The position numbers and the translations under genes are program-made. This document shows positions 1 through 64,000 of a stretch of 64,000 nt of DNA, piece after piece; within the stretch, counting starts at the first letter, position 1; every line of letters begins with the position of its first letter. Location: assembly GCA_035454885.1 (NCBI GenBank), contig DATIGE010000014.1, positions 1-64,000 of the forward strand, read 5' to 3'. Under the pieces are notes generated by a model that saw only the letters and a list, made by a program, of their open reading frames with translations, was not told where the DNA came from and did no database searches. Source of the stretch: a bacterium (GTDB taxonomy: Bacteria; UBA10199; JACPAL01; GCA-016699445).

Positions 1-231
1 AGGGAATTCCTGCACGAGCTGCCGCTTCACCCGACACCGGAGGAACATTGGATTGAAGTGGGGCGTCTACGGTATGAAGTCGCGAAGCAGGGATTTGAAA
101 TGTCGATCCCTGATGCGCATGTGGCCCAATGCACAAGAGACTTAGAAGGATATCTTTTGACGAGGGATCGGATCTTTCAGACGGTGGCAGGGATTTGTGG
201 ATTCAAGTTACTGCCCATTGATTTGGCTTAG
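1..231 (+). CDS. PIN-domain (VapC-like) ribonuclease toxin, C-terminal part
   Basis: The reading frame is open from the window edge and ends with TAG at 231, giving the last 76 residues. The segment SIPDAHVAQC carries the conserved acidic residue of PIN nucleases, and LLTRDRIF is the typical final beta-strand/Asp motif. VapC toxins cleave RNA (often tRNA or rRNA) and are held in check by a VapB antitoxin, which would lie outside the window to the left. The gene lies at the edge of an AT-rich patch unlike the GC-rich remainder, which fits an acquired toxin-antitoxin module. The assignment rests on the C-terminal motifs only. Confidence 0.7.
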   Translation, partial: REFLHELPLHPTPEEHWIEVGRLRYEVAKQGFEMSIPDAHVAQCTRDLEGYLLTRDRIFQTVAGICGFKLLPIDLA

Positions 232-392
232 AAGTATTGGGCCCTGCCTAAATGGTTCCGTATCAAGGCTGTTTTATTTTCCTTATGTTAACGATCTTAA
301 TTTTAAGAAATTGACGTACGAATCGCATCACTCTTTCTGCGAAATATGTATGTGTCTTTTTGTCCGAAACTAACTTAATCTGCCCAATACTT
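232..392. repeat. Perfect 11-bp inverted repeat bounding an AT-rich spacer
   Basis: AAGTATTGGGC at 232-242 starts on the base after the PIN gene's stop codon. Its exact reverse complement, GCCCAATACTT, lies at 382-392. The 139 bp between is AT-rich and has no convincing gene. The pair could be the termini of a small non-autonomous element or a remnant of the acquired module; it is too far apart for a simple terminator. No target duplication is evident around the arms. The following 393-486 is also AT-rich and I see no gene in it. Confidence 0.4.
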
Positions 393-486
393 ATCTTCGA
401 TTTCCCTGCTTTCACTTTCACTTGGCCCTCTTTTCTCATCTCACATTATGGGCATTTCCAGTTCTATTTCTTTATAGGCTTTCCTC

Positions 487-1098
487 TTATTGGATTCCAA
501 GTGTAGCGAAAACGAAATCCAAGACCGATTTCTTGCGCTGCTCCAGGGCCATCTTAGAGATCGCATCCATGCCTAGCAAGAGAGAAACCATGGGCGACAT
601 GGCGAAATAAGATAACGTCAGCAACAGGGCTGAAACCAGAAACTGCGGCGCATCCACGCGACGGATCGCCTTCTTCTCCATGTGTTCTTCCAAGAACTCC
701 ACGCCCCTCTGAAACAACGGACGGAAGAGGTTCTTGATGCTCGTCTCCAGGTACTTCGCGTCCCCCATCGTCGAGCCGGCGGTCGTGAGCTTGGCGAAGT
801 GCGGGTGGCGGGCGGCGAAGTCGAAGAAGTCGGAGACCAGGGCCTCCACCAGGGCCTTGCCGGTGAGCTTCCGCTTCGCCACGTCCTGGCTGATCCGGAT
901 GAGGTCGAACATCATCTCGTCCATCACCGCCTGATAGAGGGAGGACTTGTCCTTGTAGTAATAGTGGATGAGGGCCTTGTTGACCGCCGCCTTGCGGGCG
1001 ATCTCCTGCGTGCGCGCGCCCGCGAAGCCCTGCTCGGCGAATTCGTCTTCGGCCGCCAGGAGGATTTTTTGTTTCGATGAATGCTCTTTTTTTGTCAC
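487..1098 (-). CDS. TetR/AcrR family transcriptional regulator
   Basis: A 203-residue protein starting at a GTG (1098) 10 nt after the nfu stop codon. A longer upstream extension in the same frame overlaps nfu and is rejected. The N-terminal ~60 residues form a TetR DNA-binding domain: a helix with AEDEFAEQGFAGARTQEIA, then the recognition region AAVNKALIHYYYKDKSSLY. The C-terminal ~140 residues form the helical ligand/dimer domain, with hydrophobic segments near the end. Its position right behind nfu on the same strand suggests co-transcription. The ligand and targets cannot be told from sequence. Confidence 0.85.
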   Translation of the reverse strand: MTKKEHSSKQKILLAAEDEFAEQGFAGARTQEIARKAAVNKALIHYYYKDKSSLYQAVMDEMMFDLIRISQDVAKRKLTGKALVEALVSDFFDFAARHPHFAKLTTAGSTMGDAKYLETSIKNLFRPLFQRGVEFLEEHMEKKAIRRVDAPQFLVSALLLTLSYFAMSPMVSLLLGMDAISKMALEQRKKSVLDFVFATLGIQ

Positions 1099-1108
1099 AA
1101 CGTCTCGA

Positions 1109-1678
1109 TCATGCGGGAATGACTTGGAGATTCGGACTGACGCGGTTTTGCAGCATGTTCGAGATGTAATTGAGAGTCGCCCCCGTCGAGCTGGGGCAGC
1201 TCCCGCAGGCGCCTTGGTATTCGACGCGCAGGATATTCTCGTCCAGGCCGAGGATCCTGAGATTCCCTCCGTCGCGCGCGAGGCCGGGACGAATCGTCTC
1301 ATCGATGATCCGGTCGATGTAGGTGAGCTTCTGATCGGAGGGCAGCTTGTCGAACTCGTCGGAGGCCAGTTCCTTGAATTCCGCCCCCTCCCCCACCCGG
1401 ATCGCCACAATGTCCTTCGCCGCCATCAGGATCTCGTTCGCCTGGAAGAAGATGTAGTCCCAGATGCCGCCGACGGTCTTCGTCACGGTGATGAAGTCGT
1501 CCATCAGGAAGACGGATTCCACGCCGTGGACGTCGAAGAGCTTCGCCGCCACCGGCATGTCCCAGCACTCTTCCTTCTTGTTGTACTGCTTGCTGCCTCC
1601 GACCGTGACCTTCTGGTCAAGCCGGAGCTTGAAGGCTTGCGGGTTCGGGGTCGGTTCGATCATGATGATGCGGGCCAT
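1109..1678 (-). CDS. Nfu/NifU-type iron-sulfur cluster scaffold protein
   Basis: A 189-residue protein with two domains. The N-terminal Nfu_N-type domain (about 1-90) starts with the typical EPTPNPQAFKL motif. The C-terminal NifU-like domain (about 115-185) contains the cluster-binding CGSC motif (Cys158 and Cys161). Proteins of this family assemble or carry a [4Fe-4S] cluster and pass it to apo-enzymes in the cytoplasm. The start is supported by GGAGG about 9 nt upstream. The TetR gene follows after 10 nt, and an unknown gene diverges from the other side. Confidence 0.9.
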   Translation of the reverse strand: MARIIMIEPTPNPQAFKLRLDQKVTVGGSKQYNKKEECWDMPVAAKLFDVHGVESVFLMDDFITVTKTVGGIWDYIFFQANEILMAAKDIVAIRVGEGAEFKELASDEFDKLPSDQKLTYIDRIIDETIRPGLARDGGNLRILGLDENILRVEYQGACGSCPSSTGATLNYISNMLQNRVSPNLQVIPA

Positions 1679-1821
1679 CGGATGAATCCTCCTGTCCCTT
1701 GAAGGGTTTGCCTCTTAGCAATCCATCGGAACGGGGGCAATCGCCATTTTTCGGCTCCACTTCCATCAAAATGGCGCAACTGTTTTTTTGGGAGGGCGAT
1801 GGTGTTCAGGAACGGAACATC

Positions 1822-2478
1822 ATGAGCTCACTTTACCTCTCCACGGGCCAATCCCAGCTCCTCGCTCACGTCATGGCCTGGGGCAACCTTCGCGTCGCCG
1901 AGATCGCGGATGGTCCCTTCGCTTCCCCCCGGCTCAATCCACGCCAGAGCACCCAGTCTTTGATGCTCCCGTCCGCCATGGTGCTTCGTTACTTGGATCG
2001 GGTCAAGGGGCATGAATCGCGCCTCCTCACCGACCTCGGAATCGACGTGAAGGACCTGGAGCAGGAGGTCGCAAAGCCGGACGGGCCGTCGTTCAATCAC
2101 TACATTTGGGTCCGCAATCCCGCCTGGCTGGGCGGCGATTTGATAACCATGGCGCGCATCGCGATGGACGATCTTTGGCAGATCCGCCAGGCCCGGATCA
2201 ACATCCACGAGAGAATCATGCGATGGAAACGCATTTTCGGCGCCCAGGAAACCATGGATGCCCGGCCGAACGTCACCGGTCTCCAAAACCATCTGACCTG
2301 GCTTCAGGAAACCTACTCCGTGCGGCATTCCTATGCGAGCGATCTCATCCGGCACTTCAACCACGGCTGGGATCTCGTCCAGGCCTTTTACGACCCCGCC
2401 GCGAGGGCCGCGCAAAACATCCTGGAAGGCGGCCTGGCCCTCCAGCATTATTTGAAGGTTAAGGTCCCCCCCGTTTAG
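1822..2478 (+). CDS. Hypothetical protein, 218 aa
   Basis: The chosen ATG (MSSLYLSTGQ) has AGGAACGG just upstream; an earlier in-frame start at 1699 has no such support and would overlap the nfu promoter. The protein is soluble-looking, rich in Trp, His and Arg, with no signal peptide or membrane segment. The middle (NHYIWVRNPAWLGGDLITMA) and a largely helical second half (RQARINIHERIMRWKRIF, then an Asn/His/Trp-rich stretch) are the most distinctive parts. I do not recognise the family. The stop codon overlaps the cysA stop by 3 nt in a convergent arrangement. Confidence 0.7.
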   Translation: MSSLYLSTGQSQLLAHVMAWGNLRVAEIADGPFASPRLNPRQSTQSLMLPSAMVLRYLDRVKGHESRLLTDLGIDVKDLEQEVAKPDGPSFNHYIWVRNPAWLGGDLITMARIAMDDLWQIRQARINIHERIMRWKRIFGAQETMDARPNVTGLQNHLTWLQETYSVRHSYASDLIRHFNHGWDLVQAFYDPAARAAQNILEGGLALQHYLKVKVPPV

Positions 2479-3515
2479 GAAGTCCGATCAAAAACGTGCG
2501 CCCGCGTGACGTGCGTATAAACCCTCTTTCCCTCCTCAAACCCGCTCTGGTCGGCGACGCCCTTGGGAACGATCGCGTTCAGAACCGAGCCGTGCTCCAG
2601 CCGGATCGCCAGGGCCACGTTCGCGCCCAGGAACTGCACCGATTGAATCACGCCCGGCCAGCCCCCGTCCTCCCGGCGCGAGGCCACGTAGACGTCGCTC
2701 GGCCGGAAGAGGACGCTCGCGCGCGTGCCCTCTCTTAAATGAATCGCCTTGAATCGGAAGGGTCCCCACGCCACGGTGCCCTCCTCCACGACCCCTTCCA
2801 CGTGATTGGTCTCACCCACGAAGGACGCCACGAACGCCGTCGCCGGCCGGTCGAAGATCGCCTGAGGATGGGCCTCCTGCTCGATCTTTCCCTGATTCAC
2901 CACCAACACCCGGTCGGAAAGTTCGAAGGCTTCGTCTTGATCATGCGTCACCAGGAGAGAGGTCAGCCGGATACGGTCATGCAATTCGCGGAGCCATGCG
3001 CGGAGTTCCTTGCGCAAGCGCGCATCGAGGGCGCCGAAGGGTTCGTCGAGAAGCAAAAGCTGCGGTTCAGGCGCCAGCGCGCGGGCCAATGCCACACGCT
3101 GTCGCTGGCCGCCGGAGAGCTGCGACGGACGCCGATTCTCCATTCCTGAGAGGCCCACCAAATGAAGCAATTCCCGCGCCTTCTCGTGCCTCTCCTTTTT
3201 GCCGGCCCCGCGGACCCGGGGGCCGAAGGCCACGTTGTCCAGAATCGACATGTGCCGGAACAAGGCGTAATGCTGAAAGACGAACCCGATCTGCCGTTCC
3301 TGGACGGGCACATGCGTAACGTCTTGGCCGTTGATCTCGATCGATCCCGAGCCGGCTTCTTCGAGACCCGCGATGCAACGGAGGATCGTCGACTTTCCGG
3401 AACCCGACGGACCCAGCAGAGTGACGAACGCGCCGTCCGCCACCTGGAAGCTCACGTCGTCCACGGCCTGGAAACCGTTGAACCGCTTTTTCAGATTTTG
3501 AACCTTGATGCTCAT
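2475..3515 (-). CDS. cysA: Sulfate/thiosulfate ABC transporter ATP-binding protein CysA
   Basis: This 346-residue ATPase powers sulfate or thiosulfate import through CysT/CysW. Walker A is GPSGSGKST (35-43), the Q-loop is FVFQHYALF, the signature is LSGGQRQRVALARAL, Walker B is LLLLDEPFGALD and the switch is LLVTHDQDEA. The C-terminal ~110 residues form the TOBE-like regulatory domain seen in CysA. Two consecutive ATGs (3518, 3515) overlap the cysW stop codon; the second is better spaced from the GGGGAGGG ribosome site. It is the last gene of the porin-sbp-cysTWA operon. Confidence 0.95.
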   Translation of the reverse strand: MSIKVQNLKKRFNGFQAVDDVSFQVADGAFVTLLGPSGSGKSTILRCIAGLEEAGSGSIEINGQDVTHVPVQERQIGFVFQHYALFRHMSILDNVAFGPRVRGAGKKERHEKARELLHLVGLSGMENRRPSQLSGGQRQRVALARALAPEPQLLLLDEPFGALDARLRKELRAWLRELHDRIRLTSLLVTHDQDEAFELSDRVLVVNQGKIEQEAHPQAIFDRPATAFVASFVGETNHVEGVVEEGTVAWGPFRFKAIHLREGTRASVLFRPSDVYVASRREDGGWPGVIQSVQFLGANVALAIRLEHGSVLNAIVPKGVADQSGFEEGKRVYTHVTRAHVFDRTS

Positions 3516-4354
3516 CATCCCTCCCCGGATTTTCGGGTCCGCCATTGGACATAGGTCTTCACCACGAGGGTCACGACCGCCAGGACCGTCAGGATCGACG
3601 CCATCGCGAACGCGCCCACGAATTGATACTCGTTGTAGAGAATCTCCACATGCAGCGGGATCGTGTTCGTCAGCCCCCGGATGTGTCCCGACACCACGGA
3701 AACGGCCCCGAACTCGCCCATCGCGCGCGCGTTGAGCAGGATCACGCCGTACAGCAGTCCCCATTTGATGTTCGGCAGCGTCACGTGCCAGAAGGTCCGC
3801 CACCCGCCGGCTCCCAAGGTCAGCGCCGCTTCTTCCTGGTCGTTTCCCTGCACCTGCATGAGCGGGATCAGGGATCTTGCCACATAGGGAAACGTCACGA
3901 ACGTCGTCGCGAGGACGATCCCGGGCACGGCAAACAGGATCTTGATATCGTACCTGGCCAGCAACGGGCCCAGCGCCCCTTGCGCCCCGAAGAGCAGGAC
4001 AAAAATGAGACCCGAAATGACGGGCGAGACGGTGAAGGGAAGATCGATCAGCGTCGTCAGGAGCTTCTTGCCGGCGAAGTCGAACTTGGCGATGGCCCAC
4101 GAGGCCGCGATGCCGAACACCAGGTTGAAGGGAACGGAAATCGCCGCCGCGATCGCCGTGAGCTTGACAGCCGCCCGGGCATCGGGCTCGCTGACGGCTG
4201 CCCAATAGGCCGCCCAACCCTTGGCGAGGCCGCTCGATACGATCGTCGCCAGGGGAACGACCAGAACGATGCCGAGAAACGCCAACGCGGCCGCGATCAG
4301 GAGCATGCGGACCGGCCAGGGTTCCGTGACTTTAGGATTGGCCTGGGTGATCAT
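3515..4354 (-). CDS. cysW: Sulfate ABC transporter permease CysW
   Basis: A 279-residue inner-membrane permease with about six hydrophobic segments. The EAA loop that docks to CysA is visible as [22 protein letters not shown] (about residues 180-200). The pattern [18 protein letters not shown] is characteristic of the CysT/CysW family. With CysT it forms the heterodimeric channel for sulfate delivered by Sbp. Its start codon overlaps the cysT stop (ATGA), and its own stop overlaps the cysA start, so the three genes are translationally coupled. Confidence 0.95.
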
Positions 4355-5160
4355 GAACGCTCCATGCGTTGAAAGAGGCTGATGAGGGACAGCAGGACAA
4401 ACGAAGCCAGGAGCATCATCACGGCGATCGCCGCGGCCCCCGCGTAGTCGTACTGTTCGAGCTTGGTAATGATGAGCAGGGGCGTGATCTCGGTCTTCAT
4501 CGGCATGTTGCCCGCGATGAAGACGACCGACCCATATTCTCCCACCGCGCGGGCGAAGGCCGAGGTCATGCCCGTCAGGAGGGCCGGAAGGAGGGCCGGG
4601 AGAATCACCTTCGAGAAGGTCTGCCAGCGCGTCGCCCCCAGGCAAACGGCCGCTTCCTCGACATCGGGGTCCAACGCCTGCAGGACCGGCTGAACGGTCC
4701 GCACGACGAAGGGCAGTCCGATAAAGATCAGGGCGATCGTCACGCCCAACGGCGTAAACGCGGCCTTGATGCCGAGCGGATCGAGATATTTTCCCAGGAA
4801 CCCGTTCGGGGAATAGATCGTTGTCAGGGCGATGCCGGCCACGGCCGTGGGAAGGGCAAACGGCAAATCCACCAGCATGTCGATCAGGCCCTTGCCTGGA
4901 AACTTGTATCGCACCAGGACCCAGGACACCAAGAGCCCCAAAAGGCCGTTCACCAAGGCCGCGATCAACGACGCTCCGAAGGTGAGGCGGTAGGAGGCCG
5001 TCACGCGCGGGGACGCGGCAGCCTCCCAAAACGCCTGCCAGCTCAAGCCCGACGCCTTGAGGAAAAGCATCGTCAAGGGAATCAAGACGAGCAGGCTTAG
5101 ATAGAAGATCGTGTAGCCCAGGGTCAGACCGAAACCCGGAATCACGCTTTTAGTGCGCAT
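4351..5160 (-). CDS. cysT: Sulfate ABC transporter permease CysT (CysU)
   Basis: A 269-residue permease with six predicted membrane segments, starting [19 protein letters not shown]. The EAA motif region ([21 protein letters not shown]) and the family motif [18 protein letters not shown] are present. It pairs with CysW to move sulfate or thiosulfate across the inner membrane. The start lies inside the last codons of sbp (11-nt overlap). The longer frame that extends into sbp lacks membrane character before this Met, which supports the start chosen. Confidence 0.93.
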
Positions 5161-6268
5161 AGATTTGGTCAAAGAGACCTCCGTCGTTGAAAAACTTGGG
5201 TTGCGCCTGACTCCATCCGCCGAAGGCTTCGTCGATGGTGACCAAATTGAGTCTTGGAAATTTGGCGGCGTACTTCGCCGCCACCGTGGCTTCGCGCGGT
5301 CGATAGTAATGCCTGGCCGCGATCTCCTGTCCTTCCGGCGAATAGAGATAATCGAGGTAGGCCTTGGCGACGTCCTCGGTCTTATGCTTCGCGATGTTTT
5401 TTTCGACCACCGCCACCGGCGGCTCGGCCAGGATGGAAATCGACGGGACCACGATCTCGAACTTGTCCTTTCCCAATTCATTCACGGCCAGAAACGCCTC
5501 GTTTTCCCAGGCGAGCAGGACGTCTCCGATCCCGCGCTCCACAAAGGTCGTCGTCGAACCGCGGGCGCCGGAATCCAAGACCGGCACGTTCTTATAGAGC
5601 GCAGAGAGGAACTCCTTGGCCTTCGCCTCGTTTTCAGGGGCTCGCGTCGCCCCCTCCACCGGCAAAGCCGTTGGAGCCTCCCCCTCAACGCCCCTTCGGG
5701 GCTGGTTTGACGGATTTGTAGAGTTTCGTTGCAAGGCGGCGTAGGCCCAGGCGGCGAGGAAGTTCCACCTCGCTCCGCCGGAGGTTTTGGGATTCGGCGT
5801 GATCACGGCCATGCCGGGCTTGACCAGATCGTCCCAGTCCTTGATGGCCTTGGGATTTCCTTTGCGGACGAGGAAAACGATCGTGGACGTGTAGGGGGCA
5901 CTGTTGTTCGGAAGCTTCGCCTGCCAGTCCCTGGGAAGGAGACCCGACTTCTCGGCGATGGCGTCGATATCGTAGGCCAGCGCCAGTGTGACGACGTCGG
6001 CCTCAAGCCCGTCGATGACGGCGCGGGCCTGTTTGCCCGAACCGCCGTGCGATTGCTTGACCTCGACCGCCCCTCCGCCCTTCGACTGCCAATACTTGGA
6101 AAAGGCGGCATTGTAGTCCTGATAGAGCTCGCGGGTCGGGTCGTACGACACGTTGTAGAGGGTCACCGGGTCCGCAGCCTGCGCCTGCGGCAGGACCGCA
6201 ATCGCGAGTCCGAAGACCGAACCGAGGATCCAAAGGGCGTTGCGAATGATTGTTTTGATCCGTTTCAT
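5150..6268 (-). CDS. sbp: Sulfate-binding periplasmic protein Sbp, carrying an in-frame repeat insertion
   Basis: A 372-residue protein with a signal peptide ending near [20 protein letters not shown]. Family hallmarks are [12 protein letters not shown], the [14 protein letters not shown] block, and [28 protein letters not shown], which line the sulfate site. It captures sulfate and hands it to CysTW. Between AALQRN and NEAKAKEF there are about 28 extra residues ([16 protein letters not shown] and following) absent from typical Sbp proteins. They come from a 73-nt repeat at 5635-5707. The frame stays open, and the insertion sits between conserved blocks, probably in a surface loop, so the protein may still work. 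Confidence 0.93.
5635..5707 (-). repeat. 73-nt palindromic repeat, copy A, inserted in frame in sbp
   Basis: The element matches 38768-38840 at 68 of 73 positions with no gaps. It contains three potential hairpins, read on the plus strand: GGGGC-TCGCGTC-GCCCC, then CCACCGGC-AAA-GCCGTTGG (one mismatch), then CCCC-TTC-GGGG. The substitution A..T in copy A versus G..C in copy B falls on paired positions of the middle stem, so pairing is kept. Both copies are translated in the same frame as [12 protein letters not shown]-x-ALP-x-EGATRAP. This behaviour resembles the Rickettsia palindromic elements that invade coding genes, though the sequence itself is one I do not recognise. Confidence 0.85.
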
Positions 6269-6280
6269 TTTCGTATCTCC

Positions 6281-7520
6281 TTAAAACGCGACTTCCAGCC
6301 GCGTTTGAACGACCTTCTCGCTCGGACGGTCGGCCCCCGCGGCCGCGCCGCCGGCGAAAAGGGTGTGCTCGTAGTCGAGCACGGCCTTCACGTTGTCGTT
6401 CAGGTACCAGTTGACCCCGCCCGCGAAGGCGCGCGCGCGCCGCGCGGAAGCGTTCGGGTCGGCGAAGTTCGGAAAGACGTCGTCGTCCACCCGAAGCTCG
6501 TTGTAACGGGCCGCGATCTCCACCGCGCCCCACCTGCCTTCGGAAGGCTTGATCGGATTCCTCGGCTTCACGCCCTTGTAGGACGCCTTTTCCCCGGTGA
6601 GCACGAACGAGACTGCCGTCTGCCAGGCCTGGTGGGTGAAGTCCTCCTGCCCGTTGTTGTTCGTCACTTCCTGCGTGGAACGGACGTATTCCCCCAGAAA
6701 CCCGAACGGGCCCCAGTAATAGGTGGTCTGTGGCGCCAGTCGGAAGACCTTGCCGGAGGCGACGGTGACGTTGGGTGTCGCCGTGTCGTTGACGTAGCGG
6801 AAGAACGTCGACTGGCCCGCGGTCTTGAAATTGGGCAGGTTGGGCGAGGCCGCGCTGCCCTTCTGCTTGCCGAAGGTGCCGGCGAAACCTATGCCGAAAC
6901 CTTTTATTTGGGCGAAGATCCGTCCCGCCACATCCTTGCCGTCGTTGTTGTCGCCGTCAGTGCTGCCGCCGTCAAAGACGCCGCTGAACGCGCCCAACGC
7001 GTACTTCACCACGCCGCCGGAGACATCTCCAAAGAGCTGGAAACCCAGGTCGCGGTTCGGGACCAGGTTGGTCGGAAGCGCGCGCTCCACGAAGAGCAGG
7101 TTGTTGGCCGATTGGAGGCGCTCGAGACCGACGGGCTCCTTGAACTTGCCGCCGCGCAGCTTGATCTCAGGGAGGAAGCGGATATCGACGTAGCCGTCCT
7201 GAAGGGTCGCCGACCCGCCGCCGAAATCGGGAACGATGCGGATCCCGAACCGGTCGAACACTTGAGCTTCAATGATGGGCCGCAAGCGCCGCGCGACGAA
7301 CGTGTTGTTGCCCAGGTTCAGCGGCAGGTCGATGAAGAACCGGCCGTCGGCCTGGACGAGGCCGCGGACCTTCAGCCAGAACCTCCCCTCACCGGATTGG
7401 ATCTTGAATCCGTCCTTGCCGGCGGTGACGAAGGCTGACTCCTCGGCGAAAGAAAAAGATCCGCCGCTAAAAGTGAGCGCGGCGATGAGAATTGCAAAGT
7501 AACCTCCGATAAGTTTTCAC
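6281..7520 (-). CDS. Phosphate-selective (OprO/OprP-type) anion porin, with apparent +1 frameshift at its start
   Basis: The main frame encodes an outer-membrane barrel of the OprO/OprP type: PDFGGGSATLQDGYVDIRF, LPEIKLRGGKFKEPVGLERL, a final strand ending in VQTRLEVAF with C-terminal Phe. The in-frame start available (TTG, 7285) would discard the first ~80 residues. Upstream, the conserved protein continues as FWLKVRGLVQADGRFFIDL, preceded by a good signal peptide (YFAILIAALTF...SFAEE). That segment joins the well-placed GTG at 7520 (AAGGAG, 6-nt gap) only if the run of four A at 7514-7517 is read as three. Either an assembly/sequencing error or a real slippage site is possible. It probably admits sulfate or phosphate into the periplasm for Sbp. 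Confidence 0.8.
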
Positions 7521-7563
7521 GGTCATCTCCTTAAGTTTTGATTGTGTGGAAAAAAGAGACTAG

Positions 7564-7663
7564 GTGTAGGCCGGCGGCCGCGGGACTTAAGGATTTGAGT
7601 CTGTTTTCAGGAACTTACGAAGAGACCTTCACCCTTTAGACCCGCGCCGCCGGCCGCATACAC
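7564..7663 (-). promoter_or_regulatory. Long GC-rich hairpin overlapping the leader-peptide end (putative attenuator)
   Basis: The arms at 7641-7663 and 7564-7584 pair as 5 bp (GTGTA), a 3-nt bulge, 10 bp (GGCCGGCGGC), a 1-nt bulge and 5 bp (GCGGG), with about 56 nt between them. The upstream arm, in transcript order, is the last seven or eight codons and stop region of the leader peptide, including its fifth Cys codon. A ribosome stalled at Cys codons or at the stop would therefore change whether the stem forms. A run of T follows the second arm after about 13 nt (7551-7556 in plus coordinates), too far for a textbook intrinsic terminator. Confidence 0.55.
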
Positions 7664-7731
7664 ATGGGCCGACAACAGCCACAGGGGCTGTTTTCGCAGC
7701 GGACAAAGATGTGAAGCTCAAAGGAATGCAT
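7636..7731 (-). CDS. Cys-rich 31-residue leader peptide of the sulfate-uptake operon
   Basis: A short ORF, ATG at 7731 to TAA at 7636, encodes 31 residues with five cysteines (12, 17, 19, 20, 24), concentrated in the segment CENSPCGCCRPMCMRP. It lies between a good promoter and the porin-sbp-cysTWA genes and overlaps one arm of a long hairpin. Cysteine-rich leader peptides that sense cysteinyl-tRNA supply through ribosome stalling are established upstream of sulfur genes in actinobacteria. The same role here is inferred from position and composition. The ribosome site is weak (AAAGAA), and the predicted 5' leader is only about 10-15 nt. Confidence 0.6.
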   Translation of the reverse strand: MHSFELHIFVRCENSPCGCCRPMCMRPAARV

Positions 7732-7748
7732 GACTAATTTCTTTATCG

Positions 7749-7777
7749 ACGATAACGGCCGCTTAGTTGCGCGTCAA
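7749..7777 (-). promoter_or_regulatory. Sigma-70-type promoter of the leader/porin/sulfate-uptake operon
   Basis: On the minus strand, -35 TTGACG (7777-7772) and -10 TATCGT (7754-7749) are separated by exactly 17 bp. Transcription would start near 7742, immediately upstream of the Cys-rich leader peptide. It sits in the short gap after cysK, so the uptake genes can be expressed apart from cysE-cysK. Confidence 0.6.
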
Positions 7778-7806
7778 GATTTTTTCATAATTTTTCAGAC
7801 GAAGGA

Positions 7807-8754
7807 TCAAACGATGCCTTCGTACAGGGCGCTGGAGAGATAGCGCTCGCCGGAATCCGGCAGGATCGTGACGATGGTCTTGCCCGGATTTTCCTTGCCC
7901 AGCCGCAAGGCGGCGATGAGGGCGGCCCCGCAGGAAATCCCGCTGACGATCCCCTCTTCCTTCGCCAGCCGCCGCGCCATCTCCATGGATTCGGCGCTCG
8001 TGACCTGCTCCACGCGGTCGACGATCGACAGATCGAGATTCTTGGGAACGAAGCCCGCCCCGATGCCCTGAATCTTGTGCGGGCCGGGCTTGACCTCCTG
8101 CTTGTTCATCGTCTGCGTGATCACCGGGCTCTCGACCGGCTCGACCGCCACCGACAGGATCTTTTTCTTCATCTGATGCTTGATATACCGGCTCACGCCC
8201 GTGATGGTGCCGCCCGTGCCGACGCCCGAGATGAGGATGTCGATGCCCCCGCCCGTATCCTCCCAGATTTCAGGACCCGTCGTCTTTTCATGAATGTCCG
8301 GATTGGCGGGATTTTCGAACTGCTGCATCAGGACGTAATGCCCGGGATCGCTCTCGTAGATCTCCTTGGCCTTGGCGATCGCCCCGGGCATGCCCTTGGT
8401 GCCTTCGGTCAAAACCAGCTCGGCGCCGAAGATCTTCAGCAATTTACGCCGTTCCAGGCTCATGGTTTCCGGCATCGTCAGCGTCAACGGATAGCCCCGG
8501 GAGGCCGCCACGAAGGCCAGCGCGATGCCTGTGTTACCGCTGGTCGGCTCGACGATCCTCACGCCGGGCTTGAGCACGCCCCTCTTCTCCGCGTCCCAAA
8601 TCATGGCCGCGCCGATGCGGCACTTGACCGAATAGGCGGGATTTCGCCCTTCGATCTTGGCCAGGATCGTCGCCTTCGTGTCGTTGAGCCTGTTGATCCG
8701 GACCAACGGCGTCCTCCCGATCGACAGCGAATTGTCTTCATAGATATTTTTCAT
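7807..8754 (-). CDS. cysK: Cysteine synthase (O-acetylserine sulfhydrylase)
   Basis: A 315-residue PLP enzyme that makes cysteine from O-acetylserine and sulfide. The PLP lysine is Lys44 in [21 protein letters not shown] binds the substrate carboxylate, [10 protein letters not shown] holds the PLP phosphate, and GISCGAA is near the C-terminus. The start MKNIYEDNS is preceded by AAAGGGA; the longer in-frame extension runs into cysE and is rejected. cysE is 14 nt upstream, so the two enzymes, which form the cysteine synthase complex, are co-transcribed. Confidence 0.95.
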
Positions 8755-8768
8755 GTTCGTCCCTTTCG

Positions 8769-9605
8769 TCAGATGTCCCAATTGGGAATATATTGGATGG
8801 GTTTTTGAGTCTTGGTCGTGATCGTTTGGGGTTTCGCCAGAATCACCCTCGAGTCCGGAGGCACGAAATAAGTGATCCAAGAAGAGCCGCCGATGACGGA
8901 GCGGGCCCCGATGACCGTCTCTCCGCCGAGGATCGTCGCGTTGGAATACAGCACGACGTCGTCCTCGATCGTCGGATGCCTCTGCTTCGCGTCACCCCTG
9001 TTCTTCACCGAAAGGGAACCCAGGGTGACGCCTTGATAGATGGTCACGCGGTCGCCGATGACCGCCGTCTGCCCGATGACGACACCCGTCGCATGATCGA
9101 TGAAGAGGGCCTCGCCGATGCGGGCGTCCGGGTGGATGTCGCAACCCGTTAGCGAATGCGCATATTCGGTCATCATCCTGGGAATGAGAGGAACGCCGGA
9201 TCGCGACAACTCATGCGCGAGCCGGTAGGTCATGAGGGCCAGATAGCCGGGATACGTGAGAATGATTTCGTCGACGCCGCTCGCCGCGGGATCGCGTTCG
9301 TAGGCCGCGCGGGCGTCTTGAAGCAGCTTTTGCTTGATGACGGGGAGCTTCGCCATGAACTCGCCGGCCAGCGAATCGGCCCGACCCGGCCCATCGTCAA
9401 CGCCCGCCAGCGCGCGCTGAATCTGCAAAGTCAGCTCCCGGCGGCACGAAACCTCGATTTCCGGGAGGCGTTCGGCCGACGCCCCCTTCAGGAAATCCCG
9501 GTCCGAGGGCCGGTGATCCGGAAAAAGCAGGAACCACAATGCCTCCAGGCAGTCGGCGACCTTGTTTCGCTGCGGAAGCGTTGTCCGATGCGACGACTCC
9601 AGCAT
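8769..9605 (-). CDS. cysE: Serine O-acetyltransferase
   Basis: A 278-residue enzyme that acetylates L-serine with acetyl-CoA, the first step of cysteine synthesis. The N-terminal half is helical. The C-terminal left-handed beta-helix shows hexapeptide repeats, with the catalytic block [23 protein letters not shown] and GVTLGSLS. The protein ends in Ile (IPNWDI), the residue that in this family inserts into the CysK active site. It is directly upstream of cysK. The start is the ATG followed by [11 protein letters not shown]. Confidence 0.95.
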
Positions 9606-9658
9606 TCATCCCCCGATTGCCGGCCAGACTACGACATCTCCGACGCGCAACGCCAGAC

Positions 9659-10060
9659 CTAAGGTTTCACCCACACCTCGTCGCCTCGGACCTCCACATC
9701 AAACTGGCGGATCTTGATGTCCGGGTCACCCTTCAGACACTCGCCGGTCCGCACGTTGAACTGCCAATTGTGGGACGAACAGGATACGACCTCGCCCCGC
9801 AAGGTTCCCTTCTCCAGCGGATACTCGGCGTGCGGGCAGGCGTCCTTGATGGCGTGGAACTTTCCGTCCACGTTGAACACGGCCACGCGGTATTTGTCGG
9901 TCATGACGGACTTGGCCTTGCCGGGGGGAATGTCCGACATCTTGCCCACGTAGACGGGCTCGCCCTTCTTGGGAATGACGCGTTTGACGTAAGGGACGTA
10001 GTCGACGCCAAAGGGTTTCGGTTCGCGAATCTCTTTTTCTCGGTCCTTGTGGTCGGTCAT
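9659..10060 (-). CDS. Rieske [2Fe-2S] protein
   Basis: A 133-residue soluble protein. The cluster ligands are Cys75-Pro-His77 and Cys94-Ser-Ser-His97, in the usual CxH...CxxH arrangement. There is no membrane anchor and no oxygenase domain, so it resembles the small Rieske ferredoxins that pass electrons to a partner enzyme (NirD or dioxygenase-ferredoxin type). The partner is not obvious here; the same-strand neighbours are cysE downstream and a helical unknown protein 4 nt upstream. Confidence 0.88.
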   Translation of the reverse strand: MTDHKDREKEIREPKPFGVDYVPYVKRVIPKKGEPVYVGKMSDIPPGKAKSVMTDKYRVAVFNVDGKFHAIKDACPHAEYPLEKGTLRGEVVSCSSHNWQFNVRTGECLKGDPDIKIRQFDVEVRGDEVWVKP

Positions 10061-10064
10061 CCGC

Positions 10065-10430
10065 TCAGTGGACCTTCTTCCGGGGTTTCGAGGCGCCGTT
10101 CGAGCGCGAGAGATGCGTGCGATGAACCTCGTTCTGCTTCTTCTTCAGGCTCGCCTTCAAGGTGTCGAGATCGGCGATGATCCGCTCGATCTCCGCGGTC
10201 ATTTGCAACTTGCCGCCCTTGAGCGACTTGTAGACCGCCTCGCCCAATTCCGCAGTCGTCTTGACGATGCGGTGCTTGAGACCGTACATATCCATCTCAA
10301 GTTGGAGGACATGCGCCGTCTGGCCCGCCACGTAACGGGCGCCTTGGCCGCCCTCTTTGAGGACCTTGACCCCCTGATCCACGGCCTTCTTAAGTCTCTT
10401 TTTCACCTCGGCCCAGTCGGTATGTTCCAT
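10065..10430 (-). CDS. Hypothetical helical protein, 121 aa
   Basis: A small, lysine-rich protein predicted to be almost entirely helical: an amphipathic region VKKRLKKAVDQGVKVLKEGG, then a heptad-like stretch near IERIIADLDTLKASLKKK and a basic tail. No signal peptide or membrane segment is visible. It lies 4 nt upstream of the Rieske gene and is likely co-transcribed with it. I do not recognise the family; it could be a structural or nucleoid-type protein. Confidence 0.65.
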   Translation of the reverse strand: MEHTDWAEVKKRLKKAVDQGVKVLKEGGQGARYVAGQTAHVLQLEMDMYGLKHRIVKTTAELGEAVYKSLKGGKLQMTAEIERIIADLDTLKASLKKKQNEVHRTHLSRSNGASKPRKKVH

Positions 10431-10450
10431 GAAATGCCCCCTTTATTTAG

Positions 10451-10508
10451 CGGGGGATCCCTCCGGGCATCCCCCGAACCCCCTAGCGTTCGTTCCCGGC
10501 AAAGCCGG
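10451..10508. repeat. Two adjacent hairpins in the gap downstream of the aldehyde dehydrogenase
   Basis: CGGGGGAT (10451-10458) pairs with ATCCCCCG (10469-10476) across a 10-nt loop. CCGGC-AAA-GCCGG follows at 10496-10508. No T-run marks a clear terminator on the minus strand. The second hairpin shares CGGCAAAGCCG with the middle stem of the 73-nt repeats, so this may be another palindromic repeat family sitting between genes. Confidence 0.45.
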
Positions 10509-10539
10509 ATCACTCACGCAGGCATGTTACATGGTTCTA

Positions 10540-11901
10540 TTAACCTATCCAAACGGTTTTAATGTTCGTGAATTCGTGGATGCCAACGACCGATAACTCG
10601 CGGCCGTACCCGGACCTCTTGATGCCTCCGAACGGGAGTCTCGGGTCGGACTTGACCATGCCGTTCACGAAGACGTTGCCCGCTTCGATCCTTCGCGCCA
10701 ACGCCTCGGCCTTTGCCGTATCGCGCGTCCAGAGCGAAGCGCCCAGGCCATAGGATGTCATGTTCGCCAAGGCGACGGCCTCGTCCGCCGTTTTGAAACG
10801 AATAAGCGACACGACCGGCCCAAAGACCTCCTGGTCAAACGCCGACATTCCCGGCCTCACCTCTTCTAAGACCGTGGGCGCGTAGAAAAAGCCTTTTTCC
10901 GTCCGCCGTCCCCCTTCGAGAAGGACCTTCGCACCCTGTCGTTTCGCCTCGCCAACCTGTTTTTCAAGATTCTTCAGCAGGTCCTCGCGCGCCAGGGGAC
11001 CCAGGTCCGTCTCGGGGTGGGTGGGGTCACCGACCTTGAGCGCCCGGACGGCCGCAAGGATCCGGTCTCGGAACTCAGGGTAGATTTTTTCGGCGACCAG
11101 AAAACGCTTCGCCGCGATGCAGCTCTGGCCGGTGTTCAGCATCCGGCCCTTGACCGCCACCGGGATCGTCGCGTCCAGGTCGGCATCCTCGAAGACGATG
11201 AAAGGATCCGAACCGCCGAGCTCCAAAACCGTCTTCACAAGATTTTTTCCGGCGACAGAAGCCACCGCGCTTCCCGCCCGGTCGCTGCCGGTGAGAGAAA
11301 CTCCGGCGACCATCCCCGACTCGATCAGCTTCGCGGCGTCGTCGTTCGTCAGGAACAGGGATTGGAAGACGCCTTCCGAAGCCCCCGCCTCGCGAAAGAG
11401 CGACTCGATCTCGAGGGCGCAGGCGGGAACGTTCGGGGCGTGTTTGAGGAGGACGACGTTGCCGGCCATGAGCGCCGGGATCGCGAAGCGGAAGACCTGC
11501 CAGAACGGGAAGTTCCACGGCATGATGCCGAAAATCACGCCCAGCGGGTCGTAACGAACGTAGCTCTTGGCGGCCTCCGTCTGGACGGCCTGCGGCTCGA
11601 GCGCCTGTCTGGCCGAGGTGGCGTAATAGTCGCAGCCGCGCCCGCACTTGTCGATCTCGACCTCCGCCTGCGCAATGGGCTTGCCCATTTCCAGGGTGAT
11701 GAGGGCGCCGTAGCGCGCCAAACGGGATCTCAGAAGCGCGGCCAATCGGCGGGCCACCGCCGCCCGCTGGTCGACCGGAACCTCGCGCCACGATCGAAAG
11801 GCCTCCCGTGCCTTTTCCGCCGCGGCGCGGGCCTGGTCCCAGGAGTGTTCGGGATATTCGCGAACGAGTTCTTCCGTCGCCGGATTCAAGGTGCGATACA
11901 T
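10540..11901 (-). CDS. NAD(P)-dependent aldehyde dehydrogenase, succinate-semialdehyde dehydrogenase-like
   Basis: A 453-residue aldehyde dehydrogenase. Visible functional residues are Asn130 in MPWNFPFWQ, Lys153 in LLKHAPN for the cofactor, the general base Glu227 in VLELGGSDP, and the catalytic Cys261 in GQSCIAAKR. FGPVVSL and the GGIKRSGYGRE C-terminal motif are also present. Length and the LTGSDRAG motif fit the GabD/YneI-type succinate-semialdehyde dehydrogenases, but substrate cannot be fixed from motifs. It is the first minus-strand gene of the block leading to the Rieske and cys genes. Confidence 0.88.
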   Translation of the reverse strand: MYRTLNPATEELVREYPEHSWDQARAAAEKAREAFRSWREVPVDQRAAVARRLAALLRSRLARYGALITLEMGKPIAQAEVEIDKCGRGCDYYATSARQALEPQAVQTEAAKSYVRYDPLGVIFGIMPWNFPFWQVFRFAIPALMAGNVVLLKHAPNVPACALEIESLFREAGASEGVFQSLFLTNDDAAKLIESGMVAGVSLTGSDRAGSAVASVAGKNLVKTVLELGGSDPFIVFEDADLDATIPVAVKGRMLNTGQSCIAAKRFLVAEKIYPEFRDRILAAVRALKVGDPTHPETDLGPLAREDLLKNLEKQVGEAKRQGAKVLLEGGRRTEKGFFYAPTVLEEVRPGMSAFDQEVFGPVVSLIRFKTADEAVALANMTSYGLGASLWTRDTAKAEALARRIEAGNVFVNGMVKSDPRLPFGGIKRSGYGRELSVVGIHEFTNIKTVWIG

Positions 11902-12002
11902 GCGTACCTAAGACCCTTTTTGGAATGACCTGTCAACCGACGGCTCTCCGGGCTCCCGCGAACGGGGTTTCGATCCCGGGGAAGAGGCGCTAGAATGATT
12001 TC

Positions 12003-12479
12003 ATGCGCTTCGCCGTCGACGAGATGCTGGGCAAACTCGCCCGCTGGCTCCGGATGATGGGCTTTGACGTCTCCTACCGGAGGCCGGTCGATGATCTCCT
12101 GCTCATCGGCGAAGCGCGCGATGAAGAGAGAATCATTCTCACCCGCGACACGCGCCTGATCCGGAAGCTCCGTCCCGAAGAGTATTGCTTCATCTCCCAC
12201 GATCACCTCGAGGACCAATGCCGGGAGCTCTTTGAGAGATTTCCGGGGCTGCTGAACGAGCGTGCGCCGCTCTCCCGTTGCGTTGAGTGCAACGTCCCCT
12301 TGGAAGAGATCGAAAAGAAGAAGGTCAAGGACAAGGTCTGGCCGTTCGTCTTCGAGACCCAAAACCGCTTCACCACCTGCCCCGACTGCGGACGGATCTA
12401 TTGGGAGGCGACGCACGTGGAAAAAATCAAGCGCCGCCTGAACGCGCTCGCGCCAACGATTCCGAGCCGATCAGGATGA
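12003..12479 (+). CDS. Mut7-C RNase domain protein with zinc ribbon
   Basis: A 158-residue protein of the Mut7-C/DUF82 type. The N-terminal PIN-like fold starts MRFAVDEMLGKLARWLRMMGFD with the conserved acidic residue, and RIILTRDTRLI follows. The C-terminal zinc ribbon is formed by CVECNVPLEEI and CPDCGRIYWEATH. The family is assigned as a putative ribonuclease; the substrate in bacteria is not established. The last 53 nt overlap the convergent fabR-like gene. Confidence 0.88.
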   Translation: MRFAVDEMLGKLARWLRMMGFDVSYRRPVDDLLLIGEARDEERIILTRDTRLIRKLRPEEYCFISHDHLEDQCRELFERFPGLLNERAPLSRCVECNVPLEEIEKKKVKDKVWPFVFETQNRFTTCPDCGRIYWEATHVEKIKRRLNALAPTIPSRSG

Positions 12480-13077
12480 GCCGGATCTCCTTGATCAGCC
12501 TCTCGGTCAGTTTCTTGCATTCCCGAGACGGGAGATCCAAGGCCTCGGCCCCCACCGTGAAGACGACGGCGACGATCGCCTCGGCGGCGAGCATGGGGTC
12601 CGCCAGCGGCCGGCGGGCCTGCTGGGCCGCCCTTTGGAGATCCTCCGCGAGCTCGTTCACGAACAGGTTCATCTCCCTGCGGAGCGACTTGCGGAAGGCC
12701 GGCGAGCTCCCCAAACGTTCCCCCATGAGGATCCGGAACAGATTCGCGTTCCGGCGGATGAAGTCGATGAAGGCCACGGCCGAGGCCTCGACCCGGCTCT
12801 CTTGACGTTCCGCCATCCGGCGCGCCTCGCGCATCAGCCTCCGGAGGGAGAGGGCCACCTCGTCCACGAGGGCGAGTCCAAGATCGTCCATGTCCCTGAA
12901 ATGCCGGTAAAAGGCGGTGGGGGCGAGGCCGGCCTCGCGGCAAACCTCGCGCAGGCTCAATCCCGCAAACCCGTGGCGGGCGCTCAAGCCGATGGCCGCG
13001 TCGACCAGGGAGCGGCGGCTGACGGCTTTTTGTCCCGCCCGTGTTTTCCCGTTCAAGTCCCTGCTTTTTAGGAACAT
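12427..13077 (-). CDS. fabR: FabR-like TetR repressor of unsaturated fatty acid synthesis
   Basis: A 216-residue TetR-family protein. The stretch SLREVCREAGLAPTAFYRHF followed by RDMDDLGLALVDE, and AVVFTVGAEALD near the C-terminus, closely track Enterobacteria FabR. In E. coli FabR senses acyl thioesters and represses fabA/fabB. Here the gene diverges from a fatty-acid desaturase, the logical target for control of membrane unsaturation. The ATG at 13077 is chosen; an earlier in-frame ATG (13131) would cover the promoter region. A palindrome with TGTTCC half-sites overlaps the start. Confidence 0.85.
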   Translation of the reverse strand: MFLKSRDLNGKTRAGQKAVSRRSLVDAAIGLSARHGFAGLSLREVCREAGLAPTAFYRHFRDMDDLGLALVDEVALSLRRLMREARRMAERQESRVEASAVAFIDFIRRNANLFRILMGERLGSSPAFRKSLRREMNLFVNELAEDLQRAAQQARRPLADPMLAAEAIVAVVFTVGAEALDLPSRECKKLTERLIKEIRLILIGSESLARARSGGA

Positions 13078-13152
13078 TTGTTTCCAATATATCGCCCTGA
13101 GGACCATTGCAACATTGATGTTCCTTGACAATGTTCCAAATTGAACTATTTT
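13071..13152. promoter_or_regulatory. Divergent fabR/desaturase regulatory region with repeated TGTTCC half-sites
   Basis: A plus-strand promoter is visible as TTGACA (13125-13130), a 16-bp spacer and TATTTT (13147-13152). The half-site TGTTCC recurs: in the near-palindrome GGAACATTTGTTTCC (13071-13085), in ATGTTCC at 13119-13125, and in ATGTTCC at 13131-13137 inside the promoter spacer. AACATTGATGTT (13111-13122) is a perfect short palindrome. These are plausible FabR operators for autoregulation and control of the desaturase; binding is inferred, not shown. Confidence 0.55.
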
Positions 13153-13202
13153 CGGAGTACAGTTGTGCGCTTAATTCACCATCAACCGTCAAGGAGAGCC
13201 TG

Positions 13203-14333
13203 ATGCCACGCAAGAAGACGCCCGCCGCAACCCCCGCATGGACCCCGGAGAGATTCGAGGCCTTCGGCCGCGAGATTTCCGCCGTCGGCGAGGAGGTGCG
13301 GGCGAGATTGGGAGACGAGGACGTCGCCTACGTGAAGAAATTGCGGAAGGTCTCACGGGCCGCGGAGGCCGTCGGACGCGCGCTGATCCATTTCAGCCTG
13401 GACCCCCTCACATGGTCCGCCGGCGTCTTCTCCCTCTGGCTCCATCACCAGCTCGAGACGGCCGAGATCGGCCATTCCGCTTTGCACGGGTGTTGGGACG
13501 GCCTCAAGGGCGCGGAGGCGTTTTATCCCTCCGCCTTCAAATGGACCATGCCCGTCGACGAGAAGGCATGGCAGCACGAGCACAACATCCTTCATCATCA
13601 ATACACGAATATCGTCGGCAGGGATCCGGACCTCAATTACGGCGGCTTGCGCATCGCGGAACAGACACGGTGGTTGCCGCGCAACCTCGTCCAATTCCTG
13701 CAGTTCTTCTGGACCGCGCCCATTTTCGCATGGACGATCGCGATTCACGCGACCGGCCTGACCGACCTGACCCACCCGCGAAACGACGAGACCTACGCCA
13801 ACGTCCTGCCGGACAAGAAGATCACAACCCTTCTGAAGGCCTTCAAGCAGACGGCCAAGAAGATGATTCCCTATTCCCTTTACGAATTCGGCTTCTGGCC
13901 GATGCTGGCCGGACCTCTTTGGTGGAAGGTGCTCGCGGGAAACCTCACCGCTGAAACGATGCGGAATGTCTACACGTGCGCGACGATCTACGCCGGGCAT
14001 TTCGGCGACGATCTGACGTACTTCGACAAGGACTTCAAGGCCAAGGGGCGCGGCGAGTGGTACAAGGCCCAGATCGAGGCGGCCCACAACTACGACGTCC
14101 CGGTCCCGGTGAGCGTCCTGTGCGGGGCCCTCGACTATCAAATCGAGCACCATCTCTTTCCCAAACTGCCGCCCAACCGCCTTCGTGAGGTCGGGCCGAA
14201 GATCCAAAAGATCTGCAAAAAATACGGGATCCGGTATCACCGTTCGGATTGGGGCAAGACGCTCAAGGAATCCCTCAAACGCATCTTCAAGATGTCATTT
14301 CCGGCCTTGCCTTCCCCCTTGCGCAGCCAGTAG
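13203..14333 (+). CDS. Membrane fatty acid desaturase
   Basis: A 376-residue di-iron membrane desaturase. The three histidine boxes are HSALH (91-95), HEHNILHH (125-132) and QIEHH near the C-terminus. Hydrophobic segments flank them. Such enzymes introduce a double bond into acyl-lipids or acyl-CoA using O2 and an electron donor; the QIEHH form is typical of front-end or linoleoyl-type desaturases. AGGAGA lies 7 nt before the chosen ATG (MPRKKTP). Divergent fabR probably regulates it. Confidence 0.92.
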   Translation: MPRKKTPAATPAWTPERFEAFGREISAVGEEVRARLGDEDVAYVKKLRKVSRAAEAVGRALIHFSLDPLTWSAGVFSLWLHHQLETAEIGHSALHGCWDGLKGAEAFYPSAFKWTMPVDEKAWQHEHNILHHQYTNIVGRDPDLNYGGLRIAEQTRWLPRNLVQFLQFFWTAPIFAWTIAIHATGLTDLTHPRNDETYANVLPDKKITTLLKAFKQTAKKMIPYSLYEFGFWPMLAGPLWWKVLAGNLTAETMRNVYTCATIYAGHFGDDLTYFDKDFKAKGRGEWYKAQIEAAHNYDVPVPVSVLCGALDYQIEHHLFPKLPPNRLREVGPKIQKICKKYGIRYHRSDWGKTLKESLKRIFKMSFPALPSPLRSQ

Positions 14334-14342
14334 CAACGGGTC

Positions 14343-15536
14343 GTGCTTCGAAATTCCGAGCATTGGGATGCCGTCATCCTGGGGGCCGGCGGTGCGGGCC
14401 TCATGGCCGCCATCGAGGGGGGGAAGCGCGGTCGCAGGGTCGTCGTCCTCGATCATGCCGCGAAGATCGGAGCAAAGATCCTCATCTCCGGGGGCGGACG
14501 GTGCAATTTTACGAACCTGCACACGCCGGCCGAGGCCTACGTTTCGGAAAATCCTCACTTCTGCAAGTCCGCTCTCTCCCGCTTTCAGCCGGAGCAGTTC
14601 ATTTCCTTGGTGAAGGCCCACGGCATCCCCTTTCATGAGAAGAAGCTCGGGCAGCTCTTTTGCGACCGGTCGGCCAAGGACATTGTCCGATTGCTCGTCT
14701 CCGAATGCGTCAAGGCGGGCGTGGTCATCCGTCTACAAACGAAAATCGCCGGCGTGCGCAAGGAGGCGGGCGTATTCGTCGTTGAAACCAACCGGGGCGA
14801 TTTTGAGTCCTCGTCTCTCGTCGTCGCGACCGGCGGCCTCTCCATTCCCAAGATCGGCGCCACGGGGCTGGGTTACGACATCGCCCGCCAGTTCGGGCTG
14901 GACGTCGTTCCGACCGCGCCGGCCTTGGACGGTTTCCGTCTCGACCCCGCGTTGCTCGAGCGGCTCCAAGGCCTCTCAGGCGTCTCCCTCGACGCGATCC
15001 TCTCCTGCGACGGCGTTTCGTTCCGCGAAAACATCCTCTTCACGCACCGGGGGCTGAGCGGTCCGGCCGCCCTGCAAGCTTCGCTTTATTGGAAGCCGGG
15101 CGCCCCGGTCACGATCAACCTCCTGCCCGGAACGGATGCGGCCGAATGGTTGGTCGAAAAAAAGAGGGAAGGGTCGAAGGCCCTCCTCAAGAACGCGCTG
15201 ACCGGGTTCTTCCCCAAACGTTTCGCGGAGGCGTTTTGCCAAATCCAAGACGCACCCGAGGTGGCCTTGATCCGCGTTTCGGACAAGGACCTGCGCGATT
15301 TCGGCGCCATCCTCAACCGATGGACCCTCACGCCTGCCGGCACGGTGGGCTACGACCGGGCGGAGGTGACCCGGGGCGGCGTGGCCACCAAGGAGCTCTC
15401 CTCCAAGACGATGGAGTCCAAGAAGGTCCCGGGGCTCTATTTCATCGGCGAGGTGGTGGACGTCACCGGCCGCCTGGGCGGATACAACTTCCAATGGGCC
15501 TGGTCCTCGGGCTGGGCCGCGGGACAGGCGGTCTGA
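14343..15536 (+). CDS. YhiN/HI0933-family flavoprotein (possible rRNA dihydrouridine synthase RdsA)
   Basis: A 397-residue FAD protein beginning at GTG. The dinucleotide fold is ILGAGGAGLMAA and the family signature KILISGGGRCNFTN follows. The C-terminal block GGVATKELSSKTMESKKVPGLYFIGEVVDVTGRLGGYNFQWAWSSG is diagnostic of the YhiN family. E. coli YhiN has been reported to make dihydrouridine in 23S rRNA; carrying that role over here is inference. It starts 9 nt after the desaturase stop and is probably co-transcribed with it. Confidence 0.88.
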   Translation: MLRNSEHWDAVILGAGGAGLMAAIEGGKRGRRVVVLDHAAKIGAKILISGGGRCNFTNLHTPAEAYVSENPHFCKSALSRFQPEQFISLVKAHGIPFHEKKLGQLFCDRSAKDIVRLLVSECVKAGVVIRLQTKIAGVRKEAGVFVVETNRGDFESSSLVVATGGLSIPKIGATGLGYDIARQFGLDVVPTAPALDGFRLDPALLERLQGLSGVSLDAILSCDGVSFRENILFTHRGLSGPAALQASLYWKPGAPVTINLLPGTDAAEWLVEKKREGSKALLKNALTGFFPKRFAEAFCQIQDAPEVALIRVSDKDLRDFGAILNRWTLTPAGTVGYDRAEVTRGGVATKELSSKTMESKKVPGLYFIGEVVDVTGRLGGYNFQWAWSSGWAAGQAV

Positions 15537-15543
15537 ACCGGTC

Positions 15544-16485
15544 TCAAAAGGTCCAGCCCACGTGTTTCGCGCGCGCGGGGTTTTCGGGAATCACGATCCC
15601 CCACAGCGGCTTGAATCCCCCCGTCTCGGAGGAGTACCGCATGTCTCCCACAACGTCGCCCCGGCCGCTCAGCGCGACGAACCCTTCGGTGAACCAGAGG
15701 AATTTCTCCCAGTCCTTTTTGAGGGCCGGGTTTTCGAGAAAGCCCGGAGGCAGCCCTTCGGGACGAAGGACGGTGACGCTCGCCCCTTCGGCGTAAGTTG
15801 CGCCGCTCCCGATCGGGACACGGATCGTGTCGGCCCAAAGCCGCCCGTCCGCCTCGTAGAGGGACCGCCAGACGACCAGGTTCGCCAGGGTCGGCATCAC
15901 CCGCGCCTTGACGGCCTCGTGACCCCGCGCGTGCAGGATCTCCCTTTGTGCGGCCTCCCCGCGGCGATTCTGGATTTCCCCCAAACCAAGATAGGCGAGA
16001 CAAAAGAGCAGGGCCAGGACCGCCGCCCGGGGACGTCTCTTCCATTGAGCCCAGACAACGCCCGCGATCAAGGCGCCGCTGAAGACCGGGTCGACGATGG
16101 AGACGCAGTCCCAGGAAATCCTCGCCGTGGAGAACGGCCAGAGGAGCATCGTGCCGTAGCTCGTGCAGGCGTCCAAAAGCCCGTGGGTGGCGTAACCCCA
16201 AAAACAGGCCCAAGACACGCCGGCCCAGTCCTCCCGGTACGCCCGGAAGACCCTGAGAAAAAGGGCGACGATCAGGGCCCCGGCGGGGATGAACAGGAGG
16301 GCGTGCGTGAAGTGCCGGTGAAGCGTCACACCGAGCATGGGATCGGACGGGGAATAGATGAAGACGTCCAGGTCGGCTGCCATCCCGCCCAACGCGCCGG
16401 CGAGGAGGGCCTTTTTCCCGATCCTTTTTTGCGTCAGCGCCTGCGCCGCCGCGGCGCCGAGGAGACCCTGTGTCAGCGTGTCCAT
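15544..16485 (-). CDS. YdjM-family membrane-bound metal-dependent hydrolase
   Basis: A 313-residue protein of the LexA-binding YdjM type. The N-terminal half is membranous, with the conserved signatures MDTLTQGLLGAA, GGMAADLDVF, HRHFTHALLF and GYATHGLLDACTSYGT that supply candidate metal ligands. After about residue 170 comes a soluble tail that probably faces the periplasm. The family is annotated as a metal-dependent hydrolase without a known substrate. It converges on the YhiN gene (7-nt gap). Confidence 0.82.
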   Translation of the reverse strand: MDTLTQGLLGAAAAQALTQKRIGKKALLAGALGGMAADLDVFIYSPSDPMLGVTLHRHFTHALLFIPAGALIVALFLRVFRAYREDWAGVSWACFWGYATHGLLDACTSYGTMLLWPFSTARISWDCVSIVDPVFSGALIAGVVWAQWKRRPRAAVLALLFCLAYLGLGEIQNRRGEAAQREILHARGHEAVKARVMPTLANLVVWRSLYEADGRLWADTIRVPIGSGATYAEGASVTVLRPEGLPPGFLENPALKKDWEKFLWFTEGFVALSGRGDVVGDMRYSSETGGFKPLWGIVIPENPARAKHVGWTF

Positions 16486-16571
16486 GTGCTCTCTCCTTGT
16501 CGTCGCCCCTGAAATATGGCATGGGAGTCGGAATACACAAACGATCTCGATGCTTTCGTGGGAGGGTATCC

Positions 16572-16859
16572 ATGTATATCGCGATGAACAAGTTCTGGAT
16601 CAAGCCGGGAAAGGATCAGGACTTCGAAAAGGTCTGGCGCGAGCGCGAAAGCTATCTCAAGGGGGTTCCTGGGTTTAAGGAATTCCACCTCCTGCGGGGA
16701 GACGGCGGGGTCTACATCTCGCACTCGGTCTGGGAAAACGAGGACGCCTTCAGCGCTTGGACGGAATCCGAGGCCTTCGCCAGGGCCCACGGCCAAGGCG
16801 GGAGCCAGGGGCTCGTGCAAGGGCCTCCCGAATTCAATGGCTACCAGGTCGTTCTCTGA
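16572..16859 (+). CDS. Antibiotic biosynthesis monooxygenase (ABM/IsdG-like) domain protein
   Basis: A 95-residue single-domain protein with the dimeric alpha/beta-barrel pattern: MNKFWIKPGKDQDFEKVWRE, PGFKEFHLLRGDGGVYISHSVWENEDAFSAW. The family covers heme-degrading IsdG proteins and small cofactor-free monooxygenases; the Trp of SVWENEDAF is typical. GGGAGGG precedes the chosen ATG (MYIAMNKF). The last 23 nt overlap the next gene. Confidence 0.85.
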   Translation: MYIAMNKFWIKPGKDQDFEKVWRERESYLKGVPGFKEFHLLRGDGGVYISHSVWENEDAFSAWTESEAFARAHGQGGSQGLVQGPPEFNGYQVVL

Positions 16860-17316
16860 CCCGGCCGCATACCGCGGCAAGGTCTATCATCTCAAACCGC
16901 TTTTCGATTGGATCAACCGCGATTACTTTTCGGGTTCCGTGAAATGCAAACTCGCCTGGGGCCGCGTCCGCGCCTCCCGGGTCCGGCGCGTCCGCCAGCT
17001 CGGGCGCTTCGAGCCGCGCGCCAACCGGATCGTCTTGAATCCGGTCCTCGACCAGGCGGGGGTTCCCGTCTTCGTCGTGGCCTCGGTGCTGCATCACGAG
17101 ATGTGCCACGCCGTGGTTCCGGCCAAGAGAAGGAGCGGCTATACCGAGTTTCACGGCCCGGAATTCAAGGCCCTCGAAAGGAAATTTCGGGACTACCGCG
17201 CCGCGCGCGACTGGATCCGCGCGAACCGGAAGTTTCTCTTCCAACCGGCGCGGAATCACGTGACGGCGGCCGTCCCCGCGGAAGCCCCCGAACAATTATC
17301 CCTACGCCTTTTCTAA
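16837..17316 (+). CDS. SprT-like zinc metalloprotease domain protein
   Basis: A 159-residue protein with the zincin motif HHEMCHAVVP (HExxH) in the middle and a downstream His in FHGPEFKALERKFRDY, as in SprT-like proteins. No C-terminal zinc ribbon is present, so it matches short bacterial SprT-like forms. The biological role of these is unclear; eukaryotic relatives (SPRTN) cleave DNA-protein crosslinks. It overlaps the ABM gene at its start and efp at its convergent end by 15 nt. Confidence 0.85.
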   Translation: MATRSFSDPAAYRGKVYHLKPLFDWINRDYFSGSVKCKLAWGRVRASRVRRVRQLGRFEPRANRIVLNPVLDQAGVPVFVVASVLHHEMCHAVVPAKRRSGYTEFHGPEFKALERKFRDYRAARDWIRANRKFLFQPARNHVTAAVPAEAPEQLSLRLF

Positions 17317-17853
17317 GTAATCCCCGGTCTCGGTATCGACCACGATCGATTCTCCGGTCTTGATGAAGAGGGGGACCTTCACCTGGAGACCGTTGTCCAT
17401 CACCGCGTCCTTCGTCGCGCCCGCCATGCCCTTGGTGGGGGGATCGCATTCGGCGACCGTGAACGCCATCTTCTTGGGAACGCTCACGCTGATCGGGCGT
17501 TCGTCATGGGTCAGGAGCACGATCGGCGATTCGGGCTTGAGGTAGGGGATCACATCCTCGAGGAGGGACTTGGAGAGCTCGAACTGTTCGTAGTTTTCGG
17601 GGTCCATGAAGTGGTACATGTCCCCGTCCTGGTAGAGAAAGTTGACCTTCTTTTCGAAGACGTCCACCTTTTCCACCGAATCGACCGACCGGAAACGCAT
17701 GTTGTTCTTGATGCCGGTCTTGAGGTTCCGGATGTCCACCTGGACCTGGGCGTTGCCCTTGCCCGGCGTGATGTGCTGGGCCTTGAGCACGCGGTAGAGG
17801 ACTCCTTCGATATTCAGAATATCCCCGACCCGAATCTGTGTGGCGTTGATCAT
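17302..17853 (-). CDS. efp: Translation elongation factor P
   Basis: A 183-residue three-domain protein that relieves ribosome stalling at proline stretches. The N-terminal KOW-like domain ends in the loop TPGKGNA with Lys32 at the tip, the residue modified in many bacteria. The family signature at the C-terminus reads LQVKVPLFIKTGESIVVDTETGDYLEKA. The start has AAAGGAGGG upstream and overlaps the prfC stop codon as ATGA, so translation is coupled. No EarP, EpmA or EpmB gene is in the window. Confidence 0.96.
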   Translation of the reverse strand: MINATQIRVGDILNIEGVLYRVLKAQHITPGKGNAQVQVDIRNLKTGIKNNMRFRSVDSVEKVDVFEKKVNFLYQDGDMYHFMDPENYEQFELSKSLLEDVIPYLKPESPIVLLTHDERPISVSVPKKMAFTVAECDPPTKGMAGATKDAVMDNGLQVKVPLFIKTGESIVVDTETGDYLEKA

Positions 17854-19448
17854 GCCTTCTTCCCTCCTTTGATGTCTTGTTCGTATGAAATCAGGTTGGT
17901 GTAAAAGGTCACCTTGGGATTGTTTTTCTGGACGTAATCCCGTTCCCATTCGCTCTTGAAGAGGACCATCGGGTAGCCGCGCACGTCGTGGACGATATGC
18001 GAGCGGTAGTAGTCCCAAAAGTCCTCCAGAACCTTCTTGTCGTCCGCGTGATACCAGCAGGAAAGCTCGTAGGGCAGCGGCGTAAAGACGGCGTCCGCGC
18101 CGTACTCGTGCAGGAGGCGGAACTTCACCACCTCGAACTGGAGCTGGCCCACGACGCCGATGATGGTCTCGGAGGTGTTCTTGCGGCGGAAGATCTGGGA
18201 CGTCCCCTCCTCCGCCAGTTGCTCCAGGCCCTTCTGCAGCTGCTTGCTCTTGATGGGGTTCTTCAGGTCCACGCGCGCGAAAAGGTCCGGGGAAAAATGA
18301 GGGACCCCCGTGAACTTGAGGGGTTCTCCCTCCGTGAGGGAGTCGCCGATCATCAGGTTCTTGTCGTGAATGCCGATGATGTCCCCGGCGTACGCGCGGT
18401 CGACGTTCTTCCGCTCCTGGCTCAGGAACTGGAGGGCGTTGTTGATCCGGAACTCGCGCCCCTGCCGGACGTGGTAAGCCGTCATCCCCTGCACGAACTC
18501 GCCCGAGCAGATGCGGAGGAAGGCGGTGCGGTCGCGATGCTTTGGGTCCATGTTCGCCTGGATCTTGAAGACTAGCCCCGTGAACTTGGGCTCGTCGGGA
18601 TTGACCTCCCGCGTTTCCGTCGGCCGCGGCCGAGGTCCCGGGGCGAGTCGCAAAAAGGCCTCCAGAAGCTCCTGGATGCCGAAGTTATTGACCGCCGACC
18701 CGAAGAAAACCGGGCTTAAGTGCCCCGCCAGGTAGCGGTCATGGTCAAAGTCGTGCCCCGCCCCCGTCAGGAGCTCCAGGTCGTCCCTCAGCCGGTCGAT
18801 CCGATCCTTTCCCACCTTCTCGTTCAACTCCGGGTCATCCAAGTCCGTGTAAAACTTCTGCTCGAAGCCGCGGGTCTTTTGTCCCGCCTCGAAGAGCCGG
18901 ATGCGCCTTTCCGTCAGGTCGTAGACGCCTTTGAAGCCCTTCCCCTGCCCGATCGGCCAGGTCATCGTGAAGCACGGCAGTTCCAAGACCTTTTCGACCT
19001 CGTCCACGAGCTCGAACGGATCGCGCCCCTCCAAGTCCACCTTGTTCATGAAGGTCATGATGGGGAGATTCCGGTCCCGGCAGACCTGAAAGAGCTTTTT
19101 CGTCTGGGTCTCGATACCCTTCGACGAATCGATGATCATGAGCGCGCTGTCGACGGCCGTGAGCACCCGGTAGGTGTCCTCCGAAAAGTCCTGGTGGCCT
19201 GGAGTATCGAGCAGGTTGATCTCATTTCCGCCGTACTCGAACTGCATGACGGAGGACGCGACGGAGATGCCGCGCTGTTTTTCGATCTCCATCCAGTCGG
19301 AGCGCGCGAACTGCTTGGCCCTTTTCGCCTTGACCACGCCCGCCATGTGAATGGCGTTCCCGAAGAGGAGGAGCTTCTCCGTGACGGTCGTCTTGCCGGC
19401 GTCCGGGTGCGAGATGATGGCGAAGGTCTTGCGCGGGGCGCGTTCCAT
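17850..19448 (-). CDS. prfC: Peptide chain release factor 3
   Basis: A 532-residue GTPase that recycles RF1/RF2 from terminating ribosomes. G1 is SHPDAGKTT, G2/switch region EIEKQRGISVASSVMQF, G3 DTPGHQDFSEDTYR, G4 NKVD. The RF3-specific region follows, with QLQFEVVKFRLLHEYGADAVF. The order prfC-efp with a 4-nt overlap places two translation-quality factors in one operon. Confidence 0.96.
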   Translation of the reverse strand: MERAPRKTFAIISHPDAGKTTVTEKLLLFGNAIHMAGVVKAKRAKQFARSDWMEIEKQRGISVASSVMQFEYGGNEINLLDTPGHQDFSEDTYRVLTAVDSALMIIDSSKGIETQTKKLFQVCRDRNLPIMTFMNKVDLEGRDPFELVDEVEKVLELPCFTMTWPIGQGKGFKGVYDLTERRIRLFEAGQKTRGFEQKFYTDLDDPELNEKVGKDRIDRLRDDLELLTGAGHDFDHDRYLAGHLSPVFFGSAVNNFGIQELLEAFLRLAPGPRPRPTETREVNPDEPKFTGLVFKIQANMDPKHRDRTAFLRICSGEFVQGMTAYHVRQGREFRINNALQFLSQERKNVDRAYAGDIIGIHDKNLMIGDSLTEGEPLKFTGVPHFSPDLFARVDLKNPIKSKQLQKGLEQLAEEGTSQIFRRKNTSETIIGVVGQLQFEVVKFRLLHEYGADAVFTPLPYELSCWYHADDKKVLEDFWDYYRSHIVHDVRGYPMVLFKSEWERDYVQKNNPKVTFYTNLISYEQDIKGGKKA

Positions 19449-19520
19449 GGAATTCGGTCTTCTATGAGAAATGTCTCAGATTGAAAAGGAGTGAATTTAC
19501 CGTTAAGTTCCCCGGGAACA

Positions 19521-19593
19521 GGGCCCGTAGCTCAGGGGATAGAGCATCTGCCTTCTAAGCAGAGGGTCGCGCGTTCGAATCGCGCCGGGCCCA
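19521..19593 (+). tRNA. tRNA-Arg (TCT anticodon)
   Basis: Clean cloverleaf: acceptor GGGCCCG/CGGGCCC, D stem GCTC/GAGC, anticodon stem TCTGC/GCAGA around loop CTTCTAA (anticodon TCT), T stem GCGCG/CGCGC around TTCGAAT, discriminator A. The 3' CCA is not encoded. It lies in the gap between divergent prfC and the tolC-like gene. Confidence 0.97.
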
Positions 19594-19652
19594 CATCTTT
19601 CCGCGACACTTTTTCCCTCCCCCGGCCGTCTCAAACTGGGATAGGGAACCTT

Positions 19653-20954
19653 ATGCGCTTGCCGCGAGTCATGATCGTCCTGGTCCTCCTCGCCGCGCCA
19701 AACGCCGCCGCAGAGACACTTTCGTGGAGGGAATGCGTCGATGAGGCGGCACAGGCGAATCCCACGATCCGTGCGGCCGAGGCGACGGTCTCCTCGGCGC
19801 GTTACCAGACCAAGGCGGCCTATGGGGCCTTCTTTCCGCAGGTTACGGGCAACGCCGATTACTCGAACGGCGGGCGGTCCACGAGCTCCCCGGGCACCTT
19901 GACGCCCTCGGCGGGCGGCGTCCTGACCGATAACAACAATTCCTTCCTCTCATTCTCGGTGAACGCCCGGCAGAACGTCTTTTCCGGATTCCGCGACAAG
20001 GCCAGGATCGGCCAGGGCAAGGCGAACGAAACCGTCGCGCGATCGGATCTCCATCTGGCCCGCTCCCAAGCCAGCTTCGACCTCAAGTCGGCCTTCGCGG
20101 AGCTGAGATACGCCCAGGATTTTCACAGGCTGACGGAGGACATCGTGAAGCGCCGCCGGGACAACTCAAACCTGGTCGCACTGCGCTTCGAAAGCGGGCG
20201 CGAGAACAAGGGGTCCCTCCTCCTTTCGCGCGCCTACCTGGACGACGCCGAGTTCGACCGGCAACAGGCGGCGAACGCGATCGAAACCTCGCGCCAGGAA
20301 CTCGCCCGCGTCCTCGGCCGCGAAAATCTCGATGAGATCCGGGTGGCGGGGACCGTGCCGGTCACGAAACCCCGCCCCTTGAAGAGCTACGCGGACAGCC
20401 TGGACGGGCTCATGGACCAGACGCCCGAATTCCGGCGCGCCGCGGGACAAAAAAAACTCGCCCAGGAAACCGTCCGCGAGGCCCGGTCGGCCTTCTTCCC
20501 CAGCCTGGACGTCAATGCCGCCGTCGGGCGCCAGGGCGACCAATGGTTTCCGGAGGACAACCGCTGGTCCGTCGGCGTCGGCCTCTCCCTTCCCCTCTTC
20601 AGCGGCGGCACCGACTACCACAACTTCAAGAGCGCCAAGGCGCGTGATTTGGCGGCGGCCTATAACAAGACCGGCGCGGAAACCCAGGTGCGGGCGAGGC
20701 TCGTCTCGGCGCACAAGGCCTTTGTCGACGCGGTCAAGAGGCTCGAGGCGGACAAGTCCTTTCTGGACGCGGCGAGCGTGCGGGCCGAGATCGCGCGGAG
20801 CAAGTATGACAACGGACTGATCTCTTTCGAGGACTGGGATATCATCGAGAACGATCTCATCAACCGCCAAAAGGCCTATCTCGTGAGTCAGCGGGACCGG
20901 ATCACGGCAGAGGCGGCCTGGGAGAGGGCCTTGGGACGGGGGGTATTCGAATGA
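19653..20954 (+). CDS. TolC-family outer membrane efflux protein
   Basis: A 433-residue protein with a signal peptide (MRLPRVMIVLVLLAAPNAAA) and two OEP repeats: TLSWRECVDEAAQANPTIRAAEA at the start and the second repeat from about residue 215. Long helices alternate with the beta segments that build the outer-membrane barrel and periplasmic tunnel. It forms the exit duct for the MacAB-type pump encoded next; its stop overlaps the macA-like start (ATGA). A longer in-frame ORF runs through the tRNA and is rejected. Confidence 0.92.
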   Translation: MRLPRVMIVLVLLAAPNAAAETLSWRECVDEAAQANPTIRAAEATVSSARYQTKAAYGAFFPQVTGNADYSNGGRSTSSPGTLTPSAGGVLTDNNNSFLSFSVNARQNVFSGFRDKARIGQGKANETVARSDLHLARSQASFDLKSAFAELRYAQDFHRLTEDIVKRRRDNSNLVALRFESGRENKGSLLLSRAYLDDAEFDRQQAANAIETSRQELARVLGRENLDEIRVAGTVPVTKPRPLKSYADSLDGLMDQTPEFRRAAGQKKLAQETVREARSAFFPSLDVNAAVGRQGDQWFPEDNRWSVGVGLSLPLFSGGTDYHNFKSAKARDLAAAYNKTGAETQVRARLVSAHKAFVDAVKRLEADKSFLDAASVRAEIARSKYDNGLISFEDWDIIENDLINRQKAYLVSQRDRITAEAAWERALGRGVFE

Positions 20955-21901
20955 AGAAGAAGATCCTGATCGCGGCGGCGGTTGCGTTCCTGCTCGTGAT
21001 CGCCTTTGTCGTTTGGAACCGAAAGACCGGCGATGCCCCCTTGTACCGCGAAGCCGCCGTCGCGCGGGGAGACCTGACCGTCACCATCACGGCCACCGGC
21101 ACCGTTGCGCCGGAAAACCGCCTCGAAATCAAGCCTCCCATCTCGGGGCGCGTGGAGGAGATCCTGGTCGACGAGGGCCAGGCGGTCGCGCGCGGTGACC
21201 TTTTGGCCTGGATGAGTTCCTCGGAAAGGGCGGCCTTGCTCGACGCCGCCCGGGCGCGCGGCCCTCAGGAACTCAAGCGCTGGGAGGAATTCTACAAGGC
21301 GACTCCGATCTTGGCCCCCATCGACGGGATGGTGATCTCGCGGAACGTCGAACCCGGCCAGAGCTTCACGACGGCGGACGCGATCTTCGTCCTTTCCGAC
21401 CGCCTGACCGTCAAGGCCCAGGTGGACGAAACGGACATCGCGGAGATCAAGCTGAAGCAGCCGGCCCAGGTCATCCTGGACGCCTATCCGAAGGAGGTCT
21501 TTTCCGCCCAAGTCGACCAGATCGCCTACGACTCCACGACCGTGAACAACGTGACGATCTACGTGGTGGACGTCCTCCCCGAGAACCCCCCGGAATACTT
21601 AAGGAGCGGCATGACGGCGAGCGTGGAGTTTCGCGTCGCATCGAAACCGGGCGCCCTGCTTCTCCCCCTGGAGGCCGTGCGCACGGTGGAAGGCCGCTCC
21701 GTCGCGCTCGTGAAAGACCCGAAGGCAAAGGAACCGGCGGAGAAGGCGGTGACCGTGGGATTGAACGACGGGCGCCGTGTCGAGATCCTGACGGGGCTCG
21801 CGGAGGGCGAGACCGTCCTCATCCCGCAGCGAAAGGCCGCGAGCCGCCCCGCCGGCGGCACGAACCCTCTTTCACCCATCAGGCGGCCGGGAGGCCGATA
21901 G
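20951..21901 (+). CDS. MacA-type periplasmic adaptor (membrane fusion) protein
   Basis: A 316-residue adaptor with an N-terminal membrane anchor (KKKILIAAAVAFLLVIAFVVW). The lipoyl half-motifs are GTVAPENRLEIKPPISGRVEEILVDEGQAVARGDLLA and ATPILAPIDGMVISRNVEPGQSF. The helical hairpin between them is very short (about 30 residues), unlike the long coiled coil of E. coli MacA. The beta-barrel and membrane-proximal domains follow. It links the MacB-like pump to the TolC-like duct. Confidence 0.9.
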   Translation: MKKKILIAAAVAFLLVIAFVVWNRKTGDAPLYREAAVARGDLTVTITATGTVAPENRLEIKPPISGRVEEILVDEGQAVARGDLLAWMSSSERAALLDAARARGPQELKRWEEFYKATPILAPIDGMVISRNVEPGQSFTTADAIFVLSDRLTVKAQVDETDIAEIKLKQPAQVILDAYPKEVFSAQVDQIAYDSTTVNNVTIYVVDVLPENPPEYLRSGMTASVEFRVASKPGALLLPLEAVRTVEGRSVALVKDPKAKEPAEKAVTVGLNDGRRVEILTGLAEGETVLIPQRKAASRPAGGTNPLSPIRRPGGR

Positions 21902-21914
21902 TCGAGGGGTTCGC

Positions 21915-23873
21915 ATGTTGGAGATCCGAGACGTCCATAAAACCTATTCCCTGGGCGCCGCGACCGTCCGCGCCCTTCAAGGCGTCTCTCTGACCATCGA
22001 GGACGGCGACTTCGTGGCCATCATGGGCCCGTCGGGCTCGGGGAAGTCCACGCTGATGCACGTCCTGGGCCTTTTGGACCAGCCGGATTCGGGCTCCTAC
22101 CTCGTGGACGGGGTCGAGACCTCCCGGATGTCAGACCACGTTCTCGCGGCCCTCCGCCGGAACACGACCGGCTTCATCTTCCAGCAGTTCCATCTCCTGC
22201 CGCGCCTGACGGCCCGCGAAAACGTCGCCCTCCCCGCCCTCTACGCCAAGGGCGCCTATGACTTCGAGCGGGCCCGGGAGCTCCTCGAGACCGTGGGCTT
22301 GAGTGATCGCGCGGAGCATCGCCCCAACGAGCTCTCGGGCGGACAGCAGCAGCGGGTCGCCATCGCCCGCTCGCTCGTCAACGCCCCGAGAATTCTCTTC
22401 GCCGACGAACCGACGGGCAACCTCGACTCCAAGAGCGAGGACGAGATCATCAGCATCCTGGAAAAGCTGAACGAGCGGGGCATCACCGTGATCATGGTCA
22501 CGCACGAGGACGAGATCGGCAACCGGGCGAAACGCGTGATCCGGATGAGAGACGGGAAGGTCCAGTCGGACGAGCGGTTACGTCCCCTCAGGACCCTGAC
22601 CGCAACGCCGCAAACTCCGTCGATGCCTTCCAAGGAAAGCTACCAGGGGAAACTCCGAGAAATCTGGGAACAGGCACGACAAGGATTCCGGAGCCTCGCC
22701 GCCAACAAGGTGCGGAGCTCCCTCTCCATGCTCGGCATCCTGATCGGCGTGGGAGCGGTGGTGGCGATGCTGGCCCTCGGGCACGGGGCCCAGAAGGCGA
22801 TTGAGGCCCAACTCTCCTCGCTCGGCTCGAACCTGCTGGTCCTGCGGCCGGGCGCCACCCACGCGGGCGGCGTCGTCCTGGAGGCCGGGTCGGTCACGCG
22901 TCTCACTCTCGACGATGTCCAGGCCCTGAAGGAGAAGATCCCGGCCATCCGCGACGTTTCGCCCTCGGTTTCGGGCCGCGGCCAGGCCGCGTTCGGGGAC
23001 CGGAACTGGAGCACGCAGATCTTGGGCGTCTCTTCGTCCTACGCCCAGATACGCGCCTCGGAGCCTCAGAGCGGCCGCTTCTTCACGGAGGAGGAAAACC
23101 GGCAGAGAAGCCTGGTGGCCCTCGTGGGCGTGACCGTCGTCCGCGAACTCTTCGGCGAGAAGGATCCCTTGGGTGAAACCATTCGGATCAACCGGGTCGC
23201 CCTCCGCGTGATCGGCGTCCTCCCCGAAAAAGGTCTCGCCATGTGGCGTGATCAAGACGACGTCGTCGTCGTGCCGGTCCTGACCGCCATGTACCGGCTG
23301 TTGGGCAAGGACTACGTGGACTCGGCGGACATCGAGGTGGCCGACGCCGCCGAGATCGAGGCGACTCAGGAGGAAGTGACCAGCCTCATGATCGCCCGGC
23401 ACCGCGTACCGCCGGTCCAGCAACAGGACGCCTTTCAGGTACGGAACCTCTCCGAGTTGAAGGACGCGTTGACCGAAAGCAACCGGGTCATGTCGCTCCT
23501 CCTCGCGTCCATTGCGGCGATCTCTCTCCTGGTTGGCGGCATCGGCATCATGAACATCATGCTCGTCTCCGTGACCGAGCGCACGCGGGAGATCGGCCTC
23601 CGCAAGGCGATCGGAGCGAGCCGCGAGGACATCCTGCTCCAGTTCCTGGTGGAGGCGGTGGTCGTGAGCGTGGTCGGCGGACTTTTGGGGATCGCCTCGG
23701 GCTGGATCGTCACCCTCGCCATGTCGCAGTTCGCCGGCTGGACCACCTCCGTCACCCCTGACTCGGTGGCGCTGGCCTTCCTCTTTTCGGCCTTCGTCGG
23801 CATCGTCTTCGGCCTCTATCCGGCAAAACGCGCGTCGGAGCTCAACCCCATCGAGGCCTTGCGTTACGAGTGA
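21915..23873 (+). CDS. MacB-type ABC transporter (ATPase fused to permease)
   Basis: A 652-residue fusion. The N-terminal ATPase (1-225) has Walker A GPSGSGKST, signature LSGGQQQRVAIARSL, Walker B ILFADEPTGNLD. After a linker come the first membrane segment (SLSMLGILIGVGAVVAMLALG), a ~220-residue periplasmic core and three C-terminal FtsX-type segments, including ISLLVGGIGIMNIMLVSVTERTREIGLRKA. MacB pumps drive export of peptides, lipids or antibiotics from the periplasm by mechanotransmission. The substrate is unknown here. Confidence 0.93.
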   Translation: MLEIRDVHKTYSLGAATVRALQGVSLTIEDGDFVAIMGPSGSGKSTLMHVLGLLDQPDSGSYLVDGVETSRMSDHVLAALRRNTTGFIFQQFHLLPRLTARENVALPALYAKGAYDFERARELLETVGLSDRAEHRPNELSGGQQQRVAIARSLVNAPRILFADEPTGNLDSKSEDEIISILEKLNERGITVIMVTHEDEIGNRAKRVIRMRDGKVQSDERLRPLRTLTATPQTPSMPSKESYQGKLREIWEQARQGFRSLAANKVRSSLSMLGILIGVGAVVAMLALGHGAQKAIEAQLSSLGSNLLVLRPGATHAGGVVLEAGSVTRLTLDDVQALKEKIPAIRDVSPSVSGRGQAAFGDRNWSTQILGVSSSYAQIRASEPQSGRFFTEEENRQRSLVALVGVTVVRELFGEKDPLGETIRINRVALRVIGVLPEKGLAMWRDQDDVVVVPVLTAMYRLLGKDYVDSADIEVADAAEIEATQEEVTSLMIARHRVPPVQQQDAFQVRNLSELKDALTESNRVMSLLLASIAAISLLVGGIGIMNIMLVSVTERTREIGLRKAIGASREDILLQFLVEAVVVSVVGGLLGIASGWIVTLAMSQFAGWTTSVTPDSVALAFLFSAFVGIVFGLYPAKRASELNPIEALRYE

Positions 23874-23932
23874 TGCGTCTTTTTGGTTTTTTTTGAGAGC
23901 AACCTTCCCGGCCCCCGGCCGAATTCCGTTTC

Positions 23933-24706
23933 GTGGCCCTCACCACCCCCATCATCGCCTCGGCGGCCCATCAATTCACGGCGTTGACCGCCCCGGAGGC
24001 GAACCTTCCGCCGGCGGCCTTCGCGCCGGGGCTTTTTACTCCCTTGTTAGACCCGGCGGAGGATCGCTTTTCGAGCTCCGCGGCGATTCCCCTGTCCCGC
24101 CTGACCTCCCGAACGGCCTCGCCCGCCTGGCCCGCCATGGCCGTGCTCGCCGTGGGCCTGGGTCTCGCGGTCTGTTTGGCGGGACACGCATCGATCTCCG
24201 GAGACGCCGCCCTGGCCATGGCCTCGGGGCCGCTTCTCGCCCCCGGCCTCATCGAGCGATTGAACCGCTGGCTGCGGCGCATCCAAGCCCGCCTGGAAGA
24301 AATCGCGCGCGACGCCGTCTGGTCGATGACCGGCCCCGTGGACCCCATCACCCACGAGTCCTGGCGGATCGGAAAACTCATGGACATGGAGGACATCGCC
24401 GGACACCCCACGCAATACGAGCTCATCCGGCACCGCTTCAAACACCTTCCGGCCGAGGAGCGCCTGGTCCGCGCCGAGGGCGTGCTCCGGTGTTTTTCAA
24501 AATACCGTTACCGGAGCAACCCCCTCGCGCTGCTCGCCCTCGAGGCATTTACGGGCCACCTCGTTTCGTGGCTGAGCGCCGACGAGCGCCGCACCCTGCT
24601 CCTCCATTTCACCGAGTCGGGCGGGATCAAGACCTTTCCGCGTCCCCTCCTGAAGGCGATGACGGCTGGTTTCCCGGCCGCGGAGAGAAAGAGTTACGGC
24701 CTTTGA
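23933..24706 (+). CDS. Hypothetical protein with one hydrophobic segment, 257 aa
   Basis: Starts at GTG with no strong ribosome site. The N-terminal ~60 residues are Ala/Pro-rich and low-complexity. A hydrophobic stretch (AMAVLAVGLGLAVCLAGHAS) lies around 69-88. The C-terminal part is Arg-rich and helical: LIERLNRWLRRIQARLEEIARDAVW, then HFTESGGIKTFPRPLLKAM. It follows the macB-like gene by about 60 nt. I do not recognise the family. Confidence 0.6.
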   Translation: MALTTPIIASAAHQFTALTAPEANLPPAAFAPGLFTPLLDPAEDRFSSSAAIPLSRLTSRTASPAWPAMAVLAVGLGLAVCLAGHASISGDAALAMASGPLLAPGLIERLNRWLRRIQARLEEIARDAVWSMTGPVDPITHESWRIGKLMDMEDIAGHPTQYELIRHRFKHLPAEERLVRAEGVLRCFSKYRYRSNPLALLALEAFTGHLVSWLSADERRTLLLHFTESGGIKTFPRPLLKAMTAGFPAAERKSYGL

Positions 24707-24718
24707 AAGTCGCTTGGA

Positions 24719-24759
24719 AAATCCTCCCGTTTCCCCTAAACCCCTCCGTCGGAGGATTT
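24719..24759 (+). promoter_or_regulatory. Hairpin that can mask the ppnP ribosome-binding site
   Basis: The ppnP Shine-Dalgarno GGAGGATTT (24751-24759) is the exact complement of AAATCCTCC at 24719-24727. It can alternatively pair locally as CCTCC-GTC-GGAGG (24743-24755). Two competing ways of hiding the ribosome site just before the ATG at 24764 suggest translational control, for example by temperature or a ligand. This is inferred from base pairing only. Confidence 0.45.
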
Positions 24760-24763
24760 CCCC

Positions 24764-25087
24764 ATGTCCGAGACGCCCTCAAAGTTTGACAATGTCATGG
24801 TCGACGCCAAGGCCAACGTCTATTTCGACGGCAAGGTCGTCAGCCATTCGGCCTATGACATGAAAGGCAAGAAGTTCACGCTGGGACTGATTTACCCCGG
24901 CACCTACAGGTTCAACACGGGCGCCCCGGAGCGGATGGTGATCACCGCCGGCGCCTGCCGGGTGGTCCAGGCCAGCGGCGCGATGACCTCGCACAAAGCC
25001 GGCGAGGAGTTCCGGATCCCCGGCAATTCCGCCTTCACGATCACCGCCGAGGGCGGGATCTGCGAATACGTCTGCTATTTCGAGTAA
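24764..25087 (+). CDS. ppnP: Pyrimidine/purine nucleoside phosphorylase PpnP (YaiE family)
   Basis: A 107-residue single-cupin protein of the DUF1255 family. The motifs VYFDGKVVSH, KKFTLGLIYPGTYRFNTGAPERMVITAG and GEEFRIPGNSAFTI match PpnP/YaiE. In E. coli this enzyme splits uridine, guanosine, adenosine and others into base and ribose-1-phosphate. GGAGGA lies 7 nt before the start within a potential hairpin. Confidence 0.9.
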   Translation: MSETPSKFDNVMVDAKANVYFDGKVVSHSAYDMKGKKFTLGLIYPGTYRFNTGAPERMVITAGACRVVQASGAMTSHKAGEEFRIPGNSAFTITAEGGICEYVCYFE

Positions 25088-25108
25088 GGCCTCGTCTATA
25101 ATAGGGGC

Positions 25109-26110
25109 ATGCGCATCCTGATCATCGGGGCCGGGGCCGTGGGCGGGTTCTACGGCACCAAGCTCGCGCTCGCGGGCGAGGACGTGACTTTTTTGACGCG
25201 GGGCGCGACGTTCGAGGCGTTGAAGAAGCACGATCTCGTGGTCAAGAGCTTTCGAGGCGATTTCCACGCCCGGGTCCATGTCGTCGATTCCCTCGAAGGC
25301 TACGCCCCTCCCGATCTTCTCGTCTTGGCGGTCAAATCCTACGACACCGACCAGATCATCGGGCAGATCCGTCCCGTCGTGGGCGACGGCACACTCCTCC
25401 TCTCATTTCAGAACGGGGTCGAGAACGAGATCAAGCTCGCGACGGCCTTCGGCCGGGAGAAGGTGTTGGGCTGCGTCTGCTACATCGGCGCGGAGGTCGT
25501 CGAGCCGGGCGTGATCCACCATAGCGCCCGCGGGACGGTGGCGATCGGGGAGATGACCGAGTCCGGGTACCCGCCGCAGGCGGGTGGACGAGGAAATGCC
25601 CGTAGCACGAGAAGCGCGGAGGGCGGGATGGCACCTCAAACCAACCGGCTGGACCAAATCGTGGAAACCTTCCGCAAGGCCCGGATCGAAGTCCACGCCT
25701 CCGGCGACATCCGAAGAGACCTCTGGATCAAGCTCTGCTGGAACACGGCCTTCAACCAGGTCTGCACCGTCGCCCGCGCCACCGTGGGCGTGGTGCTCGA
25801 GTCCGAGGCCATGCACAGGCTCTTAAGGGCGACGATGCGCGAGGTCTTCGCCGTCGCCGCCCGGCACGGCGTGGAGCTCTCGGAGTCCATCATCGACCAG
25901 CACCTGACCCTCTCCAGCGAGGAGCTCCGGTCGGTCAAACCCTCCATGCTCCAAGACTTCGAGCGCGGGCGGAGGCTCGAACACGAGACGTTCTCCGGGT
26001 TCATCGTCCGGGAGGGGGAGAAGTTCGGACTCCCCGTGCCGATCAACACGACGCTTTACGAATTTCTCAATTTCTTGGATCAGATCTCGGCCAGGGAATT
26101 GAATTTGTAG
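25109..26110 (+). CDS. panE: 2-dehydropantoate 2-reductase with an in-frame palindromic insertion
   Basis: A 333-residue NADPH-dependent reductase that makes pantoate for coenzyme A. The N-terminal nucleotide fold is ILIIGAGAVGGFYGTKLA. NGVENE and the C-terminal helical domain with DLWIKLCWNTAFNQVCTVA and SSEELRSVKPSMLQDFERGRRLEHE are diagnostic. Between GEMTE and RLDQIV there are about 28 extra residues (SGYPPQAGGRGNARSTRSAE and on) that typical KPR proteins lack. The DNA there is palindromic (25566-25640). The frame is intact. Confidence 0.9.
   Translation: MRILIIGAGAVGGFYGTKLALAGEDVTFLTRGATFEALKKHDLVVKSFRGDFHARVHVVDSLEGYAPPDLLVLAVKSYDTDQIIGQIRPVVGDGTLLLSFQNGVENEIKLATAFGREKVLGCVCYIGAEVVEPGVIHHSARGTVAIGEMTESGYPPQAGGRGNARSTRSAEGGMAPQTNRLDQIVETFRKARIEVHASGDIRRDLWIKLCWNTAFNQVCTVARATVGVVLESEAMHRLLRATMREVFAVAARHGVELSESIIDQHLTLSSEELRSVKPSMLQDFERGRRLEHETFSGFIVREGEKFGLPVPINTTLYEFLNFLDQISARELNL
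25566..25640 (+). repeat. Palindromic in-frame insertion within panE
   Basis: The segment opens with a perfect hairpin ACCCGCC-GCA-GGCGGGT (25569-25585). GAGG-AAA-TGCC further on can pair with GGCA-CCTC near its end. It encodes about 25 Gly/Arg/Ser-rich residues not expected at this point in 2-dehydropantoate reductases. Its sequence differs from the 73-nt repeats in sbp and the HyfF-like gene, and no second copy is seen in this window. Boundaries are approximate. Confidence 0.5.
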
Positions 26111-26112
26111 GT

Positions 26113-26838
26113 TCAGCGAATCAGGGGGGCAAGCACGACAGGATCGAGCCTCAGCATCTGCCCCGCCGGCAGGAGGGCGACGTCCTCGCCGGGGGCCCCG
26201 CGGTAGACGTTCTTTTCGCGACGGTAGGAGAAGGCCAGAACGAAACGCTTTTCCAGAAGTTCCTCCCAGACCTCCTCGCAGGTGGGACCGGACGGCGCCG
26301 CCGCCCCGACGATCGTCCGGGGAACGTAAGTCGAGAAAATCTTCACGCCGACCTCAAGGGATTTGTAGAACCCGGCGCTGCCCTCGTCGATCACGTTTCC
26401 GGAGGGATCGCGGAACAGGAGCGACATCGCGAGCTCATGGGCCTCCAAGGGCTCCCTCTCCCTCGTCTCGGGGTTTCGAACCTCGACGGTCGCACCCACG
26501 CCCTCGGGTTGCATGGCCATCCGGTCCTTGAGGGAGACGGGGACCAGGATCTCCGCGGCCAGGCACCCCACGCTGCCCGCCGACGAAGCCGTCCACGAGG
26601 GCGTCGCCTCCGCGGTCGCGCCCGGCGGAGGGACGGGGGACGGAGACGGCGCCATCGGAGGCGCGACAGCCGGCTCTTCGGCCGGCGCGGCTTTAAATTC
26701 CTCGGAGGTCGCGTTGAATGAGGACGGGGGCGCCAAGGGCGTCGCGGGCGCGGGACCGACCGATGGGGCCGGGCAACCGCCGCCCCAGATCAGGGCGGCC
26801 CAAAGGCCCGTCAGGATTGAAAGATGGACCTGTCTCAA
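26113..26838 (-). CDS. Putative lipoprotein with proline-rich linker, 241 aa
   Basis: The signal peptide ends in a lipobox-like IWGGGC (Cys22). Next comes an Ala/Pro/Ser linker of about 65 residues, typical of lipoproteins that span from the membrane outward. The C-terminal ~150 residues form a globular domain (GCLAAEILVPVSLKDRM ... EELLEKRFVLAFSYRREKN) that I do not recognise. It lies on the same strand 52 nt downstream of the sigma-54 activator and may belong to that transcription unit. Confidence 0.7.
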   Translation of the reverse strand: MRQVHLSILTGLWAALIWGGGCPAPSVGPAPATPLAPPSSFNATSEEFKAAPAEEPAVAPPMAPSPSPVPPPGATAEATPSWTASSAGSVGCLAAEILVPVSLKDRMAMQPEGVGATVEVRNPETREREPLEAHELAMSLLFRDPSGNVIDEGSAGFYKSLEVGVKIFSTYVPRTIVGAAAPSGPTCEEVWEELLEKRFVLAFSYRREKNVYRGAPGEDVALLPAGQMLRLDPVVLAPLIR

Positions 26839-26890
26839 AATGTCCTCGCGCCTTCCTCTCTTATCGGCCGGGAGGTCGCACGGGTTCCGA

Positions 26891-28624
26891 TTATACGCCC
26901 CCCGGCCTTTTCAATCGATCATAGAGTGTGCGCCTCCCCATCCCGAGCTTCCGCGCCGCCAGCGTCTTGTTCCCCCCCGCCTCGCGGAGCGCCTTCCGGA
27001 TCGTCTGCGCATTGGCGCGCCCGTGGCGTCCGGAGAGCCCGTGCGTCCGCATCTTTTGATAGAGCGTCACGCGCGAGACACCCAGGGCTTCGGCGGCCTG
27101 ACGCTTGTTCCCCTTCGCGTCTTCGAGGGCCTTCATCACGAGCCTCTTCTCCAGGGCCTTGAGGTTCCCCTCCAAACCCTGACCTTCCAGGATCAATCCC
27201 TTTTCCTGGGGAAGGGAAAGAATCTCCGGCGAGAGGAGTCCCGCGGTCACGTGCCCCTTGCCCAGGGCGAGACACCGGGTGAGCTCGTTTTGAAGCTCGC
27301 GGACGTTGCCCGGCCAATCGTAGTCACAGAGGAGCTTGAGCGCGCCGTCGTCGATGGAGACGAACTCGGGCGGAAGACCGAGGGCATTGTTTTTGAGAAA
27401 GTGCCGGACCAGGTCGGGGATGTCCTCGCGCCTCTCTCGGAGCGGCGGGAGGTTCATGCGGACGACGACGAGACGGTAGTAGAGGTCTTCCCGAAAACCC
27501 CCCTCGCGGACCATTTTTTGCAGATCCTTGTTGCTCGCGCAGACGACGCGCACGCCCACCTTGCGGGACTTGCTCGAACCCACCGGACGGATCTCTCCCT
27601 CTTGCAGGACGCGCAGGAGCTTGGCCTGCATCGCGGGGGTCGTTTCCCCGATTTCATCCAGAAAGACCGTCCCGCCGTCCGCCTCCTCGAAGAGGCCCCG
27701 CCGGTCGCGGTCGGCGCCGGTAAAGGCCCCGCGCACGTGCCCGAAGAGCTCGCTGTCCAGCAGCTGCTCGGAGAAGGCGGCGCAGTTGATCGCCAGAAAG
27801 GGTTTCTCCCGCCGCCTCGAATTCCGGTGGATGGCGCGCGCCACGAGTTCCTTGCCCGTTCCCGACTCGCCGTAAATGGAGACCGACGGCTCCGCGTCCT
27901 TGAGTCTTAAGATGGTTTTTTGGATCTCCCGGATCGCCTTCGAGTGCCCGATCATCCCTTCGAAACCCTTCGAGAAGGCGGCCGCCCCGGGCGCCGCGCC
28001 GAAACCTTCCAAGGTCTGCCGCGCCTGATCCCTCTCCCCTTCCGTGGCCGCCAGCCGGTCTTGGAGGGCCTCGTTTGCGACCGCCAACTGCCGCTGCAAC
28101 GCCTCCAACTCCCGCGCGTGGCGTTCGGAGGTCTCCAACGAATCGATCGCGGCCAGCGCGAGCGCGGCCTGGTCCGCAAAGAGCGTGACGAGCCGGACTT
28201 GATGTTCCTGAAAGGCCCCCTCGGTGAAACGGTTGTCGAGATACAGGGCGCCCAAAGGGACGCCCGCCTTGAGGATCGGCACGCAGAGGATGGAGCGGAG
28301 CTTCATCTTCATGACGCTCTCGGCGGCCTTGAGGCGTGCGTCCTCGGCCGCCTCCATCGAGAGCAGCGGCTCGCCCGTCTCCATCACCCGCTTCAAGACG
28401 GTCACGCTGAACTTCTCGTGGGCCTTCTTGAGGTCCTCGCGGTCGAAGCTCCGCGCGGCGGCGATCTCGAAACCGCCGGCCCGGTCCTGAAAAACGACGA
28501 AACCGCGCTCGGCCCCGGAGAGCCGGATCGCCTCGTCGAGCGTGAAATCGAGCATCTTTTGCTTTTGGCCCAGGGCGACCAGGGCCTTGTTGGTTTCGAG
28601 AAGCTTTAGGAGATCGTCGTTCAT
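26891..28624 (-). CDS. GAF-domain sigma-54-dependent activator with two Fis-type HTH domains
   Basis: A 577-residue enhancer-binding protein. Order: GAF sensor (about 20-165), coiled-coil linker (~165-220), AAA+ core with Walker A GESGTGKE, the sigma-54 contact loop GAFTGA, and Walker B GGTVFLDEIGE. Then come two Fis-type helix-turn-helix units: GNKRQAAEALGVSRVTLYQKM and, about 35 residues on, GNKTLAARKLGMGRRTLYDRL. There is no receiver domain, so the signal must enter through GAF or the kinase encoded 1 nt upstream. Two -24/-12 promoters lie nearby. The doubled HTH is unusual. Confidence 0.93.
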   Translation of the reverse strand: MNDDLLKLLETNKALVALGQKQKMLDFTLDEAIRLSGAERGFVVFQDRAGGFEIAAARSFDREDLKKAHEKFSVTVLKRVMETGEPLLSMEAAEDARLKAAESVMKMKLRSILCVPILKAGVPLGALYLDNRFTEGAFQEHQVRLVTLFADQAALALAAIDSLETSERHARELEALQRQLAVANEALQDRLAATEGERDQARQTLEGFGAAPGAAAFSKGFEGMIGHSKAIREIQKTILRLKDAEPSVSIYGESGTGKELVARAIHRNSRRREKPFLAINCAAFSEQLLDSELFGHVRGAFTGADRDRRGLFEEADGGTVFLDEIGETTPAMQAKLLRVLQEGEIRPVGSSKSRKVGVRVVCASNKDLQKMVREGGFREDLYYRLVVVRMNLPPLRERREDIPDLVRHFLKNNALGLPPEFVSIDDGALKLLCDYDWPGNVRELQNELTRCLALGKGHVTAGLLSPEILSLPQEKGLILEGQGLEGNLKALEKRLVMKALEDAKGNKRQAAEALGVSRVTLYQKMRTHGLSGRHGRANAQTIRKALREAGGNKTLAARKLGMGRRTLYDRLKRPGGV

Positions 28625-28625
28625 C

Positions 28626-31454
28626 TCAACCTCCCGCCATTCGTTCGAGAATTTTTTCGCGTTTACGGTCCCTCAAAAAGGCCTCGCGGGCCGCGTCCGG
28701 CATCCGGAGCGTGAGCGTATCGACGGCCTCCAGCGCCCGCTCGTAGCAGGCGCGGGCCTCCGTCGGGCACCCGCGCGCCTTGAGGAACTCCCCGCACTCG
28801 AACTCGCATTCCCAGCCCATCTGAAGGTTCTTTCCGTGCGAGAAGTGCCGGCAGGCGGCCTCGAGGGACTTCCACGCCTCTTCGTCGTTCTTCCGGTCGT
28901 GCGCCAGGACCTTCCCCAGGATGAGCCCCGCCTGCTTTTCCAGGTCCTCCGCGCGCGACCGGTGGGCGAGCGCCATCGCCTCGCGGGCATCAGCCTCCGC
29001 CTCGGACCACCCCCCCTTTGCTTCCCGAAAATAGGCCCGGTGAATGAGCGCCACGACCCTTTCAAAAGTCTGACCGGCCGCCTCGAGGACGAAGACCGCC
29101 TCCGAAAGCCTCTCCCCCTGCCGCCCGACGGCCCCCCGCTCGCCGTCGACCATCGCGAGCAGAAGGAGGGCCCGGCCCTGCGTCGGGAGATACCGGCGCG
29201 GCACCGAGAACCTTAAGGCCTCGCGGGCGAACGCCTCCGCCTGAAGGAGCCTCCCCTGATAAAAGGACAGGTTCGCGAGGTTCAGATACGCCTGTGCCGT
29301 GACGGAGTCGTGGCGCGTCCTCTTCAAGTGTTCGAGGCACTTTTGATAAAAGGTTTCGGCCGCGGGCCACTGGGCGGCGTCGAAGTTCAAATTCCCGAGA
29401 TTGAGGAGGGCGGCGCCCGCCAGGAGGTCCCTCGACACGGCCTCGTGCGCCGACGCGAGGGCGTGCCCGTAGAACCCCTCCGCGCCGCGGAAGTCGCCCA
29501 TCCTCTGCGCGAGGATGCCCAGGTGAAGAAGCGCCCGTGAGAGGACGTCAAAATCCCTTTCGGCCGAGGCCAGCGCGACCGCCCGGGTGAGTTGCTCCCG
29601 GTCCTCGGGGCTCCGTCCCTCGAAGAGGGCTGCCTTGCCGAGGGTCTCCAGGGCCGAGGCCTGCCCGCGCGCCGCCAGTCCCGAAATAAAGTCGGACGTG
29701 AGCAAGGCGCGAACCTCGGCGTACCGTCCCGCCCCCGCCAAGAGACGGGCCTTGGCCAGGGCCAAGCTCGGGGGAATTTCGCCGCCGTAGTGCCTTTCGA
29801 AGACGTCGAGCCCGTCTTCGTAGCGCCCCTCCTCGTCCAGCGTCCGAAAAAAGGCGTCCGGATCGGCCGGCGGGACCTCCGCTTCCCCGCCCTCCTCTTG
29901 CACGGAACGGTAGAGGATGCGGCCGCCGGAGAAAAATCTTTCCAGCCGCCTCGCCTGAAGGGCGTCGGCGACGGCCTCCTCCACCTCCGCGACCGACCAT
30001 CCCGTCCAGACTGCGAGCGTCTCCGCGTCCAGTGACACCTGGGCCTTCCCCAAGAAGGCGAAAAGCCTCTCGGACGGATCGTTGAGGGAGGTGGAGGGCC
30101 CCTCTCCCGCCGAAATCCTCCAGCCCAGGCCGTCGCGGACGATCTTTCCGCGGTTCACGAGGCTTCGTCCCTGCCGGACCAGTTTCCCGGGGCTTCCGCC
30201 GGCCGCCTCGCTCCAGGCATTGACGAGTGATGGGGGAATCCCGGGCAGGATTTTTTTCAACACCCTTTCGAGGGACGCGGGCTTCAGAGGCGTCAAGGCG
30301 ACGACATTCCCTTCCAGCGGGGCGTCACGGACGAAGAGAACGACCCGGGCTTGCAACCCCGGGGGCAAGGACAGGCGCCATGCCGCGACGGGACCGGCGT
30401 CCGCGTCGTCGATCAACAGGAACGTCTCCGGCGGGACAGCCGACGGCTCGGGCGCTTCCAGGACGATCCTGTCTCCGCGCAGGAAGAGCACGTCTTTCCG
30501 GAGCGACCAGAGCTCGCGCTCAAGCCAGCGCGCCAGGAACGTCTTGCCCGAACCCTCCTCTCCCCGGACGGTCCACGTCCCGGGTCCGTCCAAAATCCCA
30601 TCGAGCAAATCGCGGGCCTCCCGTTCCCTCAAAATCAGTCCGGCGTCCTCAAAGAGCGGAATCGGGACCGCACGGGCCGTCGGAGACGTTCCGCCCAGGG
30701 CCCCTCGAAGCCCCTCCAACGCGGCACGCGGCGTCTCCCAACGCTTTTGGGGATCGCGGTCGAGAAGCCTTTGGACGAACGGCGAAAGCTCCCCCGTCAC
30801 GGGCCGCGGATTCCCCTCCATCTGCCGGTTGAGGATGGCGACGGGGTCGTCGCCCTCGAAGGGCGGCCGGCCGGTCAGGGCTTCCGAGAGCAGGACTCCG
30901 ACGGAGTAGAGATCGCTCCGCGTGTCGATCCCGCGCCGGAGGGCGAATTCCGGGGCCGTGTAGGGAGGCGTGCCGAGCGCCTCGCCCGCGGGCGACCTCC
31001 CCATCACGGAGGCAAGCCCAAAGTCGATTAGCTTCACCTCGCGGCCGCGGGAGGGCGATTCGCGGACGAGGATGTTCTGGGGTTTGAGGTCCAGGTGGAC
31101 GACGTTCCGGAAGTACAGATAGTCCAGGGCCTCCAAGACCTGAAGAAAGAGCCAGACGATTTGATGGACGTCCAGGCCTCGGATCGCTTGGATCAAATTC
31201 TGGCCCTCGACGAATTCGCTCGCCAGGTAAGGCCGGCCGTCCTCCTCTCCAAAATCCTCGACGGAGGCGATGAAGGGATGCGCGAGCCCCGCCAGGGTTT
31301 GAAATTCGCGGTCGATGAGATCGGGGCGTTCTCGGGCCCACTCCGGAAAGAAGAGCTTTTGGGCGACCGGTCTCCCGCCGCGATGGAGATCCTTGCAAAG
31401 AAAGGTCTCCGCGGTCGCGCCCCGGCCCAACGGTCTCACCCGCTCATAGCGCAT
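28626..31454 (-). CDS. Ser/Thr protein kinase fused to P-loop ATPase and TPR-rich domain
   Basis: About 942 residues. The kinase (about 1-260) shows the glycine loop PLGRGATAETFL, VAQK at the ATP-lysine site, catalytic HLDLKPQN, IDFG and the APE loop TPPYTAPEFA. Next is an ATPase region with P-loop RGEEGSGKT and IDDAD as candidate Walker B, followed by a long alpha-helical TPR section (about 520-930), including LLNLGNLNFDAAQWPAAETFYQKCLEHLK. The plan recalls MalT/PknK-type signalling ATPases. It abuts the activator gene (1-nt gap), so the two probably act together. ATG 31454 is preferred over the adjacent TTG. Confidence 0.9.
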   Translation of the reverse strand: MRYERVRPLGRGATAETFLCKDLHRGGRPVAQKLFFPEWARERPDLIDREFQTLAGLAHPFIASVEDFGEEDGRPYLASEFVEGQNLIQAIRGLDVHQIVWLFLQVLEALDYLYFRNVVHLDLKPQNILVRESPSRGREVKLIDFGLASVMGRSPAGEALGTPPYTAPEFALRRGIDTRSDLYSVGVLLSEALTGRPPFEGDDPVAILNRQMEGNPRPVTGELSPFVQRLLDRDPQKRWETPRAALEGLRGALGGTSPTARAVPIPLFEDAGLILREREARDLLDGILDGPGTWTVRGEEGSGKTFLARWLERELWSLRKDVLFLRGDRIVLEAPEPSAVPPETFLLIDDADAGPVAAWRLSLPPGLQARVVLFVRDAPLEGNVVALTPLKPASLERVLKKILPGIPPSLVNAWSEAAGGSPGKLVRQGRSLVNRGKIVRDGLGWRISAGEGPSTSLNDPSERLFAFLGKAQVSLDAETLAVWTGWSVAEVEEAVADALQARRLERFFSGGRILYRSVQEEGGEAEVPPADPDAFFRTLDEEGRYEDGLDVFERHYGGEIPPSLALAKARLLAGAGRYAEVRALLTSDFISGLAARGQASALETLGKAALFEGRSPEDREQLTRAVALASAERDFDVLSRALLHLGILAQRMGDFRGAEGFYGHALASAHEAVSRDLLAGAALLNLGNLNFDAAQWPAAETFYQKCLEHLKRTRHDSVTAQAYLNLANLSFYQGRLLQAEAFAREALRFSVPRRYLPTQGRALLLLAMVDGERGAVGRQGERLSEAVFVLEAAGQTFERVVALIHRAYFREAKGGWSEAEADAREAMALAHRSRAEDLEKQAGLILGKVLAHDRKNDEEAWKSLEAACRHFSHGKNLQMGWECEFECGEFLKARGCPTEARACYERALEAVDTLTLRMPDAAREAFLRDRKREKILERMAGG

Positions 31455-31587
31455 CAACAGATTATCTCACACTTCCGCACAAAAAGGGGGCGACTCATTT
31501 TTAACATTAATTCAAATAGATAGGTCATATTGTTCTATTTTTTACCTTTCCGCAGATCGTTCGTCCGGCCGGTGTGCGGGGCCTGTC

Positions 31588-31603
31588 TGGCACCGGGCTT
31601 GCT
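31588..31603 (+). promoter_or_regulatory. Sigma-54 (-24/-12) promoter for the 68-residue protein gene
   Basis: TGGCAC-CGGGC-TTGCT matches the sigma-54 consensus TGGCACN5TTGCW at every defined position, with GG and GC correctly 12 bp apart. Transcription would start near 31614, followed by AGGAGGT and the ATG at 31630. The activator gene for this sigma factor lies less than 3 kb away on the other strand. Confidence 0.8.
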
Positions 31604-31629
31604 CTAAGCCCCTTCCACAGGAGGTCATT

Positions 31630-31836
31630 ATGACCATGGTTTCCATTAAGAAGGACCCAAGCGCTCCGCAAAACCCGGGCGCCGAGTTCGATCCCACCAA
31701 CACGTCCGTCGTGCAGTTATCGGAGAACACCCGTCCCTCCGATCTCCCGGCGACCAACCGGCCCGAAGACCGCTACGCGGAGGGCGGCAGCTCCTCGCTT
31801 TTGGCGATCACCGGCGGGCTGAAATACCGCCAGTAG
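31630..31836 (+). CDS. Small disordered protein under a sigma-54 promoter, 68 aa
   Basis: A 68-residue protein with no signal peptide, no Cys and no hydrophobic core until a short C-terminal SSSLLAITGGLKYRQ. It is rich in Pro, Ser, Thr, Asn and acidic residues, hence likely disordered, with many potential phosphorylation sites. A strong ribosome site (AGGAGGT) and a perfect sigma-54 promoter argue that it is a real, inducible gene. I recognise no family. It is divergent from the kinase-activator operon, whose products are its probable regulators. Confidence 0.75.
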   Translation: MTMVSIKKDPSAPQNPGAEFDPTNTSVVQLSENTRPSDLPATNRPEDRYAEGGSSSLLAITGGLKYRQ

Positions 31837-31886
31837 CCCCACATCGCGATTGTCTCCCGGGGGCCTTCCGCATACATACGTCAGGA

Positions 31887-32399
31887 GTGAACGACGATTC
31901 CTTCATGCGGGAGGCCCTCCGGGAGGCCGCGAAGGCGGCCAAGAAGAAGGAGGCCCCCATCGGGGCGGTCGCCGTGAAGGACGGCCGGATCCTTGCCCGC
32001 GCCCACAACCTGCGCGAATCCAAGAACGACCCCCTCGGCCACGCGGAGCTTTATCTCTTGAGCAAATTGTCGCGGAAGTTGAAGGGCTGGCGGATGATCG
32101 GCGTCACCGTCTACGTGACCCTCGAGCCGTGTCTCATGTGCATGGGGGCCCTGATCCAGGCGCGCGTGCCGCGTCTCGTCTTCGGCGCGATGGACCCGAA
32201 GGCGGGCGCCTGCGGATCACTCTATGACCTTTCGAAGGATGCGCGGCTCAATCACCGGATCGCGGTCGTCTCGGGCGTCTTGGGCAAGGAATGCGGAGAC
32301 GTGCTGACGAAATTCTTCAAGGCCCTTCGGCTCGGTCCTCGCGATGCCGGCGGCGCTTCTCCTCGAACCGCTCGAACGTCTCGATCTGCCCGGGCTTGA
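31887..32399 (+). CDS. tadA: tRNA-specific adenosine deaminase TadA
   Basis: A 170-residue zinc deaminase that converts A34 to inosine in tRNA-Arg(ACG). The zinc and catalytic residues are in GHAELYLL (HAE) and PCLMCMGA (PCxxC). The start is a GTG (31887) with AGGA directly abutting it; an in-frame ATG at 31905 is the alternative. The last ~25 residues are low-complexity and come from reading into the convergent Spy-like gene (83-nt overlap). Confidence 0.9.
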   Translation: MNDDSFMREALREAAKAAKKKEAPIGAVAVKDGRILARAHNLRESKNDPLGHAELYLLSKLSRKLKGWRMIGVTVYVTLEPCLMCMGALIQARVPRLVFGAMDPKAGACGSLYDLSKDARLNHRIAVVSGVLGKECGDVLTKFFKALRLGPRDAGGASPRTARTSRSARA

Positions 32400-32691
32400 G
32401 CAGGCCGCGGATCTGCGCGCGCGTCGTCTCCCGGATCGCCTCCATGCGGGGCTTGAGCTCGTCGCGGAGTGACTTGATCTGCTCCCTCTGGCCGCGCAGA
32501 AGCTCTCCGACCGCGCCCCTCTGCTCGGGCGTCAAATCGAGCTCGCGCGTAAAGAGCTTGAGAATCCTCTCCTCCCGCCTTTCCGACCGGTCCCACCGGC
32601 CGTAGCGCCCTCCCGCGTACCAGGCCCCCCACCCGGCGCCCGCCAGGAGGCCGGCCAAGAACCCGACCAGCAAGGTTTTCCAGGACATCAT
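32317..32691 (-). CDS. Spy/CpxP-like periplasmic protein with N-terminal membrane anchor
   Basis: A 124-residue protein. The N-terminal hydrophobic segment TLLVGFLAGLLAGAGWGAWYAGG anchors or exports it. It is followed by a highly charged helical domain with LDLTPEQRGAVGELLRGQREQIKSL, the LTPEQ pattern of Spy/CpxP/ZraP sensors and chaperones. It is the last gene of the ECF sigma operon and overlaps the anti-sigma stop (two ATGs at the junction). It probably senses or buffers envelope stress. Confidence 0.8.
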   Translation of the reverse strand: MMSWKTLLVGFLAGLLAGAGWGAWYAGGRYGRWDRSERREERILKLFTRELDLTPEQRGAVGELLRGQREQIKSLRDELKPRMEAIRETTRAQIRGLLKPGQIETFERFEEKRRRHREDRAEGP

Positions 32692-33140
32692 AGATCCTCC
32701 AGCACGAAGGCGAGCACCTCGTCTTCAGACGGGGTGCCGGACGCCGTCGCCCATTCGTAAAAGCCGCCTTCGTCACCCGCGGCAAGCAGGTCTTGAGTCG
32801 TTGTTGCGGGAGAACTCATGAAATAGAGGCCCGCCGCGAGGGCGAGTACGGCGGCCAGGAGGGAGGCGGGCAGCCACTTCGGGAAACCCGGAGTCCTCGG
32901 CGTCCCCTCCGCCTCGACCCGCGACAGGATCCGCGTCACAAAGCGCTCTCCTTCCGGAACCGTCATGGGACTCTGCAGGAGACGCCGCGCCCGGCGGAAG
33001 GATTCCAGAGACGTTCGACAATCGCCGCAAGACTTGAGGTGGAGTTCGATCCCCCGGCGCTCGTCCTCTCCGGTTTCCGGATCATCGAGCAGATAGACTT
33101 GGAGATGTTCGTCTTGGCGACTTTCATCTGGGCGGCTCAT
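32688..33140 (-). CDS. Zinc-finger anti-sigma factor
   Basis: A 150-residue protein with an N-terminal anti-sigma domain containing HLKSCGDCRTSLESFRRA (the HxxxCxxC zinc motif). A single membrane segment follows (WLPASLLAAVLALAAGLYFM, about 88-107), then a short periplasmic tail. It overlaps the sigma gene's stop by 4 nt, the classic arrangement for an ECF sigma and its membrane-bound inhibitor. Release is probably by regulated proteolysis or zinc loss. Confidence 0.9.
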   Translation of the reverse strand: MSRPDESRQDEHLQVYLLDDPETGEDERRGIELHLKSCGDCRTSLESFRRARRLLQSPMTVPEGERFVTRILSRVEAEGTPRTPGFPKWLPASLLAAVLALAAGLYFMSSPATTTQDLLAAGDEGGFYEWATASGTPSEDEVLAFVLEDL

Positions 33141-33682
33141 GACCCCTCCTTCAATCGTTTCTCCCAGGTCCGGGCCAGGGCCTGCCGCGCCCGCGCGAGC
33201 TTGGAGCGCACCGCCTCGACGGTTTTGTCCAACACGCGAGCGATCTCCGCGTACGAAAGCCCCTCGATCTCCCGCAAGACCAGAATCGCTCGGTCGTCCT
33301 CCGGCAACGCCTCGAGCAACTCACGAACCGCGATCCGCGACTCCGCCTCGGCGGCATCCGCCGACGACGCGTAGGCCTCGTAATCGGCCTCCTTGAGGCC
33401 CTGTGTTCCCGACGGCTCCGAGAATATTTTCCTAAATCGCGCCCGGCTGCGGAGACGGTCGATGCAGTGCCGGACGGCGATCCGGTAAAGCCACGTCGCC
33501 CTGGAACTCTCTCCGCGGAACGTGCCCCACGCCCGGTACGCCTTCACGAAGACCTCCTGCGCCGCGTCTTGGACGTCCGCGGCCTCCGCCGCGTCGGAGA
33601 GCATCCCGGCGCAGAGCCGGAGCATGCGCTCCTGCTGGCCGCGGACGAACGCCTCGAATTCGTCTCGATCCGGGATCGCCAC
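33137..33682 (-). CDS. ECF (RpoE-type) RNA polymerase sigma factor
   Basis: A 181-residue ECF sigma factor. Region 2 contains DAAQEVFVKAYRAWGTFRGESSRATWLYRIAVRHCIDRLR; region 4 contains LPEDDRAILVLREIEGLSYAEIARVLDKTVEAVRSKLARAR. No extra C-terminal domain is present. The flanking Spy-like genes and anti-sigma gene identify it as an envelope-stress regulator, probably autoregulating the four-gene operon 34021-32317. Confidence 0.93.
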   Translation of the reverse strand: MAIPDRDEFEAFVRGQQERMLRLCAGMLSDAAEAADVQDAAQEVFVKAYRAWGTFRGESSRATWLYRIAVRHCIDRLRSRARFRKIFSEPSGTQGLKEADYEAYASSADAAEAESRIAVRELLEALPEDDRAILVLREIEGLSYAEIARVLDKTVEAVRSKLARARQALARTWEKRLKEGS

Positions 33683-33691
33683 GACGCGAGT

Positions 33692-34021
33692 CTAGTCCGG
33701 CTTCCTTCTTTCCTCACGCTGTTTTTCGAATTTCGCCTTCTGTTCCGCCGTGAGCACGGCCAGCACCTTCTTGTGGGTCTCCTCGTGCAGGGCCTTCATC
33801 TTGGCATGCTGTTCGTCGAAGATCGCCTTGATCTTCGCCTGCTGGCCCGCGTTCAGATTAAGATTCTCTGTCATGCGCTCCAGACGCCGTTCCCGCATCG
33901 TCTTGAACTTGGCCTCCTTTTTTTCGGAGTAACGCGCGATCGCGTCCGGGACGAACGGCGCAACGGCCCCCGCCGCGATCAGGCTCACGGCCAACGCGCC
34001 CGTTACGATGGATTTTCTCAT
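33692..34021 (-). CDS. Spy/CpxP-like exported protein
   Basis: A 109-residue protein with a signal peptide (KSIVTGALAVSLIAAGAVA) and a mature helical, Lys/Glu-rich domain. NLNAGQQAKIKAIFDEQHAKMKALHEE resembles the LTxxQ regions of Spy and CpxP. It is the first gene before the ECF sigma gene (9-nt gap), so the operon encodes two Spy-like proteins around a sigma/anti-sigma pair. A periplasmic chaperone or metal-stress role is likely. Confidence 0.8.
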   Translation of the reverse strand: MRKSIVTGALAVSLIAAGAVAPFVPDAIARYSEKKEAKFKTMRERRLERMTENLNLNAGQQAKIKAIFDEQHAKMKALHEETHKKVLAVLTAEQKAKFEKQREERRKPD

Positions 34022-34117
34022 GATCCCTCCCTGGCTTCCTCTACGAGCATCGGCGAGTGCCGTGTCGCGGGAAGCGACCTTGTGTGACGGTTAGACGCGC
34101 GGGAGGGGGGGGAAGTG

Positions 34118-35128
34118 TCAGCGAAACTCCGCGCGCAGAGTCAGCCCAAAAGAGCCGGGCCCGATGAACGGAGCGACGGACCCTAGGGCGGGACGGAATC
34201 TCCTACGGCCCGCGACGAGGAGCGCCGCGCCGACGGCGATGAGGGCCGCTCCGGCGCCGGCGGCGGACCAACCGACGATCGACGAGATGCGCCCGCGCCG
34301 GCAGGCGTCGAAGACGCCCCGGCGCGTCAGCTCGGCCGCGGTGGCGTCCTCGATCGGACCGGGGCCGACGTGGCAGAGAAGATCCCCCTCGTTGACGGGC
34401 CCGTCGAGCGGCAAGTCGAGCAGACCGCCGGGCCGGCTCCAGTCCGCAACGCCTTCCCGGTAGACGCGCCGCGCCGCGAACCAGCGGGCGCCCATCCAGA
34501 CGGCGGTGCCGGCGGCCAACGCCCCGGCGGTGACCAGTCCCGCGCCGGTGAAGCGTAAAAACCTTTTCTTCGTTTCCGCCGGCATCGGCCCCGGCGCCGA
34601 CGCCGGACCGACGTCGAGGCCTCCCGCTTTTGTCGACTCCGGCATCGAGGCGGGCGGCTCGGCGACCGCCTCCCGCACGACCTCCCGCGCGACGGCGTCG
34701 AATCCCTCCGCAAGTCCTTCAAGCGTCGCGGGCACAACGCGATCGATCTCAACCGGCGTCCCGCCGCCCCGATAGACGCGCACTCGCACGCGAACTTCGG
34801 CCGCACCCTCCACCGCCTCCAACTTCCCGACGATGATGCGGTCGACGCCCATCCCCGAGGCGATCAACGCCATGCACCCCTCGTCCAATTTGCCGCACCC
34901 GTACACCCCCACCATGTCGCGCAAGAACATCGCCGGTGACTCCACCGCGTGACCCGCCTTTTCCAGGAGCCCCCGCACCCGCGCCTCCAGATCCACCGGC
35001 GCCATCTCCAGCTCCGGCGGGAGCCCGAACCCTTCGAACGGAAAGACCCCCAGACGGAGCCCGGCCGGCGCAGACGCAGGGGCCCCCAGGGCTGGCAGAG
35101 ATGCGGGGCGTGTGACCGCGGCGTCCAT
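34118..35128 (-). CDS. CsgG/LpoB-like domain protein with C-terminal membrane segments
   Basis: A 336-residue protein starting on the base after the TAA of the 86-residue gene. Residues ~20-155 resemble the CsgG/LpoB-like fold: LRLGVFPFEGF, then GVYGCGKLDEGCMALIASGMGVDRIIVGKLE. A Pro/Ala linker follows, then hydrophobic segments (TGAGLVTAGALAAGTAVWMGA and AAGAGAALIAVGAALLVAG). No signal peptide is obvious. Position in a sigma-54-driven operon suggests envelope function. The fold assignment is by pattern and moderate in certainty. Confidence 0.65.
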   Translation of the reverse strand: MDAAVTRPASLPALGAPASAPAGLRLGVFPFEGFGLPPELEMAPVDLEARVRGLLEKAGHAVESPAMFLRDMVGVYGCGKLDEGCMALIASGMGVDRIIVGKLEAVEGAAEVRVRVRVYRGGGTPVEIDRVVPATLEGLAEGFDAVAREVVREAVAEPPASMPESTKAGGLDVGPASAPGPMPAETKKRFLRFTGAGLVTAGALAAGTAVWMGARWFAARRVYREGVADWSRPGGLLDLPLDGPVNEGDLLCHVGPGPIEDATAAELTRRGVFDACRRGRISSIVGWSAAGAGAALIAVGAALLVAGRRRFRPALGSVAPFIGPGSFGLTLRAEFR

Positions 35129-35389
35129 TTAAGACCCCGGCTTCGCTTCGGGCCTCTGGGGCCCCCGCGGGGCCGGCGGCGTGCAGCCCCTGCGTTTCGA
35201 GCATCGTTCGCCCTTGGGCAATCCCGAAACGATGTCGGAAACCGTCGTCTTCGGAGCGGTGACGTAGTCCGACGAGCCGGAAGGCAAGTACGTCGTCGCG
35301 CTCGAAGGCCTGCCGGCGGTCTTGAACTCTTCGGTTTCGGTGCCCCTCGCGATCACCCCCGAAGCGCCTGTGACTGATGTGATCCCCAT
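35129..35389 (-). CDS. Small Ser/Thr-rich protein under a sigma-54 promoter, 86 aa
   Basis: An 86-residue, probably disordered protein: Gly/Ser/Thr-rich N-terminal half (MGITSVTGASGVIARGTETE), YLPSGSSDYV in the middle, and a Pro/Arg tail with two Cys. No signal peptide or membrane segment. AAGGGGGGA precedes the ATG, and a -24/-12 promoter lies ~63 nt upstream. It is translationally adjacent to the CsgG/LpoB-like gene (TAAATG). No known family; composition resembles the other sigma-54-linked small protein at 31630. Confidence 0.72.
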   Translation of the reverse strand: MGITSVTGASGVIARGTETEEFKTAGRPSSATTYLPSGSSDYVTAPKTTVSDIVSGLPKGERCSKRRGCTPPAPRGPQRPEAKPGS

Positions 35390-35451
35390 AAATCCCCCCT
35401 TCTTTTATATAAGGACGCCGGATCATCCCGGCGCCTGATGCGGGATAACAC

Positions 35452-35467
35452 TGCAACGGCGCGGCCA
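35452..35467 (-). promoter_or_regulatory. Second sigma-54 (-24/-12) promoter
   Basis: On the minus strand TGGCCG-CGCCG-TTGCA keeps the essential GG and GC 12 bp apart and matches TGGC and TTGCA. Only the two positions after TGGC deviate from consensus. It lies upstream of the 86-residue gene with a predicted leader of about 52 nt. Together with the promoter at 31588 it points to a shared regulon of the nearby activator. Confidence 0.65.
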
Positions 35468-35788
35468 GTCCGGCCGGCGGCGAAGGGAACCTTGAAAACC
35501 TATTAAAATCACACGGGAAACCCTGTCGTTCGCGACGGACCCAAACGGTCCCAATGATGTGCGGAAGCGTATCGTATTTTATTTTCTATAGTTAACTAAC
35601 TGTTTTTACGTATGTTTATTTAATCCCTATGTCCGTGCGGATTTATGCAGCCAGACCAGGACCCCATCGGCCCCTCCCCTCTGTCTAATCCGGCACGAAT
35701 CAGCGGCGGGAAGAATTGGATGGAAAAAGCGAAACGAATCGGCGAGAAGCGCGAGTATCCGGTCATATCAAACAAGGAGGAGGTCTCT
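35468..35788. other. AT-rich intergenic region before the EF-hand gene
   Basis: This gap holds no supported gene. It contains an AT-rich core (about 35570-35625) with the palindrome GTTAACTAAC-like segment around 35590 and presumably the promoter of the EF-hand gene. The longer in-frame start at 35645 for that gene lacks a ribosome site and is not used. Confidence 0.5.
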
Positions 35789-36238
35789 ATGAAAAAGAAG
35801 GCTCTCTTAGGATTCTCGTTTTTGACCGCCTTGCTCGGATTTACGGGCATCGTCCCCACGATCTCGCTCGACCTCGCCTTCGCCAAGCCGCCCGACTGGG
35901 CCCCGGCGCATGGCTACCGCCGCAAGCACGAAGGCGACGACCGCAAGGATTACCGGGATGATGACCGCGAAGACTGGAAGCAACGGATGGAGAACGAGTT
36001 GGAAGAACGGTTCCCCGGCTACAAGGTGTTCGTCCGCCTGGACGAAAACCGCGACGGCCGGATCTCCCGGCAGGAATGGAACGAGGGTAACGACCTTTTT
36101 GACAAGCTGGACAAGAACAACGACGGCTACTTGAGTCGAACGGAGTACGCCCGGGTCGAAGAGGAACGCGGCGTGCTCGGCAACCTCCTCGCCAAGGTGA
36201 AGGAAAAGGTCGTCGGCTTCTTCGCGAGCCTCTTTTAG
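35789..36238 (+). CDS. Secreted EF-hand calcium-binding protein
   Basis: A 149-residue protein starting at an ATG with AGGAGG upstream. A signal peptide (KKKALLGFSFLTALLGFTG) is followed by a highly charged region (HEGDDRKDYRDDDREDW) and two canonical EF-hand loops: DENRDGRISRQEW and DKNNDGYLSRTEY, with Asp/Asn at positions 1, 3, 5 and Glu at 12. The C-terminus is amphipathic (VVGFFASLF). It probably binds Ca2+ outside the cytoplasm. No operon partner; tRNA-Ser lies downstream. Confidence 0.85.
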   Translation: MKKKALLGFSFLTALLGFTGIVPTISLDLAFAKPPDWAPAHGYRRKHEGDDRKDYRDDDREDWKQRMENELEERFPGYKVFVRLDENRDGRISRQEWNEGNDLFDKLDKNNDGYLSRTEYARVEEERGVLGNLLAKVKEKVVGFFASLF

Positions 36239-36280
36239 TGGACATTTCGGCCGTTCCCCCTCTAAAAATGGCTGGGTCCG

Positions 36281-36367
36281 GGAGGGGTGGCCGAGCGGTT
36301 GAAGGCGCTAGTCTCGAAAACTAGTATACCCGCAAGGGTATCGAGGGTTCGAATCCCTCCCCCTCCG
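36281..36367 (+). tRNA. tRNA-Ser (CGA anticodon)
   Basis: An 87-nt class II tRNA. Acceptor GGAGGGG/CCCCTCC, anticodon stem CTAGT/ACTAG with loop CTCGAAA (anticodon CGA), a long variable arm (TACCC-GCAA-GGGTA), T stem GAGGG/CCCTC with TTCGAAT, and discriminator G. The 3' CCA is not encoded. Confidence 0.97.
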
Positions 36368-36419
36368 CATTAATAAGACATCGCGCGTGGCGGCCCCTGG
36401 TCGCCACGGCAATTTCTCA

Positions 36420-37121
36420 TCAATCGGATCTTCGTCCCTCCTCGATCCTCCCTAATAATCTCAAGAACCCATCAAGGATCGTGAGCGGATGCGGTGGGCA
36501 GCCGGGGATGTACAGGTCGACCGGAAGCATCTTGTCGGCCCCGTTGTTGACCTCGGGGCTGCCTTCGAAGGGCCCTCCGTCGATGGCGCAGGCCCCCACG
36601 GCGATCACGATCTTGGGACTCGGGACCGCCTCATAGGTCTTCATCAAGGCAAGTTCCATGTTCTTCGTGACGGGTCCTGTGATCACGAGCCCGTCGGCAT
36701 GCCGGGGCGAGGCGACGAACTGGATACCGAAGCGGGAGAGATCGAAGACGACGTTGTTCAAGGCCTGAAGCTCCAGATCGCATCCGTTACAGCTCCCGGC
36801 GCAGACCTCTCGAAGTTTGAGGGAGCGCCCAAAGAGTTTTCTCATCTTCTTGTCAAGCGCCTCCGCCAGTTTGTACTCTTCCCCTTTCAAGATCAAATCT
36901 TCCCTTCTGCGGACCGCCATCCGGTAGTCGCGGGAGTAGACGACAGGCTCGTTGGCCCGGTCCCTGTCGGCATCGGACGAGAACAGGCATCTTCCGAGAT
37001 CAAGCTGTTTCCCCTGGCTGAGGACCGGCCTTCCCCGAAAACGCTCGGGAAGGAGCGCCTCTTCCGGAAATTTCAGCGTGCGATGCCCTTGCTTCCATCG
37101 ATTCTTGAGAACTTGCCACAT
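36420..37121 (-). CDS. Ehr complex small subunit (HyfI/NuoB-like)
   Basis: A 233-residue protein of the NuoB/hydrogenase-small-subunit family. The [4Fe-4S] ligands are present in CAGSCNGCDLEL, VGACAIDGGPF and PGCPPHPL. An N-terminal region of about 100 residues precedes the core. In complex I and group-4 hydrogenases this subunit carries the terminal cluster next to the active site. It is the last gene of the Ehr operon; no NuoI/HyfH ferredoxin-like gene accompanies it. Confidence 0.88.
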   Translation of the reverse strand: MWQVLKNRWKQGHRTLKFPEEALLPERFRGRPVLSQGKQLDLGRCLFSSDADRDRANEPVVYSRDYRMAVRRREDLILKGEEYKLAEALDKKMRKLFGRSLKLREVCAGSCNGCDLELQALNNVVFDLSRFGIQFVASPRHADGLVITGPVTKNMELALMKTYEAVPSPKIVIAVGACAIDGGPFEGSPEVNNGADKMLPVDLYIPGCPPHPLTILDGFLRLLGRIEEGRRSD

Positions 37122-37140
37122 AGTCCCCTAGACTCCTCCT

Positions 37141-38637
37141 TTAAAGGTCATGCCCCGCGTACGAAAGGTTGAAGCTCTTGTTGATCAAAGGAAAATCGGA
37201 AATCTGCTGGTCCCGCAGCGATAAGGCCACCGCCGTCCAATTGGAAAACGAAGGATCTTTCACCTTGTACCGGGCGATCTTCCCTTCGCCATCCGTCGTG
37301 ATCACATGCACGATCTCTCCCCGCCACCCTTCCACGAGAGTCGCGGAGAGGCTGTCCCGGGCCGGCGGGCCGCAGGGAGAACGCGTCTCTCCCGAAGGCA
37401 TGTGCTCGATGAGAGAGAGGAGGAATTCCATCGATCGTTCCATCTCGATCCGCCGTACGAGGGCCCGCGCATAGACGTCGCCCTCTTCCGCCGTGACGGC
37501 CGGCACATGATGGAATCGATAAATTCCATGGGGGTAATCCTTTCGAACGTCGCGATCCTGCCCGCAGGCGCGGGCGGCGGGGCCTACAAGACCCATCGCC
37601 TGACAGGTCTTTAGGGAAACCGATCCGATGCCGTCCATGCGTTCAAAGACGGATGGCGCTCCAAAGAAGAGCTCGGCCACGTTCGCGAGATCCTGCTGAA
37701 GACGCCGCAGCCGGGCGGAAAAGGACTCGGACATCGCCTGGGGCAAATCAAAGGCCACGCCTCCCGGGCGGACATGGGAACGTCCGAACCGGTTGCCCGT
37801 CAGGTCCGTCAAGAGGTTCAGAAAATCGCCCCGCATCCGGCCGAAGAAAGCTGCGGCCGGGACAAAACCGACGTCGCCGGCCAGGGCGCCCAGATCACCG
37901 ACATGGTTGGCCAGCCGCTCCAATTCCAGGGCGATGGCCCGCAGCGCTTCCGCGCGGGGCGGAACGCGGCTCCCCGCGAGGCCTTCCCAGGCCATCGCCG
38001 ATGCGATGGCATGACCGACCGCCGTATCGCCCGCGATGGACTCCGCAATCAGGGGAACGCGCCAAGGCGCCGCCGTCTCGAGGAGTTTCTCCACGCCGCG
38101 ATGCTGATAACCGAGCTGGATCTCCAGATGAAAGACGTTCTCCCCGTGGCATTGAAATCGGAAATGACCCGGTTCGATGATGCCGGCGTGGACCGGACCC
38201 ACTCCAACCTCATGGATTTCCTCGCCCTGAATTTGGAAGAAGGGCTGACGGCGGGGAATCGGTTCGGAGACGGATGAGGATTCGGGAAATCGAACGGGCT
38301 TGAGCCAGGGATGGCCGACGGGCTCGGAACCGAACTGTTCGTAAATTTCCCTCTCGAAGAGGTGCGCCTGGGGATGTTGGGGAGTCAGGGAAGGAAAGCT
38401 GTTTGCTCCCTTCGCGGCGCCGATCCAGAGCCGGCCCTGCTTGTCATCGCCGAGGATCCCATAAAGCTTAAGACCTTCCGAAACCTTGCGGCCAAAATAA
38501 GCGATCAGCCGGTAACCCTCCTGCAACTTTGCCCCGATGGAGTCGACAAAGAGCGCGGTATCCTGGGTGATTGGAATCTGATTCTCCGCGATGGCCCCAC
38601 CATTTCTCAGAAGGCGGAACGTCCCCTGGTTTTTCAC
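37141..38637 (-). CDS. Ehr complex large subunit (HyfG/NuoCD-like) lacking NiFe ligands
   Basis: A 498-residue fusion of a NuoC-like domain (about 30-125) and a NuoD/hydrogenase-large-subunit domain. It starts at GTG overlapping the previous stop (GTGA). Where group-4 hydrogenases have the first CxxC (RxCGxC), this protein reads ESIAGDTAVGHA. Where they have the C-terminal DPCxxC, it reads NKSFNLSYAG. With all four Cys gone it cannot bind a NiFe centre. This matches energy-converting hydrogenase-related (Ehr) complexes, whose substrate is not settled. Confidence 0.88.
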   Translation of the reverse strand: MKNQGTFRLLRNGGAIAENQIPITQDTALFVDSIGAKLQEGYRLIAYFGRKVSEGLKLYGILGDDKQGRLWIGAAKGANSFPSLTPQHPQAHLFEREIYEQFGSEPVGHPWLKPVRFPESSSVSEPIPRRQPFFQIQGEEIHEVGVGPVHAGIIEPGHFRFQCHGENVFHLEIQLGYQHRGVEKLLETAAPWRVPLIAESIAGDTAVGHAIASAMAWEGLAGSRVPPRAEALRAIALELERLANHVGDLGALAGDVGFVPAAAFFGRMRGDFLNLLTDLTGNRFGRSHVRPGGVAFDLPQAMSESFSARLRRLQQDLANVAELFFGAPSVFERMDGIGSVSLKTCQAMGLVGPAARACGQDRDVRKDYPHGIYRFHHVPAVTAEEGDVYARALVRRIEMERSMEFLLSLIEHMPSGETRSPCGPPARDSLSATLVEGWRGEIVHVITTDGEGKIARYKVKDPSFSNWTAVALSLRDQQISDFPLINKSFNLSYAGHDL

Positions 38638-40130
38638 CGATGACCTCCCACCAGAGCGGCGGCCATCTGAAGAGGCCGGTCAAGCCAAGAGGGGATGTAA
38701 ATCCCGAGGAGGAAAACGGAGAGGAGCAGGACGCAGGGAGTCAGTGTCGTGAGCCATGGCTCGATCACAGGGGCTCGCGTCGCCCCCTCCGTCGGCAAAG
38801 CCGCCGGAGCCTCCCCCTCAACGCCCCGTCGGGGCTGGTTCTCTGCCGGCTCCCCTTGAGTCATCGAGAGGACGATGCGCCCCATCCCGACAAAAATGAG
38901 GGCGAGAAATCCCAGAAACAGCGCGACCACCGTCCAGTGGCCGTCATTCACGGCCGATCGCAGAATCGTAAATTCGCTCACGAAAATCCCGAACGGAGGA
39001 GAGCCGGTGATCGCGATGAATCCGGCCATGAAGAGGGCTCCGGACAGCGGCAATCGGCGGAAGACCCCCTGAACGGACGAGACGGATTTGCTCCGGTAAT
39101 GCCGGTGAATATTGCCGGCCGTCAGGAACAGGACGCCTTTCGCCAAACCATTGCTTAACAGATGGAGAAGGGCCCCGTAGATCGCCAATCCCCCGAGGCC
39201 CAACGCCAACGTCAAGATCCCCATGTGCTCCACGCTTGAATAGGCCAGCATGCGTTTGTAATCTTCTTGGCCCAGCATGAAGACGGCGGCGACCCCCATG
39301 GAGAGAAGTCCGATCATAACGAAAAGAGGCCGCGCAAAATCGGCTTGCTGGGCCGCCTGACAGACCTGGTTGATGCGAAACAACGCCAGGAACGCACAGC
39401 TGGTCAAAGCCCCGGCCAGAAGAAAACCCACGAGTCCCGGCGCTTCTCCATAGGCATCCGGCTTCCAGGTGTGCATGGGCGCGAGGCCCATTTTTGTACC
39501 GTATCCCACGAGGAGAAAGATAAAGGACGCCCGGAGCCAAGGGACCGAAAACGAGGCGCCATGTTGAAGCATCGTCGGGAGAAAGAGCGGGTTTTCAACC
39601 GGGCCGGCGGCCGTCTCGGCCATGGCGAGAAAAAAAGTCCCCAGAAGGGCCAGCGCGATCCCCACCGAACAGATGATGAGATATTTCCAGGTGGCTTCCA
39701 GAGACCGCTGGTTGTGATTGAAATAGAGAAGCGGAGCGGAGGCCAGCGTCGTCGCTTCAAGAGCGACCCAGAGGAGGCCGAAATGATGGCTGAGGGTGAC
39801 GACCGTGACCGCGGAGAGGAAGAAAAGGAGGGAGGCGACGAAGTTCCTGTTATTCCGCTCCAACCGTTGCTTCAAATATCCGACGGCATAAAGAGAGGCC
39901 CCCAGGAACAGCAGACTGATGAGGCCCAAGACGATTTTCCCCATGGCATCGAGCAGGAGCCACCGGCCCAACGTGGGGAAGGAACCGGAAACCCAAAGCC
40001 AGGAGACCGTGACCGCGTGAACAACAGCGATCGGCACAAGGATCCATGGCCTTTTTCCGTTGTCTTTGATGGCGAAGGCAAGGCCCGCACCCAGGAGCGG
40101 AATCGTGATTAAGAGCAGGAGAGCGAGCAT
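38634..40130 (-). CDS. Ehr complex antiporter-like membrane subunit (HyfF/NuoN-like), carrying an in-frame repeat
   Basis: A 498-residue membrane protein with about 13 hydrophobic segments. Motifs typical of Mrp/NuoN-type subunits include YGTKMGLAPMHTWKPDAY (conserved Lys and His), LGQEDYKRMLAYSSVEHMG and LAKGVLFLTAGNI. The loop before the last membrane segments contains [16 protein letters not shown] and following residues, encoded by a 73-nt repeat that also occurs in sbp. The frame is open throughout. It probably conducts H+ or Na+. Confidence 0.88.
   Translation of the reverse strand: MLALLLLITIPLLGAGLAFAIKDNGKRPWILVPIAVVHAVTVSWLWVSGSFPTLGRWLLLDAMGKIVLGLISLLFLGASLYAVGYLKQRLERNNRNFVASLLFFLSAVTVVTLSHHFGLLWVALEATTLASAPLLYFNHNQRSLEATWKYLIICSVGIALALLGTFFLAMAETAAGPVENPLFLPTMLQHGASFSVPWLRASFIFLLVGYGTKMGLAPMHTWKPDAYGEAPGLVGFLLAGALTSCAFLALFRINQVCQAAQQADFARPLFVMIGLLSMGVAAVFMLGQEDYKRMLAYSSVEHMGILTLALGLGGLAIYGALLHLLSNGLAKGVLFLTAGNIHRHYRSKSVSSVQGVFRRLPLSGALFMAGFIAITGSPPFGIFVSEFTILRSAVNDGHWTVVALFLGFLALIFVGMGRIVLSMTQGEPAENQPRRGVEGEAPAALPTEGATRAPVIEPWLTTLTPCVLLLSVFLLGIYIPSWLDRPLQMAAALVGGHR
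38768..38840 (-). repeat. 73-nt palindromic repeat, copy B, inserted in frame in the HyfF-like gene
   Basis: Identical to 5635-5707 at 68 of 73 positions, same orientation relative to the host gene and same reading frame. The middle stem reads CCGTCGGC-AAA-GCCGCCGG. Compared with copy A the third base pair changes from A-T to G-C, preserving pairing, while the neighbouring mismatch is retained. The peptide lies in a loop between membrane helices, where extra residues can be tolerated. Confidence 0.85.
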
Positions 40131-40134
40131 GTCA

Positions 40135-40779
40135 TCATCCCTTGAGACTTGAGAGCTTGCGAACGCTCAGGGTGTTGAATTCCTCGTGGATATGCCCCAT
40201 CAGCGTCCCCATGACGAAGATGCCGGCAAAAATGTCCAGCGACACCCCCATCTCGATCAGCCAAGGCAATTCCTTTGTGAGGATGAGACCGAATGCGAAG
40301 ATGCCGTTCTCCAGCATCAAATAGCCTAGGGTCTGCGTCAAAATCTTGACCCGGGTGACGATCACCAAGAGACCGATCATCAAGGTCGACAGGGCCACCG
40401 GCACAAGGAGCGAGGACTTGATCTCCGCCGGAAGAGGAAGCCCGCTGGACACGGCAAACCCGAGCCCCACCAGTCCGCCTCCCAGGATGAGCGACGCCGT
40501 GAACCCGATCAGGGGTTCCTGTTCCTTGCGAACCACCGCCTCACGAATCGCCCGAAACAACAAGATCGGGATGAGGAACCCCTTGAGACCGATGACCATG
40601 AACGAGATCAGAAAGGTGTGATAGGACCATTCCCGGCCGTGGAGGAAAAGGGGCAGGACGCCCAAGGCGACTCCTTGCAGCGCTACGGCGCGTATGCAGG
40701 TGTTCAGCGGATGGGAACCCAAAACCACCAGGTTGGTCAGGATCACGCCGATCAGTATGATTTGGACAAGATGGTCCAT
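40135..40779 (-). CDS. Ehr complex membrane subunit (HyfE-like)
   Basis: A 214-residue membrane protein with about six hydrophobic segments. HyfE/NuoK-like features include LGYLMLENGIFAFGLILTKELPWLIEMGVSLDIFAGIFVMG, with Glu residues in the membrane, and a short charged C-terminus. Such subunits help form the ion path in group-4 complexes. It lies 4 nt from both neighbours in the operon order HyfC-like, HyfE-like, HyfF-like. Confidence 0.85.
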   Translation of the reverse strand: MDHLVQIILIGVILTNLVVLGSHPLNTCIRAVALQGVALGVLPLFLHGREWSYHTFLISFMVIGLKGFLIPILLFRAIREAVVRKEQEPLIGFTASLILGGGLVGLGFAVSSGLPLPAEIKSSLLVPVALSTLMIGLLVIVTRVKILTQTLGYLMLENGIFAFGLILTKELPWLIEMGVSLDIFAGIFVMGTLMGHIHEEFNTLSVRKLSSLKG

Positions 40780-40782
40780 GTT

Positions 40783-41691
40783 TTACCTCATGCCGAGTAT
40801 CATTCCGACGATGGCGATCATGCAGGCCGCCGTTAAGAGCCGCGGCACTCGAATCATTCGGAGGCGCGCCATACCCGATTCGACCATCCCGATGACGATC
40901 GTCAGAACGGCCACCGTGGCGCCAAAATAAGTCCAGTCCCGGACGGGATCGCCCGAATCCATGGGCAGAATCAGGTGAGCCATCAGGGCCACCAAAAGGA
41001 ACAACTTGATGGAAGCCCCATAGAGAATAAAGGCCAGATCCGGGCCGCCATGGTCCAAGACCATCACCTCGTGGATCATGGTCAGCTCCAGATGGGTCGC
41101 AGGATCGTCCACCGGAATGCGCGAATTTTCCGCGAGACAGACGATGAAGAGGCTGAACACAATCAGCGCCAGGGAGGCGGCAAATTTCATCGGCATCCGT
41201 GAGACGGCCTGTCCGAACATCGTGCTCAAGGACATGCTGCCCGTGCATCGAACGAGCACAATGAAAATGATGAACAGGGTCGGTTCCGCCAAGATCGAAA
41301 ACGTGACTTCCCGGGAGGCTCCCATCCCCTCGAAACTTGATCCGGTATCAAGGGCCGCCAGAACCGTGATGAACCGGGCCATTCCCAAGAGATAGGCAAA
41401 GGCGACCACATCCCCCGGAAAGGAGAGCGGAGAATAGGCCCCGGCCAGCGGGACGAAGAGAGAGGCCAGGAGGAGACAGGCCAGGGAGACAATCGGTCCC
41501 GCCCGGAAAACCCAGGTCGTGGTCGTGCTGTAGACGGCCCCTTTCTTCAACAACTTGAAAAGGTCAAAATAGAGCTGAAGAACCGGCGGACCTTGACGGC
41601 CCGCGAAAACCGCTTTGATCTTGTTGATGAGCCCCGGCAAGAGGGGAGCGAACGCCAGCGTCACCGGAATCGATATCATTTTGATCAACAT
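40783..41691 (-). CDS. Ehr complex membrane anchor subunit (HyfC/NuoH-like)
   Basis: A 302-residue membrane protein of the NuoH/HyfC/EchB family. Signatures are FAGRQGPPVLQLYFDLFKLLKKG near the N-terminus and AENSRIPVDDPATHLELTMIHE in the cytosolic loop that touches the peripheral arm. It couples electron transfer at the NuoB/NuoCD-like subunits to the antiporter-like subunits. About eight hydrophobic segments are visible. Confidence 0.92.
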   Translation of the reverse strand: MLIKMISIPVTLAFAPLLPGLINKIKAVFAGRQGPPVLQLYFDLFKLLKKGAVYSTTTTWVFRAGPIVSLACLLLASLFVPLAGAYSPLSFPGDVVAFAYLLGMARFITVLAALDTGSSFEGMGASREVTFSILAEPTLFIIFIVLVRCTGSMSLSTMFGQAVSRMPMKFAASLALIVFSLFIVCLAENSRIPVDDPATHLELTMIHEVMVLDHGGPDLAFILYGASIKLFLLVALMAHLILPMDSGDPVRDWTYFGATVAVLTIVIGMVESGMARLRMIRVPRLLTAACMIAIVGMILGMR

Positions 41692-41709
41692 ACCATCATT
41701 CCATTCGTC

Positions 41710-43695
41710 TCAAAGCTTCCAGAGGAAAAGAACCACGAGGAAAAGGAACATATACACCAGGTACAGCTGGACACGTCCATGTTGAAAGCCTCGCACCGTG
41801 AGAAACCATGCTTGGCCGCGGCGGATCAACGGGAGAAGAAAGCGGTCCCAGACAAGATCCGGCGTACGGGAGGCAAACCGGGCCTGCGGTTCGGGGAAGT
41901 AGCCTCTCGGTCTTGAAATCGCACACAGGGGACGCAGCAGTTTTTGAAACAGAGAAACGGGAAACTGCGCGTAGGACGACGAGGTGTACTGCATCCGGGA
42001 ATTCACAACGGCATAGCCGCAGCCCCACGTCGTGGACTCTGCCGCGGTCCTTCTCGAAATCAAGGCCTTGCGAACCAGATAAAGAACGAAGACGGCCGCC
42101 GCCAGACCCAGCGCCAATTGATTGATTCCAAGAAGAACCGGGGCCTGGGCGACGAGAGGGCCCGGCGAGCCGCCGTTCAAATTCCCGAGGGAGACCGGAA
42201 CTAGGACGGAGAGCGCCCGCTCCACGGCCGGCAGCACCGCGCCCGGGAAAAAACCGATCAAACAGCAGCCTAACCCCAGAACCGCCATCGCCCCGGTCAT
42301 GAAGACGTCCGACTCCTTGGCGTCGGCCGCCTCGCGGGATCGGGGCGATCCGAGAAATTGCATGCCAAAAGCCTTCGTGAAACACGCCACCGCGAGCGTT
42401 CCGATCAGGGCGAGAATCGGGGCTCCGAACAAAGGAGTGACGTCCTTGCCCTGAATGACATGGAACGCTCCGAGATAAATCAGCCACTCGCTGATGAATC
42501 CATTGAGCGGGGGGAGCCCGCAGATCGCGACCGATCCCAGCAGGATGGCGAGACCCGTCAGCGGCATCCTCTTCAAAAGCCCCCCCTGCCGGTCGATGTC
42601 CCGGTTTCCCGTCGCATGAAGAACGGATCCCGCCCCCAAAAAAAGCAGACTCTTGAAAAGACCGTGGTTGATCACATGAAAAAGGGCTCCTCCGAACCCG
42701 AACAGGATCAGCATGGGATTTCCAAAACTTAAACCCAAATAACCGAGCCCGAGGCCGATCGTGATGATTCCGATATTCTCAATGCTCGAATAGGCCAGGA
42801 GTCTCTTGAAATCGGATTGAGCCAGGGCCCAAATAATGCCGAGACAGCCGGAGACCAAGCCGACGGCGCCCAAGGTATAGCCCCACCACGCCGGAGTGAT
42901 TTGAAAAAAACTCAAGATTCGAAGGATCCCGTAGATCCCCGTCTTGATCATGACTCCCGACATCAAGGCGGAAACGGGGCTGGGCGCCGCCGGGTGCGCC
43001 TCCGGGAGCCAGATATGAAGCGGCATGAATCCCGCCTTGCCTCCAAACCCGATCACCGACAGAACGAAAACGGCGGCGCCGGCCGGAACGATCGCCGGGC
43101 TTCCCGCGATGCGGTCAAAATCGAACGAACCGGCGTTCATTCCCAGCAGGACAAACGCGACAAAGAGGCAAAGGGTTCCCATGTGGGTCGCCGCCAAATA
43201 AAGGAACCCGGCCCTGCGAACCTGCGGGACATGGCCGTCAAAAATGACGAGAAAAAAGGCGCTCATCGCCATCATCTCCCAGGCCACCAGAAACAGGATC
43301 CCGTTTTGCGCCGTCAATACGAGCGCGATAAAGACGACAAAGACGCTGAAAAACAAGTGGAGGGACTTGAGCGATCTCTTTCCTTCGTCGTGCCGAAAAT
43401 AGGAGAATCCAAACACCGCCGACGCCCCGGAAACGGCAAAATGGAGAAACAGAAAAACGGCCGACAAGGGATCGATCGCGAGTGCGATTTGTCCCATGGG
43501 AATGGCCCAGGGGATTCGCAGCGACGACAATTCTCCGCCAAGAAGTACCTGCATGACGGGAACGAGGGCCAAGACACAACCCGCCGAGATCGTCCCCGCA
43601 TGAAGGACCGATTCCTTGCGAGGGCCCCGTCCCGGGACAAGCGTCAGGATGCCTCCGGAAAAGATCACGAAAAGAGCCAACAAGAAGAGCGTCAT
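41710..43695 (-). CDS. Ehr complex antiporter-like subunit (HyfB/NuoL-like), second copy
   Basis: A 661-residue membrane protein starting MTLFLLALFVIF; its ATG overlaps the upstream stop (ATGA). Conserved NuoL/HyfB motifs are FGGKAGFMPLHIWLPEAHPAAPSPVSALMSG, SDFKRLLAYSSIENIG and INHGLFKSLLFLGAG, giving the ion-translocation Lys/His/Glu residues. A soluble C-terminal segment has TWGCGYAVVNSRMQYTSSSYAQFP. It is clearly a paralogue of the gene just upstream, so the operon encodes two HyfB-like subunits in tandem. Confidence 0.92.
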   Translation of the reverse strand: MTLFLLALFVIFSGGILTLVPGRGPRKESVLHAGTISAGCVLALVPVMQVLLGGELSSLRIPWAIPMGQIALAIDPLSAVFLFLHFAVSGASAVFGFSYFRHDEGKRSLKSLHLFFSVFVVFIALVLTAQNGILFLVAWEMMAMSAFFLVIFDGHVPQVRRAGFLYLAATHMGTLCLFVAFVLLGMNAGSFDFDRIAGSPAIVPAGAAVFVLSVIGFGGKAGFMPLHIWLPEAHPAAPSPVSALMSGVMIKTGIYGILRILSFFQITPAWWGYTLGAVGLVSGCLGIIWALAQSDFKRLLAYSSIENIGIITIGLGLGYLGLSFGNPMLILFGFGGALFHVINHGLFKSLLFLGAGSVLHATGNRDIDRQGGLLKRMPLTGLAILLGSVAICGLPPLNGFISEWLIYLGAFHVIQGKDVTPLFGAPILALIGTLAVACFTKAFGMQFLGSPRSREAADAKESDVFMTGAMAVLGLGCCLIGFFPGAVLPAVERALSVLVPVSLGNLNGGSPGPLVAQAPVLLGINQLALGLAAAVFVLYLVRKALISRRTAAESTTWGCGYAVVNSRMQYTSSSYAQFPVSLFQKLLRPLCAISRPRGYFPEPQARFASRTPDLVWDRFLLPLIRRGQAWFLTVRGFQHGRVQLYLVYMFLFLVVLFLWKL

Positions 43696-45731
43696 GGGTG
43701 CGGGGCCCCTTCCCAGCGATCCAAAAGAAAAACGTTCCGCCAAAGAAGCTCGATGCCGTTGAATTGCCAGACAAGGAGGGCGACGAGGAAGATCAGGACA
43801 TACGCCAGGTAGGCGGGAATCCACCCCTGTTGAATACGCCGGATTCGAACCATCCATTCATGACATTGGACATAGATCCAGGGAAAGAACCGGTCCAGAA
43901 CGGCATCGGGAGTTTGCGATTCAAAATGCCCTTCAACCGGAAAATAACCATGCGCCTTGCGATCATGGACGATCGGATGGAGAACGGCTCGAAAGAGAGT
44001 CATCGGAAATTGAGCGAATGAGGACGAGGAATATTGCAGTCGCGGTCCCGTCAACGCGTATCCGCAGCCCCACGTGGACGAGGCTGACACCGTTTTTTTC
44101 TTCATGAGCCAACGGCGAAGAAGGGCCAATCCTCCGACCGTCCCCAAGAGTCCCAGGGAGAGCGATCCGATCATGAAAAGCAGCTGCATTTGATTCTTAA
44201 GAATTTGATTCGTCGCGGATGCGAGCGGCCCCGAGAGAACGCCGGCGGCCCTGCCAATGGCCGGAAACACCGCACCCGGGAACAGTCCCATCCCCAGGCA
44301 AATGGCCGAGAGAAACAACATCGGCGCCACCATAAAGACGTCGGACTCGCGAGCCTCCGCGGCCTGGGCCGTGCGGGGAGACCCAAGGAATTGAATGCCG
44401 AAGGCCTTGGTGAAACAGGCGGCTGCGAGCGCCCCGATCAGCGCCAGAGCGGGGATCCCCAAGAAGGGATAGAAGCTCCCGGAGGCGAGACCCAAATGAA
44501 AGGACCCTTGGTAGATCAACCACTCGCTCACGAAGCCGTTCAAGGGAGGGAGCCCGCAAATCGCCATCGATCCGACGAGAATGCAGAGACCGGTCCAGGG
44601 CATTTTCTTCAAGAGCCCGCCCATGTGATCGATCTCCCGGGACCCTGTGGCATGAAAAACAGATCCCGCTCCCAGAAACAGCAAGCTCTTGAAAAGGCCG
44701 TGGTTCAAGACATGCCAAAGTCCTCCCGCGAAGCCCAACAGGGCAATCAGGGGATTTTGGAAGCTCAGGCCGAGGCACCCGACGCCCAAGCCCAGGGAGA
44801 TGATCCCTATGTTCTCGATGCTGTGGTACGCCAACAGGCGCTTGAAATCATGCTGCGCCATAGCCCACAGAACGCCCAGGATCCCCGACGTCGTTCCGAT
44901 CATCACCAAGACCACGCCCCACCATGCCGGCGGATTCGGAAAAAAACTGATGACGCGTACCAGGCCATAAATGCCCGTCTTGATCACAACGCCGGACATC
45001 AGGGCGGAAACGGGGCTGGGCGCCGCGGGGTGCGCTTCTTGAAGCCAGATATGAAGGGGCATGAACCCTGCTTTGATCCCGAAGGCCACCAGGGAAAGAA
45101 GGAAGATCTCCACGCTGAGAGGGAAAATCGCCGGATTCGCCGCCATGCGCTCGAAGCTGAAAGAACCGGCAGCCCCCCCCAGCAGGAGAAAAACACCAAA
45201 CAGGCAAAGCGTTCCCGTGTGTGTCGCGACCAGGTAGAGAAATCCCGCCTTGCGGACCTGTTTTTTTTCGTGCTCGAAAATGATGAGGAAAAATGCGCTC
45301 AGGGCTATGAGTTCCCAGGCAAGAAGGAAGAGAATTCCGTTCCCGGCCGCCAGCAGAAGCGCGATAAATAATATGAGAGTGCTGAGGAAAAAATGAACCG
45401 ATCGGAGGGATCGGGTTTCCTCGTAAGGGCGAAAATAGGAGATCGCATAGAGGGCCGCCGCCCCTGAGACCAGAAAATGCAACAGTAGAAACAACGCCGA
45501 CAACGGATCGATGGAAATTTGAATCTCTCCGGCCGGAAGACCCCAGGGCAGCGCCAGGCGCGCCAGCTGCTGCCCCAGAAGCACCTGAACGGCCGGCACG
45601 ATGCCGACGGCGCAACCGAGCACGATCATCCCGGTCCACACAAGAGTTCGGACGCGTCTGGACGGGCCGGGGAGTAGCGCGACAACCGCGCCGGCAACGA
45701 ACAGGGAGAGAGCGGTCAAGAAAAGAGTCAT
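43692..45731 (-). CDS. Ehr complex antiporter-like subunit (HyfB/NuoL-like), first copy
   Basis: A 679-residue membrane protein closely resembling the next gene: FGIKAGFMPLHIWLQEAHPAAPSPVSALMSG, HDFKRLLAYHSIENIG, LNHGLFKSLLFLGAG, and TWGCGYALTGPRLQYSSSSFAQFP near the C-terminus. Its start overlaps the regulator's stop codon (ATGA). With the other HyfB-like and the HyfF-like subunits, the complex has three antiporter-like modules, which would raise the number of ions moved per electron pair. Confidence 0.92.
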   Translation of the reverse strand: MTLFLTALSLFVAGAVVALLPGPSRRVRTLVWTGMIVLGCAVGIVPAVQVLLGQQLARLALPWGLPAGEIQISIDPLSALFLLLHFLVSGAAALYAISYFRPYEETRSLRSVHFFLSTLILFIALLLAAGNGILFLLAWELIALSAFFLIIFEHEKKQVRKAGFLYLVATHTGTLCLFGVFLLLGGAAGSFSFERMAANPAIFPLSVEIFLLSLVAFGIKAGFMPLHIWLQEAHPAAPSPVSALMSGVVIKTGIYGLVRVISFFPNPPAWWGVVLVMIGTTSGILGVLWAMAQHDFKRLLAYHSIENIGIISLGLGVGCLGLSFQNPLIALLGFAGGLWHVLNHGLFKSLLFLGAGSVFHATGSREIDHMGGLLKKMPWTGLCILVGSMAICGLPPLNGFVSEWLIYQGSFHLGLASGSFYPFLGIPALALIGALAAACFTKAFGIQFLGSPRTAQAAEARESDVFMVAPMLFLSAICLGMGLFPGAVFPAIGRAAGVLSGPLASATNQILKNQMQLLFMIGSLSLGLLGTVGGLALLRRWLMKKKTVSASSTWGCGYALTGPRLQYSSSSFAQFPMTLFRAVLHPIVHDRKAHGYFPVEGHFESQTPDAVLDRFFPWIYVQCHEWMVRIRRIQQGWIPAYLAYVLIFLVALLVWQFNGIELLWRNVFLLDRWEGAPHP

Positions 45732-46435
45732 GCCTTTTTCTTTTCCGCGGCCAAGGACGGTAACCGCGATTCAATCTTTCTAATCTTGGCCAGCAGTTCC
45801 TCTTGCGAGGCCCTTTCCTTGAGCAACCGCTTGAAGATCTGGTTATGCAGGGCGTACGCCAACTGAGAAAGCATACCCAGATGGCTGTTGATGTTGGGAC
45901 AGATCAGGGCAAAGATCGTGTGCACGGGAAGGCCGTCGATGGCGTCAAAATCGACGGGTTTTTCAAGAAAACACAGCGTGAGCAAGGGGCTGTCGACGTG
46001 AAACACGATGGGATTTCTGGCGTGGGGGATGGCGAAACCTTCCCCGATGGCCGTCGACCCCAGGTCTTCCCGTGCAAGGAGCACTTGGGCGGCGAACTCC
46101 CGGTCCACATCGGCGGGAAGAGGAAGGCGGTGCACCACGGCCCGCATGACCGAGGCCTTGTCGTGGTTCGGCACATTGTAGTGGACCCCTCCGGCTTCCA
46201 AGGCCTTCTCCAAAGAAACGGAAAAAGTTGACGATCCGCCCGAGTCTGATTCTTGGACGAGTTCGGGCCGAAAGGGTTTTTTCTTGGAGGTGGCCCAATC
46301 GAGGACGTCCACGTGATTGAAGCGATACCGCTCCTTGATGCGATAGGCGGGGAGATTTTCCTCCTTGATCCATTTGTAAATGACCCGTGGGGTGACGTCC
46401 AAGAGGCGGGAGACGTCACGAATCGTTAATTTCAT
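45728..46435 (-). CDS. HTH (excisionase-type) protein fused to a PTS EIIA/PtsN-like domain
   Basis: A 235-residue fusion. Residues 1-50 form a MerR/excisionase-type HTH (IRDVSRLLDVTPRVIYKWIKEENLPAYRIKERYRF). Residues ~75-215 form a type-2 EIIA domain, with the phosphorylatable His138 in GEGFAIPHARNP. It heads the Ehr operon by a 4-nt overlap and probably regulates it, or senses nitrogen-PTS phosphorylation state. No EI or NPr gene is in the window. Confidence 0.88.
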   Translation of the reverse strand: MKLTIRDVSRLLDVTPRVIYKWIKEENLPAYRIKERYRFNHVDVLDWATSKKKPFRPELVQESDSGGSSTFSVSLEKALEAGGVHYNVPNHDKASVMRAVVHRLPLPADVDREFAAQVLLAREDLGSTAIGEGFAIPHARNPIVFHVDSPLLTLCFLEKPVDFDAIDGLPVHTIFALICPNINSHLGMLSQLAYALHNQIFKRLLKERASQEELLAKIRKIESRLPSLAAEKKKA

Positions 46436-46487
46436 AGGAACCCTTCATCGGACGCCGTCATCGGCTGTCTCTCCAAAATGCTTTTTT

Positions 46488-46517
46488 AGCATAGGCGTTT
46501 CCATCTTGATATTTCAA
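46488..46517 (-). promoter_or_regulatory. Promoter of the Ehr operon
   Basis: On the minus strand: -35 TTGAAA (46517-46512), 18-bp spacer, -10 TATGCT (46493-46488). Transcription would start near 46481, about 45 nt before the HTH-EIIA start codon. Its -35 overlaps the -35 region of the divergent arsR promoter, so the two may compete. Confidence 0.55.
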
Positions 46518-46534
46518 TCAAAAAATGATTATAT
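46506..46534 (+). promoter_or_regulatory. Promoter of the arsR-type gene
   Basis: Plus strand: -35 TTGATA (46506-46511), 17-bp spacer, -10 TTATAT (46529-46534). It is divergent from, and overlaps, the Ehr operon promoter. The start point would fall at about 46541, inside the palindrome at 46539-46552. Confidence 0.6.
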
Positions 46535-46538
46535 GAAT

Positions 46539-46552
46539 CTACAGTCATGTAG
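46539..46552. promoter_or_regulatory. Palindromic operator candidate CTACAGTCATGTAG
   Basis: Two perfect 5-bp arms (CTACA/TGTAG) around a 4-bp centre, positioned over the predicted transcription start of the ArsR-type gene. This is the usual place for an autoregulatory ArsR operator. Being close to the overlapping promoters, it could also affect the Ehr operon. Confidence 0.5.
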
Positions 46553-46585
46553 TAAACGGGAGGAGCCTCCCACGGAGGGTCCCTT

Positions 46586-46930
46586 ATGAAAACGCTGGTG
46601 AACGAGACGCTCGTCCAGGTCGCCAAGTTCCTCAGGGCGATGGGAGAACCGAACCGCCTCAAGATCCTGCGCACTCTGCACGACGGGGAGATGACGGCGA
46701 CGGATATCATCGCGGAGACGGCGGCGACGCAATCCAACGTGTCCAAACACCTGGCCATCCTGACCTCCGAGGGAATCGTCTCGGCGAGGAAGGATGGGAC
46801 CTCCACCTACTACAAGATCGCCGATCCGAACATCACGTCGATCTGCGACACCGTCTGCCGGAGCATCGCCGACCGGATCCGCCAGTCGAGGAGCACATTG
46901 AAGAACATCCAAAAGGGGGTGGCGTTGTAG
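46586..46930 (+). CDS. ArsR-family winged-helix regulator
   Basis: A 114-residue ArsR-type repressor. The core includes RAMGEPNRLKILRTLHDGEMTATDI, the recognition helix TQSNVSKHLAIL and the wing GIVSARKDGTSTYYKIAD. A Cys is present in the last helix (ICDTVCRSI) but no classic metal-binding ELCVCDL motif, so the signal is uncertain. A promoter and palindrome lie immediately upstream. A small membrane protein gene follows by 19 nt. Confidence 0.9.
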   Translation: MKTLVNETLVQVAKFLRAMGEPNRLKILRTLHDGEMTATDIIAETAATQSNVSKHLAILTSEGIVSARKDGTSTYYKIADPNITSICDTVCRSIADRIRQSRSTLKNIQKGVAL

Positions 46931-46949
46931 GCTCATTTTCTCTATAGAA

Positions 46950-47177
46950 ATGTCGATATCGCTTGAAAAAAGAGTGAGCTTCGAACCCTACAACCTCTAT
47001 TTCGGCTTTCTCTTCGGCCTGGTGGGCTTCGCCGCCTGGAGGTACGGGCGCCACAAGCAGAGCGCGCGGCACTTGATTTTGGCCGTCGCCCTCTTCGGCT
47101 TCAGCTATTTCATGCCGAACGTGTGGTGGACGCTCGGCGTGGGCGGGACCTTGACGCTTCTTCTCTTCTGGCCCTGA
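46950..47177 (+). CDS. Small two-helix membrane protein, 75 aa
   Basis: A 75-residue protein with two or three hydrophobic segments: YFGFLFGLVGFAAWRYG and a C-terminal stretch LAVALFGFSYFMPNVWW... ending LLLFWP. A basic loop (RHKQSARH) lies between. No family recognised. It follows the ArsR gene on the same strand and is probably co-transcribed. The gap 47178-47335 after it holds the cold-shock gene's leader. Confidence 0.65.
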   Translation: MSISLEKRVSFEPYNLYFGFLFGLVGFAAWRYGRHKQSARHLILAVALFGFSYFMPNVWWTLGVGGTLTLLLFWP

Positions 47178-47335
47178 GGGCGATCTCATTTTTTAAAAAA
47201 AGTCTTCGATTGCTATCCCCCCGAAAGTCATCTAGAGTCTTGCGGCATTGTAGCACTGAAGTTGCGGAGATTTGGTAATCCTGCCTCAATCTTTTCGTTT
47301 CTCAAAGTACTACAGCAAACAATAAGGAGGACATC

Positions 47336-47545
47336 ATGTCCAAACAAACAGGAACCGTGAAATGGTTCAACGACGCCAAGGGGTTCGGTTTCATCACCCC
47401 GTCGGATAGCGGAAAGGACCTCTTCGTCCATCACTCCAACATCCAGGGAGAAGGCTTCAAGTCGCTCTCCGAAGGACAGCAGGTCACGTACAACGTCGGC
47501 ACGGGCCCCAAGGGCGAGTTCGCGACGGAAGTCACGGCCGCCTAG
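47336..47545 (+). CDS. Cold-shock domain protein (CspA family)
   Basis: A 69-residue single-stranded nucleic acid binding protein. RNP1 is KGFGFI and RNP2 is LFVHHSNI, with [14 protein letters not shown] at the start, as in CspA-type RNA chaperones. AAGGAGG precedes the ATG. The ~155-nt upstream region with no gene is consistent with the long 5' leader typical of cold-shock mRNAs. A strong terminator follows at 47571. Confidence 0.95.
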
Positions 47546-47570
47546 ATTCCGTTGGATCCAAGCGTCAGAG

Positions 47571-47605
47571 AGGCCCCCGAACCGCAAGGTTCGGGGGCCT
47601 TTTCG
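47571..47605 (+). terminator. Rho-independent terminator after the cold-shock gene
   Basis: A perfect stem AGGCCCCCGAACC / GGTTCGGGGGCCT with loop GCAA, followed by TTTTCG. It lies about 25 nt after the cold-shock stop codon and 3 nt before the end of the convergent gluQ-like gene, and may stop transcription from both sides. Confidence 0.9.
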
Positions 47606-47607
47606 TT

Positions 47608-48504
47608 TCAACGTCCCAGAAGCTCCCCAAGCGCCAGCGTTCTTCGCGTCTCCCCGAATATCTTTCCCGCTTCAAAGCCGCCCCAGTCCCCCATGAAGCT
47701 CCGGCGGAATTTTTCCACCAGGGTCGCCGGAGTTTCTCCGGCGTCCAGAATCTCCTCCAACGAGGCCCCCGGCGTCCTCTTTTCGAGCCGGTGCCCATCG
47801 TCCGCCGTGACGAGAGAGCAGTGAAAAATGGCCGGGACGGGTTTTCCGCTTTTTTCCAAGTGCGCGAGGCGTTCGTGGAGGAACCTCTGCTGTCCCGCCG
47901 CTTCCTCGAGGTCCCAGGCGCGCACGAGCAGGGCGTGATCACCGTCGTAATCGTCCACTGCGCAGGCCCAGTGGTACGCGGGAGCGAACGTGTCCTTGTC
48001 CGGGACCCCCCGCACATCCAACGCCGTGCCCGTGCGCGCCACCACAAAGTCATCCCGCCCGGTCGCGTCCTCCCGGCGGACCCGCCACGCCAGAGTCGGC
48101 AACGTCGTCTTGGGAAAGACATTCAGGTCACGGCATTTCCCCGTGTAGGCGGCCACGGGACCGTGGGGCGCCGAGGCGGCGGCGTCGACGGAGTCGCGGA
48201 TCATCTTCCGGGAACAGAAGCAGGGGTAGACCAGATCCGCTTCGAGGAACTTGAGGAACGCCGTCCAATGCCGCTCAAAGGAATCGCTCTGGAGAGCCGT
48301 CGCATCCGGAACGAGGCCCAGCCGTTTCATTTCCTCCAACTGGCGCTCCCGCGCGCCCGGGACGTTTCGGGGTTTGTCGATGTTCTCGAAACGGACGGAC
48401 CACGGGAGACTCAAGACCCGCGCCCACTCGCGCGAGATCCAGGCGGTGCGGAGATTGCCCGCGTGAAAGGTCCCGGTCGGCGAGGGGGCAAAGCGGACGG
48501 TCAT
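47608..48504 (-). CDS. gluQ: Glutamyl-Q tRNA(Asp) synthetase-like protein
   Basis: A 298-residue class I synthetase fragment without the anticodon-binding domain. The HIGH-like motif is in RFAPSPTGTFHAGNLRTA. The zinc motif CFCSRKM...Y...C (CxC, Tyr, Cys) is the pattern of GluQRS. The KMSKS region is replaced by HRLEKRTPG. GluQRS attaches glutamate to queuosine in tRNA-Asp. The start MTVRF is chosen; the longer upstream in-frame extension is not protein-like. Confidence 0.85.
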   Translation of the reverse strand: MTVRFAPSPTGTFHAGNLRTAWISREWARVLSLPWSVRFENIDKPRNVPGARERQLEEMKRLGLVPDATALQSDSFERHWTAFLKFLEADLVYPCFCSRKMIRDSVDAAASAPHGPVAAYTGKCRDLNVFPKTTLPTLAWRVRREDATGRDDFVVARTGTALDVRGVPDKDTFAPAYHWACAVDDYDGDHALLVRAWDLEEAAGQQRFLHERLAHLEKSGKPVPAIFHCSLVTADDGHRLEKRTPGASLEEILDAGETPATLVEKFRRSFMGDWGGFEAGKIFGETRRTLALGELLGR

Positions 48505-48690
48505 AGACGTCACGGCTAACGTTTTTTTCGGGCCTTGGCTACACCCTCCCGCCGTGGGGCCTGTATACGGAAGTATACGAAAAGACCGGGCTTTGGTGGC
48601 ACGGGCGCGGACCGCGTGTCTAACGTCTTCAAAAGGACGGCGGCTCTCCACAACTTTCGGACCATGGCGCCGAAAAGGGCCTCGGAGACG

Positions 48691-49608
48691 ATGGTGACAC
48701 AAATGAATACATTGCCGATTCAAGCGGTGGCGCTCAACCCCCTGGCCCTGCGCGCCTTTCATCCGGACCCCGGATCCGGGACCCTCTACGGCCCGACGAT
48801 GGATATCACCCAGGGCGATGCCCAGGCGACCCGGCTCATCACCGACGGGGCCGCCGCCGCCGACGTCGAGCTCTGCACGGCCCTGGCGATTGAAGAAGCG
48901 CACGCCCTCGCTGCGATTTACCAGGGACGCGGGGTCAAGCCGCCCTGGCCGATCCCCGCAAAAAATCTGGAAGGCACCCCGTGGTTCATGGACTCATGCG
49001 CCCAGGGCTCGTCCTGGGGCGCCGCGCATTTTTTCAGCCCCGAACCCCACCGCGCCCTGGAGATCGACCTGCGCTCGCCGGGGCTGTCGATCTACACCTA
49101 CAAGATCCTCTGCGAGGCCGGAGAAGCCACCCAATCCATCATCGTGTCCGCGTCTGAATCCGTCGAGACGAACTACTATGCCTTCCGGATTCACGCCCAG
49201 AATGACGCCAACGCCCTGGAGCTCGCGCTGGGGCTCGCGAGTGCGGTCTACCGGAGCCGTCAATACGACATGGCCAAGGAATTGGGACCTTTGAGATACC
49301 GGCAAGGCGACGAGGAGTCCTGGAGGCTCGTGCCGCGGACCCGGGGCGGCTTTCTGCCGCCCAAGCTCGGACCGGAGGCCAGCGGCGGGCTCATGCTGGC
49401 GTCGGCCCGTTCCGTCTTCGAGACCGAGGGATTTGCCCAGCCGGTGGCCGCCATCGAGATTCGTCCCTCAAAAGAGGGGGATGGGACCCGCCAGGTCGAC
49501 CTCTGCCTGCATCGCCCTCCCGAGCGGTCCCGGAGACTCATGCCCTTGGCGCCGAAACTGCAAAAAGTCCTTTGGACCCCCATCTTTCAATCGATCTTCC
49601 GGCGGTAA
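48691..49608 (+). CDS. Hypothetical protein, about 305 aa
   Basis: The start is uncertain: ATG 48691, GTG 48694 or ATG 48703, all near a GGAG at 48684-48687; the longer frame upstream is not convincing. The protein is soluble-looking, with HPDPGSGTLYGPTMDITQGDAQATR near the start, a conserved-looking core (WFMDSCAQGSSWGAAHFF, ALEIDLRSPGLSIYTYK) and no signal peptide. I do not recognise the family. Confidence 0.7.
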   Translation: MVTQMNTLPIQAVALNPLALRAFHPDPGSGTLYGPTMDITQGDAQATRLITDGAAAADVELCTALAIEEAHALAAIYQGRGVKPPWPIPAKNLEGTPWFMDSCAQGSSWGAAHFFSPEPHRALEIDLRSPGLSIYTYKILCEAGEATQSIIVSASESVETNYYAFRIHAQNDANALELALGLASAVYRSRQYDMAKELGPLRYRQGDEESWRLVPRTRGGFLPPKLGPEASGGLMLASARSVFETEGFAQPVAAIEIRPSKEGDGTRQVDLCLHRPPERSRRLMPLAPKLQKVLWTPIFQSIFRR

Positions 49609-49617
49609 GGGCGGGAC

Positions 49618-50211
49618 TCACAGGAAGCCGCGCTCCTGAAAACACAGATACAACTCGCGGCACACCCAGGCGTCCGTGGCGGCGTAGAGGATTTGTTGCC
49701 GCGTGAGTTCCGCGCGGCCCCAGTTGGAGGTGCTTTGTCCCTTCGTGACGCGGAAACCCAAATACAGGGCGGTCAGGTTCCGCACGCTCGGCTGATGCAT
49801 GCCCTGCCGCTTGGCGACCGTTGATAGCTCCACCGCGCTTTTCTCCTCGAACGCAAACCTCATCCTCAACTTGGCGAAATCATCGCGCAGGCCGATGCCG
49901 GCTTTGCGGATCGTTTCGCTTTCCAGCAGTTCCGTGAGGGCCTCGGCGCAGTCCAGGCGCTTGAGCGGAAAGAGATAGACGGCATGAGAGGCGGCCACCT
50001 GAACGAGGCTCGGCGGATGGACCTCCCCCTTCCGGAACGCGGGCCGCGTCTCCGTGTCGAGCCCGACGACGCGTTCGTGCCGGATGGCGTGCAGGGCCCG
50101 GGAGAGCTCGTGGGGATTCTCGACCAGATGCACCTGGCCTTCGTAACGGCGGATGGGGAGCTGAAGAAGGTCTTCACGTGAAATGGTTATTGGGATAATA
50201 GGGGAATCCAT
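49618..50211 (-). CDS. 3'-5' exonuclease (RNase D/DEDDy-like)
   Basis: A 197-residue DEDDy exonuclease domain without the HRDC domains of RNase D. Motif I is GLDTETRP (Asp52, Glu54), motif II is AGIGLRDDFAKL, motif III is YAATDAWVCREL with Tyr and Asp. Such stand-alone proteins trim RNA or DNA 3' ends. Start MDSPIIPITIS; the longer frame upstream has no domain. Confidence 0.88.
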   Translation of the reverse strand: MDSPIIPITISREDLLQLPIRRYEGQVHLVENPHELSRALHAIRHERVVGLDTETRPAFRKGEVHPPSLVQVAASHAVYLFPLKRLDCAEALTELLESETIRKAGIGLRDDFAKLRMRFAFEEKSAVELSTVAKRQGMHQPSVRNLTALYLGFRVTKGQSTSNWGRAELTRQQILYAATDAWVCRELYLCFQERGFL

Positions 50212-50296
50212 GATCTTGAGTCTGCCGCTTCCCATTGTTAGCCGAGCCAAACCGCTGGCGCAATCCGTCAATTGGACCTGAAACCCGGAGGTTCCC

Positions 50297-50791
50297 ATGA
50301 ACGCCGCCCAACTGCATCTCCTCGTCAACCACATCCCGATCTTCGGGGTGGCCTTCGGCCTGGCGGCCCTGCTCTGGTCCCTCGCGAGGGGATCCAAGGA
50401 CATGCGGTGGGCCTCCATCGCCCTTTTCCTGGTTTCAGGCGCCTTCGCATGGGTCGCCGTGGAATCCGGGGAACGCGCGGAGGACCTGGTGGAAAATCTT
50501 CCCGGCGTCGTCAAGTCCTTGATCCACGACCACGAAGAGGCGGCCGAAACCACGAATGTCTCCATCATCCTATTGGCCGCGCTCTCGCTCGTCATGGCGG
50601 CGGCCGCGCGGTTCAAGCCCGCCCTCTTCAAGGGCGTTCAGGTCCTCGTCGTCGTCCTGGCCCTGGTCTCGAGCGTCCTTCTGGCCCGAACCGCACATCG
50701 GGGCGGACTCATCCGACATACGGAAATCCGGGGCGCGGCCGCCGGAAACACGCAGGGCGAGGGACGCGCCACAAACGAGGAAGACGACTGA
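50297..50791 (+). CDS. Four-segment membrane protein (DUF2231-like)
   Basis: A 164-residue membrane protein. It starts NAAQLHLLVNHIPIFGVAFGLAALLW, a His-rich first segment typical of DUF2231-like proteins, and has three further hydrophobic segments. HDHEEAAE lies in the central loop and a soluble acidic tail ends it. The His residues could bind heme or metal. It sits alone between minus-strand genes, 9 nt from the convergent transglycosylase end. Confidence 0.7.
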   Translation: MNAAQLHLLVNHIPIFGVAFGLAALLWSLARGSKDMRWASIALFLVSGAFAWVAVESGERAEDLVENLPGVVKSLIHDHEEAAETTNVSIILLAALSLVMAAAARFKPALFKGVQVLVVVLALVSSVLLARTAHRGGLIRHTEIRGAAAGNTQGEGRATNEEDD

Positions 50792-50799
50792 CCGTCCGC

Positions 50800-52833
50800 T
50801 CAGGATGGATTCGGCGGATCGAGGGATGGAACCAGCTTCGACCTTTTGAAATGCCCCAGGAGATGGCCATAGATGTAGGCCGACCGGAGGACGCGCTTCA
50901 CGTAGCCGCGCGTCTCGGTCAAGGGGATCGCTTCGATGAATTCGTCGAGCGGCAGAAAACCCTGGGCGCCCAGCCAACGGTTCACGTTTCCCGGTCCCGC
51001 GTTGTAACCCATCACCGCCAACGCCGTCTGCCCGTCGAAACGATCCATCAAGTCGCGCAGAAATGAGGTTCCGAGCTTGATATTGTAGGGGGGGTCCTTC
51101 AGATCGCCCGCGGACGGAGGGAGCCCGAGGGCCTTCGCCTTGATGCGCGCGGTCGCCGGCATGAGCTGCATCACACCCACCGCTCCCGCGTGCGACCGCA
51201 CGCCTCGGATGAAGAGCGATTCCTCGCGCATGATCCCCAAAACCAGCGCCAAGGGCAGACGATTCCCCTCCGCCTCGCGCCTGGCGTCCCGCTCGTAGGC
51301 CACGGGATACAGGGCGCGCGTCAACGTCGTGTCCCTGGCCAGGTCGATGTCGAACACCGACTTGTCGAGCGTCTCCGCCGCCAACTCGAGGGCCCGGTTG
51401 TAATCGCCCGACTCCGCCCAACGCTCGGCGATCGCTTCTGGACTTTGCGCCGCGGCATCCCGGCGGACGTAGGTGAGGTAGTCCAGGGCGTCCGCCGCGG
51501 CCTCGTGGTCCATCCTCCGGTTGAGATCATCGACCACGCGGAGGGCATCCGCCAAGGAGCGGTCCGGCGGCAATGAAGCCCTGGCCTTGGCGAGGGAGGG
51601 CGCCGATTCCGAGGAGCCCAAACGCGCCTCCGCCAGGAGGGCGTAGAACGAGAACGGATACGACTTGAGCACCTGGCGGTAGAGGCCGGCCGAAGCCCCT
51701 CCCAGTTTCTTCTTCGAACGGATTTCCGCGATGCGGCCCTTCCAATACAGGGCCTGTGGCTGGGCCTCGGTGCCGAGCGGCCGCGTCGCGATGATTTTTT
51801 CCAAATTTTCCTCGGCCCTCTCGTAATCCTCGCCTTGAATCGCGGAAAAGGCGTCGTCCCAGAGGTATTTCTCCTTCATGTCGCCCTCGGGGAGCTTCAA
51901 GAGGTCTCTCAGGGCTCGTTCCGCCCGGTCCCGCTCGTCCTGGGCCTCGTAAATCTGGGAGAGACGGTAATACGCGTCGTCGGCATAGCGGTTGCCGGCC
52001 GATTGAGTGGTCAGCCGGCTGAAGGTGGCCTCCGCCGCCTCATATCGCCTGAGGTCCGACTCGAGGCTCCCCTTCCAAAAGAGGGAACGGGCGACCAATC
52101 TCGCCTCGCAGGACCCTTCCGCCACCCGCCCGTAACTTTCCACCGCGTCTTCCCTTTCCCCGTCCTTCTGGAGGGCCCATCCGAGCTCGAAAAAGGCCCG
52201 GCACTTGTCCTTGTCCGGCACCTCGGCCGCGGCAATCTCGCTGATCGAGATCATGCCCGGAATCGAGTCGAAGAGGTTTCTCTGATAAAGGAGATGCAAA
52301 CGGGTGAGACCGTCCATCGCTTCCGGAGACTCGGGGGCGTCGTTTTCGCGATCCGGAAAATACGCCCAGAGCCTCCGACGCCAGCCTTCATCGGGTTCGG
52401 AGGCCCGTTTGGCCGCCTCCAGCCCCGTCTCGAGGGCCTTCCGATAGAGCCTCCGGTAGAAGCTCTGGTTCTTGTTGATGATGTCGGAGGGCGGGGCCGG
52501 AAGGTCCCTGAGGAGATCCAGGGCCCCCGGGGCGTCGCCCCCCTCCAACCGGTCCCGCGCCAGGAACACGTTTTTCCAAAAATCCCAGACGGGCGACTTG
52601 TCCTTGGAGGGGAATTCGCGAACCGGCTCATCGAAATTCACAAACGTCACGATCGGTTTCCATCGGGCCGCCCTGGCGGCCCGCCCGCGGCGCTTGACGG
52701 AGCGGTGTTTGACCACGCGGTGCTTCGCGGGGGGACGCCGGACCGTCCGGCGTTGGGCGCAAATCCCGGCCGCGGGAACCATGAGCGCGATCGCGAGAAC
52801 CAGCGCCCAAGCGAGCTTCGTCCCTTTCTTCAT
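50800..52833 (-). CDS. Soluble-type lytic transglycosylase with superhelical repeats
   Basis: A 677-residue exported protein. Signal peptide (LAWALVLAIALMVPAAGICA), a very basic segment, then ~400 residues of helical TPR-like repeats as in Slt70, and a C-terminal SLT domain: LALVLGIMREESLFIRGVRSHAGAVGVMQLMPATA with the catalytic Glu, and ALAVMGYNAGPGNVNRW. It cleaves the glycan strands of murein with 1,6-anhydro ends. The start overlaps the DTW gene stop (ATGA). Confidence 0.92.
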   Translation of the reverse strand: MKKGTKLAWALVLAIALMVPAAGICAQRRTVRRPPAKHRVVKHRSVKRRGRAARAARWKPIVTFVNFDEPVREFPSKDKSPVWDFWKNVFLARDRLEGGDAPGALDLLRDLPAPPSDIINKNQSFYRRLYRKALETGLEAAKRASEPDEGWRRRLWAYFPDRENDAPESPEAMDGLTRLHLLYQRNLFDSIPGMISISEIAAAEVPDKDKCRAFFELGWALQKDGEREDAVESYGRVAEGSCEARLVARSLFWKGSLESDLRRYEAAEATFSRLTTQSAGNRYADDAYYRLSQIYEAQDERDRAERALRDLLKLPEGDMKEKYLWDDAFSAIQGEDYERAEENLEKIIATRPLGTEAQPQALYWKGRIAEIRSKKKLGGASAGLYRQVLKSYPFSFYALLAEARLGSSESAPSLAKARASLPPDRSLADALRVVDDLNRRMDHEAAADALDYLTYVRRDAAAQSPEAIAERWAESGDYNRALELAAETLDKSVFDIDLARDTTLTRALYPVAYERDARREAEGNRLPLALVLGIMREESLFIRGVRSHAGAVGVMQLMPATARIKAKALGLPPSAGDLKDPPYNIKLGTSFLRDLMDRFDGQTALAVMGYNAGPGNVNRWLGAQGFLPLDEFIEAIPLTETRGYVKRVLRSAYIYGHLLGHFKRSKLVPSLDPPNPS

Positions 52834-53543
52834 CGCAAGAGGCTCCTGCGAATGCGCAGCCCCTCATCGCGGGGCTTTCTTTCCGCGCAAAACACAAGCT
52901 GCCGGCCGACCATGTCCTCCATGACCTCCAGGAGGTTGTCATGGGGACGCGACGGCATCTCCGTCAGGAGGTCGATCGTCTGGTGAATGGCCTCCAGGGT
53001 CGTGTAGCAATGCCTGTCGGGCTGATGACGCACGCGAATGCGCGACGGCTCCGCCGGCGTAAAACGGATGCACGGCAGATTTTTCAGATTCCGGCTGCGG
53101 AACATCGTCCGGCGCGCGCTGTGCCAGGTTCCGTCGATCACAAAAATGAGCGGACGCTTGCCGGGGCGAAACAGGGCGCGGCGCTCTTCGGGCTCCAAGG
53201 CGCTCAGGTCCGTGGATCCTTCGCACGGAAACAAGACGGCGGGGTCATTCTTCGGATCCGCCAGGAGGGCGTTCACTTCGGCGCTGTCCGAGTAGTCGTC
53301 CCCCTCGATCAGAAACGAATCCTTCAAACACAGATGCGCCATGCGCCCGGTGGCGATCGGACGCTTCTCTTCGAGCGGATGAATGAGGATGGCGAAACGC
53401 AGATCGAGACCGATCGGACGGATTTTCGCGCAGTAGCAGAACCCGCCCGGACGCCAGCAGCGGTAACAGAGATCGCGCGGCGGAATTTGCGCCGCGAGGC
53501 GCTGCTGTTTGAGCCTTTGATAGTCGCGAAGCGTCGGGGCCAT
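52830..53543 (-). CDS. DTW-domain tRNA-uridine aminocarboxypropyltransferase
   Basis: A 237-residue protein of the DTW family. A four-Cys zinc site (CYRCWRPGGFCYC) is followed by the family motif FVIDGTWHSARRTM and a C-terminal region with RIRVRHQPDRHCYTTLEA. Members (E. coli TapT) add the acp group of SAM to uridine 47 in tRNA. The start at 53543 has AGGG upstream; a long in-frame extension is rejected because it overlaps the divergent gene. Confidence 0.9.
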   Translation of the reverse strand: MAPTLRDYQRLKQQRLAAQIPPRDLCYRCWRPGGFCYCAKIRPIGLDLRFAILIHPLEEKRPIATGRMAHLCLKDSFLIEGDDYSDSAEVNALLADPKNDPAVLFPCEGSTDLSALEPEERRALFRPGKRPLIFVIDGTWHSARRTMFRSRNLKNLPCIRFTPAEPSRIRVRHQPDRHCYTTLEAIHQTIDLLTEMPSRPHDNLLEVMEDMVGRQLVFCAERKPRDEGLRIRRSLLR

Positions 53544-53633
53544 GTGTAACCCTTTTTGTAGACAGGTCCCCGCCACACTGCAAGACAGAGATTGCCGGAA
53601 ACCGCCCCGCGCAGTATTCTCCGCACGCCGACC

Positions 53634-54623
53634 ATGCGCCCTTACCGCCTCCTCTTCGGCCTCGCGGCCGCATACAACGCCGCATTCGGGGTCTGGGCGG
53701 GGTTTTTCCCCCAATCCTTTTTCACCCTCTTTCGCCTGGAACCCATCAACTACCCGTCGCTCTGGGCCTGTCTGGGGATGGTGGTCGGCGTCTACGCCCT
53801 CGCATACGCCTACGCGGCCTGGAAGCCCGAAGAAGGCGACGTCCTCATCTGGATCGGTCTCATCGGGAAGATTCTGGGGCCGCTGGGATGGGTGAAGACC
53901 GTCTGGGCGGGCGGCCTGCCTCCGCGCACCTTCCCCCTCATCCTCTGCAACGACCTCGTCTGGTGGTTTCCGTTTCTCCTCTATCTCCTCAGAAACCACA
54001 AGGACCGGGCGAAGATTCTCACCTCTCTCGTCGTTGTCGTGCACGTCATCGCCTGCCTCGGAGCCATCGTGGCCCGCGGCGGGACGGAGATCGAGCCCAG
54101 CCTCGGCGGCCGTCAGCAATGGGTCCTGGGCCACATCCCCCTCTGGTCGACCGTTTGGATGGCCTGGGTCCTCTCGTCGCTCAGCCTCCTGGCCTTATTC
54201 CCGCTCTGGGCGCGGGAGTTGGAGAGCCGTCTCGGCGGACTGATCTATGCCGCCGTCGCCCTCGACCTGGCGGGCGAGCTGCATCATATCGTGCTCGCCA
54301 CCGACCCCGCGCGCACCCTGGCGCAATTCGCGGACGCCGTCTCCCGCTACAACCTCTTCAGCGTCGTCCTCGCCAACGGCCTGTACTGCCTGCTCGGCCT
54401 CGTCTTCAGCGCCCTCAGTTGGCGAAGGTCCTTCCTGAAGGGGGGCGTGGGCGTCTGGGGATTCGCGATGTGGACGGCCGGGCTCGGCCTCTCCCTGGCC
54501 GCCCTCCTTGAATCCCGCCCCGGAATCATCGCCGGCGCGGGCGCGGTCATGGCCCTCTTCCTTCCCTGGGTTGGCCTTGTCGGGTGGCGGTTCCGCGGCG
54601 CACCCGCCGGGAAGAAGGCATGA
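53634..54623 (+). CDS. Polytopic membrane protein, about 9 segments
   Basis: A 329-residue hydrophobic protein starting MRPYRLLFGLAAAYNAAFGVWAGFFP. About nine membrane segments are visible; LDLAGELHHIVLATDP and the early YNAAFGVWAG and KILGPLGWVKTVWAG stretches are the most distinctive loops. No family recognised. Its stop overlaps the start of the saccharopine dehydrogenase-like gene (ATGA), so the products are probably functionally linked. Confidence 0.75.
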   Translation: MRPYRLLFGLAAAYNAAFGVWAGFFPQSFFTLFRLEPINYPSLWACLGMVVGVYALAYAYAAWKPEEGDVLIWIGLIGKILGPLGWVKTVWAGGLPPRTFPLILCNDLVWWFPFLLYLLRNHKDRAKILTSLVVVVHVIACLGAIVARGGTEIEPSLGGRQQWVLGHIPLWSTVWMAWVLSSLSLLALFPLWARELESRLGGLIYAAVALDLAGELHHIVLATDPARTLAQFADAVSRYNLFSVVLANGLYCLLGLVFSALSWRRSFLKGGVGVWGFAMWTAGLGLSLAALLESRPGIIAGAGAVMALFLPWVGLVGWRFRGAPAGKKA

Positions 54624-55669
54624 GCCGCCGCATCTTCATCGCGGGGGGCTACGGCGTCTTCGGCTCGCAGATCGCCCGGGAACTCGCCCGAGGCGGCATC
54701 CCATTGACGATCGCGGGACGCGACGGAGCGAAGGCGGCCAAGTGCGCCGCCGCCTACGGCGCCGACGCCCGGGGCGTGTCGTTGGACGTCCGTGACAAGG
54801 CGGCCTGCCGCAGTGCCTTTGAGGGGCACGCCGCGGTCGTTCATTGCGCCGGGCCCTTTTCGGACCAAGGCACGGCGGTCTTGGAGGCCTGCCTCGAGTC
54901 GCGGTGCCATTACGCCGACATCGCCGACGACCGCGTCTATGCCGCCAAGGTCCGGTCCTTCGACGCGCGTTTCCGGGCCGCGGGCCTCGTCGCCGCCTAC
55001 GGCTGCTCGAGCCTCCCCGGAATTTCGGGCGCCCTGGCAAGGCGGCTGAGGGACCGGTCGCCGGAACCGCCGGCGCGCATCCGGGTGACGCTCTTCATCG
55101 GCAACAAGAACGCCAAGGGCGAAGCGGCCGTCCGGTCGGTCCTTAGAATCTTGGGGAAGGACGTTCAGGCGCCCCAAGGGCCGATCCGCGGCTTCGGCGA
55201 TCCCGAAACCGTCGCCCTCCCCTCTCCGTGGGGCCGGCGGTCCGTAAACAATTTTGAAAGCCCCGAGTATGACCTCTTTCCCGAACTCTTCGGCGCCCGG
55301 TCCGTGACCGTCAAACTGGGATTTGAGCTCGGGGCGGTCCGCCGCGGCCTCGCCCTCTTCGCCGGACTCCCCGAGTCTTGGCGTCGGGCCTCGCTGAAGC
55401 CCCTCGTCCGGATCGGGAACGCGCTGAGTTTCTTCGGGACATCCGGAGGCGCCGTGATGGTGGAATTTTTCTACGGCGACGGTTCTCAAAAAAGCGAGGC
55501 TCTCTCCACCCCGGAGAACGGCCAAACGATGGCGATCCTCCCCTGCGTCTTCGTCGTTCACAAATTGCTGTCCGGAGCCCCAAATGAGGCCGGCGCCAAG
55601 ATCGCCTACGAGATCCTGGGGGCCGATGAGATGACGACCAACTTGCGGTCCTTCTGCGTCTCTTGCTAG
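54620..55669 (+). CDS. Saccharopine dehydrogenase-like NAD(P)-binding protein
   Basis: A 349-residue protein with an N-terminal Rossmann fold (RIFIAGGYGVFGSQIARELA, IAGRDGAKA) and VVHCAGPFSDQGTAVLEACLESRCHYADIADD, typical of saccharopine dehydrogenase-like/trans-acting enoyl-reductase-like proteins. The second half is the alpha/beta domain with AYGCSSLPGISGALARRL. The substrate is unknown; relatives act in lipid or lysine metabolism. It is the second gene of a three-gene operon. Confidence 0.82.
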   Translation: MSRRIFIAGGYGVFGSQIARELARGGIPLTIAGRDGAKAAKCAAAYGADARGVSLDVRDKAACRSAFEGHAAVVHCAGPFSDQGTAVLEACLESRCHYADIADDRVYAAKVRSFDARFRAAGLVAAYGCSSLPGISGALARRLRDRSPEPPARIRVTLFIGNKNAKGEAAVRSVLRILGKDVQAPQGPIRGFGDPETVALPSPWGRRSVNNFESPEYDLFPELFGARSVTVKLGFELGAVRRGLALFAGLPESWRRASLKPLVRIGNALSFFGTSGGAVMVEFFYGDGSQKSEALSTPENGQTMAILPCVFVVHKLLSGAPNEAGAKIAYEILGADEMTTNLRSFCVSC

Positions 55670-55679
55670 GATTCCCCGC

Positions 55680-57212
55680 GTGAAAAAGCCCACCCCCGAC
55701 GATCTCCGCCGCCTCACGGACGTGATGGAAAACGTCGCCGCCGACTCCCTGGTCCTCTCCCAGCTCTCCGAAGAGGATCAAATCCGCTTCAAGACGGCGG
55801 CGGGGCGCGTGATCCATCCCGACAAGCTCGAGATCAAGCGCCGCAACAAGGCCCAAAGGCGCCTCCAACAGCAATCCAAGAAGAAACAAGACCGCTCCAT
55901 GCGCGCGGCGACGGAGATCCGGACGGTCCGGAGGGAGTCGGTGTTCGTCCCTCCCCCGCACCGGCTGCTCGGGATCGGAGGAGACGCCGGAGACCTGGAC
56001 GACATTGTCGGCGTCCTGGAACGGCCCGACCACTGCTACGTCTGCAAGGAGGAGTTTTCCCAAATCCATTTTTTCTACGACTCGATGTGCCCCCAATGCG
56101 CGCGTTTCAACTACGCCAAGCGCAACCAGACCGCACGGCTCGACGGCCGTGTGGCGGTGATCACCGGGGCGCGCCTCAAGATCGGCTACCAGGCCGCGTT
56201 GATGATGCTCCGCGCCGGCGCCCGTGTGATCGTCACAACCCGCTTCCCCCAGGACGCGGCCGTCCGGTACACGCGCGAGACGGACTTTGACGCCTGGAAG
56301 GACCGCCTGCAGATCTACGGACTGGATTTGCGGCATTCGCCGAGCGTGGAGATCTTTACCCGTCACCTCGACCGGTCCCTGGACCGCCTGGACATCCTCA
56401 TCAACAACGCCGCCCAGACCGTGCGGAGGCCCCCCGGATTCTACGCCCACCTGATGGCCACGGAGGGCCTGCCCCACCGGGACTTGCCCGAACGGGCGCG
56501 CCCGTTGCTGGAGGACCACGAGCGATGCAAGGCCGCGCTGAGCGCGGCGCCCGGCACGATGTGGCTTTCCGAATGGCACGCGGGCAAGATCGATCCGGCG
56601 CCGGGCCTCACGGCCTCCGCGGCCCTTTCGCAGATTCCCTACACGTGCGACGACGGCATCGTCGCGGCGGAACACTTTCCCGAAGGCCGGCTCGACGCGG
56701 ATCTCCAGCAGGTGGACCTGCGCCACCGGAACAGCTGGCGGATGACCTTGGCCGAGGTTCCGACGGCGGAGATGCTGGAGGTCCATCTGGTCAACGCGGT
56801 GGCCCCGTTCATCCTGTGCGCGAAGCTCAAGCCCCTGATGTTGCGGGACCGGACGAACCAGAAGCACATCGTCAACGTCTCGGCGATGGAGGGCAAGTTC
56901 AACCGCCATACGAAGACGGACAAGCACCCCCACACCAACATGGCCAAGGCCGCGCTCAACATGATGACGCTGACCTCCGCGCGCGATTACGCCCAGAGCG
57001 GCATCTACATGAACGCCGTCGACACCGGCTGGGTCACCGACGAGGACCCAGCCGCGATCTCCGCCCGCAAGGAGGAGGAGCACGACTTCCAGCCGCCGCT
57101 CGACATCGTGGACGGCGCCGCGCGCGTCTGCGACCCGTTCTTCTCGGGCCTTCTCACCGGCGAACACTCGTGGGGAAATTTTCTCAAGGACTACCGGCCG
57201 ACCTCCTGGTGA
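55680..57212 (+). CDS. SDR-family oxidoreductase with N-terminal zinc-binding extension and no catalytic Tyr
   Basis: A 510-residue protein starting at GTG. An N-terminal basic helical region is followed by a four-Cys zinc motif (CYVCKEEF...CPQCARF), then a short-chain dehydrogenase: VAVITGARLKIGYQAALM (cofactor) and INNAAQ. The active-site Ser is in VNVSAMEGKF, but the YxxxK position reads THTNMAK-like (HPHTNMAKAAL), so Lys remains and the Tyr is replaced by Thr. It ends the operon 53634-57212. Function unknown. Confidence 0.8.
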   Translation: MKKPTPDDLRRLTDVMENVAADSLVLSQLSEEDQIRFKTAAGRVIHPDKLEIKRRNKAQRRLQQQSKKKQDRSMRAATEIRTVRRESVFVPPPHRLLGIGGDAGDLDDIVGVLERPDHCYVCKEEFSQIHFFYDSMCPQCARFNYAKRNQTARLDGRVAVITGARLKIGYQAALMMLRAGARVIVTTRFPQDAAVRYTRETDFDAWKDRLQIYGLDLRHSPSVEIFTRHLDRSLDRLDILINNAAQTVRRPPGFYAHLMATEGLPHRDLPERARPLLEDHERCKAALSAAPGTMWLSEWHAGKIDPAPGLTASAALSQIPYTCDDGIVAAEHFPEGRLDADLQQVDLRHRNSWRMTLAEVPTAEMLEVHLVNAVAPFILCAKLKPLMLRDRTNQKHIVNVSAMEGKFNRHTKTDKHPHTNMAKAALNMMTLTSARDYAQSGIYMNAVDTGWVTDEDPAAISARKEEEHDFQPPLDIVDGAARVCDPFFSGLLTGEHSWGNFLKDYRPTSW

Positions 57213-57271
57213 AACGAAGTAGACAGCCGCAGCCGGAATGGGATAGTCCGTCAATCCAAGGAGAAACCAAC

Positions 57272-57529
57272 ATGGCACCTAAAGCAAACGCAGCCTTCAT
57301 GAAGCCCCTCAAGCCGTCCGCAGCGCTGGCCGAAGTCGTCGGGGACAAGGCGCTCCCGAGAACCCAGGTGGTCAAAAAGCTGTGGGCCTACATCAAGAAG
57401 AAGGGCCTCCAAGACAAGAAGAACCGCCGGATGATCAACGCCGACGAGTGCCTCAAGCCCGTCTTCGGCGGCAAGAAACAAGTCAGCATGTTTGAGATGA
57501 CGAAGCTGGTCAGCAAGCACCTGAAATAA
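57272..57529 (+). CDS. SWIB/MDM2-domain protein
   Basis: An 85-residue single-domain protein starting at an ATG with AAGGAG upstream. The SWIB pattern is clear: KPSAALAEVVGDKALPRTQVVKKLWAYIKKKGLQDKKNRRMINADECLKPVFG. SWIB domains occur in chromatin remodellers, chlamydial topoisomerase and stand-alone bacterial proteins, where the role is likely DNA compaction or binding. It follows the SDR gene by about 60 nt. Confidence 0.93.
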   Translation: MAPKANAAFMKPLKPSAALAEVVGDKALPRTQVVKKLWAYIKKKGLQDKKNRRMINADECLKPVFGGKKQVSMFEMTKLVSKHLK

Positions 57530-57535
57530 GCGGCC

Positions 57536-57763
57536 TCATTCCCGCTCGTCGATTTCAACGACCTTTTTTCGACCGGACGATCCCATCCGGATCCGGATGG
57601 AGGATTTCGGCACGTCGAAGTAACCGGCCAGGGCTTCGATCACCGCCTCATTGGCGCGCCCTTCCCGCGGCGGGGCGTTGACCGCCACGCGGTAGGTCCC
57701 GTCGGGGAGTTTTTCCACCCCGGGCCTCCGCGAGCCGGGTTTGACGGTGATTTCGATCCTCAT
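57536..57763 (-). CDS. UPF0235/DUF167 (YggU-like) protein
   Basis: A 75-residue protein with the family motifs ITVKPGSRRPGV, YRVAVNAPPREGRANEAVIEALA and GSSGRKKVVEI. YggU-like proteins have a known small alpha/beta fold but no assigned function. The start MRIEITV is chosen because the longer frame overlaps the thioesterase gene. Confidence 0.9.
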   Translation of the reverse strand: MRIEITVKPGSRRPGVEKLPDGTYRVAVNAPPREGRANEAVIEALAGYFDVPKSSIRIRMGSSGRKKVVEIDERE

Positions 57764-57780
57764 CACGGGACAGGGACCCC

Positions 57781-58209
57781 TCAAGTCACCACGACGGCCA
57801 AGGTCACCATCGCTTTCGCGACGAGGACCTCCTTCTCTCCTTCTTGGGAAAAAACCTCGGATTCGGCCACCGTCACCCGGCTGCCCGGGCGGAGGACGAC
57901 GGCCTTGCAGCGCAGCGATCGGCCGCGGGCGGGACGGAGGATGTTGATCTTGAATTCGATCGTCAGGACGATTTCCCCCCCTTTGACCAACGTCGCGGCC
58001 GCGCCGCCGGCCGTGTGGTCGGCCATGGTCGCCATCACGCCGGCGTGGATCACGTCGTCCTGTTGCAGGTGCCGCGGCTGAATCTCCAAAGACGACTCGC
58101 ACCAACCGCTCCCGAGGCCTTTGAGTCTGATCCCCAGCTCGCGAATGAAGGGGGCCTTGCTGAAGATGCGTTCCTGGCCTGCGTCGGGGGCCGGGTCTCG
58201 TGCGGGCAT
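57781..58209 (-). CDS. PaaI-type hotdog-fold thioesterase
   Basis: A 142-residue hotdog domain. The active-site segment QDDVIHAGVMATMADHTAGGAAATL (HAG and the acidic residue in MADHTAG) is typical of PaaI/4HBT thioesterases, which hydrolyse acyl-CoA esters. Strands follow as IVLTIEFKINILRPA. It sits 17 nt upstream of the YggU-like gene on the same strand. Confidence 0.88.
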   Translation of the reverse strand: MPARDPAPDAGQERIFSKAPFIRELGIRLKGLGSGWCESSLEIQPRHLQQDDVIHAGVMATMADHTAGGAAATLVKGGEIVLTIEFKINILRPARGRSLRCKAVVLRPGSRVTVAESEVFSQEGEKEVLVAKAMVTLAVVVT

Positions 58210-58245
58210 GACCCGAAGGCTGCACGATTTGAGGAAAGATGTCTA

Positions 58246-59781
58246 CTAGTCGAAGACTTCCTCGAAAACCGCCTGCCAATTGCCCGGTTCGTAGTCGCGC
58301 TCGAAAATGGAGTCGGGCGTCCCGTCCGCGTCGGTGTCGGAAAACGTCCGGACCGGGTAACCGGAGGCGTCGAATTCCGTCGAAGACGTCTGATCGATCG
58401 TGCCGTCGTTGTCCTTGTCCTCTTCCCAGCCGGTTTCGTTCCCCAGCTCGTCATAATGGTAGGTCGTGACGCGATTCGCGGTGCCGTCCGCGTCCGAGTC
58501 GAATTCCCCCCGGATCCGCCGACCCTCGGCGTCGAAGAAGGACAGGGAAATGAAATTGGGAACGCTGTCCGCGCCCAAATCGGTTTCCGAGCGGATGCGG
58601 TTGTTGTTTTCATCGAACGTGGTGACGCTGATGATATCCACCGTGCCATCGTTGTTGGTGTCGCTTTCGTCCCGGATGTCGTTGTGATGGGCGTCGAAAA
58701 ACGAATCGAACGATCCGTCGATGACGCCGTCCCCGTCCACGTCCACCGTGCGGCGGATCGGGTCGTTGTTCGCGTCGAACGTATATTCCTCCACCCGATC
58801 GATCGCACCGTCCCCGTCCTCGTCTCGGACGTCTCGGACCCTGTTCCCCAAAGCGTCGAACTCATGCGACTCGATGAAATCGTTTACGGTGTCGCCGTCC
58901 GTATCGGCCTCCTCGAGGATGAGCCTTCCAAACCCGTCATAGGTATTGTCGAAGGTCTGGTCGGTCACGCCGTCGCCGTCGGAGTCGGTGTCGCCGTGGA
59001 TCAGCCGGTTTCGCCCGTCATAAGTGTACAGGGTCACGCGGTCGATCGTCCCGTCGCCGTCCGTATCGGACTCCGTTCGCTCCCTAAGCCCCGCGGCATT
59101 GTAGAAGGTTTGTGAAGTTTGATCGAAGACTCCATTAGCGTCGGCGTCGAAGCGCGAGGCCGAGACGCGGAAGATCTCGGGCGTGAGGCCCAGGGCGGTG
59201 TACAGGTGATCGAGGGCCTCGGGGTAGCTCCGTTCAAACGGGCCCGCCGTGAACAGCCCGGCGTCGGAGCCATCCCGGATCAACCCTCGGAAGGCCGCGT
59301 TACGCGGAAAAGTAAAAACGTCTTCGTCGAACGGGATCTCGAGTCCGGACGCCAGGTCCGACAACCCCTCGGGCACGGCGATGCCGTTCGACGGGTCCTG
59401 ATCCTGGTCGATGTTTTGGAGGAACAAGGCCCGGTTGGCGGCTTCGATAAAGGGATGGGGGATCCGGTCGCCGATGGCATTCACGATCGCCCGGAGCTCG
59501 CGTGCGTCCGTTACGGGCGCGGCGCCCGGGACCAGGTTGAACGGACTGACGACGGCCTGGCCCGCGGTTTCTCCCAGGTCGATGTCGCCCAGAAAGAACC
59601 GGACGGTCTCCTCCGGCTGGAAGAGGAAGGCCCCGTCCGCTCCGGTGACGCCCGCCTCGGTTTCTGTTTCATAAGAAACGCCCTGGACGGGCGCGTCGAC
59701 CAGCGTTCCGGTCTGCGTCTTGTTCCCGCAGCCGAGGCCCGAGAGCAAAAGAGGGATGGCGAAGAGGATGGCTTTTTTCAT
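58246..59781 (-). CDS. Lipoprotein with about eleven Asp-rich tandem repeats
   Basis: A 511-residue lipoprotein: signal peptide with lipobox LLSGLGC (Cys18). An N-terminal domain (20-205) contains GTLVDAPVQGVSYET and PSNGIAVP-type motifs. From about 215 to the end, repeats of 26-27 residues follow, each with an Asp cluster plus aromatic strand, for example DTDGDGTIDRVTLYTYDGRN. The Asp clusters resemble thrombospondin type 3/dockerin-type Ca2+ loops; the rest recalls RHS/YD-type strands. Likely a Ca2+-binding surface protein. Confidence 0.82.
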   Translation of the reverse strand: MKKAILFAIPLLLSGLGCGNKTQTGTLVDAPVQGVSYETETEAGVTGADGAFLFQPEETVRFFLGDIDLGETAGQAVVSPFNLVPGAAPVTDARELRAIVNAIGDRIPHPFIEAANRALFLQNIDQDQDPSNGIAVPEGLSDLASGLEIPFDEDVFTFPRNAAFRGLIRDGSDAGLFTAGPFERSYPEALDHLYTALGLTPEIFRVSASRFDADANGVFDQTSQTFYNAAGLRERTESDTDGDGTIDRVTLYTYDGRNRLIHGDTDSDGDGVTDQTFDNTYDGFGRLILEEADTDGDTVNDFIESHEFDALGNRVRDVRDEDGDGAIDRVEEYTFDANNDPIRRTVDVDGDGVIDGSFDSFFDAHHNDIRDESDTNNDGTVDIISVTTFDENNNRIRSETDLGADSVPNFISLSFFDAEGRRIRGEFDSDADGTANRVTTYHYDELGNETGWEEDKDNDGTIDQTSSTEFDASGYPVRTFSDTDADGTPDSIFERDYEPGNWQAVFEEVFD

Positions 59782-59905
59782 GATGGTCCTCCACTCGGGC
59801 TTCAGTTTAGTTCCTCTTCGGGAGATATCAAGGCGGGAGCGTGCCGGGAAGGAGATTCCGTATTCAGGAGGTGACAGGGATTTTGGTCAATCGGGCGTCG
59901 CGGAT

Positions 59906-60370
59906 CTAATTCTTAAACTCCGGCGGGAGGTCGCGCAGAACGATGTGCGGAATCTCTTCGTCTGCGAGCTCTTCGATTTCCTCGGGAGTGGCCTCGCCGT
60001 AAATATTCTTTTGAGGGATCTCGCCATCCCGCATCTTGCGGGCCAGGGAGGCGAAGTCCTTGCCCACGTTTTCGAAATGCGTCTTGACGTAATGTCTCAG
60101 GGCCTTGAGGACGGTAATGCCGTCGATCTCACCGGTCGCCAAAATCTCCGTGGGCAGGGCCTGGCCGTCCGCTTCCGGGGCGGGAATCACCCGCGGCAGA
60201 CACTCCGGCGTTTCGGCCGGGCCGCCCGCGTTCACCTTGGAGACGTGTTCATCCCCGCAAAACTGACAGGTCACCAGGCCCCGGACCTTCTGGGCGTCAA
60301 AGGCCTCGGGCGCGGGAAACCACCCCTCGAACTGATGCCCGTGACCGCAGACAAGTTCGTAAACCACCAT
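59906..60370 (-). CDS. DUF1178 family protein
   Basis: A 154-residue protein starting MVVYELVCGHGHQFEGWF, followed by CQFCGDEHVSKVNAG, a four-Cys zinc-ribbon pattern. The C-terminal half has HYVKTHFENVGKDFASLARKMRDGEIPQKNIYGEATPEEIEELADEEI, the diagnostic DUF1178 block. Function is unknown. The earlier in-frame start at 60430 is not preferred. Confidence 0.9.
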   Translation of the reverse strand: MVVYELVCGHGHQFEGWFPAPEAFDAQKVRGLVTCQFCGDEHVSKVNAGGPAETPECLPRVIPAPEADGQALPTEILATGEIDGITVLKALRHYVKTHFENVGKDFASLARKMRDGEIPQKNIYGEATPEEIEELADEEIPHIVLRDLPPEFKN

Positions 60371-60511
60371 AACATTAAAATAAGTCCGATCTTGGAGTTG
60401 TCCAGGGGGCAAAAAGCTTAAGGATTTCAACCATAAACGGTGTCGAGTCTCAGAATGCCGTCTTGACTTTGGGCTAGGGACCTACGACTTTGGTCTCCAC
60501 CCGAGGAGAGC

Positions 60512-60859
60512 ATGTCACAAGAAACCGAAAAACAGACACTCGAATCCCTTCGAGGCCACTCGCAGCCTGTGGATCGCTTGGCCGAATATCAAGCGGGCTC
60601 CATCGTCAGTACCCGCATCATTCAAAAAAAGGCCGGGAACGTCACCGCTTTCGCCTTTGACCAAGGGCAGGAGCTCAGCGAACACACGGCCCCTTTCGAC
60701 GCCCTCGTGACCCTTGTGGATGGCGAGGCGAACATCATGGTCGGCGGTTCCTGGAACAAGATGAGATCCGGGGAAGCCATCCTATTGCCGGCCAATGTCC
60801 CGCACGCCGTGAAGGCCGTCACCCGGTTTAAGATGCTGCTGACCATGATCCGCTCATAG
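60512..60859 (+). CDS. Single-domain cupin protein
   Basis: A 115-residue cupin: QGQELSEHTAPFDALVTLVDGEANIMVGG gives motif 1 (His and Glu) and GEAILLPANVPHAVKAVTRFKMLLTMI motif 2. GAGGAG lies about 5 nt before the ATG. Small cupins bind a metal and a small ligand; the specific role is unknown. Stand-alone gene. Confidence 0.88.
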   Translation: MSQETEKQTLESLRGHSQPVDRLAEYQAGSIVSTRIIQKKAGNVTAFAFDQGQELSEHTAPFDALVTLVDGEANIMVGGSWNKMRSGEAILLPANVPHAVKAVTRFKMLLTMIRS

Positions 60860-60893
60860 GCACAGTTCTCGGTTCGAGGGGATCTCTTTTCGA

Positions 60894-61349
60894 TCACAGC
60901 CCGATATCCTCGTTCCAAAGTTGGGGCTGCGCGCGGATGAAGTCCTGCATCATGCGGACGGCCTCCTCGCTCCCCAGATTCACGAGCTCGACGCCGCGAC
61001 GGGTCAGCGTCTCCTCGGCCCCGGTGAAACTTCGGTTTTCCGCCATCACCACGCGCGGAATCTTGTAGAGCAGGATCGCGCCCGCGCACATGTCGCAGGG
61101 CGACAGCGTCGTGTAGAGCGTCGCGCGCCGGTAATCCGCGGCCTTCAGACGGCCCGCATTCTGGAGACAGTCCGTTTCTCCGTGCAGGATGGGATTATGG
61201 CTCTGCACGCGCCGGTTGCGCCCGCGTCCCCTCACCTGTCCATCGATGACCAAGACGCTTCCGATGGGGATCCCTCCCTCGCGAAGCCCGATGCGGGCCT
61301 CCTCCAGGGCTATTCGCATGAAACGCTCGTCGTCAGGGAGTACCGGCAT
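60894..61349 (-). CDS. Cytosine deaminase, yeast Fcy1-type
   Basis: A 151-residue zinc deaminase. The first zinc ligand and catalytic Glu are in LHGETDCLQNAGRL; the second motif is TTLSPCDMCAGAILLYKIPRVV. The C-terminal stretch QPQLWNEDIGL mirrors the WFEDIG end of yeast cytosine deaminase. Yeast Fcy1 makes uracil from cytosine. Most bacterial cytosine deaminases (CodA) belong to the unrelated amidohydrolase family. It is convergent with the cupin gene. Confidence 0.85.
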   Translation of the reverse strand: MPVLPDDERFMRIALEEARIGLREGGIPIGSVLVIDGQVRGRGRNRRVQSHNPILHGETDCLQNAGRLKAADYRRATLYTTLSPCDMCAGAILLYKIPRVVMAENRSFTGAEETLTRRGVELVNLGSEEAVRMMQDFIRAQPQLWNEDIGL

Positions 61350-61410
61350 AGTCCCCTCTATTGTAGGACCTCCTCATTTTTGTCGAACACTATTCATTTC
61401 AAAGGCGTAA

Positions 61411-61429
61411 AATCACCTTCGAGGTGATT
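61411..61429 (+). promoter_or_regulatory. Hairpin masking the ribosome site of the 98-residue gene
   Basis: AATCACCT-TCG-AGGTGATT is a perfect 8-bp stem with a three-base loop, ending 3 nt before the ATG at 61433. The Shine-Dalgarno GAGGTG is inside the stem, so translation may depend on melting or a ligand. Inference from pairing alone. Confidence 0.5.
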
Positions 61430-61432
61430 CCC

Positions 61433-61729
61433 ATGAACGGCCGGATTTTCGTCCTGTGCGCTTTGGTCTTGGGTCTCCTGGGCCTTTTTTTCGCGGCGAC
61501 GGCGATGGAGGCGCGTGAGACTCGGGAGGACACCGTGGAGGCGGAGAGAACGCTCGTCTATGATTACAAGAGCGGGACTTTCGTTCACGCGCACCGCCAT
61601 CGCCCCTCTCAGTACCGGCTCGGGACGCTCAAGATGGACGTCGGCTACGATGAGCAGATCTATCGGGCCAAAGACGCGTGGCCCTATGGCGTGACCCGAT
61701 TCCTCTTCAAACGGCCGCTCGACCAGTAG
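61433..61729 (+). CDS. Small exported or membrane-anchored protein, 98 aa
   Basis: An N-terminal hydrophobic segment (MNGRIFVLCALVLGLLGLFFAATAME) acts as signal or anchor, followed by a charged ~70-residue domain containing ERTLVYDYKSGTFVHAHRHRPSQYRLGTL, with several His. I recognise no family. The ribosome site lies in a hairpin. The 3' end overlaps the convergent phosphatase-type gene by 23 nt. Confidence 0.65.
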   Translation: MNGRIFVLCALVLGLLGLFFAATAMEARETREDTVEAERTLVYDYKSGTFVHAHRHRPSQYRLGTLKMDVGYDEQIYRAKDAWPYGVTRFLFKRPLDQ

Positions 61730-62816
61730 GCGCGGCGCGGTCGGTCGACGATGGGCCGGAGACGATGAGTGATGACCCGAATCGAACCAAGACCGGGCTA
61801 TGGTCGGAGAGGCCGCTGAAATCATCTTCCAGGACGCCGCTCCCCAAGACCCGAAGGCCACGGGCGAAGATATAGTCGAGACGCAGGTCCTCCCCCACGA
61901 ACGGGTGCGACTCCCCGAGGAGCGTCCGTTCGAACGGGTTTCCGACCCGATACGTGTAGCCGGGGTTCTCCCGGCGATCGGGATAAACGGTGCGGAAGCA
62001 GTCGAAGCCCCCCGCCTGCAACATCCCCGCCGCCATTTCCCGGTAGGAATCCGGCCATCCCTCGGGGACGTTCATGTCCCCCAGGACGACCGCCTTCCCC
62101 GCTTCCCTCATGAGACCCTGAATCCGGCCGAGCTGCAGCCTCCTGGCCGACCGGGCATGGGGCGTCTCCCCCTCCTGAAGATGGGTGAGAAGGACCGTGA
62201 TGGGATCGGTTTGGGGCGGCTGGACGGTCACCTTCAAAGTCCCCTTGTCGGCAAACCGCTCCAGGTCGGCGCGTTCCGGATGAGGGACGAACGAATGCTC
62301 CAAGACCGGAGACTTGCTGAAAAAAAGGAGTCCCGCCCCCCAGAGAAACTGTTGCTCGGCGGCCTCATGAAGAAAGCGAAGGACCGCGTCCTCGCTGATG
62401 AACCTTTTGAGGAGCCGGGTCGGCAGGCCATCCCGCGAATAATGGGAGAGCGTAAAGCCGTCGACCACCTTTTGGATATTCCGGGCGTACAAATCCCCGA
62501 ATCGCGGCCAGAGACGCCGAACGGTCCGAATCGACTGCTCGACTCCGTCAAAGGTAGAGCTCCGGACGTGGTAGGGATAGTCATCCCGCAGGCGTTCGAT
62601 GAGGCGGTCTTGCATCTCGGGGCAAAAGACCTCCTGAAGGCCGATCAGGTCGGGCCCCGTCGTGATAAGGCGATCGGCGATCCGATCGACCCGCTGATGG
62701 TCCTCGCAATAGAGGCGCGTCGCCTCCCCGTTGACCAGGCCGGTCCCGCCCCAGAGACGGGCGTTGTAGGTCAATGCGGTGAAGGAGGCGAAGGAGGTGT
62801 GCGTGATGGCCGTCAC
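61707..62816 (-). CDS. Endonuclease/exonuclease/phosphatase family protein
   Basis: A 369-residue DNase I-like protein starting at GTG. The EEP landmarks appear in order: LTYNARLWGG, LIGLQEVFCPEM (Glu), VLLTHLQEGE, VVLGDMNVPEGW (Asp-x-Asn), RLDYIFA and GLSDHSPVLV (Asp-His). Members cleave nucleic acids or phosphodiesters of lipids/inositol. No signal peptide, so cytoplasmic. Target unknown. Confidence 0.88.
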   Translation of the reverse strand: MTAITHTSFASFTALTYNARLWGGTGLVNGEATRLYCEDHQRVDRIADRLITTGPDLIGLQEVFCPEMQDRLIERLRDDYPYHVRSSTFDGVEQSIRTVRRLWPRFGDLYARNIQKVVDGFTLSHYSRDGLPTRLLKRFISEDAVLRFLHEAAEQQFLWGAGLLFFSKSPVLEHSFVPHPERADLERFADKGTLKVTVQPPQTDPITVLLTHLQEGETPHARSARRLQLGRIQGLMREAGKAVVLGDMNVPEGWPDSYREMAAGMLQAGGFDCFRTVYPDRRENPGYTYRVGNPFERTLLGESHPFVGEDLRLDYIFARGLRVLGSGVLEDDFSGLSDHSPVLVRFGSSLIVSGPSSTDRAAPTGRAAV

Positions 62817-62862
62817 GGGCGCATCATCGATCCCTGCCCCATAAGGTTGCGGGATTACCCGA

Positions 62863-63423
62863 TCATCTCTTACGCACCCGAGTGAAAACCATCGTCGTCG
62901 GCGGTTGTTTCTCCGCGTCCTTGCCCCGGCCCTGGCAGGTGGATTCGAAATGGTCCTTGTCCGTGAAATGAAGCGTGATCCCGCCCATGCTCGGGTCGTC
63001 CTTGGATTTCAACCCCTCGACCTTCGCCACGTCCATCGTGAGGGTGTCGCCCTCGCTCTTGACGAGCTTGAGCGTCGGCCGGTTGCGCATCATGCAGTAA
63101 TGGGTCATCGCCAGGCGGCCCTGATCGTCGTCGTAATATACGGAGATCATCTCCTGAGGCGTCCCGGGAAAGATGCGCTCGAGGACGGCGCTGCCGCCGG
63201 CGGTCACCTCGTACTCGGTGTAGACCTTCTCGTCGGGCTTGCCGAACATGGAGGTCGTCGAGGACCAGCGGCCTTCCAGGGCCTTGATGCGATTCAGCTC
63301 CGCGGAGCTGTTGTCCGGAGGCGGCGCCGGGGCCTTTTCGTCGGCGCGAACCATGGGGGCCAAGGCCATCGCAAACGCCGTCATGAACATCGCGGCCCGC
63401 AGGACTTTGAAGATTGGTTTCAT
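62863..63423 (-). CDS. Exported DUF1579-like protein
   Basis: A 186-residue protein with a signal peptide (VLRAAMFMTAFAMALAPMVRA), then an all-beta domain starting ALEGRWSSTTSMFGKPDEKVYTEYEVTAGGSAVLERIF. The lipocalin-like pattern (GxW, then strands ending TTMVFTRVRKR) resembles DUF1579/heme- or ligand-binding proteins. Function unknown. It lies before the OmpA-family gene on the same strand. Confidence 0.75.
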   Translation of the reverse strand: MKPIFKVLRAAMFMTAFAMALAPMVRADEKAPAPPPDNSSAELNRIKALEGRWSSTTSMFGKPDEKVYTEYEVTAGGSAVLERIFPGTPQEMISVYYDDDQGRLAMTHYCMMRNRPTLKLVKSEGDTLTMDVAKVEGLKSKDDPSMGGITLHFTDKDHFESTCQGRGKDAEKQPPTTMVFTRVRKR

Positions 63424-63494
63424 AAGTTCTCCCTTCTAAACTTCCTGCCTTATTTTTTCAAGGGGTTGGGCGCGTCCCGGGCGCGCGGTCTTCT

Positions 63495-64000
63495 CTATTT
63501 CTTCGCCAGCTCGACCCGCCGGTTGAGGGCGCGACCCTGGGGCGTGGCGTTGTCGGCGACCGGCTGCGTCTTGCCGTAACCCGCCGCCGTCAGACGTCCG
63601 GCCGCGACGCCCTTGGCGGTGAGCCAGGCCACGACCGACTGCGCCCGGCGCTTCGACAGATCCTGATTGTAGGCGTCGTTCCCCACCGAATCCGTGTGGC
63701 CGCTGATCTCCAGATTGAGGGCGGGTTGCGCCTGCATGAGGCCGAGCACTTCGTTGAGCGTCGGATCGGACTCCGCCCGGATCCTGTCGGAGGCGGTGTC
63801 GAAGAGGACGCCGTAAATGATGGCCCTGCCCGTCTGGGCGATGTTCGTCGCGATTGCGCTCGGTTCCTGGGCGGCGGCTCCGGGGGCGGCGGAGGCCGTC
63901 CTGCATTGGGACTTTCCGCCGTCCTTGGGACGATCGCCGAACCAGCTCCCCGCAAGGCTGCCGTGTTCATACCAAAACCCGTTCAAGAAATCGCCCCGGG
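63495..64000 (-). CDS. OmpA-family peptidoglycan-binding protein, C-terminal part
   Basis: The frame runs off the window edge at 64000, so the N-terminus is missing. The visible ~168 residues include a linker and a complete OmpA-like domain: IIYGVLFDTASDRIRAESDPTLNEV, NLEISGHTDSVGNDAYNQDLSKRRAQSVVAWL with the peptidoglycan-binding Asp and Arg, and LTAAGYGKTQPVADN. It anchors an envelope protein to murein. The apparent start codon at 63986 is an artefact of the edge. Confidence 0.9.
   Translation of the reverse strand, partial: RGDFLNGFWYEHGSLAGSWFGDRPKDGGKSQCRTASAAPGAAAQEPSAIATNIAQTGRAIIYGVLFDTASDRIRAESDPTLNEVLGLMQAQPALNLEISGHTDSVGNDAYNQDLSKRRAQSVVAWLTAKGVAAGRLTAAGYGKTQPVADNATPQGRALNRRVELAKK

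Follow-up and report, generated by a model that had tools for sequence, protein, structure and literature searches.

A dispersed 72-nt palindromic element with three hairpins, two of them covarying, lies in frame within unrelated bacterial protein genes

The element in the window, in its genome and against homologues

The window, by which we mean the whole 64,000-nt stretch of DNA that was analysed, carries two copies of a short palindromic repeat, each within a protein gene on the minus strand. The genes, the copies and their parts are as follows.

5150..6268, minus strand: host gene for a sulfate-binding protein (Sbp), matched by phmmer to 1SBP; the ORF is open through the insert
5636..5707, minus strand: element copy in sbp, 72 nt (24 codons)
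5690..5702, minus strand: hairpin 1 of the sbp copy, GCCCC GAA GGGGC, used in the covariation analysis
5654..5676, minus strand: hairpin 2 of the sbp copy, CTCC..GGAG, used in the covariation analysis
5637..5653, minus strand: hairpin 3 of the sbp copy, GGGGC GACGCGA GCCCC, with a nearly invariant core
5628..5635, minus strand: 3′ flank motif of the sbp copy, GAAAACGA, which fits NNAAWNGA and is read as host target sequence
38634..40130, minus strand: host gene for a HyfF-like Proton_antipo_M subunit; the ORF is open through the insert
38769..38840, minus strand: element copy in the hyfF-like gene, 72 nt (24 codons)
38823..38835, minus strand: hairpin 1 of the hyfF copy, used in the covariation analysis
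38787..38809, minus strand: hairpin 2 of the hyfF copy, with a compensatory A-T to G-C change relative to sbp, used in the covariation analysis
38770..38786, minus strand: hairpin 3 of the hyfF copy, used in the covariation analysis
38761..38768, minus strand: 3′ flank motif of the hyfF copy, GTGATCGA, used in the junction comparison

Full-length copies in this genome have in common a repeat unit of 72 nt, or 24 codons, whose ends on the minus strand read AACCAG...CCCCT. An earlier note on this DNA had described a 73-nt repeat; the repeat is present in both genes, but that span was one base too long, its low-end base belonging to the flank. The 68 matching bases reported between the sbp and hyfF-like copies were recovered (93% over 73), and both copies are, as had been stated, in sense orientation to their host gene and read in the same frame. 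The note had also proposed a search for further copies. BLAST of the whole genome with one copy returned seven (E 7e-69 to 2e-4), five beyond the two claimed, and an RNA covariance model (R1) built from these seven found seven, a recovery given by construction, and no more at E 0.001. Six of the seven lie in sense orientation and in frame in unrelated genes, namely sbp, the hyfF-like gene, rsmA/ksgA, carB, hslU and a methyltransferase-like gene (Rsm22 profile). Hairpin 1 is missing from the CarB and HslU copies, and the KsgA and HslU copies contain frame shifts within the element, the host frame nevertheless being kept. The seventh copy lies in a tRNA cluster, at an apparent truncated tRNA-Thr. 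At this junction (L004:1452-1573, G000:C15) the copy abuts an apparent 5′ half of tRNA-Thr, with an intact tRNA-Thr beside it; the Rfam tRNA model scores 38.6 bits in a match that extends into the element, and there is no ARAGORN call. An Rfam 15 scan of nine loci, at E up to 1, gave one tRNA match, overlapping this junction, and no family that matched the element itself. Outside the seven counted copies, L011:1506 (G000:C3) may hold a remnant of hairpin 3, with ACGAATGG after it.

When Sbp was compared with PDB sequences by phmmer, it aligned to 1SBP (E 5e-134) in two stretches on either side of the insert, with 30 residues where 1SBP has one. The inserts of CarB, KsgA and HslU were partly unmatched in such comparisons, since at that place the PDB homologue, too, has some residues. 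Among class relatives, none of the 29 KsgA loci fetched carries an insert, and one of the 17 HyfF loci does, that of G014, while the other 16 are without (L347, among the 17, aligned as a fragment only); these loci are the best 29 and 17 returned by the searches. The encoded peptide is missing from the Sbp homologue and from most HyfF loci compared, in agreement with the earlier note. The G014 copy lies about three codons from that of the window's genome (G000), with its 3′ junction at the same codon, and HyfF has no insert in G001, of the window's order, or in G007, G018 and G028, of the family of G014. In other genomes, BipA of G002 exceeds both 4zci and the homologous G005 locus by about 21 residues, the RNase R insert of G023 is partly unmatched, and an ArsS-like radical-SAM gene of G004 (L039) has an insert that its homologue in the window's genome (L022) lacks. 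In the L-aspartate oxidase gene of G002 (L206), the loop of the homologue is shorter by about 8 residues only, and this insert looks more like a replacement. KsgA of G003 carries an in-frame insert of another kind, the palindromic repeat TGTAGGGGCG...CGCCCCTACA (L323:1882-1995, minus strand), which has 25 matching pieces in G003, both strands of the palindrome being counted, and none in the window's genome.

Hairpins, distribution and junctions

The element is built of three hairpins in a row. Over all 59 candidate rows of the alignment, 91.6% of 1173 cells were paired versus 83.4% (sd 0.5) after shuffling, and 78 two-sided changes were counted versus 20.1 (sd 3.4); none of 500 shuffles matched either figure, and slid controls brought pairing down to 41-64%. 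Alignment A2, made of 41 chosen rows, had given 94.3% paired versus 85.5% shuffled and 57 two-sided changes versus 15.8, and the count was repeated on all 59 because the 18 rows outside A2 included most copies in which hairpin 1 has GCGAGC on both arms. In both sets alike, 10 pairs of hairpins 1 and 2 changed on both sides. Covariation is strong in these two hairpins and hairpin 3 is almost invariant; pairing over the 59 rows was 72.9% in hairpin 1, 96.8% in hairpin 2 and 99.3% in hairpin 3. Hairpin 1 occurs with 40 arm pairs among 139 of 186 copies, the other 47, mostly with GCGAGC on both arms, having no stem of at least 4 in the stretch searched. Hairpin 2 was found in 59 distinct 23-nt versions whose inner pairs cycle through C-G, G-C, T-A and A-T, and it seems to need hairpin form more than any given sequence. 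Forty-seven copies fell outside the two length classes; a GGGGACAGATTT palindrome replaces hairpin 2 in 5 of them and another hairpin is inserted in 7. The replacing palindrome, GGGGACAGATTT...AAATCTGTCCCC (L090, L098, L099, L115 and L118), is perhaps a separate repeat.

The structural evidence is this covariation and not folding energy. Compared with dinucleotide shuffles, none of the seven own-genome copies had a notably better fold (z -1.4 to +0.2), and with z near zero, RNA folding energy was set aside and covariation used. The three hairpins of the earlier note are real on the level of the family, but the minimum-energy RNA fold of both the sbp and the hyfF copy keeps hairpins 2 and 3 and pairs the hairpin-1 region otherwise. 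The compensatory change that the note had seen in the middle stem, A-T in one copy and G-C in the other, is borne out for the family, with covariation far above shuffles. Upstream of the element, L116, L151, L192 and L053 contain another palindrome-like sequence, TAGATTCCCACGGGC...GCCCGTGGGAATCTACC in form; a reverse copy of the hairpin-3 core occurs in some of them, and these arrangements may be composite elements.

Of the 46 genomes of the window's class, 22 contain the element, each with between 1 and 102 matches (102 in G025); match numbers from this and other searches of more than 40 genomes, 'single' matches included, are lower bounds, few candidates having been scored per genome (106 in the class search, 15 in a 295-genome sample). 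BLAST over 60 genomes gave a match in 23, the window's own included, and in none of the 14 outside the class. When named genome contigs were scanned for exact occurrences, at least 120 stretches had a match, and the titles among the matches listed include Nitrospirae, Deltaproteobacteria, Syntrophus, Syntrophobacterales, Bdellovibrionales, Troglogloeales, Peribacteria and others, with no Rickettsiales title among them; this list is made of record titles, with binning as deposited, and is neither a frequency nor proof of taxonomy. L054 and L259 are one and the same locus, shared by a contig titled Nitrospira sp. Bin_29_2_1 and by G017 of the window's class, and that title is doubtful. A second model (R2), built from the 41 diverse copies of A2, was positive in 19 of 20 genomes, those from which 20 of the listed loci come, with 1 to 71 matches, and the 295-genome sample, drawn from the phylum of a Nitrospirae-titled genome, had the element in 17. 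Besides G025, G060 has a high copy number, with 71 matches. Phage and plasmid records gave no element match, and no exact core was found in viral contigs. Judged by these matches, the 72-nt family spans bacteria filed under several phyla. A topic-based literature search by title and start of abstract, limited to papers other than subscription articles and preprints, returned nothing on it, and the three-hairpin family seems not to have been described previously.

The sole flank motif, among 170 copies with a recognisable hairpin 1, is NNAAWNGA directly after CCCCT, at the 3′ junction only (A at +3 in 135 of 170 and at +4 in 154 of 170); on the 5′ side of the same copies, conservation fades about five bases ahead of the 5′ stem. 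No target duplication was detected in the 87 class copies outside G025, in which the longest common word averaged 3.32 versus 3.30 in shuffled sequences. The 8 nt of the sbp 3′ flank recur after the copy in the L-aspartate oxidase gene (L206), whose tail encodes ENDE at the position of ENADE in the aligned enzyme 5kxj, and in L039 GTAATTGACCG continues the host motif VIDRC, the empty homologue having GTGATTGACCG. In the genes that can be compared in this way (L039 and the L-aspartate oxidase gene, not BipA or DabA), the flank motif looks like target rather than element. Beside the 5′ end, empty-site pairs differ by bases gained or lost, and none of the empty sites was perfectly clean; insertion is therefore not clean in every case.

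Placement in genes and the DabA loop

Placement was called with a codon model for 245 deduplicated copies, most of which were not called inside genes. Twenty-five lay in sense orientation and in frame, with both flanks coding in one open frame, a number that is a lower bound, with 16 copies at contig edges excluded and 55 called coding on neither side. A further 4 were antisense in frame, 29 sense and 10 antisense copies had coding sequence on both sides out of frame, 97 had it on one side, 5 were convergent and 4 divergent. The window's own hyfF copy was called coding on the left side only, and not in frame. Of the 29 sense out-of-frame copies, 21 have two distinct ORFs on either side, the other 8 being ambiguous; out-of-frame gene breakage is therefore uncommon, as expected if broken genes are purged. 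One-sided copies are sense to the neighbouring gene in 71 of 97 cases (p 5e-6). A special sense bias within genes was rejected, since 25 sense to 4 antisense is not above the 71 to 26 found between genes (Fisher p 0.21).

Hosts, named from Pfam and PDB matches, include BipA, LeuRS, a PBP1A-type protein, PriA, RNase R, L-aspartate oxidase, a universal stress protein (Usp), a SpeA-like (arginine-decarboxylase-like) protein and, twice, DabA, among others; a Mur ligase and an Mfd-like helicase are among the antisense hosts. In some hosts the insert stops about a dozen residues or fewer ahead of the next domain (insert end/domain start 437/438 in BipA, 248/251 in RNase R, 186/197 in PriA and 179/185 in L106), and other inserts lie within Pfam domains (KsgA, Sbp and Usp). 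At the 3′ end, 22 of the 25 in-frame copies encode EGAT(R/Q)AP-like and 3 GGDASP-like peptides. Selection on the peptide was rejected as the cause of this common frame, for which stops account. Among 150 copies outside the in-frame set, taken with their 8-nt tail, 102 have frame 0 open, against 38 and 45 for the two remaining frames; tail-less, the same 150 copies give 106, 56 and 116 open for the three frames, compared with 63-64% in shuffled elements. Stops in the motif (TAA, TAG) shut one sense frame and the TGA of GTTGAGG the other, and because these close the other sense frames in most copies, a common frame arises without peptide function. On the tail-less counts set against the shuffles, nothing suggests that the element has been adapted for coding. 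Class 0 of length modulo 3 is missing from in-frame copies (0 of 20 versus 35 of 150, p 0.015), a weak and lineage-confounded difference.

Eight genomes of the 295-genome sample had a single match, with 15 candidates scored per genome, and in four of them (G139, G316, G234 and G273) it lies in one loop of DabA, just before CIDVRSE. The one match of G079 is likewise in this loop before CIDVRSE, and in G222 the loop holds an apparently decayed copy, its single match being at the end of a semialdehyde dehydrogenase ORF. DabA of G387 is 92% identical to that of G139 and has no element. In a tree of 33 DabA sequences (the 30 best-matching loci returned by the search and three more), built with the insert columns left out, six carry the element, the decayed G222 copy counted, and well supported branches force five changes; the label is no more clustered than chance (5 changes versus a shuffled mean of 5.7). 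On this tree, the element was gained or lost at least five times in one DabA loop. Other positions in DabA hold a sense copy in VBOF and an antisense copy in JACQCD.

Between G139 and G316 the element is 0.92 identical in nucleotides and its flanks 0.65-0.83, and among G139, G316, G234 and G273 the element is 0.84-0.92 alike versus 0.48-0.83 in flank windows. Flank identity has no clear rise beside the element, and recombination was rejected as the means of spreading the DabA insert; repeated arrival would fit this pattern better than exchange of gene segments. Distant orthologues with the peptide at the same place, which the earlier note had named as the case against an invading repeat, do occur, in HyfF of G014 and in DabA of several genomes. 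Closer relatives are without the insert, a distribution that fits recurrent insertion better than an ancestral domain.

The earlier note had also suggested selection on structure. The hairpin arms do change together, but two diverged DabA copies have lost pairing, in part in L426 (G273) and largely in L419 (G222), and their frames are still open. These two sequences give a weak indication that hairpin pairing can be lost with the frame kept; structure seems not to be needed after arrival, and the pattern hints that it is needed for spreading rather than for the host. The contrary reading, that the element is a selected host part whose mRNA hairpins or peptide are useful (in ribosome pausing between domains, mRNA processing or binding), is improbable. 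It could explain why the hairpins covary, why several inserts lie near domain boundaries, why DabA elements are more alike than their flanks and why one-sided copies are mostly sense to their sole neighbouring gene, but the hosts are unrelated and have orthologues without the insert, L426 and L419 have open frames with pairing partly or largely lost, folding energy is ordinary and stops account for frame use.

Mechanism and comparison with known systems

In the sequences compared, copies of the element are dispersed and placed in frame in genes whose homologues lack them, the hairpins covary, and the flank motif is one-sided with no target duplication detected. We consider it likely that this is a palindromic mobile element, non-autonomous, of which the in-frame copies survive selection. 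The 3′ end would come to sit against a one-sided target, NNAAWNGA directly after CCCCT, and leave no target duplication. Copies that arrive in genes would survive if they add whole codons in an open sense frame at a tolerant site, such as a loop or a domain boundary, and the survivors would be translated as a hydrophilic linker. On this model copies would still be moving, the inserts would be translated, and a trans-acting enzyme would recognise the nearly invariant hairpin 3.

The element has a hairpin towards either end, a motif on one side, a strand bias and no target duplication, and these are the traces that single-strand transposition of the Y1/HUH type would leave. That the enzyme acts on single-stranded DNA in the manner of these (IS200/IS605-type) transposases is a serious possibility, though one that we hold to be rather less probable than its opposite. 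Matches to Y1_Tnp (PF01797) occur in 38 of the 46 class genomes, up to 10 per genome, in genomes with and without the element. Forty Y1 stretches from element-bearing genomes, a part of all PF01797 matches in the class, held copies in 2 (L370 and L390) versus about 0.75 expected, which is no clear excess, and in none of the 40 was the Y1 gene flanked on both sides by the element; four other PF01797 loci, two of them repeats and two from element-free genomes, were also searched and brought the number with a copy no higher. The occurrence of Y1_Tnp with and without the element and this count do not tie a Y1 transposase to the element as a dedicated partner.

A bolder proposal, and to us an unlikely one, is that insertion is phase-locked to the genetic code. 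NNAAWNGA, which is best stop-free when read as x-I/N-D/E codons, would set the open phase, so that an element arriving in a gene could be translated as a linker; the same DabA loop would be reached repeatedly, in genomes with no other copy detected, and phyla would be crossed.

Two further readings have very little probability. Mobile bypassing elements of yeast mitochondria are short hairpin-rich inserts that ribosomes bypass, and the element, likewise short, rich in hairpins and found in conserved genes, has their form; against its removal from the product by mRNA splicing or ribosome bypassing, the frame is open across all six own-genome gene copies, including ksgA and hslU with their internal frame change, and out-of-frame interruption is uncommon. 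An ancient, vertically inherited and immobile insert lost by most lineages would suit the sites common to several genomes (L089, L140 and L154; L079 and L133) and the neighbouring HyfF copies of G014 and G000 with their same 3′ junction, but sits badly with 0 to 102 matches within one class, different genes in different genomes and five unclustered changes forced by the DabA tree.

For annotators, the mobile-element reading carries a warning that the peptide EGEAP.ALP.EGATRAP is an insert and not a domain. With about 100 copies per genome at most, in several lineages, the family offers a system for studying palindromes that invade coding sequences. The graded DabA series (well paired, partly decayed, largely lost), the clear flank motif and the covarying hairpins make it testable how such elements choose sites, why they lie in frame and whether they are raw material for protein linkers.

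Among known systems, IS200/IS605-type (Y1 HUH) elements share the hairpin near each end, the one-sided motif and the lack of duplication; they differ in that no transposase gene with matching ends was seen in the stretches examined here. The GTAG and CGTC repeats (REPs), according to Di Nocera 2013, occur inside genes in several species, and like the 72-nt element are found in many phyla, mostly between genes, with some translated within genes; no dedicated transposase is apparent there for the CGTC type (PMC3733652). They are described there as single stem-loops of 20-40 bp, one end of which carries an unpaired tag, GTAG or CGTC (PMC3733652). By inspection, such a tag is absent from the consensus ends AACCAG...CCCCT of our three-hairpin element, and the CGTC in its complement lies within the loop of hairpin 3. 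MITEs, as covered in a 2024 review, are similarly small, non-autonomous and dispersed, and can fuse with genes in frame (PMC10969869). The 72-nt element differs by having, on inspection, no terminal inverted repeats, its ends being AACCAGCC and CCCCT, and by having no target duplication in the 87 copies compared.

Palindromes that invade coding sequences came to attention in Rickettsia, where their mechanism is not known to be settled. The likeness to them drawn by the earlier note holds for behaviour, a palindrome lying in frame in unrelated genes, with seven copies here, six in genes, missing from homologues and covarying. In two papers, Rickettsia palindromic elements (RPEs) are likewise short palindromes in frame in many unrelated genes, with copies outside genes too (PMC10969869, PMC3767692). 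As described there, RPEs are 100-150 bp long and belong to Rickettsia and Wolbachia, whereas the 72-nt element has three hairpins and other hosts, and it is by this description that we set the two apart. For R. japonica, orthologues are reported to have inserts at shared sites, with solvent exposure, noted for extended RPE-4 inserts, and possible hotspots (PMC3767692). The review states that RPEs enter genes in frame and regards a comparable process in other prokaryotes as conceivable (PMC10969869).

Follow-up and report, generated by a model that had tools for sequence, protein, structure and literature searches.

Attenuation in response to cysteine, through short leader peptides rich in Cys codons, is documented in actinobacteria and predicted for the cysteinyl-tRNA synthetase gene cysS in Rhodobacterales. 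A 2005 study predicted such leaders in actinobacteria but saw no conserved hairpins with them (Seliverstov et al.; PMC1262725), mycobacterial Cys short open reading frames (sORFs) were detected by ribosome profiling (Shell et al., 2015; PMC4633059), and polycysteine leaders have been described as cysteine-responsive attenuators (Canestrari et al., 2020, Mol Microbiol, as cited in PMC13236596). The uORFC-8-2 motif, reported before cysS in Rhodobacterales in 2021, is an upstream ORF with two Cys codons, stems, and a terminator (PMC8632094). No Cys leader on a sulfate-uptake operon outside Actinobacteria was found in the literature searched, which included few subscription papers. A preliminary description of the locus, reviewed here, stated that Cys attenuation leaders were known in actinobacteria and knew of none before a porin-sbp-cysTWA operon of this kind.

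The locus lies in a 64-kb stretch of bacterial DNA (the window), in which gene identities were assigned with Pfam and NCBIfam models. A leader ORF is situated between cysK, whose last codon ends at 7807, and an operon with the gene order porin-sbp-cysT-cysW-cysA, and all features are on the minus strand. The genes concerned are as follows:

Positions 2475 to 3545 (approximate 5' end), minus strand: cysA, sulfate ABC ATPase (TIGR00968).
Positions 3515 to 4360 (approximate 5' end), minus strand: cysW, sulfate permease (TIGR02140).
Positions 4351 to 5145 (approximate 5' end), minus strand: cysT, sulfate permease (TIGR02139).
Positions 5150 to 6268, minus strand: sbp, sulfate-binding protein (TIGR00971).
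Positions 6281 to 7498, minus strand: porin (Porin_O_P), in a frame that seems to be entered only via a +1 shift.
Positions 7807 to 8754, minus strand: cysK, cysteine synthase, upstream neighbour (TIGR01139).
Positions 8769 to 9605 (approximate 5' end), minus strand: cysE/EpsC-type serine O-acetyltransferase, upstream neighbour (NF041874 barely above cut-off; TIGR01172 under cut-off).

These calls bear out the sulfate-uptake operon with cysE and cysK adjoining that the preliminary description had recognized; the features of its layout are real, though it left their strand unstated. The sbp gene also carries, at 5636-5719 (minus strand), an in-frame insertion of ~28 residues that is not in relatives. 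It belongs to a dispersed repeat of which the genome has seven copies, 74-100% identical; the window contains this one and a second at 38760-38840 (minus strand).

The 31-codon ORF with five Cys codons downstream of a promoter, first noticed from the sequence alone, was confirmed, and the elements between cysK and the porin are these:

Positions 7749 to 7777, minus strand: sigma70-like promoter, TTGACG-17-TATCGT (9 of 12 matches); relatives have a similar promoter at the equivalent place.
Positions 7731 to 7636, minus strand: leader peptide ORF, 31 codons, MHSFELHIFVRCENSPCGCCRPMCMRPAARV, with Cys at codons 12, 17, 19, 20, and 24.
Positions 7641 to 7656, minus strand: 5' arm of the helix, CGGCCGGCGGCGCGGG, leader codons RPAAR (folding and covariation).
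Positions 7585 to 7593, minus strand: candidate anti-Shine-Dalgarno, UCCUUAAGU, adjoining the 3' arm and a 9-nt perfect complement of 7536-7528.
Positions 7569 to 7584, minus strand: 3' arm of the helix, CCCGCGGCCGCCGGCC (folding and covariation).
Positions 7528 to 7536, minus strand: Shine-Dalgarno region of the porin, ACUUAAGGA, with which the candidate anti-Shine-Dalgarno would pair.

The window leader begins with an ATG 17 nt past the -10 element, giving a predicted 5' UTR of ~10 nt. Promoters of relatives in the same class have the form TTGACA-17/18-TANNNN-8/9-ATG at a position equivalent to that in the window, so spaced that the ATG is 8-9 nt from the -10 in most of them; the distance is 6 nt in L041, an acidobacterial locus described below. 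Leaders with this short spacing, in the class relatives and in L041, would be leaderless or nearly so, like those of mycobacteria. Initiation close to the transcript start, as this spacing predicts for most of the relatives, would be one likeness to the mycobacterial polycysteine leaderless sORFs; others are the placing of a Cys-run sORF upstream of sulfur or cysteine genes and the sensing role ascribed to translation of the Cys codons. The present leader differs from them in lineage, in operon (porin-sbp-cysTWA), and in peptide.

Frequency was assessed with a fixed definition of a Cys-sORF (ATG-started, at most 45 codons, at least five Cys within 13 residues), which yielded 16 examples over sulfate loci totalling 1.68 Mb of strand. 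Four of the 16 are class-relative leaders before such an operon, a fifth is an acidobacterial leader preceding sbp, and the window leader is the sole example within its 64 kb. First-order Markov shuffles of the window intergenic region contained such an sORF in 20 of 20,000 cases. The window Cys leader is more than chance. Leader peptides matched nothing in NCBIfam or Pfam, and no named leader-peptide family was obtained.

A search for conserved Cys-rich short ORFs before sbp in relatives covered 46 genomes of the class, none from the window genome's own genus or family, and found homologous leaders, mostly of the form ACGCC(C)MC..PA, in four further genomes (G037, G032, G015, and G042). These are listed together with the leader of G008:

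G037, upstream of sbp: leader MHNELAQIIPSKNGACGCCCMCTQPAARWMSGFAVLS.
G032, upstream of sbp: leader MQIKPVQIVSSKNSACGCCCMCTQPALLRMSGFAVLNLNR.
G015, upstream of oscA-porin-sbp: leader MYQGFAQISLPTVGSMACCCAMCIEPASCGRSESNLS.
G042, upstream of oscA-porin-sbp: leader MTSSFAQFYPDSRCMACGRMAMCMQPTNTGWAM, with three Cys.
G008, upstream of porin-sbp: leader MSGHFTQTLLSKPYNTCCCRCCMCMCMCICI, with nine Cys.

The product of the small gene in G015 is of the DUF2292/OscA type, passing the Pfam cut-off but falling short of that of the NCBIfam OscA model, and the oscA-type gene of G042 was assigned by eye from sequence. A class-wide search with a profile of four leaders returned its members at E-values of 5e-22 to 4e-16, 13 orders of magnitude clear of the next best match (0.005), and found no further members in the class. 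Several other sbp loci of the class, among them both from the order of the window genome, are without a leader, which counts against the attenuator reading. Between G037 and G032, the block from Cys to Pro is almost constant and the remaining codons drift.

Leader codons 26-30 (CGGCCGGCGGCGCGG) make up the 5' arm of a helix downstream of the Cys run. The arms CGGCCGGCGGCGCGGG and CCCGCGGCCGCCGGCC form 15 bp with one bulge, GUGUA/UACAC extends the pairing to about 20 bp, and the outer end of the 3' arm lies 44 nt upstream of the GTG at 7520. Folding confirms the ~20-bp GC-rich hairpin that had been drawn from the last leader codons to an arm 44 nt before the porin start, and the leader region as a whole folds at z = -4.3, better than 200 of 200 shuffles. 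An alignment of five genomes, taken from the Cys run as far as the distal arm, shows a shared 8-bp helix, GCCGGCGG:CCGCCGGC, with 39 of 40 cells paired (97.5%), four pairs invariant, and three of the eight pairs altered on both sides. Sliding the partner by 1-3 columns reduces pairing to 18-58%, and the covariation score was matched by 2 of 500 control shuffles. Covariation across five sequences is support for the helix, not proof of it, and a covarying helix after the Cys run is a further difference from the mycobacterial leaders, which have no conserved hairpins (PMC1262725).

Two other accounts of this region bear on its interpretation. That the ORF is a chance frame and the hairpin a cysK terminator or a repeat is very unlikely; the hairpin does stand downstream of cysK with a U run ~8 nt beyond, but this run is not directly after the stem, no terminator was found, the leader and hairpin sequence is present in a single copy in the genome, and leader and helix are kept in genomes with different upstream genes. 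A metabolite riboswitch, suggested by a structured 5' region on a sulfur operon, is scarcely to be expected when the conserved parts are a peptide and one helix and when Rfam models, applied to the leader region and the whole window, match two tRNAs and nothing else. The uORFC-8-2 motif resembles the window leader as a Cys-codon upstream ORF with stems but differs in that it has two Cys codons, controls cysS, and occurs in Rhodobacterales only (PMC8632094), whereas the window has another gene context and gives no Rfam match. The window element has what is generally looked for in an attenuator, namely a Cys-run sORF before a sulfur operon, conservation of the peptide and its Cys codons, and, in five sequences, a covarying helix whose formation hinges on ribosome position. 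It is very probably a cis-acting, ribosome-mediated cysteine attenuator of the sulfate-uptake operon, and the cysteine-responsive leader proposed in the preliminary description is thus supported by conservation in relatives and by helix covariation.

The front edge of a ribosome lies ~15 nt beyond its A site. For the first four Cys codons, the footprint ends before 7656, so that a ribosome halted there would leave the 5' arm free and one that completes the leader would cover it. The preliminary description, in which stalling blocks the arm, had the correct type of mechanism with its sign largely reversed, its version holding for Cys 24 only. The leader, its conservation, the covarying helix, and the terminators of the other genomes are observed; the stalling, which way the switch turns, and the structure of the off state in the window genome are inferred, as follows. 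A ribosome would translate the 31-codon leader and, when Cys-tRNA is low, would stall at the Cys run (codons 12-20), leaving the RPAAR codons unoccupied. The 5' arm would then pair with the distal arm (7584-7569) in a long helix that would also hold the neighbouring UCCUUAAGU, with the operon start region more open and expression on. With ample cysteine, it would run on to the stop codon, cover the 5' arm, and free the distal segment for a repressive structure. This structure would be an intrinsic terminator in G008 and two Acidobacteriota; in the window it would most likely be a pairing of UCCUUAAGU with the porin Shine-Dalgarno ACUUAAGGA, and Rho might perhaps act on untranslated RNA in the off state.

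Neither a terminator scan nor folding revealed an intrinsic terminator between the window leader and the porin, and a translational or Rho-assisted platform is therefore the better guess. In classical trp/his-type attenuators, too, the regulatory codons precede helices that exclude one another, and the terminator of that type is present in G008 and the two Acidobacteriota; the window differs from the trp type in being without one. The 9-nt complement of anti-Shine-Dalgarno and Shine-Dalgarno was equalled in 24 of 20,000 shuffles. When the RNA left free by a ribosome at the stop codon is folded, UCCUUAAGU pairs with ACUUAAGGA; when that left by a stalled ribosome is folded, this pairing is absent and the Shine-Dalgarno pairs more weakly with GUCUCUUU. 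The predicted cost of opening the start region is 5.6 kcal/mol in the stalled state versus 8.2 kcal/mol at the stop, and that for the stretch from the Shine-Dalgarno to the GTG is 7.7-8.8 versus 9.9 kcal/mol, a climb of ~2-3 kcal/mol in the start-region cost from stalled to at stop. Alternative structures are thus predicted for the two states, but the Shine-Dalgarno is mostly paired in both and its pair probability does not separate them, which would make the translational switch modest. The off-state hairpin taken alone is not unusual (z -1.2). Folding suggests Shine-Dalgarno sequestration as the expression platform in the window, with a modest effect in the model.

Intrinsic terminators follow Cys leaders at three other loci, one in the class and two beyond it:

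L148:3195-3490 (G008): nine-Cys leader CCCRCCMCMCMCICI, then a terminator with eight U, then porin-sbp.
L041:4831-4911 (Acidobacteriota), before sbp: Cys leader MHFRAIPTPCLCCRCLCTASGPEDGM, with a terminator hairpin downstream (z -2.96).
L208:1185-1283 (Acidobacteriota), before sbp: Cys leader MIANVQKTTMCCRLCMCFMHGSFGREEMNKRG, with a terminator hairpin downstream (z -4.94).

The G008 terminator has a z of -4.95; cysT and cysW lie upstream of the leader in that genome and are divergent. L208 was chosen from the order of L041, and the Acidobacteriota leader-terminators, as read from their sequences, make a separate and cleaner case of cysteine attenuation. A strict terminator scan of the leaders gave no match except one within the L208 leader ORF; it also missed the hairpins of G008, L041, and L208, and larger-loop hairpins were judged by folding. 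No clear terminator was found by folding energy in G037 and G032. A terminator candidate at L146 was dropped after folding (z -0.17).

Among ~80 other sbp loci, no convincing Cys leader was found besides L041, and the leader profile gave chance-level matches only in Acidobacteriota, Deltaproteobacteria, and Gemmatimonadota genomes. Two Methylobacillus loci (L062 and L073) have very short Cys ORFs (MKCCSRKPC, MECHSRKHCLARC) ~100-145 nt before the porin, and these weak, 3-Cys ORFs may be further leaders. Comparative evidence thus supports cysteine attenuation of the sulfate-uptake operons of an uncultured class of bacteria, and in Acidobacteriota the Cys leaders come with textbook terminators. 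Because leaders occur in both groups, cysteine attenuation looks widespread and built on varied expression platforms.

The 44-nt distance from the hairpin to the porin start holds for the GTG at 7520. This start and the porin lie in different frames, which the preliminary description did not notice. The features at the start are as follows:

Positions 7518 to 7520, minus strand: likely porin start, GTG, with AAGGAG 6 nt upstream; translation in this frame gives VKTYRRLLCNSHRRAHF and then TAG.
Positions 7494 to 7508, minus strand: candidate programmed +1 frameshift site, CGGAGG-UUA-CUU-UGC, prfB-like, with a Cys codon in the A site.

The frame of the GTG encodes MKTYRRLL-CNSHRRAHF-stop. In the porin frame, by contrast, there is a stop codon at 7519 and the first ATG, GTG, or TTG comes no earlier than 7285, yet coding signal is present from about 7500. 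The porin is the one clear case of this kind among the 65 coding regions of the window, with 72 codons coding before the start (the next have 19 and 16). A +1 shift yields MKTYRRLL-AILIAALTFSGGSFSFA, a normal signal peptide like that of G015 (MRSHLRILLIAIFLSGLSFGAAEA).

Expression of prfB (RF2) needs a +1 shift. The window genome's own prfB has CGGAGG-CGG-CUU-UGA, which shares CGGAGG-NNN-CUUUG with the porin site and likewise serves a product that needs the shift; the porin site is this signal with UGA replaced by the Cys codon UGC. Within the genome, GGRGGNNNCTTTG has 14 occurrences and is followed by TGY once, at the porin; the site is also the sole GGRGGNNNCTTTGY, and it lies, in frame, within the 47 nt of overlap in which the shift would have to take place. 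Relaxed versions of the site have an expectation of 0.00015 in frame in this overlap, under a null that ignores the possibility that an insertion in the T run itself made CUU-U, and this number is therefore not used as a posterior. In common with the described prfB frameshift (PMC5009743), the porin site has a Shine-Dalgarno-like GGAGG 3 nt before CUU-U, a short zero frame, and a long +1 frame; it differs in that the A-site codon is UGC (Cys) and not the stop UGA, in that the gene is a porin, and in that the site is not conserved in the porins of class relatives.

One reading, to which somewhat less than even weight is given, is that the porin is made only by programmed +1 frameshifting at CGGAGG-UUA-CUU-UGC, a second cysteine sensor added to the leader. 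With Cys-tRNA scarce, a ribosome would pause with CUU in the P site and the UGC A site empty, slip to UUU, and read on through GCA-AUU-CUC into the porin signal peptide; with ample cysteine, UGC would be decoded and translation would end at codon 18, and polarity caused by porin mRNA left without ribosomes could reduce expression of the later genes as well. The porin frame without a start of its own near the beginning of its coding signal, the Shine-Dalgarno and GTG that open MKTYRRLL, the signal peptide of the +1 product, the matching prfB signal, and the uniqueness and position of the site all favour frameshifting. It is, however, confined to one genome, the porins of class relatives (which are from outside the window genome's genus and family) begin in frame, and much of the signal would arise if a single base were inserted in a T run within a signal peptide rich in Arg and Leu. 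Counts of Cys-codon prfB-like sites across the class are overall no higher than those of a reversed-pattern control, which indicates no general use of such sites.

Indels are a frequent fault of metagenome-derived assemblies. The chances are even that the porin start carries a plain indel, either an assembly error or a recent mutation, and that the leader alone regulates the operon; the frequency of such faults and the lack of conservation of the out-of-frame start fit this account. Against it are the other coding regions of the window, which hold no comparable case, the completeness of 100%, and the improbable coincidence of an indel with a prfB-like signal and a Cys codon. An improbable third account has the porin start at a rare AUU codon (7492), with no frameshift and with the GGAGG that lies 10 nt ahead of it in the porin frame as its Shine-Dalgarno; its product would not begin with the positive charges of a signal peptide, and the Shine-Dalgarno and GTG, which make a better pair, would be left functionless.

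The frameshift and indel readings concern the porin start only, and both are compatible with the leader attenuator. Should the frameshift be real, and it is put forward tentatively, the locus would have two cysteine sensors in series, the leader attenuator and a Cys-codon prfB-like frameshift, with porin made only when Cys-tRNA is scarce. According to a 2016 review, there were no known examples of hungry-codon frameshifting making starvation-specific proteins (PMC5009743). A true site would be a natural case of starvation-induced hungry-codon frameshifting used on purpose, answering a long-standing question, and a frameshift at a Cys codon would be a kind of control without earlier documentation in nature. 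Elsewhere in the window, coding signal extends 16 and 19 codons ahead of the first start codon at 26894-28672 (minus strand) and 61367-61729 (plus strand), respectively, which may be noise or unusual starts.
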